This document shows, in pieces, positions 1 to 32,884 of a DNA stretch of 32,884 nucleotides. The translations under genes were made by a program, and so were the position numbers. The notes beneath the pieces were generated by a model. It ran no database searches and was not told the origin of the DNA. It saw only the letters and a program-made list of their open reading frames with translations. Position 1 is the stretch's first letter, and the number at the start of each line of letters is the position of its first letter. The DNA comes from Magnetococcales bacterium (GTDB taxonomy: Bacteria > Pseudomonadota > Magnetococcia > Magnetococcales > UBA8363), in assembly GCA_015660855.1 (NCBI GenBank), contig JACSDG010000041.1, forward strand, positions 1 to 32,884, written 5' to 3'.

Positions 1-128
1 GGACGAACGGACAATTCCCCGGATTGACACCTTTCAGTCAATTTGAATATTGGAACCTCTCGGACACACCCCCCGGACCCCCACAATAATTTCAACCTTT
101 AAAAAAAAGGGGGAACCGAAGGGTTACG

Positions 129-851
129 TCATGGCAGCCAGTTGGATACCAGTGCCAAAAGCTTAACAGTATTGGGAGGAATCCACATGAGAATATCATC
201 TCCCGCCTGAAAAAATGTCCTTGGATCCACATTGTCGGTATTATCGCCGTCGTTTATAATATTTTCTCTTTCACGCATTGTCGCATTTGTGAAACCTATT
301 TTTGTTCTCGCCTCCAGGCTCATCACATAAGCACCAAGACCTTTGGGTCCACTGGAAACCACTACCACTGGGACATCACTAACCAGGACATCGCCATTCT
401 CGGTAAAAATCGTCATGTCGCCATTGCTGTTAAAAGTATAGCCTCCATTGACAGTAAAGGCACTGGAAACACGATAGGAATAGAAATGGCCCCACTGATC
501 CATGGGTTTGATTCCAAGACTCTGCCATGGCAACAACCCCAATTGATTATTATCGAGAGAATTGACACACACCCCCGTAGCACTGTCTCTGTTTTCCCTG
601 CCATCCGCCGCCACCCCGATAAACCAGTCCGGGCATGGCAAATGGCCTGTGGCCGTAACGAAACCCAGGAGGGCGTCATCGATCTCCCGCAGTGCTTGCT
701 GCGTCTTTTCCACCCGGGTTTTGCTTGCCTGGGATCGAATAGCCGAGATGGCACCGAGCATCACCGTCCCCGCGACCACCAAAAGTATGGCCATCTCGAT
801 CAGAGAAAAACCACCACGGCCTGAAGTCTGCGAATTGTAAAATCTGATCAT
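129..851 (-). CDS. Prepilin-type N-terminal cleavage/methylation protein (pseudopilin)
   Basis: The protein has a classical type IV prepilin leader. A short basic leader ends in Gly-Gly (about residue 14) and is followed by FSLIE, with the conserved Glu at +5 of the mature protein, then a hydrophobic helix of about 20 residues (MAILLVVAGTVMLGAI). The remaining ~200 residues form a globular periplasmic part with the LPCPD motif common in minor pseudopilins. This implies processing by a prepilin peptidase and assembly into a type II secretion or type IV pilus-like fibre. No partner genes lie nearby, so the system it serves is unknown. I chose the ATG at 851 because it gives a normal-length leader. 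An in-frame ATG at 947 would start inside a hairpin repeat and add 32 unlikely residues. The family is clear, the exact role is not. Confidence 0.82.
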   Translation of the reverse strand: MIRFYNSQTSGRGGFSLIEMAILLVVAGTVMLGAISAIRSQASKTRVEKTQQALREIDDALLGFVTATGHLPCPDWFIGVAADGRENRDSATGVCVNSLDNNQLGLLPWQSLGIKPMDQWGHFYSYRVSSAFTVNGGYTFNSNGDMTIFTENGDVLVSDVPVVVVSSGPKGLGAYVMSLEARTKIGFTNATMRERENIINDGDNTDNVDPRTFFQAGDDILMWIPPNTVKLLALVSNWLP

Positions 852-1197
852 GGGCCAATATTCGCGAAAACACACACATTCGCCAGAGAAATCGATTCCC
901 CCCGGATCACAACCGTAACCGTTCACCCCCCCTTTGACAAACGTCATCCCCGCGAAAGCGGAGACCCAGGGAAGTCCCGCAAATCCTAGATTCCCGCTTT
1001 CGCGGGAATGACGGGGTCTAAATGGTTACATCACAACCACCTTTTTTTCCTGAATACCAATGGCAGACTTCTGTTTCTCCGGTACACAAACCAAACCGCG
1101 CCCATCTTGCGAATACAAAATTATTTGTTCGGGGCCTCGCCCCTGGACCCACAATCATTTGGAACGGCATATCCTCAAGATGGTAGCGATTTAATCA
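852..1197. other. Intergenic region with repeats, no gene seen
   Basis: This stretch between two leftward genes holds the inverted hairpin repeat at 943-1012 and a GGGGCCTCGCCCC-type hairpin near 1131-1144 followed by GGACCCACAAT. A related string (GGACCCCCACAATAATTT) occurs near 75-92. Short open frames here lack ribosome sites and codon structure, so I do not call a gene. Confidence 0.5.
943..1012. repeat. Inverted pair of GAAA-loop hairpins (dRS3/REP-like)
   Basis: Two 23-bp arms (943-965 and 990-1012) are inverted copies of each other with 19 of 23 positions matching. The right arm contains a perfect internal hairpin, CCCGC-TTTC-GCGGG, flanked by ATT/AAT. The left arm has the same core with changes at the ends. 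The ATTCCC...GGGAAT layout resembles the short dispersed hairpin repeats of many proteobacteria (for example dRS3-type). It lies just upstream of the pseudopilin gene. Confidence 0.7.
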
Positions 1198-1959
1198 CTA
1201 ATCGTGCGCACTTTTTGGTTTGCGGACTTCGCGGATGCGCCAAGCCATAGCCTCCCTTTCGTCGAAAGGTTTTTTATGGCGCCGGATATAATCAAGGTAG
1301 GTACCTTCCTCAGGATTGTCGTCCAGGGTGTCATAATTGAATTCCAAAGATTTGGCCTTAACAAACAAATCGTTCAGTCGCGGCAGCCAGTTGACCATGT
1401 GCAAATATTGAAAATCGTCGGATATTTTCGGGTCCCTCAAGCTGTATTGTTTATGCTTTAACACCTTGATGATTTCACCCCGGGTATAGTCAACCTTATC
1501 GACATATTTCAGGATCCCATAATAAAGCGATCCCACCGCCAGAACGAAAACAAAGACTTCAGCAATCAAAAGCTTGTCAACCCTGCGGACAGCTTGACGT
1601 CTTCTTTTGGATGCCTCGACCCACTCCTTATGCTCCCGTTCCTTGTAGCCTTTTTCATAGAGTACCCGTTCCGGATGGTTTTTCGGCAATTTTTTGATAC
1701 GGTCCGGGAGACCTGCTTTTTTTTCTTCGATAACCACAGGGGCCAACCCCAAGGTAATTTTTTCTTCCGGCTTTTTCTTGGATTTTCCTTTGGCCCCTTC
1801 CTCTTCGCGCAATTGGCGAATTTTTTCAGATTCCTCACGCACATGAGCCTTCTCTTCCTGGCGGCGTTTTTCTTCGAGTTCCCGCATTTGCTCGAAGGAA
1901 AGCTCCACCAAGGAGGCGTCTTCTGCCGGTGCAGTTCCTGAAGAAGATTTTTTGGCCAT
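1198..1959 (-). CDS. Hypothetical one-helix membrane protein with a charged N-terminal coiled coil
   Basis: This 253-residue protein is not recognised. From about residue 15 to 75 it is very rich in Glu, Lys and Arg, with heptad-like spacing that suggests a coiled coil. A basic linker follows, then a single hydrophobic segment near residues 130-150 (LLIAEVFVFVLAVGSLYYGI). A soluble C-terminal part of ~100 residues is rich in aromatic and charged residues. There is no signal peptide, so an N-in topology with an anchored periplasmic C-terminus is likely. The start at 1959 is supported by GGAG about 10 bases upstream. A start at 2010 would add 17 residues without a ribosome site. It may be a scaffold or envelope-linked protein, but no function can be assigned. 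Confidence 0.72.
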   Translation of the reverse strand: MAKKSSSGTAPAEDASLVELSFEQMRELEEKRRQEEKAHVREESEKIRQLREEEGAKGKSKKKPEEKITLGLAPVVIEEKKAGLPDRIKKLPKNHPERVLYEKGYKEREHKEWVEASKRRRQAVRRVDKLLIAEVFVFVLAVGSLYYGILKYVDKVDYTRGEIIKVLKHKQYSLRDPKISDDFQYLHMVNWLPRLNDLFVKAKSLEFNYDTLDDNPEEGTYLDYIRRHKKPFDEREAMAWRIREVRKPKSAHD

Positions 1960-2417
1960 GGTCAGAGCACTCCAACATAAAAACCCGCAACAAACCAACC
2001 CGGTCCCCAATCAACCGGTGTGGTAAGAATCGCCTGGACAAACTTGTTTGAAAGGCGGCATGCGTCCAGATTTTTTCTATCCGCATCCCGATTCTTATAA
2101 CTAAGAAATAAATAAAAAAGTTAAAATAAATTGATTAACCCGACTTAGTGCTCTCCTCCAGAAAAAATCATTCAGAACATAATTTACTTCCTTGACACCC
2201 ATGTTACGCACTTTGCCTATGCTTTTCAAGCACAAAGACAGATCCAGGCACCATTTTCAATATTTTTCTGCCATATTTTAAAATGAACGTTTGTATATAA
2301 ACTGAAATTCTCAGAGTTCTGTCCCAAACCCCGCCGGGGAGATGATCTCCCCCTTGACCATTAACCAGTGCATTTCTTTTGCCAAACACTATTTCTCCGA
2401 TACGTCCGAGAAATAGT
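1960..2417. other. AT-rich intergenic region with hairpins, no gene seen
   Basis: Positions 2100-2200 are strongly AT-rich and probably carry the promoter of the leftward membrane-protein gene. A perfect hairpin, GGGGAGA-TGA-TCTCCCC, lies at 2336-2352, and a second hairpin directly follows the cstA stop. No open frame here has a ribosome site and sensible codon use. Confidence 0.5.
2391..2414 (-). terminator. Hairpin just downstream of cstA
   Basis: The arms ATTTCTCCGA and TCCGAGAAAT pair with one mismatch around a TACG loop, 3 bases beyond the cstA stop codon. No long T tract follows on the minus strand (AGTGTTT), so it may be an mRNA 3'-end stabiliser or a weak terminator. Confidence 0.4.
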
Positions 2418-4502
2418 TCAGCAGCAACGCAGGACAGGGCTGTCTTCTTGTGAGGGGGGAAGGTCTTCGGTGGCTGTAACGTGGCTGTTGCGCAAGGCAA
2501 GGTGGCAGGAGCGGATCCCAAAAATCAGCATGATGACCACAACCCCCATGAAAAACGCTGCCAGCAGGGCGTCCAAACGATCATTGGCAACGATCTGGGC
2601 CACCTGGTCGAGAGTTTTGGCGGGTGCCAGTATTTGGCCCTTATTCAGGGCATCCTGATATTTTTCAGCATGGGCCAGGAACCCGATCCTGGCATTGGCG
2701 TCGAACACTTTTTGGTAACCAGCCGTCATGGTGGAAACGACCAGCCACAGGGCGGGAATCAGGGGAACCCATGCCAGTTTTTCCCGTTTGAGCTTGAACA
2801 GCACCACCGTTGCCAGAATCAAGGCGCAAGCCGCCAGCATTTGGTTGGAAATGCCAAACAACGGCCACAGGCTGTTGATGCCGCCAAAAGGATCGACTAC
2901 CCCCTGGTACAAGATATAGCCCCAGGCACTGACGACAAAGAAGGTTGCCAGAATGTTGGCAGCCAGTGAGGAGGTACGGGACAAAGGTTTGAATACCACA
3001 CCAAGCATGTCCTGAACCATGAAACGACAGGCACGAGTGCCGGTATCCACAGCGGTAAGAATGAACAGTGCCTCAAACAGTATGGCGAAATGATACCAAA
3101 ACCCCATCCAGGCGGTACCACCAAATACCGACAGAAGATAGGCCATGCCCACAGCCAGGGTTGGTGCTCCCCCGGTGCGGGACAGAAGACTTTTTTCACC
3201 GACATCCTGGGTCAACTGGGTCAGCATGTCGGGGGTAATATAAAACCCCCAATGATTGATGACGGTCACGGCGGTATCGATGGTACCGCCGAGGACGGCG
3301 GCAGGGGCGTTCATGGCGAAATAGATGCCGGGTTCAAGTATAGAGGCGGCACACAACGCCATGATGGCCACGAAGGATTCCATCAGCATGCCGCCATAAC
3401 CGATGAAGCGGGCATCGTTTTCGTTGGCAATCATTTTGGGGGTGGTACCGGAAGCAATCAGGGAGTGGAAGCCAGAGCAAGCCCCACAGGCGATGGTGAT
3501 GAACAAAAAAGGAAACAGGTCACCGCTCCAGACAGGCCCGGTTCCATCGATGAACGGGGTGATGGCAGGCATTTTGAGGAGGGGGGCTGCCAAAAGGACG
3601 CAAACAGCCAACAAGACGATGGTGCCAATTTTCAGGAAGGTGGACAGATAATCACGCGGGCACAGCATCAACCAAACAGGCAATATGGAGGCCAGAGCAC
3701 CATAGGCGATCAGTCCCGCCGCAACCTGCACCCCGGTGAGGGTGAACAGGGGACCCCAAACCGGGTGGATGGCGACTTGGCCACCGCCGAGGATGGCCAG
3801 AACGAGAAGTATGGCCCCGATGACGGAGACTTCGGCGATACGGCCAGGGCGAAGCTTTTTCATGTAGACGCCCATGAAAACGGCAATCGGGATGGTCATG
3901 ACGACAGTAAAGACGGACCATGGACTTTCGGCCATGGCTTTGACGACGATCAGGCTGAGGACGGCTAAAAGTATGGTCATGATCCCGAATATGCCGATCA
4001 TGGCCACACCACCCGGTATGGGACCCATTTCGGAACGAATAATTTCCCCCAACGAACGGCCACCACGACGCATAGAAATGGAAAGAATCATGAAATCCTG
4101 CACCGCCCCCGCCAGGACGACGCCGATGAGTATCCACAACATCCCTGGAAAGTAGCCCATTTGGGCCGCCAAGACCGGTCCGATCAACGGACCGGCTCCG
4201 GCAATGGCCGCAAAATGATGGCCATAAAGCACGATGCGATTGGTGGGGACAAAATCTTTGTTGTCGTTGTACCTGACCGCCGGGGTTGGACGGTTGGAAT
4301 CGAGAGAAATGACGGTTCTGGCGATGAACAAGCTGTAGTAGCGATAGCTAAGGGTATAAACACACAGTGCAGCGATAACCATCCACGAGGCACTGACGGT
4401 TTCACCGTGCGCGACGGTTATCATGCCGAAGGAAAACGCTCCGACAATGGCAACCAGAGTGAAGCCAAGTTTTGGTAGAATCGGGTTGGGTTGCCGTGCC
4501 AT
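2418..4502 (-). CDS. cstA: Carbon starvation protein CstA, peptide/pyruvate transporter
   Basis: This polytopic inner-membrane protein of 694 residues matches CstA (about 700 aa). It carries the family sequence YGHHFAAIAGAGPLIGPVLA near residue 95 and PGG-rich loops. Around residue 345 is ACGACSGFHSLIASGTTPK, followed by a series of hydrophobic helices along the whole length. CstA-family proteins import peptides or pyruvate during carbon limitation. The gene stands alone on the minus strand, with hairpins on both sides, so it is probably monocistronic. I prefer the ATG at 4502, with GAG eight bases upstream. A GTG at 4511 would add three residues. The short Cys-containing tail after the last helix varies among homologues. 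The family is certain, the substrate is inferred. Confidence 0.95.
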   Translation of the reverse strand: MARQPNPILPKLGFTLVAIVGAFSFGMITVAHGETVSASWMVIAALCVYTLSYRYYSLFIARTVISLDSNRPTPAVRYNDNKDFVPTNRIVLYGHHFAAIAGAGPLIGPVLAAQMGYFPGMLWILIGVVLAGAVQDFMILSISMRRGGRSLGEIIRSEMGPIPGGVAMIGIFGIMTILLAVLSLIVVKAMAESPWSVFTVVMTIPIAVFMGVYMKKLRPGRIAEVSVIGAILLVLAILGGGQVAIHPVWGPLFTLTGVQVAAGLIAYGALASILPVWLMLCPRDYLSTFLKIGTIVLLAVCVLLAAPLLKMPAITPFIDGTGPVWSGDLFPFLFITIACGACSGFHSLIASGTTPKMIANENDARFIGYGGMLMESFVAIMALCAASILEPGIYFAMNAPAAVLGGTIDTAVTVINHWGFYITPDMLTQLTQDVGEKSLLSRTGGAPTLAVGMAYLLSVFGGTAWMGFWYHFAILFEALFILTAVDTGTRACRFMVQDMLGVVFKPLSRTSSLAANILATFFVVSAWGYILYQGVVDPFGGINSLWPLFGISNQMLAACALILATVVLFKLKREKLAWVPLIPALWLVVSTMTAGYQKVFDANARIGFLAHAEKYQDALNKGQILAPAKTLDQVAQIVANDRLDALLAAFFMGVVVIMLIFGIRSCHLALRNSHVTATEDLPPSQEDSPVLRCC

Positions 4503-4565
4503 GGTGTTCACTCATAAGAAAAAACATTTAGAAAAACGCACCGGGATAAGGGGCGCACGAAAAAA

Positions 4566-4629
4566 CAAAATCCTGGGGGAAATCCCACAGACCCCTTTTT
4601 TCTTTTAATAATTTTATTTAATGTCAACA
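4566..4629. repeat. Single-arm copy of dispersed hairpin repeat, likely bidirectional terminator
   Basis: 59 of 64 bases match the right arm of the inverted-repeat element at 32544-32607, in the same orientation. A hairpin, CTGGGGG-AAAT-CCCACAG with one mismatch, is followed on the plus strand by ACCCCTTTTTTCTTTT. On the minus strand it is followed by a T-rich run. It ends five bases before the ccoQ stop codon, so on the minus strand it could end the ccoGHQ transcript. Confidence 0.75.
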
Positions 4630-4633
4630 CGCA

Positions 4634-4783
4634 TTAATCTTCATCCAAAATTTTTTCCCCTTCCTTTTCAAAACGTTGTCGATTTCCAGGCCAAAAAGCC
4701 CAGATGACAATAGCCAGGAACAATAAAAAGAACAATATTAACGAAAATTCCTTCGACAGCAGCACCATTTTTTCAAAATCCAT
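4634..4783 (-). CDS. ccoQ: cbb3-type cytochrome c oxidase subunit CcoQ (FixQ)
   Basis: This 49-residue protein has the CcoQ layout. A short N-terminus is followed by KEFSLILFFLLFLAIVIWAF, one membrane helix, and then a basic patch (RQRFEKEGE) and an acidic end, LDED. CcoQ stabilises the interaction of CcoP with the CcoNO core. The ATG at 4783 follows AGGGAGA with good spacing and lies 4 bases after the ccoH stop, so it is co-transcribed and probably coupled with ccoH. The location is unusual, because ccoQ normally sits between ccoO and ccoP. Here it is the last gene of the oppositely transcribed ccoG-ccoH operon. It is shorter than most gene-calling cut-offs and is easily missed inside a longer frame reaching 4999. 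Confidence 0.85.
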   Translation of the reverse strand: MDFEKMVLLSKEFSLILFFLLFLAIVIWAFWPGNRQRFEKEGEKILDED

Positions 4784-4787
4784 TGGT

Positions 4788-5312
4788 TCATTCTCCCTTG
4801 GATTCCATCGCCACTTCCACTGGCTGGTTGTAAAATAACAGCCCCACAGTTCCCCGCAACTCAAGCCGCAACTCCCAATGTCCCGGAAGGGGTGGGGTGA
4901 TCCGGGTTTCATAGTGACCTGGCTCTTGTTCCAGCATGACAAACGGCTGGTCCATTCCCGCCTGCACGCTCCGATACAGAACCCCCTGAACCTGAACACC
5001 GGTCAACGGAGCACCCAACCGATCTTTTAAAACCAGGCGCACCTTTCCCGATTCACCACTGACCAGGCCAGGATCGAGCAGCCAAGCCGACACCCCCGAT
5101 TCATTCTGCCCCTTACGCTGGGCCAGTATCGTGTTGAAGGCCAGTCCTTGTTCATAGTGGTGGGGGGTGGTCACCCCGGAAAAGGTTGTCAGTGCCCGGT
5201 AAATCATAAAACCATTGGCTCCCAACAGGAACACAAAAAAAAGCAGGAGGGCGACGATCCAAGGATTGAGGCGGCGACGGTCTTCGACCCTGTCGTGGTT
5301 TTTGTCGTCCAT
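4788..5312 (-). CDS. ccoH: Cytochrome oxidase assembly protein CcoH (FixH)
   Basis: This 174-residue protein has a basic cytoplasmic N-terminus (about residues 1-17), one membrane helix (IVALLLFFVFLLGANGFMIY) and a periplasmic beta-rich domain. The domain includes the FixH-type stretch HYEQGLAFN and an LPGHWELRLEL motif. FixH/CcoH is a late assembly factor that stays with the cbb3 oxidase and helps insert the subunits. Its ATG overlaps the ccoG stop as TAATG, a sign of coupled translation, and ccoQ follows after 4 bases. Length and layout are normal for the family. Confidence 0.9.
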   Translation of the reverse strand: MDDKNHDRVEDRRRLNPWIVALLLFFVFLLGANGFMIYRALTTFSGVTTPHHYEQGLAFNTILAQRKGQNESGVSAWLLDPGLVSGESGKVRLVLKDRLGAPLTGVQVQGVLYRSVQAGMDQPFVMLEQEPGHYETRITPPLPGHWELRLELRGTVGLLFYNQPVEVAMESKGE

Positions 5313-6724
5313 TACGGCCTCATAAAAACGCTTTGGTAAAAATTTTCACCTCCGTGGGAACCCGTGGCCACCAAGCGAAATTTAAATTCCTGAGATCCTG
5401 GCTGGATATGGTCTGGGGATTGTTTGACATACACAGTGTAGGGTGCCACATCTCCCGGGCCAAGAGACAACAGGGGTTGGCCCTTTTCATCCATTTCAGA
5501 CACGGCTCCAATCTTGACGGACGCCCCCGCGAGTCCCGACACTTCCACAGCATAGACCTGTTTGCTGGAAGTCATGTTCATGACGCGAATGGTAAAATTA
5601 TTTTGAATGCTCCCATCAGATAAAACAATAAAGATGGGTTGCCGATGGTGAACCACATTGAGTTCCACCAATGGCCTCTGGACAAAGTAAACCGCAATCG
5701 CTGCAAAAAAACCGGCCAGCAGAAAACCATAGGCCAATACCCGAAACCTGAACCAACGAGTCCGCTGCCCCCCCATCTCTCTGAGAGAAGTATAGCTGAT
5801 CAGCTTGACGGTGGGGTGTTTCAGCTTGTCCATGACGATTCTACAGGCGTCGATGCAAGCACCGCAGGTGATGCATTCGTATTGTTGACCGACGCGAATA
5901 TCGATTCCCGTAGGGCAGACGACGACACATTCCCCGCAATCGATGCAGTGGCCTATCGGTTCGTTGGAATTCAAGCGTTTCCGCCGATTGGCCTGGCGCG
6001 GTTCTCCCCGTTCGGGATGATAGGCCACAATGATGGTGTCATCATCGAACATCGCCCCCTGGAAACGGGAATAGGGACACATGTAGATGCAAACCTGCTC
6101 CCGGGCAAACCCCGCCATCGCATAGGTTGACACGGTTAGAAACAACAGTGTCATCCAGGCGGCAAAAGGGGCATCGCCGACGAAAAAACCCCGCAACAGG
6201 GTGGGGGTATCGGCAAAGTAGAAGACAAACACCGCTGCCGTGATCACACTGATGATCAACCAGGACAGATGTTTACCCACTTTGCGCACCACCTTTTCCG
6301 TGGTCCAGGGGGATTGGTCCAACTTGATGCGACGCTTGTGGTTGCCCTCGAACCAGCGTTCCGCCGAAAGAAACAAATCGGTCCATACGGTTTGAAAACA
6401 CATGTAGCCGCAAAACACCCGCCCCGCCAGGGCGGTGATAAAAAACAGCCCCAGGGTCGCCGCGATCAGGAGCAAGGCCAGCATGAAAATATCCTGCGGC
6501 CAGACAACAAGATCGAAAAGATAGAATTTTCGTTCAGGAAGGTCGAACAAAACAGCCTGATCCGGCAGGTCTCCCGGCCTTTCCCATCTTAAAAATGGTA
6601 GAATGACATACAATCCCAGCAGAATCGACGTGGAGGCCCACCTTAAATTCCGGAAAAACCCTCTATGGTGCTTGGGATAGAGTTTTTTCCAGTTAGAATA
6701 AAGAGATTCCGATGTTTCTGCCAT
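5312..6724 (-). CDS. ccoG: CcoG (FixG/RdxA) membrane ferredoxin-type copper reductase for cbb3 assembly
   Basis: 470 residues with several membrane helices (about 30-50, 78-100, 153-172, 187-207, 335-352). Two Cys-pair motifs sit near the membrane, CGYMC (105-109) and CIYMC (212-216). Two [4Fe-4S] ferredoxin motifs follow, with Cys at 260/263/266/270 and 284/287/290/294. The C-terminal third is an immunoglobulin-like periplasmic domain. CcoG is known to reduce Cu(II) to Cu(I) to supply the copper site of CcoN. It heads the leftward ccoGHQ operon, and a 161-bp region separates it from the divergent ccoN. AAGGA precedes the ATG at 6724. All expected residues are present. Confidence 0.96.
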   Translation of the reverse strand: MAETSESLYSNWKKLYPKHHRGFFRNLRWASTSILLGLYVILPFLRWERPGDLPDQAVLFDLPERKFYLFDLVVWPQDIFMLALLLIAATLGLFFITALAGRVFCGYMCFQTVWTDLFLSAERWFEGNHKRRIKLDQSPWTTEKVVRKVGKHLSWLIISVITAAVFVFYFADTPTLLRGFFVGDAPFAAWMTLLFLTVSTYAMAGFAREQVCIYMCPYSRFQGAMFDDDTIIVAYHPERGEPRQANRRKRLNSNEPIGHCIDCGECVVVCPTGIDIRVGQQYECITCGACIDACRIVMDKLKHPTVKLISYTSLREMGGQRTRWFRFRVLAYGFLLAGFFAAIAVYFVQRPLVELNVVHHRQPIFIVLSDGSIQNNFTIRVMNMTSSKQVYAVEVSGLAGASVKIGAVSEMDEKGQPLLSLGPGDVAPYTVYVKQSPDHIQPGSQEFKFRLVATGSHGGENFYQSVFMRP

Positions 6725-6885
6725 TGTTGCATTTCCTTTTCCCGGCAGTTTTTCACATTTTTTCTTGATCCAGGGGAAATTATATATTTAAATATAGTCC
6801 GCGACAAACTGGAATCTGCCCTTCATCAGATCATAATTTTTGATGGCGGGCGTTCCGATGATCCATGCCAGCTTAAGGAGGTACA
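6725..6885. promoter_or_regulatory. Divergent ccoG/ccoN control region with 14-bp palindrome
   Basis: This region must contain the promoters for both oxidase operons. A perfect palindrome, TATATTTAAATATA, lies at 6783-6796. An FNR/FixK-type half site, TTGAT, is at 6765-6769, but the matching ATCAA is absent at the right spacing, so I do not call a full anaerobox. An ideal ribosome site, AAGGAGG, stands 5 bases before the ccoN ATG. Confidence 0.5.
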
Positions 6886-8301
6886 ATGATCGCGCAATCG
6901 GTGACCACGGAAACCTATGACTACGATGTGGTGAAAATGTTCACCATCATGGCTGTCATCTACGGAATCGTTGGGTTTATTCTAGGCGTATTCATCGCAT
7001 CGGAACTGGCCTTTCCCGATCTTAACGCCGGAATACCCTACATTTCTTTCGGTCGACTCCGACCCCTCCACACCTCGGCGGTTATTTTTGCCTTTGGCGG
7101 ATCGGTCCTGTTTGCCACCAGCTACTATATCGTCCAGCGAACCTCCAAGGCCCGCCTGTTTTCCGACTTTCTCAGCCGGTTCACCTTCTGGGGTTGGAAC
7201 CTGGTCATCGTGCTGGCCGTCATCACCTATCCCCTGGGGTTGACCCAAGGCAAAGAATATGCCGAGACCATCTGGCCCATCGATATTCTGATCACTGTGG
7301 TATGGGTGGCCTATTTTATCAACTTTGTCGGCACCCTGGCCAAACGTAAGGAAAAGCACATCTACGTCGCCAACTGGTTTTTCCTCGCCTTCATCATCAC
7401 TGTGGCCATGCTGCACATCGTCAACAATCTGGCCATCCCGGTTAACCTCACCGACTCCTACTCCATCTATCCCGGCGTGCAGGATGCCATGATCCAATGG
7501 TGGTACGGACACAATGCCGTGGGCTTTTTTCTGACCGCCGCCTTTCTGGGATTGATGTATTATTTTGTCCCCAAGCAAGCGGAACGGCCAGTCTACTCTT
7601 ACCGGCTCTCCATCGTCCATTTTTGGTCCCTGGTGTTCCTCTACATCTGGGCCGGTCCCCACCATCTGCACTACACCGCCCTGCCCGACTGGGCCGGCAC
7701 CCTGGGGGCCACTTTTTCCATTATGCTAATTCTCCCCTCCTGGGGGGGAATGATCAACGGCATCATGACCCTGAGCGGAGCCTGGCACAAACTGCGTACC
7801 GATCCCGTTCTGCGGTTTTTCATCATCTCCCTTTCGTTCTACGGCATGTCCACCCTTGAGGGACCGTTGATGGCCATCAAGGAGGTCAACGCACTATCCC
7901 ATTATACCGATTGGACCGTGGGACATGTCCATTCGGGAGCTTTGGGGTGGGTCGCCATGGTTTCCTTTGGTGCCCTCTATCACCTCGTTCCCAAACTTTG
8001 GGGCACCCCCATCTGGTCGGTCCGGTTGGTTAATGTCCACTTTTGGCTGGCCACCATCGGTATCGTCATATACATCGTTGCCATGTGGATTTCCGGTATC
8101 ATGCAGGGCTTGATGTGGCGTGCCTATGACCATTTCGGCAACCTGACCTATTCGTTTGCCGAAACCGTGGGGGCCATGCATCCCTACTACGCCATACGTG
8201 CCGTGGGCGGTTTGATCTTTTTGCTCGGGGCACTCCTGATGGCTTTCAATTTTGTCAAAACCATTGGCAACAAAGCCGCTCCGGCCTCCCGCGCCGCATG
8301 A
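6886..8301 (+). CDS. ccoN: cbb3-type cytochrome c oxidase subunit I CcoN
   Basis: This is the catalytic subunit of the high-affinity cbb3 oxidase. It is 471 residues long with about 12 hydrophobic helices and carries the low-spin haem b, high-spin haem b3 and CuB. A haem ligand His is at residue 62 in LRPLHTSAV. The CuB ligands are seen in WWYGHNAVG and [12 protein letters not shown], and the haem b/b3 His residues in [13 protein letters not shown]. Length matches the family. The start has a consensus ribosome site, AAGGAGGTACA. ccoO follows after 52 bases on the same strand. The gene looks intact and fully functional, in contrast to ccoP downstream. Confidence 0.97.
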
Positions 8302-8353
8302 AACGGGAAGGAAGATCGTTCCAGCGCTTTTTTAAGTTGGCAAGGAGAACAAC

Positions 8354-9070
8354 GTGAATCACGCAACTATCGAAAAAAGCATACCGCTGATGGCCATCCT
8401 CACCCTGGTGGTCGTCCTCATAGGCGGATTGGTGGAAATCGTGCCGCTCTTCTACCTTAAAAGTACCGTCGTTGAAGTCAAAGGGATGCGTCCCTACACC
8501 CCATTGGAACTTAAAGGGCGTGACATCTACCTCAAGGAAGGTTGCTACAATTGTCACTCCCAGATGATTCGTCCTTTCCGTGACGAAGCCCTGCGTTATG
8601 GTCATTACTCTCTGGCTGCCGAAAGCATGTATGACCATCCGTTTCAATGGGGTTCAAAGCGGACGGGGCCGGATCTGGCGCGTGTCGGTGGTAAATATTC
8701 CAACGCATGGCATCAGGCCCACATGCGCCGACCCCAGGATGTCGCCCCTGAATCGGTTATGCCTCCCTATCCCTGGCTGGAAAAGACCGAACTGGACTAT
8801 GCCGATATCGCCGACCGTATGTCCGCTCTGACCAAGGTGGGGGTTCCCTATACCCAGGAACAAATCACCAACGCCATCACTGATCTCAAGGCGCAGGCAA
8901 TCTTTCAGAGTGACGACAAAAATTTGAAAAAACGCTATGGCGACCGCATGGCCCTTGATGATTTTGACGGCATCCCGGATAAAATCACCGAATTGGACGC
9001 CTTGGTGGCTTATCTGCAAATGTTGGGTACATTGGTGGATTTTTCCACGCCCCAACCCCAGACCCGTTAA
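8354..9070 (+). CDS. ccoO: cbb3-type cytochrome c oxidase subunit II CcoO (monohaem cytochrome c)
   Basis: 238 residues. An N-terminal membrane anchor (about 10-32) is followed by a periplasmic cytochrome c domain. The haem site is CYNCH (Cys64, Cys67, His68) in the family string EGCYNCHSQMIRPF. The axial Met is likely Met136 in SVMPPYPW. CcoO passes electrons from CcoP to the haem b of CcoN. The start is a GTG at 8354 with AAGGAGA seven bases upstream; no ATG lies nearby in frame. Its last ten bases lie inside the left arm of the 80-bp inverted repeat, but the protein end looks normal. Confidence 0.96.
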   Translation: MNHATIEKSIPLMAILTLVVVLIGGLVEIVPLFYLKSTVVEVKGMRPYTPLELKGRDIYLKEGCYNCHSQMIRPFRDEALRYGHYSLAAESMYDHPFQWGSKRTGPDLARVGGKYSNAWHQAHMRRPQDVAPESVMPPYPWLEKTELDYADIADRMSALTKVGVPYTQEQITNAITDLKAQAIFQSDDKNLKKRYGDRMALDDFDGIPDKITELDALVAYLQMLGTLVDFSTPQPQTR

Positions 9071-9369
9071 GATCCGAGCATTCGCCCGTACAACAAGGAG
9101 ACCCTTTCATGTCAGAAGAAGGCAAAGTGGAAACCACGGGGCACCAGTGGGATGATAACGAGGGATACCCGCTCAAGGAGTTCAATAATCCCCTGCCTCG
9201 GTGGTGGCTGTATTCCTTTTACGCAACAATCGTCTGGTCAGTCGTTTACTGGGTGTTTTATCCGACTTGGCCCATGGTTACCGACTATACCCGTGGTTTC
9301 CACTTTGCCTTCTTCTGACATGAAAGGGTCTCCTTGTTGTACGGGCGAATGCTCGGATCTTAACGGGTC
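9061..9369. repeat. Perfect 80-bp inverted repeat at the start of ccoP
   Basis: Arm 9061-9140 covers the end of ccoO, the ccoO-ccoP gap with its ribosome site, and the first ccoP codons. It is repeated exactly, in reverse complement, at 9290-9369. The 149-bp spacer (9141-9289) encodes the CcoP N-terminus and membrane helix. I compared the arms base by base and found no mismatch; the match ends at 9060/9370 and 9141/9289. The right arm contains an in-frame stop (TGA at 9316-9318). Such an identical copy is either very recent or an assembly or amplification artefact. Confidence 0.97.
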
Positions 9370-9835
9370 CATTGAAGGAATTGAGGATACCATCAAAAAC
9401 GGTCATACCGCCCTCATGCCCGCGCACCAAGCGGATTTTGGCGGTGCCTTCAAAACCAATCAGGTTGATGATTTGGTTCAGTATGTCCTTTCCCTCGGTG
9501 GCAAACCGGTCAACAAGGAAGCCCAGGCCCGTGGGAGTGAACTTTTCAAAGGCGAGGCGGGCTGTGTAGCCTGTCACGGTGACAGTGGCAAGGGGTCCGC
9601 CAAGGATACCACAGGGGGGCAACCAGTGGAAAAATCCATTGGGGCACCCAATCTGGCCGATGGCATCTGGCTGTATGGCGGTGACGAAAAATCAGTACGG
9701 CTTTCTATTGCCAAAGGCCGTAGCGGGCTTATGCCGGCGTGGAACGCAGGGACAGAGGGGGTCAATCGCAAACTTTCACCCCTGGCCATCAAACAGGTGG
9801 CTGTTTATGTCCATAGCCTTGGAGGGGGACAATAG
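9109..9835 (+). pseudogene. ccoP: cbb3 oxidase dihaem subunit CcoP, interrupted and missing its first haem domain
   Basis: The N-terminal piece (9109-9318, 69 codons) begins normally with AAGGAG before ATG. It contains the CcoP motif NNPLPRWWLYSFY and a membrane helix, then reads into the inverted 80-bp copy and stops. The C-terminal piece resumes at about 9368 in another frame. It holds the tail of the first cytochrome domain (TIKNGHTALMP) and a complete second one: CVACH at 9563-9577, APNLADGIWLYGG and the Met-ligand region SGLMPAW. The first CXXCH and roughly 70-90 residues expected between the helix and the TI-NG motif are absent. No single frame can produce a normal dihaem CcoP. If real, the oxidase lacks its electron-entry subunit; if an artefact, the true gene is intact. 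No second ccoP is visible here. Confidence 0.9.
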
Positions 9836-9901
9836 AGGTTTCCATCGTTGCCGAAATCTTCTGACATGAAAAAAAATATTTTCGGCAGGCGCATTTATTT
9901 T

Positions 9902-9945
9902 AAGGACGGTTCCTTTTTATGTGGAACCGTCCTTATTGTTTTTTC
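9902..9945. terminator. Bidirectional terminator between ccoP and ccoS
   Basis: A perfect 12-bp stem, AAGGACGGTTCC / GGAACCGTCCTT (9902-9913 and 9923-9934), is followed by ATTGTTTTTTCC on the plus strand, giving a strong terminator for ccoNOP. On the minus strand the stem is followed by AAATAAATGCG, a weaker signal. The ccoS stop codon (9917-9919) lies in the loop. Confidence 0.85.
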
Positions 9946-10177
9946 CTTTGGTCGCACCCAGGTTTAACCCCTCTTGCCCGGGCAGGGATGTTGTCGCCGC
10001 GATTTTTGGCTTTTGCGTTTGGTCTGGAACCATTTCCCGGTCATCGTCGAACAGGATGCGGTGAGCGGGACCTTCCAAATCCTCGAACTGACCCGTTTTC
10101 ACGGCCCACAGCATCCCGATCAAACCGACGCCCCCCAGGGTAAGAGCGATGGGCAACAGCACAAAAACAATATCCAT
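9917..10177 (-). CDS. ccoS: cbb3 oxidase assembly/maturation protein CcoS
   Basis: This 86-residue protein begins MDIVFVLLPIALTLGG, a single membrane helix. The CcoS signature follows: WAVKTGQFEDLEGPAHRILFDDD, here at about residues 24-46. CcoS is required for haem insertion into the cbb3 oxidase. The Gln/Gly-rich tail after residue 55 is longer than in most homologues. GGGAG stands eight bases before the ATG. It lies 34 bases downstream of ccoI on the same strand, so the two form a ccoI-ccoS operon. Its 3' end runs into the terminator hairpin shared with ccoP. Confidence 0.93.
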   Translation of the reverse strand: MDIVFVLLPIALTLGGVGLIGMLWAVKTGQFEDLEGPAHRILFDDDREMVPDQTQKPKIAATTSLPGQEGLNLGATKGKNNKDGST

Positions 10178-10211
10178 GAAATTCTCCCAAGAGGGTAACG
10201 TCCCGGTCCCT

Positions 10212-12680
10212 TTACGGGTTTGGGACGATTCGTTGCAAACGCAAGGCGTTGGCCACCACCACCAGACTCGATATGGGCATGGCGATGGCGGCCACGATGG
10301 GGCTGACCAGGCCGGCCATGGCCAAAGGTATGGTCACGGCATTGTAGCCCAAGGAAAAAAACAGGTTTTGCCGAATGACCCGCAGGGTTGCCCAGGCCAG
10401 CGAAAAGACAAATTTGACCGAGTTCAATCCGGGGTTAAGCAATATCACATCGCTGGTTTCCACCGAAAGATCGGCGGCACGCTCCACCGCCATGCCCACA
10501 TCGGCCAACGCCAGGGCGGGGGCGTCGTTAAGACCATCTCCGACCATGGCGACTTCTTTGGTTCCTTGGGCCTGCATGGTGCGGATGGTCTGCAATTTTT
10601 CTTCGGGCAGCACCCCGCCGATAGCCGCGTGGACACCGATCTGGGTTGCGGTCCAATCGACGGTGGGTTGACGGTCGCCCGAAAGCAGGGTGATGGTCAA
10701 TCCTTTTTTTCTGAGAAAATCGACCGTGGCCTGGGCATCGACTTTGATTTTATCTTCAAGCCCCAGCCAGCCCCAAAGTTTACCTTCCACGGCGCAGGCG
10801 ATCCAGGTCACCGGCTGATCATTGTCCAGCACCGGGGGTTTGGCATTTTTGGCGTTTTCCGAATCCAGGACAAATTCCGGTCGTCCCACCCGGGTTTCGC
10901 ACCCTTCAACCCAAGCCGAAAGGCCCAGTCCCGGTTGATTTTTGGCGTTTTCCGCTTCGGGGAGCGCGCCCCAGTTTTGTTCTTCATAGGCTTTGAGCAC
11001 AGCCCGGCCCAGGGGATGTTCGGAGTAGCGTTCCACGGCGGCGGCACGGGTCAAAAGTTGCCGCGCATCAATACCGGCTTCTGGATGCGGGCAACACTGG
11101 GTGACCAGGGGTTTTCCCTCGGTGACGACGCCGGTTTTGTCCAGGACGAGTTGTTGGATACGTGCCAAACGTTCCAGACTACCGGGATCGCGGATGAGCA
11201 CCCCCATGCGTGCAGCGACGCCACAAGCTACCAGCAGGGCTGCGGGGGTTGCCAGCCCCAGGGCACACGGGCAGGTGATGATCAACAGGGACACGGCGTT
11301 TTCCATGGCCTGGGAGGGATCCAACCACCACCACAGGGCAAAAGTTCCCACCGCAAGGATCACAACCGTCCCGGCGAACCGGCCGGCGATGCGATCGGCG
11401 AGACCATGGGCAAGGTTGCGACCGCTTTGGGCCGCAACGACGGCGGCAAGAATTCGGGCCAGGGTCGTTTCTGTGCCCATACGCCGCACCCGGACATGAA
11501 TTCCTCCCTCCACATTGATGCTGCCTCCGGCAACGGTGGATCCTTCCACCTTGATGACAGGAACCGCCTCACCCGTCAACATCGATTCGTCCACCGTCGT
11601 CCGTCCACGAATAACCCACCCATCCACCGCGATTTTTTCCCCAGGACGCACCACCACTTCGTCCCCGACACGAACATCGCGCAGGTGCAGACGTTGTTCT
11701 TTGCCATCGCGGATGACCTGGGCGGTATCGGGTTGAAATCCGGTGAGTCGTTCGGCGGCACCGGCCGCCTTGCTCCGGGCCAACGATTCCAGCGTGCGCC
11801 CCAGCAACAACACAAAAATAAATATGGTCACCGAATCAAAGTAGACGCTGTCCGAACCGCCCAGGGTTGCTATGACACTGGCGACGAAAGTTACACCAGC
11901 TCCCAGGGCGATGGAAAAATCCATAGTCAAATGCCCGGCCCTTATTCCCCGCCAAGCTCCTTGAAAAAAGACACTGCCGGAATAAAACACCACCGGGATG
12001 GCGATGATCAGCGACACCCAATGAAAAAAGGTACGATATTGGGTTTCCATACCTTGGAAGGCACCGGCATAGAGGGCTACAGCGATGAACATGATATTGG
12101 CGGCACCAAAACCGGCCACCCCCAGGCGCAGAAGAAAGGCCCGATCCCGACGCCGGGTCACTTGTTCCACGCGAGCCGTATCATAGGGGTGAGCTTTGTA
12201 TCCGACCCGCCCCAAGGCCAGAATCAGGCGCGAAAGCGAGGTTTGTTGGGGATTCCATTGGACGGTGGCGCGAAAATTGGCAAAATTGACCTGGGCATCC
12301 ACAACCCCTGGTACCCGACGCAATATTTGTTCGTTCAGCCAAACGCAGGCGGCACAGTGGATCCCTTCCAGGAGCAGGTGGGCCTCTTTGAGTCCTCCGG
12401 GGACATCCCGCACCATTTCCCTTTGGACCTCGGGATCATCAAAGGCAGCAACGTTTTGTTCCTGGGTTTCGTCTACCAGCAGGCTCGTGGACCCCATCAA
12501 GGTACGACGCTCATAGTAGGTTTCCAACCCCAGACCGTGGATCAACCGGAAGGCTCCCAGGCAGCCCTGGCAACAAAATGTTTTGCCATCCTGGTTGATG
12601 ATGGCTTTGATGTCTGCCGTCAGACCGCAATGATAACAGACATGGACTGCCGCTTCTGGCGGCGACGTAACCTTTTTCAT
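10212..12680 (-). CDS. ccoI: Copper-translocating P1B-type ATPase CcoI (FixI)
   Basis: This 822-residue inner-membrane ATPase exports or delivers Cu(I) for cbb3 assembly. An N-terminal Cys cluster (C15, C18, C36, C37, C40), typical of FixI/CcoI, precedes a heavy-metal-associated domain with CAAC at 109-112. Further on are the actuator TGE at 369-371, the transport-site CPC at 470-472 and the phosphorylation motif DKTG from Asp514. The HP motif is at 555-556 and GDGLNDAP at 714-721. The residue set is complete. I chose the ATG at 12680 because AGGGGAAGG lies just upstream. An in-frame ATG at 12701 and others up to 12824 lack a ribosome site and would run into the divergent gene. ccoS follows in the same operon. 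Confidence 0.95.
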   Translation of the reverse strand: MKKVTSPPEAAVHVCYHCGLTADIKAIINQDGKTFCCQGCLGAFRLIHGLGLETYYERRTLMGSTSLLVDETQEQNVAAFDDPEVQREMVRDVPGGLKEAHLLLEGIHCAACVWLNEQILRRVPGVVDAQVNFANFRATVQWNPQQTSLSRLILALGRVGYKAHPYDTARVEQVTRRRDRAFLLRLGVAGFGAANIMFIAVALYAGAFQGMETQYRTFFHWVSLIIAIPVVFYSGSVFFQGAWRGIRAGHLTMDFSIALGAGVTFVASVIATLGGSDSVYFDSVTIFIFVLLLGRTLESLARSKAAGAAERLTGFQPDTAQVIRDGKEQRLHLRDVRVGDEVVVRPGEKIAVDGWVIRGRTTVDESMLTGEAVPVIKVEGSTVAGGSINVEGGIHVRVRRMGTETTLARILAAVVAAQSGRNLAHGLADRIAGRFAGTVVILAVGTFALWWWLDPSQAMENAVSLLIITCPCALGLATPAALLVACGVAARMGVLIRDPGSLERLARIQQLVLDKTGVVTEGKPLVTQCCPHPEAGIDARQLLTRAAAVERYSEHPLGRAVLKAYEEQNWGALPEAENAKNQPGLGLSAWVEGCETRVGRPEFVLDSENAKNAKPPVLDNDQPVTWIACAVEGKLWGWLGLEDKIKVDAQATVDFLRKKGLTITLLSGDRQPTVDWTATQIGVHAAIGGVLPEEKLQTIRTMQAQGTKEVAMVGDGLNDAPALALADVGMAVERAADLSVETSDVILLNPGLNSVKFVFSLAWATLRVIRQNLFFSLGYNAVTIPLAMAGLVSPIVAAIAMPISSLVVVANALRLQRIVPNP

Positions 12681-12738
12681 GCCTTCCCCTGATTCATTCA
12701 TCTTGGATACACCAACCTTTGCGACAGGATACCCGAAC

Positions 12739-13449
12739 ATGTTTCCAACGCCCATCGACTTGTGGTTAACCTTTATAACCGCTTTGTTGGCCAGTGGCCA
12801 TTGTATTGGCATGTGCGGCGGCATGGTGACCGCTTTGGGGTTTCACCGCACTGCCGCCGGTGTCGCTTCCCCCCCTCGGGCAACCGACTTCATGGTTCGG
12901 CATTTTTTTTATGGAATCAGCCGCCTGTCCACCTATCTGCTTTTGGGAGCACTCAGCGGTTGGTTGGGTTCCATGGCCCCCGCCGTGGAACGCTCCCCGT
13001 TGCTCACAGCTTTACCCTTGTGGGTGGCGGGGATAGTGATGATCGTCATGGGTATGGAAACCTGGGGCATTCGCGGATTGCAGTTTGGCATGGCCAAAGG
13101 TTGGATGGCACGCCTGGAAAACAAAACCACAGCGGCGAACCATTGGCAAAAACCTCTCGTATTGGGCATTCTCACCGGGCTTTTGCCTTGTGGCATGCAC
13201 TGGGCTTTTCAAGCCAAGGCTTTCGCGACGGGATCGGTTTGGGGGGGATTGTTGATTCTGCTGGCCTTTGGGCTTGGCACCCTGCCAGCCATGTTGGGGT
13301 TGGGTTGGATCATTGTCCTCGTTGGCCCCAAGGTTCGGAAAGTCTTGCAGCAGGTAGCGGCTATTTTTGTCGTGGGGATGGGGGGAATGATTTTGGTCAA
13401 AGGATTTCAGAAGGCGGGGTTGATGGAATTGAGTGGTCATGTTCACTGA
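12739..13449 (+). CDS. TauE/SafE- or DsbD-like membrane protein of cbb3 clusters
   Basis: A 236-residue polytopic protein with about six helices. It carries the family signature GHCIGMCGG near residue 20 and a second conserved segment, TGLLPCGMHW, in the middle. This pairing of MCGG and LLPCG is typical of the COG2836 group (annotated sulfite exporter TauE/SafE, related to DsbD transmembrane domains). Genes of this group often accompany ccoGHIS, and a role in metal or thiol handling during oxidase assembly is inferred, not shown. The ATG at 12739 has AGGA nine bases upstream. An earlier in-frame ATG at 12679 would overlap the divergent ccoI start. The 58-bp gap between the genes must hold both promoters. 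Confidence 0.88.
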   Translation: MFPTPIDLWLTFITALLASGHCIGMCGGMVTALGFHRTAAGVASPPRATDFMVRHFFYGISRLSTYLLLGALSGWLGSMAPAVERSPLLTALPLWVAGIVMIVMGMETWGIRGLQFGMAKGWMARLENKTTAANHWQKPLVLGILTGLLPCGMHWAFQAKAFATGSVWGGLLILLAFGLGTLPAMLGLGWIIVLVGPKVRKVLQQVAAIFVVGMGGMILVKGFQKAGLMELSGHVH

Positions 13450-13478
13450 GAAAAAATAGCCCTGTCAAAGGTCACCCA

Positions 13479-13507
13479 TTGACATTGATCCTGGCTTCTG
13501 TTTTATT
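13479..13507 (+). promoter_or_regulatory. Sigma-70-type promoter of the tRNA gene
   Basis: A perfect -35 TTGACA (13479-13484), a 17-base spacer and TTTATT (4 of 6 to the -10 consensus, 13502-13507) end 14 bases before the tRNA. The position fits a start site a few bases upstream of the mature 5' end. Confidence 0.6.
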
Positions 13508-13521
13508 TGCGGATCGGTTCA

Positions 13522-13608
13522 GCCCAGATGGCGGAATTGGTAGACGCGCTAGATTCAGGGTCTAGTGGCCTTACGGTCGTGGAAGTTCGAGTCTTCTTCT
13601 GGGCACCA
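13522..13608 (+). tRNA. tRNA-Leu (anticodon CAG)
   Basis: The 7-bp acceptor stem GCCCAGA / TCTGGGC, discriminator A and encoded CCA define the ends. The anticodon stem CTAGA/TCTAG closes a loop TTCAGGG, giving anticodon CAG, which reads CUG. The long variable arm (GGCCTTACGGTCG region) is that of a class II leucine tRNA, and the T arm contains GTTCGAG. The accessory island begins just downstream, as is common at tRNA integration sites. I found no repeat of the tRNA 3' end downstream. Confidence 0.97.
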
Positions 13609-13690
13609 TTTAAAAATATCACCTCTCCCACTGTCCGTTACCATTCCCGGGAGACGGTGTGTCCGTTCCCCCTGCAGCAAAAAACATGAG

Positions 13691-13719
13691 GCCCTTCGGG
13701 CAAAAACCAAAACCCTGGG
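13691..13719. repeat. Short dispersed hairpin repeat
   Basis: GCCC-TTC-GGGC (13691-13701) is followed by an A-rich linker and CCCTGGG. A related unit lies inverted at 27403-27444. The AAAACCCTGGG part also occurs in the larger repeats at 4566 and 32544. It lies between the tRNA and the HEPN gene and may help end tRNA transcription. Confidence 0.45.
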
Positions 13720-13797
13720 TGCTCTCGCCCCCACCCCCACAGGCCGCTGGATCTTTTTGTCCAAATTGTCAAAAAAAGAACCTTGGGGGGCTGGGGT

Positions 13798-14220
13798 ATG
13801 AGTTCTGACAACAGGGATAAACTCGACCTGACACCACTGGCGAACGCTGTACAGCGACTTGACGAGGGGTTGGTGCGCTATCAGCAAGACATTACCGACA
13901 CGCAAATCCGTGACGGGTTGATTCAACGCTTTGAATTCACCTATGAAATCAGCCATAAAATGTTGAAACGCCATCTGGAAATGATCTCTGCTTCTCCAGG
14001 GGAGTTCAGCGATATGGCCTTTGCTGACCTCATTCGTTCTGGAAATGAACAGGGTTTGCTTTTGGGTGACTGGTCGAATTGGAAACATTATCGAGAAATG
14101 CGTGGCAAAACGAGCCATACTTATAATGAGGGAATTGCCGTTGACGTTGTACAAAGCATTCCTGATTTTCTGGTTGAAGTCCGCTACATCCTAAAGAAAC
14201 TTCAGGAAAGAAATGGTTGA
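13798..14220 (+). CDS. HEPN-domain toxin / nucleotidyltransferase substrate-binding protein (HepT/HI0074-like)
   Basis: A 140-residue, all-helical protein with the motif RGKTSHTY at 102-109, an exact RX4HXY. This motif is the catalytic site of HEPN ribonucleases of the HepT type, and its Tyr is the residue adenylylated by the partner MntA in studied systems. Overall it matches the HI0074 group (nucleotidyltransferase substrate-binding proteins), including RFEFTYEISHKML near residue 44. Its stop overlaps the start of the nucleotidyltransferase gene by 8 bases, the usual layout of this pair. The ATG at 13798 follows a G-rich run; a TTG at 13783 is a weaker alternative. The toxin role is inferred from motif and context. 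Confidence 0.85.
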   Translation: MSSDNRDKLDLTPLANAVQRLDEGLVRYQQDITDTQIRDGLIQRFEFTYEISHKMLKRHLEMISASPGEFSDMAFADLIRSGNEQGLLLGDWSNWKHYREMRGKTSHTYNEGIAVDVVQSIPDFLVEVRYILKKLQERNG

Positions 14221-14533
14221 AACACCTCCGATAGATATCCGTCCAGATCATCTGCAAATTGTGCAGAATATTCTCAAAAAACATGTTCCTGAGTATGAAG
14301 TCTGGGCGTTCGGTTCGCGTGTCAAATGGACGGCAAAACAATACTCGGACCTGGACTTGTGTGTAATTTCGGATAAGCCTCTCAATTTCGGATTGATGGG
14401 TGATTTAAAGGATGATTTCTCTAAATCGGATCTGCCCTGGAAGGTGGATGTGGTGGATTGGGCAACGACCAGCGCGTCATTCAGGAAGATCATTGAGAAG
14501 AGTAAGGTAGTAGTACATGTTTGGACCCGATAG
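14213..14533 (+). CDS. Minimal nucleotidyltransferase antitoxin (MntA/HI0073-like)
   Basis: A 106-residue protein of the DNA polymerase beta-like nucleotidyltransferase fold. The active-site motif is GSX10DXD: Gly34-Ser35, ten residues, then Asp46 and Asp48. A likely third carboxylate is Asp79 in WKVDVVD. In characterised HepT-MntA pairs such a protein neutralises the HEPN toxin by adding AMP units to its Tyr. The gene overlaps the upstream HEPN gene by 8 bases, so the two are translated together. All active-site residues are present, so the pair looks intact, unlike the decayed gene at the end of this island. Confidence 0.86.
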   Translation: MVETPPIDIRPDHLQIVQNILKKHVPEYEVWAFGSRVKWTAKQYSDLDLCVISDKPLNFGLMGDLKDDFSKSDLPWKVDVVDWATTSASFRKIIEKSKVVVHVWTR

Positions 14534-14586
14534 AGAATATTTTCAACCAAGAAAACAAAATATAATTTCTTTCTGGAGCAGATACT

Positions 14587-15165
14587 ATGGCCAATGGACA
14601 ATTTACAGAATTTCTAAAAAAAAAACAGGCACGAGAAACACCAAACAGGACAATCGACTGGGAAAAACGTCGAGACATTTGGTTGGACAAAGTGAAATCT
14701 CTGATGCTAGAGATTAATAACTGGCTGCTGCCATACCAGGATCAAGGGTTGCTTCATACGCAAAACTCTCCGCATTCAATTTACGAGGAAGTCATGGGTA
14801 AGTGGGGGCGTTATGAAGCGACGAGAATGACCATTACCATAGGCTTGGACACTGTTTCACTGACTCCTGTTGGCATGGTGATCCTGGGCGGTTTGGGACG
14901 TATGGATTTAGAAGGTCCTCTCGGGAAGATCAAAATGGTTCTCAGCGATACCGATCAAAAACCCTCTTTTCATGTTGTACGTATCACGTCGACCTATCCG
15001 GGAGAAAATACACCGCAAACCCCAGATAATGAGGGGCTGTCCATTGAAAACAGGATGACATCTGCGAATTGGTACTTCGTTCCCCCAGATGAACGTCAGA
15101 AGACAATGCTTCGAGTGACAGCAGACACTTTCACGGAGCAATTACAGAGTCTGGTTCGGCCATGA
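14587..15165 (+). CDS. Unrecognised 192-aa protein of the accessory island
   Basis: I do not recognise a named family. The first ~50 residues are helical and charged (WEKRRDIWLDKVKSLMLEI) and are followed by NWLLPYQDQGLL. Then comes a beta-rich part with ITIGLDTVSLTPVGMVILGG and GRMDLEGPLGKIKMVL. It ends in an amphipathic helix after NWYFVPPDERQ. There is no signal peptide or membrane helix, so it is cytoplasmic. GGAG precedes the ATG. The stop overlaps the next gene as ATGA, and that gene in turn overlaps the ATPase remnant, so the three were one operon. Small beta-rich proteins next to defence ATPases often act as specificity or sensor parts; that is only a guess here. Confidence 0.75.
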   Translation: MANGQFTEFLKKKQARETPNRTIDWEKRRDIWLDKVKSLMLEINNWLLPYQDQGLLHTQNSPHSIYEEVMGKWGRYEATRMTITIGLDTVSLTPVGMVILGGLGRMDLEGPLGKIKMVLSDTDQKPSFHVVRITSTYPGENTPQTPDNEGLSIENRMTSANWYFVPPDERQKTMLRVTADTFTEQLQSLVRP

Positions 15166-15752
15166 CGACTTCAATTCCTGTTTCTGCTTACGTTCCGAAT
15201 ATCGAGGATATATGGGACTGCTACCAGAACTCGATAGAAAGTCTGGAGTTCAAGAAAGATCTGATTTTATCCGCTTTGAGGGGAGATGTGGATGTGACCC
15301 TTCTCGCGAAACATGGAATCACTCTGGATCCCTTAACTACCTCCACGGAGGTAACAGACCTATTCAGTAACACGGTCACGGAATTGGAAAATCTTGTCAA
15401 ACTTAACCTTTTGTCCGCAGTAGAGGGGCATGTTCGCTATGATTTTGCCATCCGAATCAATAATAGCCGAACAGATCCATTGAGTATTTGCTTTAAGAAT
15501 TTATTTTTCTCGGCCAAGAACCAAGCAAAGAAGGTGCAATTTCAAGGAGGCCAGGGAATCCTTGCTGCATGGGATAAGCATCTGACCAACAGTTGGAAAT
15601 GGGCCTTGTTGAAGAATTTTGAGGATATATTGGAGTTGCGCCACTGGTTGGCCCATGGACGCTGGTGGCAATTGGAGCCTGCCGTCAACCTTCCCGTCAG
15701 CGAGATCAAGGATATCGTTGACAATGCCCTAGACGCCATGAGTTTGCCATGA
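15162..15752 (+). CDS. HEPN-like protein with RX4H motif
   Basis: A 196-residue, mostly helical soluble protein. Near the C-terminus is LRHWLAHGRWW, with Arg160 and His165 forming the RX4H ribonuclease motif of HEPN domains. The form R-x-x-x-AHGR resembles the RiboL-PSP/MAE_28990-type HEPN proteins. It starts by a 4-base ATGA overlap with the upstream gene and ends by another ATGA overlap with the DUF499-type fragment, which ties the three genes into one unit. The likely role is an RNase effector or a nucleic-acid-binding helper of the ATPase. The family assignment rests on the motif and predicted helicity, so it is less certain than for the gene at 13798. Confidence 0.72.
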   Translation: MTTSIPVSAYVPNIEDIWDCYQNSIESLEFKKDLILSALRGDVDVTLLAKHGITLDPLTTSTEVTDLFSNTVTELENLVKLNLLSAVEGHVRYDFAIRINNSRTDPLSICFKNLFFSAKNQAKKVQFQGGQGILAAWDKHLTNSWKWALLKNFEDILELRHWLAHGRWWQLEPAVNLPVSEIKDIVDNALDAMSLP

Positions 15753-15945
15753 CCACATGCACATTCAAACCCTGGACCGACATAGCCATACTGCATCCAG
15801 ATGTGGAATCAGGCCACCTTATCGGAGTCGGTATTTGTATTTGCCATCAACCTGGATGGCTATTGCCAGCGAAGATCCCGACGTTCCCGTAGTCAACCGG
15901 AATCCGGAAGCTTTTTTCCGTGCCGCCTATCTCACCAAGGATCTT
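15749..15945 (+). pseudogene. Frameshifted N-terminal remnant of a DUF499 (COG1483)-type ATPase
   Basis: Three consecutive segments in three frames join into the start of a DUF499 ATPase. 15749-15814 encodes FKPWTDIAILHPDVESG. 15813-15860 encodes TLSESVFVFAINLDG. 15868-15945 encodes DPDVPVVNRNPEAFFRAAYL. From memory of the family, this order (PW...HPDV, A-x-x-LD, DP...FF-x-x-YLT) is its N-terminus, ahead of the P-loop. The first frame stops at 15890. The gene is cut after about 65 codons, and the P-loop and remaining ~900 residues are missing. A tandem GTATTT duplication sits in segment two. The ATG overlaps the upstream stop as ATGA, so the intact gene was the third member of that operon. 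DUF499 ATPases occur in several phage-defence loci. Confidence 0.7.
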
Positions 15946-15997
15946 GTAATTCCAGGGACACCCACACGGTTGACTCCTTGTTTGACAGCGGGTCTCC

Positions 15998-16031
15998 AAC
16001 AAAAAGAGACAAGGCCGCTCACGCGGCCTTG
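15998..16031 (-). terminator. Terminator of the carboxylase gene
   Basis: A perfect 9-bp stem, CAAGGCCGC / GCGGCCTTG, with a 4-base loop (16010-16031) is followed on the minus strand by TCTCTTTTTG. It stands about 45 bases beyond the carboxylase stop codon. Confidence 0.8.
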
Positions 16032-16077
16032 TGCTTAAATCCATCACCATGAAACAGCAAACCATTCACACCCCATT

Positions 16078-17631
16078 TTAGAGGGGGATGTTGCCGTGCT
16101 TTTTCATAGGGCGTAAATCCTTTTTGTTGAGCAACTTTCTCAACGCCAGCGCCACCTGCCCCCGAGTCTGTCCCGGTTCGATGACATCCGTGATGTAACC
16201 CCGGCCCGCAGCCAGATAGGGAGAGGCAAACTTTTCGCGATATTCTTGGATCAATTCTTTGGATTTGGCTTTTTTGTCCGTCGCTTCATCCATTTCCTTG
16301 CGATACAGGATATTGATCGCCCCTTCCGCCCCCATCACCGCAATCTCAGCCGTCGGCCACGCCAACACCACGTCGGCCCCCAACTCCTGACTGCACATGG
16401 CCAAGTAGGATCCACCGTAGGCTTTTCTCAGAATTATGGTAATCTTGGGCACGGTGGAAGCCGAGTAGGCAAACAACAACTTGGCACCATGGCGAATGAT
16501 GCCACCCCGCTCCTGCTCAATGCCTGGCAAAAACCCCGGAACGTCCACAAGGTTGACGATGGGAATGTTGAAGGCGTTGCAGAAGCGGATAAACCGGGCA
16601 CCCTTGTCCGAAGCGTCAATGTCCAGACAACCCGCCTTAAATTTGGATTGATTGGCCAAAATGCCGACGACGACACCCTCAATGCGTGCAAAGCAGGTGA
16701 TCAGGTTTTGGGCAAACAATTCATGGACCTGGAGATAATCACCATTGTCCACCAGTCTTTCAATCACTTTCGTGACATCCATTGCTTCCTTGGGATCCTC
16801 GGGAACCAGATTCCCCATCTCCGCATCGATACTCATGTCGAGTTCGGGATAAGGTTGGTGGGGAGGATCCTGGGTGTTGTTGTTGGGAAGGTAGCCCAAC
16901 AACTCTTTGCAGATTTCAATGGCGTGCTCGTCGTTATCGGCGACAAAATGAACGTTTCCACTCACCGAGGCGTGCATGATCGCCCCGCCGACTTCGTCCA
17001 TGGTGCATTCCCGCCCACTCACCGCCTTGATCACCTGGGGACCGGTGATAAACATCTGGGCGTTCTCGCGAGTCATAATGATGAAATCCATCAGGGCCGG
17101 AGAATAAGAAGCCCCGCCGGCACACGGTCCGAGAATGACCGCAATCTGCGGTACCACTCCCGACAGCAGCACGTTTTCATAAAACACCTCACCATAACCG
17201 GAAAGGGCGTCAACCGCTTCCTGAATACGGGCACCACCGGAATCCTTGAAGGTCACCAGGGGACAACCGACCTTCCCTGCAATCCGCATCCCGGCGACGA
17301 TCTTGGTGGCGTGCATTTTTCCCAGAGTGCCCGCCATGGCGAGAAAATCCTGGCTGGCGGCAGCAACCTGGCGGCCAGCAACATATCCGGTCCCGACCAC
17401 AACACCGTCGGAAGGAACCTCTTTGCCTTCCATGCCGAAAAAGTTACAGCGATGCTGGCCGTGGGCACCCAACTCCTGGAAAGTGCCTTCTTGAAACAGG
17501 TGGTCCAGACGCTCTCTCGCCGTCAACAACCCTTTTTCGCGACGTTTCTTGATTTTTCCTTCGTCACCCGTTTCCATGATCGCCTTGCGGCGATTGCTCA
17601 ACGCTTCAAGGGCTTTTACTGGTATAGCCAT
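16078..17631 (-). CDS. pccB: Biotin-dependent acyl-CoA carboxylase, carboxyltransferase subunit (PccB/MmdA type)
   Basis: 517 residues, the usual length for PccB-like carboxyltransferases, which move the carboxyl group from carboxybiotin to propionyl- or acetyl-CoA. N-terminal crotonase-fold half: GKIKKRREKGLLTARERLDHLF, FKDSGGARIQE and the oxyanion motif GPCAGGASYSPALMDF. C-terminal half: DVPGFLPGIEQERGGIIRHGAK, RKAYGGSYLAM and AEIAVMGAEGA. The end MKKHGNIPL is the family C-terminus. The ATG at 17631 has AAGGA eight bases upstream. No biotin carboxylase or biotin carrier gene lies in the window, so the substrate cannot be fixed; decarboxylase MmdA is an alternative. It is followed by its own terminator and appears monocistronic. 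Confidence 0.9.
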   Translation of the reverse strand: MAIPVKALEALSNRRKAIMETGDEGKIKKRREKGLLTARERLDHLFQEGTFQELGAHGQHRCNFFGMEGKEVPSDGVVVGTGYVAGRQVAAASQDFLAMAGTLGKMHATKIVAGMRIAGKVGCPLVTFKDSGGARIQEAVDALSGYGEVFYENVLLSGVVPQIAVILGPCAGGASYSPALMDFIIMTRENAQMFITGPQVIKAVSGRECTMDEVGGAIMHASVSGNVHFVADNDEHAIEICKELLGYLPNNNTQDPPHQPYPELDMSIDAEMGNLVPEDPKEAMDVTKVIERLVDNGDYLQVHELFAQNLITCFARIEGVVVGILANQSKFKAGCLDIDASDKGARFIRFCNAFNIPIVNLVDVPGFLPGIEQERGGIIRHGAKLLFAYSASTVPKITIILRKAYGGSYLAMCSQELGADVVLAWPTAEIAVMGAEGAINILYRKEMDEATDKKAKSKELIQEYREKFASPYLAAGRGYITDVIEPGQTRGQVALALRKLLNKKDLRPMKKHGNIPL

Positions 17632-17993
17632 GTGATTATCCTTGTTGGGGGTTGGGGCGCAGGCCTGTCTGGCCCCCCTTTGCAAGTTGCCTGAAATTAA
17701 CCCTGATCATCCTGATGATCCCGCAAAACCGACGAAGCACAGGCGTCCACACCCGTCCTCCTGCCGACACCTCCACGGGGCGAACACCAGCCTCCCCCGT
17801 ATCCTACGAAAGGACGCCGCAAAAGAAAATGAAAAATCCAAACGTCCGCATTTTTTTTGGGGCCAACTCTGCCCGCTCCAATCAAAAACAGCAACGCAAT
17901 AAATTAATTTTTTTCCACCCCCTCCCCCACCTCGTTTTTTTTCCCTTACCTTAACTCTTGCCCTGGAGGGATGTTTGCTGTAATGAATGCGGC
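17632..17993. other. Divergent intergenic region, no gene seen
   Basis: This gap separates the leftward carboxylase gene from rightward murA. It holds AT-rich runs at 17895-17945 that may include the murA promoter. I see no RNA gene or strong hairpin. A 41-codon frame at 17971-18093 starts directly after GGAGGG and overlaps the murA start out of frame; it is reported as a finding. Confidence 0.4.
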
Positions 17994-19253
17994 ATGGATA
18001 AAATTCTGGTCCGTGGTGGCCGCCCCCTCAGTGGGTCGATTTCCATCAGTGGCGCAAAAAACGCCACCCTCCCAGCCCTGGCAGCCAGCCTGCTGACAAC
18101 GGGCCACGTCCACCTGTCCAACATCCCGCACCTCAAGGATGTCACCACCATGGTGGAGCTTCTTGGCCAGCATGGTTCCGCCATCACCATCGACGATAAA
18201 CTCGGCGTTGAAATCGACAATACCAACATAACCAGCTTCAGGGCACCCTACGACCTGGTTCGCACCATGCGCGCCTCCATCCTGGTCATGGGTCCGCTCC
18301 TCGCACGCTATGGCCAAACCGAAATCTCCCTCCCCGGCGGTTGCGCCATCGGTTCCCGCCCCGTCAACCTTCACATCCAGGGTTTGCGGGCCATGGGGGC
18401 TGAAATCGAACTCGGTGGCGGTTATATCCGCGCCCGCGCCAAACGCCTCAAAGGGACGCGCTTCACCTTCGATCCCGTCACCGTCACCGGCACCGAAAAC
18501 CTTCTCATGGCCGCCACCCTGGCCAAAGGACAAACCATTCTCGAAAATGCCGCACGCGAACCCGAGGTCATCGACCTAGCCCGATGCCTCATCCGCATGG
18601 GAGCCAAAATCCATGGGGTCGGAACCAGCACCCTCGTCATCGACGGCGTCGATCACCTCCAGGGCTGCCATCACGCCATCATTCCAGACCGCATCGAAAC
18701 CGCCACCTTCATGATCGCCGCCGTCCTAACCCGTGGCGATGTCCTCCTGACCAACACCTGCGCCGAGGATCTGCGCAACCCCATCGACAAACTGATCCAA
18801 ATGGGGGCCACCATCGATGAACTCGAAGGCAACTGCATCCGCATCCGATGCCATGGCGATATCAACGCCATTGATCTGGAAACCAGTCCCTACCCCGGTT
18901 TCCCTACCGACATCCAAGCGCAAATGCTGGTCCTCAACAGCCTTGCCAAAGGGACGGGTATCGTCACGGAAACCGTCTTTGAAAATCGTTTCATGCACGT
19001 CTCGGAACTGCAACGCATGGGGGCTGATATTCTCATCCGTGGCAACACCGCCATCGTGCGCGGATCCACGCGCCTCATCGGTGCCCCAGTCATGGCTACC
19101 GACCTGCGCGCCTCCGCATCCTTGGTCCTAGCCGGTCTCGCCGCCGAAGGAGAAACCCTCATCTCCAGGGTCTACCATATCGACCGTGGCTACGAACGCA
19201 TCGAAGAAAAACTCAGGGCCCTGGATGCCGATATCCAGAGGGTCAGCGGTTGA
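17994..19253 (+). CDS. murA: UDP-N-acetylglucosamine 1-carboxyvinyltransferase MurA
   Basis: First committed enzyme of peptidoglycan synthesis; it adds enolpyruvate from PEP to UDP-GlcNAc in the cytoplasm and is the target of fosfomycin. The protein is 419 residues with the inside-out alpha/beta barrel repeats. Lys22 in SGAKNA and catalytic Cys117 in [11 protein letters not shown] are present, so it should be fosfomycin-sensitive (no Cys-to-Asp change). I chose the ATG at 17994 because family members begin MDKILVRGG; the ribosome site there is poor. A TTG at 17958 is in frame. hisD follows with no gap, so murA leads the his cluster, an arrangement seen in several proteobacteria. Confidence 0.95.
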
Positions 19254-20612
19254 TTGCAACCCAGGGCAACTCCATTGAATCGTGAATCGCAAAGGATAAA
19301 CCATTTTCCCGTTCGGGTTCTTGACACCCTAGACCCCCATTTTCACCAAGCATTCGCCCAACTGCTGCGGTGGGATGAAAATGCCGCCTCCGCAGTCGAA
19401 ACCACCGTTGCCGACATTCTGCTCCAGATCAAAAACCATGGCGACACCGCCCTGCTTGATCTAACCGCCCAGTTTGACCGCATCAGGTTGACCGTCCCGG
19501 AATTGCGTTTCAGCCACGATGAAATCCAACAGGCCATCGACCAATGCCGGCCCCAGGATGTCCAGGCACTCAAACTGGCCGCCCAGCGCATCCGTGATTA
19601 TCACACTTGGCAGTTGCCAAGCATGGGGCTGCAAACCTATGTGGATAACCAGGGAACCACCCTCGGACAACGCTTGCGCCCCCTCCAACGGGTTGGCCTC
19701 TACGTCCCGGGGGGGCTTGCCAGCTATCCATCCTCCGTACTCATGAACGCCTTGCCGGCCCGCGTCGCCGGGGTGCGCCAACTCGTCATGACGGTTCCCA
19801 CCCCGGACGGACAATTCAACCCCCTCATCCTTGCCGCCGCCCACATCGCCCAAGTGGACGAAATCTACCGCGTCGGCGGTGCCCAGGCTATCGCCGCCCT
19901 AGCCTTTGGTACCCAAACCATCCAACCGGTCGATAAAATCGTCGGACCCGGCAATATCTACGTCGCCACAGCCAAGCGACAGGTGTTCGGCCATGTCGGT
20001 ATCGACATGATCGCAGGCCCTTCCGAAATCTTGATCATCTCCGACGGCCTCACCCCCCCCGAATGGCTCGCCGCCGACATGCTCTCCCAGACAGAACATG
20101 ACACCTCCGCCCAGGCAATTTTGATCACCGATCAACCCGATCTGGCCAACAAGGTGAATCAAGCCCTGGAAGAACTCTTGACCCGCATCCAACGCCGGGA
20201 AATATGTCGGACGGCCCTCGCCAACCGCAGTGCCATCATCATTACCCAATCCATCGACGAAGCCTGCCGACTGGCTTCCCAATGCGCCCCGGAACACCTG
20301 GAACTGGCCGTAGCCAACCCCGAACGTTATCTCGATGCCATCGAAAACGCCGGGGCCATCTTCCTTGGACGCCATACCCCCGAACCCATCGGCGATTACG
20401 TTGCCGGACCCAATCATGTCCTGCCCACCTCCCGTACCGCCCGTTTTTCCAGTCCCCTGGGGGTCCATGATTTCATCAAACGCACCAGCATCATCGGTTG
20501 TTCTCCCCAATCCCTGGCCGCCATCGGACCCGCCGCGTCACAATTGGCCGCCGCAGAAGGATTGACAGCCCATCAACTCAGCATCGATCTCCGATTGGAC
20601 AACCCCCAGTGA
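19254..20612 (+). CDS. hisD: Histidinol dehydrogenase HisD
   Basis: Catalyses the last two oxidation steps of histidine synthesis, from histidinol to histidine, with NAD and zinc. Characteristic stretches are [23 protein letters not shown] (in part), [49 protein letters not shown] and, in the active site, CAPEHLEL with the Glu-His pair. [13 protein letters not shown] is also present. Length, up to 452 residues, fits the family. The start is uncertain. No ATG exists before the conserved part, so TTG at 19254 (directly after the murA stop) or TTG at 19275, with AGGG eight bases upstream, must be used; I keep the longer form. It overlaps hisB by four bases. Confidence 0.94.
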
Positions 20613-21205
20613 AACGCCTTGCCACCATTCAACGTCAAACCGCTGAAACCCGCATTGCCGTGACTCTCAACCTGGACGGACAAGGGATTTCCGACATCAA
20701 GACCGGCATCGGTTTTCTCGATCACATGCTGGATCAACTGGCCCGACATGGCCTGTTCGATCTGGAAATCGCCGCCAAGGGCGATACCTGCATCGACGAT
20801 CACCATACGGTGGAAGATGTGGGGATCGCCCTGGGACAGGCCTTCCGTGAATGCCTGGGAGAGCGAAAGGGAATCGTGCGCTTCGGTACCGCCCACGTCC
20901 CCCTCGACGAAGCGTTGTCGCGGGTGGTGGTGGACCTGTCCAATCGCCCCGGGTTGACCTGGAATGTCCGCTTTCCCACGCAAAAGGTGGGAAATTTTGA
21001 TTGCGAACTTTTCAAGGAATGGTTCACCGCCTTCGCGAGCAATGGCGCAATGACCCTGCATGTGGAAAATCTGTATGGTGCCAACAGCCACCACATCATC
21101 GAATCCTGTTTCAAAGCTCTGGCACTGGCTTTGTGCCAGGGGTGCGCCCTGGATCCCAGGCGCGCCATGACGGTGCCAAGCACCAAGGGAACCCTTTCGG
21201 TCTGA
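20609..21205 (+). CDS. hisB: Imidazoleglycerol-phosphate dehydratase HisB
   Basis: Monofunctional IGP dehydratase of 198 residues, the sixth step of histidine synthesis. Metal-binding motifs [10 protein letters not shown] and, near the end, [12 protein letters not shown] give the two His-rich Mn sites. [17 protein letters not shown] is the standard N-terminal signature. It starts with GTG at 20609, which overlaps the hisD stop (GTGA), so translation is coupled. There is no histidinol-phosphatase domain, unlike the enteric bifunctional HisB; that step must be encoded elsewhere. Confidence 0.95.
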
Positions 21206-21245
21206 CCCTGATGGAAAAAAAACACCAACCAAAAAAGATTTCGCA

Positions 21246-21881
21246 ATGATCACCGTCATCGACTATGGTTCCGGCAATCTGCGTTCGGTGGCCAAGGCAC
21301 TGGAAAAATCGGGGGGACGCGTAATGATCAGTCATCGCCCCGAAGACATTGTCCAGGCCGACCGGATTGTTTTGCCCGGGGTGGGGGCCTTCGGCGATTG
21401 CCGTGCCAATCTGGAAATGGCCCAATTGCTGGAACCGGTCCTGAACCACATCAACAAGGGCAAACCTTTTCTGGGTATCTGCGTCGGCATGCAATTGTTG
21501 TTTTCCGAGGGACACGAGTTTGGCATCCATCCAGGGCTGGGGCTGTTCGCAGGCCAAGTGATCGGTTTTGATAAAACCATGCCCGATCCCAACAATGTTC
21601 CCATGGCCCTCAAAATTCCCCACATGGGCTGGAACCAGGTGCGGCAAACGGCACCGCATCCCCTGTGGCAGGGAATCCCCCAGGAGGCTTGGTTTTATTT
21701 TGTTCACTCCTACCACGGTATCCCCAATGACCGCAAAATGATCGCCGGTGAAAGCGTCTACGGCATCCCCTTTTGTGCCGCCATCGCCCGCGACAACCTG
21801 TTTGCCACCCAGTTCCACCCGGAAAAAAGTCAAAGCTTCGGCCTGAAAATGATGGAAAATTTTATATCCTGGAGTCCATAA
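21246..21881 (+). CDS. hisH: Imidazole glycerol phosphate synthase glutaminase subunit HisH
   Basis: A 211-residue class I glutamine amidotransferase that supplies ammonia to HisF. The catalytic triad is visible: Cys79 in GICVGMQLL, His191 and Glu193 in QFHPEKSQ. The N-terminus [11 protein letters not shown] is typical. The oxyanion strand PGVGAFGDC is present. It starts 40 bases after hisB with a weak AAAGA ribosome site and is followed two bases later by hisA. It works as a heterodimer with HisF, encoded 58 bases beyond hisA. Confidence 0.95.
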
Positions 21882-21883
21882 TC

Positions 21884-22633
21884 ATGATTGTCATTCCCGC
21901 CATTGACCTCAAGGATGGTCGGTGCGTCCGCTTGTTTCAAGGAGACATGCTTCAGGATACGGTTTATTCCGACGATCCGGGAGCCATGGCCCGGCGTTGG
22001 CAGGGTGAGGGGGCCGAACGCCTGCATGTGGTTGACTTGAACGGAGCCTTTGCCGGTGAACGGGTCAATGCCGGAGCCGTCAAGGCCATTCTCGACGCCA
22101 GTACCATTCCGGTCCAACTGGGGGGGGGCATTCGCGACCTTGGCACCATCGAGTCGGTCTTGGAATCGGGTATTTTTCGTGTCATTCTCGGGACGGTGGC
22201 TTGTCGCAATCCGGCGTTGGTCCACGAAGCCTGCCGTCTGTTTCCCGGCCGGGTGTCGGTGGGAATCGACGCCCGTGACGGTAAAGTGGCCATTCAAGGC
22301 TGGTCGGAAGTGACGGACATGGATGCCACAACTTTGGCCGAACGTTTTGAAAATGCCGGAGTGGCCGAAATCATATTTACCGATATTTCCAGAGACGGTG
22401 CCCTGACGGGGGCCAACCTGGCGGCCACCAAAGCCTTGGCACAGGCCATTGCCATCCCGGTGATTCTTTCGGGCGGCGTGGCAGGGATGGATGACATCAA
22501 AAACGCCCTGGCCAACGCCGGACCCTTTATCCGTGGGGGAGCCATTTCCGGGGTCATCACCGGCAAAGCCATCTACGATGGCCGGTTGGATTTCAGACAG
22601 GCGGTACGTTTGACCCGTGGTGAACCCTTGTAG
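21884..22633 (+). CDS. hisA: Phosphoribosylformimino-5-aminoimidazole carboxamide ribotide isomerase HisA
   Basis: A 249-residue (beta/alpha)8-barrel enzyme for the Amadori isomerisation of ProFAR to PRFAR. Catalytic Asp8 in IPAIDLKDG and Asp129 in [10 protein letters not shown] are present. The phosphate-binding loops LGGGIRD and LSGGVAG are also seen. The ATG at 21884 follows TGGAG and lies two bases after hisH. The codons of the GGG loop form a run of nine G (22120-22128). The next gene, hisF, is a structural paralogue. Confidence 0.95.
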
Positions 22634-22691
22634 AAAGGTTATCCCTGGACATGTTCCCACCCACCCGATTCCAAAAGGAACCATTGGAAAA

Positions 22692-23468
22692 ATGCTGGCC
22701 AAAAGGATCATTCCCTGCCTCGATGTCCGTGATGGACGGGTCGTCAAAGGGGTTCAGTTTGAAGGTCTGATTGATGCGGGCGACCCTGTCGAGGCGGCGC
22801 GGCGGTACGATTGGGAAGGGGCCGATGAGTTGACCTTTCTGGACATTACCGCTTCCCATGAAAACCGCGATACCTTGCTGGACGTGGTACGCCGAACAGC
22901 AGAAGAGGTTTTTATCCCCCTGACGGTGGGGGGGGGCATCCGCACCAATGAAGACATTCGCCGCCTCCTCAACGCCGGGGCCGACAAAGTGGGTATCAAT
23001 ACCGCCGCTGTGTTTCGCCCCGAATTCGTCAAGGAAGCCTCCAACCGTTTTGGGGCGCAGTGCATCGTCGTTGCCATCGATGCCAAATGTGTGGAAAAAA
23101 ACGATCAGGGACTTCCCGTTCGCTGGCAGATTTTTACCCATGGCGGTCGCAAGCCCACCGGACTGGACGCAGTGGACTGGGCTAGGCGCATGGAAGACTA
23201 CGGGGCGGGCGAGATCCTTCTGACCTCCATGGATCGCGACGGTACCAAGATAGGTTATGACATCCCCTTGACCCGGGCCATCGCTTTGGCTACCACCATC
23301 CCCGTCATTGCCTCGGGGGGGGTTGGTACCTTGGAACATATGCTCGAAGGTTTACGCGACGCAGGTGCCGATGCGGTTTTGGCGGCGTCCATTTTTCATT
23401 TTCGGCAACACACCATCCCCGAATGCAAAGCTTTTCTTAAAAATCGGGGAATTGAAGTTCGATCATGA
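22692..23468 (+). CDS. hisF: Imidazole glycerol phosphate synthase cyclase subunit HisF
   Basis: 258 residues, a (beta/alpha)8 barrel that closes the imidazole ring with ammonia from HisH, giving IGP and AICAR. Catalytic Asp11 in [15 protein letters not shown] and Asp130 in VVAIDAK are both present. Phosphate loops VGGGIRT and ASGGVGT are intact. I chose the ATG at 22692 (MLAKRIIPC), with AAGGA some 13 bases upstream. A GTG at 22617 would overlap hisA and add 25 unlikely residues. The run of nine G at 22928-22936 matches the one in hisA. Confidence 0.96.
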
Positions 23469-23475
23469 GGATACC

Positions 23476-23868
23476 ATGGAATCAATGCCCGATGTGGATA
23501 GCCTGAAATTCAACAGCGACGGCCTGATCCCCGCCATTTCCCAACAGTTCGACACCGGCGAAATATTGATGATGGCCTGGATGAACCGGGAATCGTTGCT
23601 GGAAACCATGAAAAGCGATGTCGCCTGTTATTGGTCGCGGAGCCGGAAACAATTCTGGAAAAAAGGGGAAACTTCAGGCCACATTCAAAAAATCAAGGCG
23701 ATCCGCACCGATTGTGATCGGGATACCTTGTTGCTGTTGGTGGATCAAGTGGGGGTTGCCTGTCATACCGGCCGAAAAAATTGTTTTTATCTGGAAGCCC
23801 AGGGAGACCAGTGGGTGGAAATTGCCCCTCCCCTGATCAACCCGGAAACAATCTACGGCAGATCATGA
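23476..23868 (+). CDS. hisI: Phosphoribosyl-AMP cyclohydrolase HisI
   Basis: A 130-residue monofunctional cyclohydrolase for the third histidine step. Motifs: LMMAWMNRESL, YWSRSRKQFWKKGETSGH, and the metal site DCDRDTLLLL (Mg-binding Asp residues) with ACHTGRKNCFY (zinc Cys residues). AGGA stands five bases before the ATG at 23476, seven bases after hisF. Its stop overlaps the hisE start as ATGA. HisI and HisE are separate here, unlike the fused enteric enzyme. Confidence 0.94.
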   Translation: MESMPDVDSLKFNSDGLIPAISQQFDTGEILMMAWMNRESLLETMKSDVACYWSRSRKQFWKKGETSGHIQKIKAIRTDCDRDTLLLLVDQVGVACHTGRKNCFYLEAQGDQWVEIAPPLINPETIYGRS

Positions 23869-24203
23869 CACCATCCCCGTCAGCGTGTCCTTTTTTCAGT
23901 CGGTTGCATCACCTTCTGGGCGCAAGGAAAGAGGCCGACCCTGCGTCTTCGTATGTGGCCCGGCTGCACCGGCAGGGATTGGATAAAATTTTGGAAAAAG
24001 TGGGGGAAGAATCGATTGAAACCATCCTGGCCGCCAAAAATGGCGATGACCGGCAGGTTGTGCATGAAATGGCCGATCTGTGGTTCCATACCTTGGTCTT
24101 GTTGGCCCACTGCGACATCCATCCCGATAAAATCATGGATGAATTGATACAACGCCATGCCATTGCCAATAAGAATGGCGATTGTGTTTCACCAACTCCT
24201 TGA
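23865..24203 (+). CDS. hisE: Phosphoribosyl-ATP pyrophosphatase HisE
   Basis: A 112-residue, all-helical MazG-like enzyme for the second histidine step. The metal-binding core is EKVGEESIETILAAKNGD followed by EMADLWFHTLVLL; the Glu and Asp residues of the EExxE and ExxD patterns are present. It starts inside the hisI stop codon (ATGA) and the HIT gene follows after 11 bases. hisG, whose product makes its substrate, is not in this window. Confidence 0.92.
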   Translation: MTPSPSACPFFSRLHHLLGARKEADPASSYVARLHRQGLDKILEKVGEESIETILAAKNGDDRQVVHEMADLWFHTLVLLAHCDIHPDKIMDELIQRHAIANKNGDCVSPTP

Positions 24204-24214
24204 AGGGGGCGTTC

Positions 24215-24580
24215 ATGAACGAATCTTGTCTGTTCTGTAAAATTGTGGCGGGAAAGATTCCGGCAAAAAAAATTTATGAAGACGATCATGTCCTGGCGTT
24301 CCACGACATTCACCCCCAGGCCCCGGTCCATGCCCTGGTCATCCCCAAAAAACATTGGGCCAGCCTGGACGACGTGGGCGCGGGTGACAGAGCCGATCTC
24401 GGCCATCTGCTGGAAAGAACGGCCCATTGCGCCCGTGAATTGGGGGTGGCGGCATCGGGATACCGAACCATCATCAATACCAAAGCGCATGGAGGACAGG
24501 AAGTGTTTCATATCCACGTCCATATTTTGGGGGGGAAAGCTTTGGGGCGGATGGTTGATGCGCGGGCCAAGGAAGGTTAA
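24215..24580 (+). CDS. HIT-family nucleotide-binding hydrolase (HinT-like)
   Basis: 121 residues. The histidine triad HIHVHILGG has His99, His101 and His103; the last is followed by the family GG. A Cys pair, CLFC (5 and 8), is the usual partial zinc site. Such proteins hydrolyse adenosine 5'-phosphoramidates. AAGGGGG precedes the ATG, 11 bases after hisE, so it rides on the his transcript. HIT genes commonly end his operons in proteobacteria. An upstream in-frame ATG at 24182 overlaps hisE and is unlikely. Confidence 0.92.
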   Translation: MNESCLFCKIVAGKIPAKKIYEDDHVLAFHDIHPQAPVHALVIPKKHWASLDDVGAGDRADLGHLLERTAHCARELGVAASGYRTIINTKAHGGQEVFHIHVHILGGKALGRMVDARAKEG

Positions 24581-24602
24581 AATTGTAGTGAAACGTATGG
24601 TG

Positions 24603-24631
24603 TTGACAATTACGTAATGTCCTGGTAGGCT
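24603..24631 (+). promoter_or_regulatory. Possible sigma-70 promoter
   Basis: A perfect TTGACA (24603-24608), a 17-base spacer and TAGGCT, a poor -10, lie upstream of the small gene at 24721. This would give a ~85-base leader. The weak -10 suggests an activator or a false match. Confidence 0.35.
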
Positions 24632-24720
24632 CCGGATGGTCTCCTGTGGTGGGTTGGAGGTGTCTTTAGGATGGGACGTCGCTTCGAGGGAGTTCTGTTT
24701 ATACCGAGGAGGAATAGATC

Positions 24721-24906
24721 ATGTCAGATGCACTGTATTGCCCGAATACATTGGGGCTTCCGGAGTCCCTGGTTCTGGCCATGACTGACGAAGAGTATGA
24801 TACAGAAATGAATCAGGCGAACAACAACCCCGACATTGAGGGGATCACGAGTGACATGTTTCTCGATAAAAACGACCTAAAACTTCTTGCTCTGTCCTTC
24901 GATTAA
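24721..24906 (+). CDS. Small acidic protein of unknown function
   Basis: 61 residues, rich in Asp, Glu, Asn and Leu, with no signal peptide, membrane helix or Cys pair. It is called as a gene because a very strong ribosome site (GAGGAGGAA) stands seven bases before the ATG and a plausible promoter lies upstream. No family is recognised. A second unrecognised gene follows 80 bases downstream on the same strand, and the two may be co-transcribed. Confidence 0.62.
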   Translation: MSDALYCPNTLGLPESLVLAMTDEEYDTEMNQANNNPDIEGITSDMFLDKNDLKLLALSFD

Positions 24907-24986
24907 ATCTCCGTAGTCGCGATCAGGTGGGGGATCGTCTTTGTAGCGATGTCTTGGGGTGGCGCGTGGATGGTTCGGGGATACTT

Positions 24987-25640
24987 ATGGATTGGGGGAG
25001 ATTTTTTGATAATTTCCTGCGAAAGCTTGTTCAGGCCCAGATCAACGGACTCCTGAAAGACGCCCAAACCGTCGGGAACCATCCGGGCAGATACGGTGTT
25101 GCAAAGTGGGAGTTTCTTCTGAAAGAAAATGCCCTTGATGACATAAAATCAATTTTTTTAACTGTTATTGACAAAACCGTTGCATATATGGCGGGTCAGT
25201 CCAATCCTTTGAAAAATATCAGACCTGATCGGCACAGACTCTCGGCGGCGTTGATGGTCGCTGTCCTCCAGTCCAGGCCATTCTCCGTAAGTTATAATGC
25301 GGATGCCCGGTTGTCACTCTCCATGAGAAATCCCAATGAAGTCCTGGCTTACATCGTTGCCGAAAAATTTCTTATCGGCCAGATAGTGAATTCTGCCCGC
25401 AAAGGCGGGATGGCTGGCATGACGATTTGTAGCTTTTTTGACCAGGGAAAAGGCCTTATCGGGCCGGATCTAAACCCTTCACCGGGCCAACTGTTAAAAT
25501 ACCTTGGTGGCCAGTATATCAAACATGTGGTGTATACCTTGATCCACGCACAACGGGATGAATCGTTGAACGTTTTTTTCATTGCCCATCTGCTGTTCTG
25601 GCTTGAATGGAACACCTTGCAGTCTGTGGGCAACCAATAA
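24987..25640 (+). CDS. Unrecognised 217-aa protein
   Basis: No family is recognised. The protein looks soluble and mainly helical, with several Trp/Phe-rich amphipathic stretches (WGRFFDNFLRKLVQAQI, LFWLEWNTL). A central region has basic residues around RPDRHRLSAALMVAV, and the segment DQGKGLIGPDLNPSPG is likely a loop. I chose the ATG at 24987, with GGGGA seven bases upstream. A GTG at 24927 would add 20 residues and nearly reach the preceding gene. It lies between a small unknown gene and rlmI, with no terminator in between. Confidence 0.68.
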   Translation: MDWGRFFDNFLRKLVQAQINGLLKDAQTVGNHPGRYGVAKWEFLLKENALDDIKSIFLTVIDKTVAYMAGQSNPLKNIRPDRHRLSAALMVAVLQSRPFSVSYNADARLSLSMRNPNEVLAYIVAEKFLIGQIVNSARKGGMAGMTICSFFDQGKGLIGPDLNPSPGQLLKYLGGQYIKHVVYTLIHAQRDESLNVFFIAHLLFWLEWNTLQSVGNQ

Positions 25641-25694
25641 CCGTAGACATACCATGGATTGCCTGGATGAAACTTTTACCTACGGGATAATCCA

Positions 25695-26873
25695 TTGGTT
25701 TCTTTGATTTTAAAGGCTGGACGGGAAAAATCTTTGCTTCGCCGTCATCCCTGGGTATTTTCCGGGGCGGTGGCCCGTATCGAGGGTTCGCCGGGACCGG
25801 GGGAGACCGTGGTCGTGATCGACGCCAAAGGCAACCGTCTGGCCTTGGGGGCGTTCTCCGGGCACTCCCAGATTGTCGCCCGCATCTGGAGCTTTGATCC
25901 CGATACCACCATCGACACCCATTTTTTCCATGACCGCCTACAACGCTCTCTGACGCGCCGCCCAGCGTTTGTTGAAAACACAGGGGTCCGCTTGGTCAAC
26001 TCCGAATCCGATGGCCTGTCCGGGATCACGGTGGATCGCTACGGTCCATGGCTGGTGGGACAATTTACCAGTGCCGGTGCCCAGCTTTGGAAGCAAGAAA
26101 CAGCCCGAATTCTGGTAGAGATGACGGGTACGAAAGGATTGTTGGAACGAAGTGATGGCGAAGTATGCGCCCAGGAGGGGTTGCCGGAATCCATCGGTCC
26201 CCTCGTGGGTGCAGCCCCCCCCGAAAAAATACCCATCCAAGAACACGGCCTGACCTACGCCGTCGATCCCTGGCATGGCCACAAGACCGGATTCTATCTG
26301 GACCAGAAAGACAATCGCCTGCTGATCCGGGACGGGTGCATCGGAATGAGGGTACTCAACGCTTTTTCTTTTTCCGGCGGTTTTGGACTCAACGCCGTGA
26401 TGGCTGGTGCCAGCCATGTGGTCCATCTGGACAGCTCCGCCGCTTTGCTGACTCAGGCGGCCCAAAACGCCCATTGCAGCCAACTGCCCGATGATCGCTT
26501 TGAGTATTGCAAAGGCAATGCCTTCCACAAACTCAGGGAATGGCGCGATCAACAACGAAACTTTGATGTCATCGTGCTGGATCCACCCAAACTGGCCGAT
26601 TCCCAGGCGGGACTTCAGCGCGCAGCCCGCGCCTATAAAGACCTCAACTGGCTGGCTTTCCGGCTACTGGCCCGAGGCGGCAAACTTCTGACCTTTTCCT
26701 GTTCCGGTCGCATGCCGGCTGATTTGTTTGCCAAGGTGGTTGCCGATGCCGCCGTTGACGCCGGACGCGACGCCATGATTCAGCGTTACCTGGGACCACC
26801 TGCGGACCATCCCGTTTCCCTTGCCTTTCCCGAAGGACGCTACCTGAAAGGATTGTTGTGCGTCGTCGATTGA
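25695..26873 (+). CDS. rlmI: Class I SAM-dependent rRNA methyltransferase with PUA domain (RlmI family)
   Basis: 392 residues. The N-terminal PUA domain begins LKAGREKSLLRRHPWVFSGAV, typical of the COG1092 group. The middle domain includes LVNSESDGLSGITVDRYG. The Rossmann methyltransferase part has HKTGFYLDQKDNR, the SAM motif VLNAFSFSGGFGLNA, acidic LDSS and the catalytic motif LDPPKLADS. FSCSG near the end holds the likely catalytic Cys. The family methylates a cytosine of 23S rRNA (C1962 in E. coli by RlmI). The start is TTG at 25695 with GGGAT upstream; another TTG lies nine bases later. No ATG precedes the conserved region. Confidence 0.92.
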   Translation: MVSLILKAGREKSLLRRHPWVFSGAVARIEGSPGPGETVVVIDAKGNRLALGAFSGHSQIVARIWSFDPDTTIDTHFFHDRLQRSLTRRPAFVENTGVRLVNSESDGLSGITVDRYGPWLVGQFTSAGAQLWKQETARILVEMTGTKGLLERSDGEVCAQEGLPESIGPLVGAAPPEKIPIQEHGLTYAVDPWHGHKTGFYLDQKDNRLLIRDGCIGMRVLNAFSFSGGFGLNAVMAGASHVVHLDSSAALLTQAAQNAHCSQLPDDRFEYCKGNAFHKLREWRDQQRNFDVIVLDPPKLADSQAGLQRAARAYKDLNWLAFRLLARGGKLLTFSCSGRMPADLFAKVVADAAVDAGRDAMIQRYLGPPADHPVSLAFPEGRYLKGLLCVVD

Positions 26874-26977
26874 ACCCGGGATGGCAAGTCCCGACAAGCT
26901 CGACTCCCACTCCAGTTTGCGCAACAATTCACCACGGCGCGAAAGCAACCTTGATGTCAGCGAAGAATTTGGTTTCA

Positions 26978-27145
26978 TCAGAGTTTTCCAAAAAGCATGG
27001 CAACGTTATCCACGACAAACCCCTTGGACTTGAGCCGTGGCAGCAGCTTTAACAGTTGCTGGCGGCTGATCCCCTCGAGAAGGACAGTTTCTCCATCCTT
27101 GAGCAAAAAACGGTCCCGCTCTTTATGAAGTTTCAGTACAAGCAT
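26978..27145 (-). CDS. Small 55-aa protein of unknown function
   Basis: This leftward frame encodes a basic protein (MLVLKLHKERDRFLLKDG at its start) with two short beta-like stretches followed by an amphipathic helix, RQQLLKLLPRLKSKG. A strong ribosome site, AGGAG, stands seven bases before the ATG at 27145, which is why I call it. Longer readings of the same frame up to 27229 lack a ribosome site. It opposes rlmI. There is no Cys, signal peptide or membrane helix. The size and charge would suit a nucleic-acid-binding or antitoxin-type protein, but nothing specific supports that. Confidence 0.58.
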   Translation of the reverse strand: MLVLKLHKERDRFLLKDGETVLLEGISRQQLLKLLPRLKSKGFVVDNVAMLFGKL

Positions 27146-27563
27146 ATCAGGCTCCTGGAAGACTGCACATGAGGTTGCCAACCCCCATTGCATAAGCCGA
27201 ACCATCCCGAACAAGACGCAGTTCCCCATTGTATTTAAACATTTTTTCTTCGGTTTTGTTTCGATTAACGCAACCCTGTCATAAAACCAACGTCAGAACC
27301 ATGACAGAATCCCCCCTCATGCGACCCGCAGAAAATTGCAGACTCTGTACCAGGTCACCACCGACACGAACACCTTGAAAGATCATGAAAGATATTGGTC
27401 TGCCTGGGGTTTGATTTTGACTTTGATTTTTTTGCCCGAAGGGCCTATTGTTCATCAAGTCAGGCTGGATTGTCTGTAGGGCACGCATCAATTTATGCGT
27501 GATGTCCTATAAAGTGCAGGCCAAATATCAAAAGAATATATAGACCAAGGGGAGAATAACGGC
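27146..27563. other. Intergenic region with repeat and operator-like palindrome
   Basis: 418 bases without a convincing gene. It contains the inverted copy of the GCCC-TTC-GGGC repeat (27403-27444). It also holds a palindrome, CACGCAT-CAATTT-ATGCGTG (27482-27501), located 63 bases before the epimerase-like gene. The palindrome could be an operator or a leader hairpin. AAGGGGAG at 27548 is the ribosome site of the next gene. Confidence 0.5.
27403..27444 (-). repeat. Second copy of short hairpin repeat
   Basis: Read on the minus strand this is GCCC-TTC-GGGC, a long A-rich linker with CAAAGTCAAAATC, then ACCCCAGG. It matches the unit at 13691-13719 in order and partly in sequence. The linker also resembles the inner arms of the element at 32310-32605. 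Confidence 0.45.
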
Positions 27564-28544
27564 GTGCGTGCCTTGTTGATTGGTGGAACCGGATTCATTG
27601 GCAGTAATTTGGCACTTTATTTGTCCAAGCGATCCGATGAGGTGGTGATTTATCATCGGCAATCTTCGTCGTTGGCCCATGTAGCCTCCATTCCCTGTCC
27701 ATTGGTCGTTGGTGAACTTGACGATGAGTCCACCCTTGATTTGAGTATTTCCCGTTGTGATGTGGTGTTCAATCTGGCCGCCTGCACCTCGCCCCTCAAC
27801 AAGGATGCGGCACTAAGGGAGGCCATCAATGTGGATGGGGCACAAAGGATTGCCAGGTTGGCGCGAAAAAACGGGGTGCGTTTGGTGCATATCAGCTCCA
27901 TTGCCGCCGTGGGGAGTCCTTGCCCCGGTCATGTGGCGGATGAAACTCTGACCTTCAATCGGCAGCACGATCCCTATGGCAGCTCCAAATATCGTAGTGA
28001 ACAGGTCATTCTGGAAGAAGTCGCTAAGGGGTTGGATGGGGTCATTGCCTGCCCAGGAAATGTTGTGGGGGGGCATGGAATGAAGCCCACACAACAAAAC
28101 AATTTTGTTGCCATTTCCCAGGGCAAGATGAAGCTTTATCCCCCTGGTGGAGTTTGTCTGACCGATGTGGATGACTTGGTGAATGGCTTATATTTGTGTG
28201 CCCAAAAGGGGCGTAGCGGTCAACGTTATCTGCTGGGTGGGCACAATGTCCTTTTCAAGGATTATTTTGCCGAAATCGCCAAAGCAACAGGCGGAAGAGT
28301 ACCATGGATACCATTACCTGGAGCTTTATTACCTGTCATGGGATGGGGTGTCGAGATTGTTTTCGGGATGATGGGTCGCCAACCACCGGTCAATCGAGAT
28401 ACGGGTGACGTGGTGTCACGCAAGATGTATTATTCCTCGCAAAAAGCTATAACGGAGTTAGGTTATACCATTGGCGATTGGCGAGAGGCCATCCACAAAG
28501 CCGCTCGTCTCATAGGCTTCGAGAAACAAACCGGAGCGTCTTAA
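27564..28544 (+). CDS. NAD-dependent epimerase/dehydratase (extended SDR, HpnA/dihydroflavonol-reductase-like)
   Basis: 326 residues. The Rossmann nucleotide motif GGTGFIGSN is at residues 7-15. The catalytic region has ISSIAAVG with the active-site Ser, and the Y-x-x-x-K motif in DPYGSSKYRSE. The substrate half has CPGNVVGGHG and a C-terminal region (SSQKAITELGY) resembling hopanoid-associated HpnA epimerases and related sugar-modifying enzymes. The start is GTG at 27564 with AAGGGGAG upstream. hldE follows after 47 bases, so a role in nucleotide-sugar or lipopolysaccharide chemistry is plausible. The exact substrate cannot be read from the sequence. Confidence 0.88.
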   Translation: MRALLIGGTGFIGSNLALYLSKRSDEVVIYHRQSSSLAHVASIPCPLVVGELDDESTLDLSISRCDVVFNLAACTSPLNKDAALREAINVDGAQRIARLARKNGVRLVHISSIAAVGSPCPGHVADETLTFNRQHDPYGSSKYRSEQVILEEVAKGLDGVIACPGNVVGGHGMKPTQQNNFVAISQGKMKLYPPGGVCLTDVDDLVNGLYLCAQKGRSGQRYLLGGHNVLFKDYFAEIAKATGGRVPWIPLPGALLPVMGWGVEIVFGMMGRQPPVNRDTGDVVSRKMYYSSQKAITELGYTIGDWREAIHKAARLIGFEKQTGAS

Positions 28545-28591
28545 AGCTTTGACGCACCCCCATCGCCCCCAATCGAAGATCGCACCCGCCG

Positions 28592-30082
28592 ATGAATATT
28601 CAACATGGCCACCTGCTGCAAGCCCTGAACACCCGTTTTCGCAACACCACCATTCTTGTGGTGGGGGATCTGATGCTGGATCGCTACCTTTGGGGGGAAG
28701 TCTCGCGGATTTCCCCCGAAGCCCCCGTGCCTGTGGTGCGGTTGAACCGGGAAAGCGAAAGTGCCGGAGCCGCCGCCAATGTGGCCATGAACCTAGTGGG
28801 ACTGGGCCTGCAATGCCGCCTCGCAGGATTTGTCGGCAACGATGCCGACGGCGTTAAACTCAAAGAACTCATCGCCCAAGCCGGCATCCATACCGACGCA
28901 ATCCATACCCTGCCCCAGCATCCGACGATCACCAAAACCCGGATCATCGGCGGCCACCAGCAAATGCTCCGCCTGGACCTGGAAGATACCCGTCCTCCCG
29001 CTGCTGCCGATCACGCCCGGTTTATCAACCGGGTCATCCAAACCCTCGAAACGTCTCCCCTCCCCCACGCCGTGGTATTGTCGGATTATGGCAAGGGTGC
29101 CCTGGCCAAAAACACCTGTCAAACCATCATCCAGGCCGCACGCAGCCGCAACCTTCCCGTCATCGTCGATCCCAAAGGACTCGACTATCACCGCTACCAA
29201 GGTGCCACCACCCTCACCCCCAACCGCCGCGAGTTGGCCGAGGCCATCCCCTGGCCCTACGCCGATCTGCCCGGCCTCCTGGAAAAAGGGGAACACATGA
29301 TCCAAACGCTCAAACTTGATTTTCTCACCGTCACCTTGAGCGAGTTGGGAATCGCCCTGTTGGAGCCGCACACCACCCCCAAACGCATCCCCGCCATGGC
29401 CAAGGAAGTCTTTGATGTCTCCGGTGCCGGCGATACCGTCGTGGCCACTCTGGCTGCCGGACTGGCCACCGGCCTGTCACGTATGGAGGCCCTCCATCTG
29501 GCCAACCTGGCCGCCGGCGTCGTCGTCGGCAAGGTCGGAACCACCCCCATCACCTACCCCGAGCTTCTCTCCGCCCTTTCCACCGACGCCGCCATGGGGG
29601 ATTCCGACAAAATATGCGACCTGCACAAGGCCAGCACCCGCGTCTGTGCCTGGCGTGAACTGGGACACAAAGTTGTCTTCACCAACGGCTGCTTCGACCT
29701 TCTGCACGCCGGACACGTCACCTACCTGGAAAAAGCCCGTCGCCTCGGCCATCGCCTCATTGTCGGACTCAACACCGATCGGTCGGTCCGCCAACTCAAA
29801 GGCCCCTCCCGCCCCGTCATCAACGAAAATGATCGCGCCCGCGTTCTCGCCGCCATGGCCGCCATCGACATGGTCGTCCTTTTCGATGAAGAAACCCCCC
29901 TCAACCTGATCCAACAGTTAAAACCCCATGTTCTCGCCAAAGGGGCCGACTACGCCATGGATCAGGTCGTCGGATACCGCGAAGTTCAACAATGGGGCGG
30001 CGAAGTCGTCCTCGTTCCCCTCCTCGAAGGCAAAAGCTCCAGCCGTATCGTCGAGCACATTAAAACTCAAACAGATTCATAA
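28592..30082 (+). CDS. hldE: Bifunctional heptose-7-phosphate kinase / heptose-1-phosphate adenylyltransferase HldE
   Basis: 496 residues with two enzymes of ADP-heptose synthesis for the lipopolysaccharide inner core. The PfkB/ribokinase domain (about 1-325) has VVGDLMLDRYLWG, AGAAANVAMNL, VDPKG and the anion hole SGAGDTVVA with the catalytic Asp. The nucleotidyltransferase domain (about 350-496) has VVFTNGCFDLLHAGHVTYL, VGLNTDRSVRQLKG and the C-terminal EGKSSSRIV. Both active sites look complete. It shows the host is a Gram-negative bacterium with heptose-containing LPS. The ribosome site before the ATG at 28592 is weak. pbpC converges from the right, 33 bases away. Confidence 0.96.
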   Translation: MNIQHGHLLQALNTRFRNTTILVVGDLMLDRYLWGEVSRISPEAPVPVVRLNRESESAGAAANVAMNLVGLGLQCRLAGFVGNDADGVKLKELIAQAGIHTDAIHTLPQHPTITKTRIIGGHQQMLRLDLEDTRPPAAADHARFINRVIQTLETSPLPHAVVLSDYGKGALAKNTCQTIIQAARSRNLPVIVDPKGLDYHRYQGATTLTPNRRELAEAIPWPYADLPGLLEKGEHMIQTLKLDFLTVTLSELGIALLEPHTTPKRIPAMAKEVFDVSGAGDTVVATLAAGLATGLSRMEALHLANLAAGVVVGKVGTTPITYPELLSALSTDAAMGDSDKICDLHKASTRVCAWRELGHKVVFTNGCFDLLHAGHVTYLEKARRLGHRLIVGLNTDRSVRQLKGPSRPVINENDRARVLAAMAAIDMVVLFDEETPLNLIQQLKPHVLAKGADYAMDQVVGYREVQQWGGEVVLVPLLEGKSSSRIVEHIKTQTDS

Positions 30083-30115
30083 GCTCTGGGACTGGATCCC
30101 ACTGGAGTCAATAGA

Positions 30116-32242
30116 TCATTTTCCACGGCTCCCCCGCACCTCAAAGTTGGCTTGGTCCACCGTTTTGCCCGCTTCGTCCAACAATTCCAGGCGGTGGCGG
30201 CCCGCCACGGGTGCCCAACCTTCATCCAGGTTGATTTCCACGCCGTCGAGACGCCAACGGTAGCCCGGATGTGGCGGTTCCATGCGAAAGAAAACCCGTT
30301 CCAGAGGCGGGGGAATGTCGGGATCCAAAGCCATGACAACTCCCGAGACGGGATAAAGGATGTGTCCCCGCTGTTTCCGATTATGTATCCGCTCCACCCG
30401 TTCCATTTCGGTTCCAGACAGATACCATTCCCACCGTTCGCCTTCTTCGCCACCCGAAAATAGTGTTTTCTTTTTGACCACCCCCGGTGGCACCTGGGGT
30501 TTTTGTTCGTTTCCTCCCAGATAGGTCATCACCTCCCGCCAAACCGGGGCCGCCCCCGCTATCCCGGAAACATCGTGCATCGATTCCCCATCAAAGTTTC
30601 CCACCCATACCCCCACCGTCCACGCCTGGCTGAAACCAACACACCAATTGTCACGCATCCCTTTGGAGGTTCCTGTTTTGACTGCACTCCAAAAGGGCAG
30701 GTTCAGGGGGTTGTCCAGGCCAAAGGTTACAGCCCTGGCCAGGGGATCCGACAAAATATCGTTGATAATGAAGGTGGCCTCGGCCCCCATGACCTTATTT
30801 TTGGCAGTCCCATCTTCGCCCGGAATCAGACGCAAAGGGGAAAAAACACCGCCATTGGCCAGGGTGCGGTAGGCGTTGGTCAATTGCCACAGACTGACAT
30901 CCACCGAGCCCAAAGCCAGAGACGGACCGTAGGTGTCACCCCCTTGGGAAACCCCGGAAAAACCCAGGCGGCGCAGGTGAAATACCACCGGATCCAACCC
31001 GGCCAACAACAATGCCTTGATCGTCGGTACATTCAGCGATGCGGCCAGGGCGGTGCGGACACTGACCCATCCTTTGAAATCTTCTTCATAGTTGCGTGGC
31101 ACGTATAACCCCCTTGGGGTGGGAATGTTCAAAGGGGCATCGTTGAGGAGGGACGCGGCAGTCAACAGGCGTTTTTCCAGTACCCATTCATAAAGGAAGG
31201 GTTTTAAAGTGGAACCGGCCTGACGTAAAGCCTGGATTCCATCGACCTGGCTGGAGGACTCGGCGCTGGGGGTGTTGCCGACATAGGCCAAAACTTCGCC
31301 ACTCTCGTTGGCCAGCACCAACACCGCCCCGTTATGAACGTTTTGTCCCTCCAGTTGGGCCAGCTGTTCCGCCAGAGTTTCCCGGATAAAACGTTGCAGG
31401 GCAGCATCCAGGGTGGTGTGAACGATGCCTCCCCTGGTCAACAATCGCCGCGCCAACTGGGGGGCATCCGCCCGTGTCGGTGCGATCCATCTCCCCCCCG
31501 CAATATTTTTTTCAATATTTTTTTGCAGCTCTTCGCAGGTCAGTTCTGGTGCGATCCGTATTGCCAATCGGCACGCCCTTGCGAGTATTTTTTCCGCATT
31601 GGCGTTGGGAGAACGCAACAAGGCGGCAAGGACAACCCCATCGCCACGGGTCAATCCACCCACTCCCTTGCCAAACAAACCCCGCGCCGCAGTGCCAATT
31701 CCCTCCCACTCGCCCCGGAAAGTGACCCGATTGAGGTAGGCCTCCAACAGTTCATCCTTGCTCCAACCCGCCTCCAATCCCCAGGCAGAGCGCATTTGTT
31801 CCCACTTGTGGGCCAAAGATCGCCTTTTTCCCCGAGATCCCGACGGTTTTTTTTCCAGGAGACCGGCCAGTTGCATGGTGATGGTCGAGGCTCCCCGATG
31901 CCCGCTCCCCGTCAACCAACCCCAAAAACCTGCCGCCAACCCCCACCCATCCACCCCGCCATGCTTCCGGAAACGACGATCTTCAGCCGCCACCAACACT
32001 GCCAGGGCGGTTGGGGAAATCTCGTTCAAGGAAATCCAGGTCAGCCGCCGCCCTTGCAGCGACACCCGCATTTCGTGCAGTTCTTCTCCCTTTCGGTCCA
32101 GCAGCAACCCATCGCTGGCCTGCCAGGCATTTTTGACATCGGCGAAAGTGGGCACAGGCGCGCCCCAACCCCAGAGCAGCCATCCCCCCAGAGATGCAAG
32201 CCCCAGCATCACCAATCCCCACCTTGCCTGGCGTCGTCCCAT
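30116..32242 (-). CDS. pbpC: Penicillin-binding protein 1C (bifunctional glycosyltransferase/transpeptidase)
   Basis: 708 residues. An N-terminal membrane anchor (about 8-28) is followed by a GT51 glycosyltransferase domain with catalytic Glu87 in AAEDRRFRKHGG and GASTITMQLA at 118-127. The transpeptidase domain has Ser344-x-x-Lys347 in GSTLKPF, SLN at 402-404 and KTGTS from Lys522. A beta-rich C-terminal BiPBP_C domain contains GYRWRLDG and LELLDEAGKTV. PbpC is a class A-like peptidoglycan synthase often encoded beside an alpha-2-macroglobulin gene; none is seen within the window. The start at 32242 has a poor ribosome site. All catalytic residues are intact. Confidence 0.95.
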   Translation of the reverse strand: MGRRQARWGLVMLGLASLGGWLLWGWGAPVPTFADVKNAWQASDGLLLDRKGEELHEMRVSLQGRRLTWISLNEISPTALAVLVAAEDRRFRKHGGVDGWGLAAGFWGWLTGSGHRGASTITMQLAGLLEKKPSGSRGKRRSLAHKWEQMRSAWGLEAGWSKDELLEAYLNRVTFRGEWEGIGTAARGLFGKGVGGLTRGDGVVLAALLRSPNANAEKILARACRLAIRIAPELTCEELQKNIEKNIAGGRWIAPTRADAPQLARRLLTRGGIVHTTLDAALQRFIRETLAEQLAQLEGQNVHNGAVLVLANESGEVLAYVGNTPSAESSSQVDGIQALRQAGSTLKPFLYEWVLEKRLLTAASLLNDAPLNIPTPRGLYVPRNYEEDFKGWVSVRTALAASLNVPTIKALLLAGLDPVVFHLRRLGFSGVSQGGDTYGPSLALGSVDVSLWQLTNAYRTLANGGVFSPLRLIPGEDGTAKNKVMGAEATFIINDILSDPLARAVTFGLDNPLNLPFWSAVKTGTSKGMRDNWCVGFSQAWTVGVWVGNFDGESMHDVSGIAGAAPVWREVMTYLGGNEQKPQVPPGVVKKKTLFSGGEEGERWEWYLSGTEMERVERIHNRKQRGHILYPVSGVVMALDPDIPPPLERVFFRMEPPHPGYRWRLDGVEINLDEGWAPVAGRHRLELLDEAGKTVDQANFEVRGSRGK

Positions 32243-32309
32243 GAGATTTTGTGCTGGTTTGGCGTGAATATGACGGGCCTGCCATCCGATGCGTAGAAAT
32301 TATGGCGTA

Positions 32310-32605
32310 TTGACATTCAATAATCTCCCACCCCTTGGAAAATTATTGAAAGAAAAAAGGGGCCTGGGGGATTGCCCCCCAGGGTTTTGACTTTGTTTTT
32401 GAATTTAAATAAAAAGCTTCATACTTTGCCTTTGACTTTGCTTTTTATATTTATGCGAAAACATTTAAAGCTTTATGTTTTTTATTTAAAGTCAGAATAA
32501 AAAATTTAAACTTTTTATTTAAGGTCAAAAACAAATTCAAAAGCAAAACCCTGGGGGCAATCCCCCAGGCCCCTTTTTTCTTTTAATAATTTTATTGAAT
32601 GTCAA
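32310..32605. repeat. 296-bp inverted-repeat element with TTGACATTCAATAA ends
   Basis: The outer 14 bases are perfect inverted copies (TTGACATTCAATAA at 32310-32323, its complement at 32592-32605). Each arm carries the hairpin CCTGGGGG / CCCCCAGG (32363-32383 and 32550-32569), a C4T6CT4-type tract and an AT-rich inner part (to about 32416 and from about 32511) that also pair. The left arm has a short extra segment near 32324-32340. The right arm recurs alone at 4566-4629. No gene is encoded. It fills the space between pbpC and the coiled-coil gene and could also end transcription from either side. Confidence 0.82.
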
Positions 32606-32618
32606 CAGGCCCTAAGGA

Positions 32619-32884
32619 TCAGAGCAGCTTTACCAGTGCCGCCACGACCGCCACCGATGCGGCCATCATGCCGCCAAGGCGCAGGGTCAGATTGTGCGTG
32701 AGCCGGAGTTCCATTTCCTTCATGTCACGCTTGAGTCCTGTTTCCATTTCCTTCATGTCACGCTTGAGTCCTGTTTCCATTTCCTTCATGTCACGCCTTA
32801 CGACTTCGATGTCGCGCTTGAGCCCTGTTTCCATTTCCTTCATATCACGCTTGAGTCCTGTTTCCATTTCCTTCATGTCGCGCC
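32619..32884 (-). CDS. Partial coiled-coil repeat protein with C-terminal membrane helix
   Basis: The gene continues beyond the right edge, so its start is not seen. The visible 87 or so residues contain the undecapeptide MKEMETGLKRD in four or more near-identical copies, with one variant unit (IEVVRRD). A linker, ELRLTHNLTLRLGG, follows, then one hydrophobic segment, MMAASVAVVAALVKLL, at the very end. The 33-bp DNA repeats are almost identical, pointing to recent expansion. The layout, a coiled coil followed by a C-terminal anchor, resembles DUF1640-type proteins and similar tail-anchored coiled coils. The function is unknown. Confidence 0.75.
   Translation of the reverse strand, partial: RDMKEMETGLKRDMKEMETGLKRDIEVVRRDMKEMETGLKRDMKEMETGLKRDMKEMELRLTHNLTLRLGGMMAASVAVVAALVKLL

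Follow-up and report, generated by a model that had tools for sequence, protein, structure and literature searches.

The repeat at positions 32301–32614 of the window, the whole 32,884-nucleotide stretch of Magnetococcales DNA that was analysed, was best explained as a MITE that is moved at TA by an IS5-family transposase and whose palindromic interior is not tied to the IS5-type ends, as it also occurs with IS66- and ISAs1-type ends (probability of about 0.7). The own genome of the window (G000) comprised 4.5 Mb in 238 contigs, and all genomes used were multi-contig drafts.

Overall architecture of the element

The boundaries of the 314-bp element were set by end motifs on both sides and by comparison with genomic copies. 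The element was slightly larger than the interval of the initial annotation, extending about 9 bp beyond it at either end, and was flanked by terminal inverted repeats of about 24 bp with TA at each edge (32301–32302 and 32613–32614). The left terminal repeat, TATGGCGTATTGACATTCAATAAT (32301–32324, plus strand), had two mismatches to the search motif, and the right terminal repeat (32591–32614), which read TAGGGCCTGTTGACATTCAATAAA on the minus strand, had one. The perfect 14-bp inverted ends described earlier, TTGACATTCAATAA at 32310–32323 and 32592–32605, were reproduced exactly. In the family, these class A (IS5-type) ends read about TAGGGC(G/C)TGTTGACATTC(A/G)ATAAT.

A short C-rich spacer (32325–32338, plus strand), recognised in the sequence and by comparison with other copies by eye, was present on the left side only. 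The left arm (32339–32395, plus strand) was composed of an A-rich run, GGGG, the hairpin CCTGGGGGATTGCCCCCCAGG, and then GTTTTGACTTTG; on the minus strand it formed a hairpin followed by CCCCTTTTTT, directed out of the element. The right arm (32536–32593, minus strand) was an inverted copy of the left arm, with its hairpin and CCCCTTTTTT pointing outward on the plus strand. The two arms corresponded to inverted repeat I3 and to terminator-like sites, that of the right arm at 32550–32569. The AT-rich centre between them (32396–32535) was an imperfect palindrome that contained inverted repeats I4 and I6. The nested hairpins that had been proposed were confirmed, as the strand folded into one nested hairpin with an energy of −137.6 kcal/mol, compared with a shuffle mean of −62.2 (z = −14; none of 100 shuffles was equally good). 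The element was also without coding capacity, as none of the listed ORFs of at least 80 aa lay inside the 314 bp, and no Rfam family scored above its threshold at the element region.

The window also contained a truncated relative at 4561–4636 (minus strand), found by BLAST and motif search, which consisted only of the right arm and the right terminal repeat (4613–4636, three mismatches). The initial annotation had described a single arm at 4566–4629; its identity of 59 of 64 bases to 32544–32607 was exact, but the copy was a right-end remnant, with the terminal repeat in addition to the arm.

The window copy was located 4 bp past the stop of an 85-aa frame (minus strand, no Pfam match) and 58 bp from a penicillin-binding protein gene on the minus strand (Transgly, Transpeptidase, and BiPBP_C), before which it lay. 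The repeated stretch of the 85-aa frame was encoded by tandem 33-nt repeats (32689–32884) that were cut by the contig end. Elsewhere in the window, a perfect 80-nt inverted repeat (9061–9140 and 9290–9369) with 149 nt between its arms coincided with the start of a CcoP-like cytochrome c frame; either a chimera of the assembly or a true inverted duplication may account for it.

Copy number and distribution

The end motif TAGGGCNTGTTGACATTNNATNAT was found at 66 sites (39 + 27) and the arm hairpin AAAGGGGYCTGGGGGATTGCCCCCAG at 59 sites (32 + 27) in the own genome with up to three mismatches, and the reversed-pattern controls for both gave none. A family of only two copies, or one without common ends, had been named as the outcome that would speak against a mobile element, and neither was observed. 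A BLAST search with the originally noted interval, in which 40 of 372 candidates were scored, gave at least 84 rows; many of these were a single place matched on both strands.

With up to one mismatch, the arm core was present in all eight genomes of the genus, at 48 sites in the own genome and 12 to 305 sites in the other seven, and in none of 40 further genomes searched within the order. With a looser BLAST search, 22 of 100 genomes had matches; besides the eight of the genus, these comprised 14 further members of the order. Named genomes were scanned for exact matches, and the 80 listed, of at least 115 stretches, all came from Magnetococcales MAGs.

Elements with class A ends and no core were also present, with lengths of 64 bp and 68 bp (contigs C160 and C211). 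The 64-bp element (L160:2001–2064; C160:61219–61282 of the own genome) was located directly behind a frame that resembles the repeat-rich one of the window, and by eye, TA together with the first G of the element formed the stop codon TAG of that frame.

IS5-type ends and the probable partner transposase

G006, a genome of the same genus, contained an IS5-family element of 850 bp that was complete (L175:1501–2350); it had class A ends, with CTAG at either edge. Its two overlapping frames matched the two halves of NF033580. Two contig-end fragments of an insertion sequence with class A ends, whose protein stretches overlapped, were present in the own genome (C128:1–658 and C68:11337–11613). PF13340 had one match each in G000 and G002, and was not found in the drafts of G004, G005, or G007. 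Class A ends were abundant in G004 (49 sites) and G005 (58 sites), yet neither draft gave a PF13340 match, so that no IS5-type partner was found there; the insertion sequence may be missing from the drafts, or the elements may no longer be mobile.

Some IS5 elements target CTAG. A search for a target-site duplication gave TA at both edges in 7 of the 10 copies that had a class A end on either side, including the window copy, although a duplication of two bases is weak evidence alone. One pair of filled and empty sites was found. A class A element in G004 was located between two tandem reading frames, which resemble cdsA and dxr, and in G000 only a short gap lay between these frames. When the G004 flanks were joined with one TA, they aligned nearly without gaps to G000, which had CATG where G004 had CTAG. 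At the sequence level, this pair fits insertion at TA. Other two-genome alignments (window 13350–13760, window 17780–18060, L032/L262, and L171/L222) were ambiguous and were left out.

The penicillin-binding protein gene beside the window copy had a match in five of the seven same-genus genomes, one of them by a short stretch. An arm-type repeat was present just upstream of this gene in G002, but the DNA beyond it was different. The corresponding loci of G004, G006, and G007 had no arm, and that of G003 had one near its end. The empty site of the window copy was not found among these loci, and because upstream synteny was not established, none is claimed.

The initial annotation of the element as MITE-like is in agreement with the common ends, the many copies, the TA edges, and the IS5-family insertion sequence with the same ends. 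The element was assigned as a MITE with IS5-family ends because its ends match those of the same-genus IS5 element and of the own-genome fragments, and because the site pair fits insertion at TA. A transposase with matching ends had been expected to be REP-associated; the one found with matching ends was of the IS5 family and not of the REP-associated type. The idea of a REP doublet was not supported, as G000 had just two Y1_Tnp matches, both broken remnants with internal stop codons that covered only part of the profile. A RAYT/REP origin was therefore rejected, no intact RAYT being present in the own genome. Judged from sequence, the element is probably moved by an IS5-type transposase that is encoded elsewhere.

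Other end classes around the same arms

Further end motifs emerged from 10-mers that recurred next to the arms, namely class D (IS66-type, GTAACCGTTCAG), class B (ISAs1-type, CAGGGCAATCGCATTTGAAAT), and class C (TTCTACTTTGTCACATTC). IS66 elements commonly begin with GTAA and generate duplications of 8 bp. Among 15 class D end pairs less than 700 bp apart, not all of which hold an arm, the 8-bp duplication was perfect in three, matched at seven of eight bases in two, and at five or fewer in ten. Perfect 8-bp duplications were located at L215, L223, and L311, and also at L237, which the 15-pair search had missed. A 531-aa IS66-family transposase (NF033517) was encoded between class D-like ends in G002 (L348:689–2471). 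This was the only IS66 element found between such ends, which differed from the motif and had no target duplication (1/8); a second full-length IS66 (L343) was without such ends. Class D end sites numbered 264 in G000 (reversed control, 2) and were far commoner there than class A ends. Of four that were read, three adjoined a different hairpin, GCGGGGGTCCGGGGGG, and one had no obvious hairpin.

Class B ends flanked an ISAs1-family insertion sequence in G005 (L354; 374 aa, NF033564) with a 10/10 duplication. The arm-bearing class B elements L067, L322, and L234 had duplications of 9/9, 9/10, and 8/10, respectively, so that the duplication length was specific to the end type. In the own genome PF13808 gave no match, though L067 lies there. 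In G001 and G006, class C ends enclosed the same arms, but the centre was a different one (L316:3334–3612 and L402–L406).

The arms of paired copies were located with nhmmer. The 77 paired copies had class A ends on both sides in 10 cases, class D ends on both sides in 7, nothing recognised in 23, and an end on one side only or a mixture in 37, and in a displaced-flank control the motifs were present in 2 of 143 cases. A change common to both arms of the window copy prompted a test of whether the paired arms evolve in concert, for which 73 of the 77 pairs were used (four with N were dropped). The 18 shared rare variants compared with a permutation mean of 10 (maximum 27) and the nearest-neighbour p value was 0.74, and concerted evolution was not supported.

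Other hairpin repeats were also observed. Positions 942–1013 of the window contained another palindromic repeat (CGTCATCCCCGCGAAAGCGG...), and a similar hairpin was located between class D ends in L152. Many single arms of the own genome adjoined other hairpin repeats, for example GGGGGCGAAGCCCCC and TGCCTGAAGGGCA, and this suggests a larger repertoire of hairpin modules.

Interiors compared with ends

When copies with different ends were compared, the interiors were well matched. The interiors of L221 (class A) and L247 (decayed class D ends, no duplication), apparently from one genome, were identical at 207 of 220 aligned bases, and those of L214 (class A) and L237 (class D, perfect duplication), from two genomes, at 239 of 253. 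The interiors were thus 94% alike between IS5-type and IS66-type ends, and outside the arms these copies were unrelated. The common V0 arm hairpin (n = 247) was located beside ends of class A (72), D (28), B (17), C (15), two classes (7), or none (108), and the rare V1 arm (n = 12) beside class A (3), class D (4), or none (5).

The genealogy of the interiors did not agree with the end type. The tree input comprised 54 of the 77 pairs, without N and of 180–340 bp, labelled 18 A, 16 D, 12 none, and 8 mixed; only the 34 A and D rows entered the main tree, for which an end on one side was sufficient as a label (up to four mismatches for A and three for D). The maximum-likelihood tree of these 34 interiors had 10 end-type changes, at least six of which were forced by well-supported branches. 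Its labels were no more clustered than shuffled ones (shuffle mean 11.7; 108 of 500 shuffles as low), and a single clade of D-ended copies was rejected with a p-AU of 2.6e-5. A strict tree of two-ended copies (8 A and 9 D), which included one extra unlabelled row and one row with a long branch, had five changes, two of them forced, with a p-AU of 1.1e-5.

Alternative explanations and gene context

The same pattern would result if the palindromic core were itself mobile and entered core-less MITEs of several families at their spacers, perhaps in the form of a single-strand hairpin. The core-less 64-bp and 68-bp elements fit this explanation, the outer border of the core is similar in A- and D-ended copies, and arms and class A ends vary independently between genomes (94 arm sites and no class A end match in G007; 177 and 7 in G002). 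However, no clean empty site for the core alone was found in the two-genome alignments, the remnant state of RAYT-type transposases in the own genome argues against it, and the core-less forms could have arisen by deletion between the TTATTGAA repeats that lie at the base of the hairpin. A mobile core is somewhat unlikely.

An ordinary IS5-family MITE, of which the other-ended copies arose by insertion of one MITE into another with later loss of the inner ends, is unlikely. Nesting does occur: a class A left end lies immediately within the class B ends of L322, the class B ends of L067 enclose an apparent decayed class A end, and in L316 class C surrounds D-like and A-like sequence. In the aligned D-ended copies, however, homology to A-ended copies ends at the arm border with no inner A end, and the perfect 8-bp duplications of several D-ended copies also argue against nesting.

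The initial annotation had further suggested that the family may spread as portable terminators located at gene 3′ ends. Four terminator-like sites were present in 31900–32884, compared with 1.3 in shuffles, and each arm had an outward hairpin and then CCCCTTTTTT, but CCCC was located between the stem and the T run, and the folds of single arms were only 1 to 2 standard deviations below shuffles (z about −1 to −2). On these features, terminator activity of the arms is plausible. For the gene context, 224 arm clusters were pooled over genomes with genes taken from simple ORF calls, and 117 at a locus edge and 4 far from genes were left out. The 103 clusters with both neighbours called were in 66 tandem, 29 convergent, and 8 divergent gaps, compared with 215, 72, and 93, respectively, for de-duplicated control gaps (n = 380). 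Divergent gaps were depleted when pooled (p = 1.1e-4), but neither the convergent excess (p = 0.055) nor the divergent depletion in the own genome alone (p = 0.29) was significant. Promoter avoidance explains the divergent depletion equally well as terminator use does. That selection keeps the family as portable terminators, rather than its being a parasite, would agree with the two outward hairpins and the pooled depletion; it is quite unlikely in view of the intervening CCCC, the modest single-arm folds, the p values above, and the insertion in G004 that separates two tandem genes.

Joining of interiors to wrong ends in short-read repeat assembly is very improbable: many contigs of these drafts end within copies, but perfect duplications on both sides mean that the flanks belong together, the interiors differ by scattered changes, the V1 arm adjoins ends of both class A and class D at a distance that should fit one short read (read length assumed), and genomes from different records agree.

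Comparison with known elements

REP and BIME elements, which are associated with RAYT, are palindromic intergenic units that occur as singles and inverted pairs. The present family differs in its IS5-type ends and target sites, and RAYT is present in its own genome only as remnants. As far as their published descriptions extend, the nearest known kinds are RUP, BOX, SPRITE, Correia, and TIME elements (PMC3049150, PMC2229807, PMC4133298). RUP of Streptococcus pneumoniae is described as a 107-bp element with IS630-Spn1-like ends and proposed movement in trans; like the present family, it is a short non-coding repeat with ends that resemble those of a resident insertion sequence (PMC3049150), whereas the present family has IS5-family ends and an interior common to other-ended elements. 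SPRITE, also of S. pneumoniae, resembles a Rho-independent terminator in its build and is enriched away from upstream regions, but in that account no pneumococcal insertion sequence with similar ends was found for it, whereas the hairpin of the present family sits within IS-type terminal repeats (PMC3049150). Correia/NEMIS and BOX are MITE-like repeats, BOX being built of modules and Correia elements occurring with and without an internal stretch; in these accounts, no such family is described with the ends of several transposase families around one interior (PMC3049150, PMC2229807). TIMEs, the Tn3-derived miniature elements, are non-autonomous and yield mosaic elements as well, but, compared by description, have Tn3-type ends (PMC4133298). 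No report of one interior between the ends of several transposase families was found among open-licence PMC titles and abstract openings, or in the descriptions given by PMC10969869, PMC3049150, and PMC2229807.

Proposed mechanism and implications

For a MITE with IS5-family ends and an interior that is not bound to them, the two-frame-type IS5-family transposase (NF033580) would recognise the ends of about 24 bp and insert the element at TA, often CTAG, by movement in trans. Whichever transposase recognises the ends would move the element, so that the same interior would also be carried inside IS66-type ends with 8-bp duplications, and the arms inside ISAs1-type ends with duplications of 9–10 bp. 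The interior would have been captured at least once per end type and exchanged thereafter. Recombination within the shared palindrome, by gene conversion or template switching, is the preferred route by which interiors may have swapped end types. Deletion between the short repeats at the hairpin base would give the core-less 64-bp and 68-bp forms, and the outward hairpins may lessen the impact that an insertion has.

Bacterial MITEs are usually pictured as the relics of one insertion sequence, bound to one transposase. A more tentative reading, to which we give slightly less than an even chance, is that the two-arm hairpin cassette is a selfish unit that repeatedly acquired ends from three or more unrelated transposase families (IS5, IS66, ISAs1, and perhaps the source of class C) and thereby became a multi-vector non-autonomous element with about 300 arm sites in one genome of the genus. 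If this reading is true, any of several transposases can move the hairpin cassette. The uncoupling of interior genealogy from end type would allow a parasitic sequence to persist after any single insertion sequence had been lost, and the family would offer a natural system for asking how new MITEs arise and whether terminator-like hairpins aid their spread.
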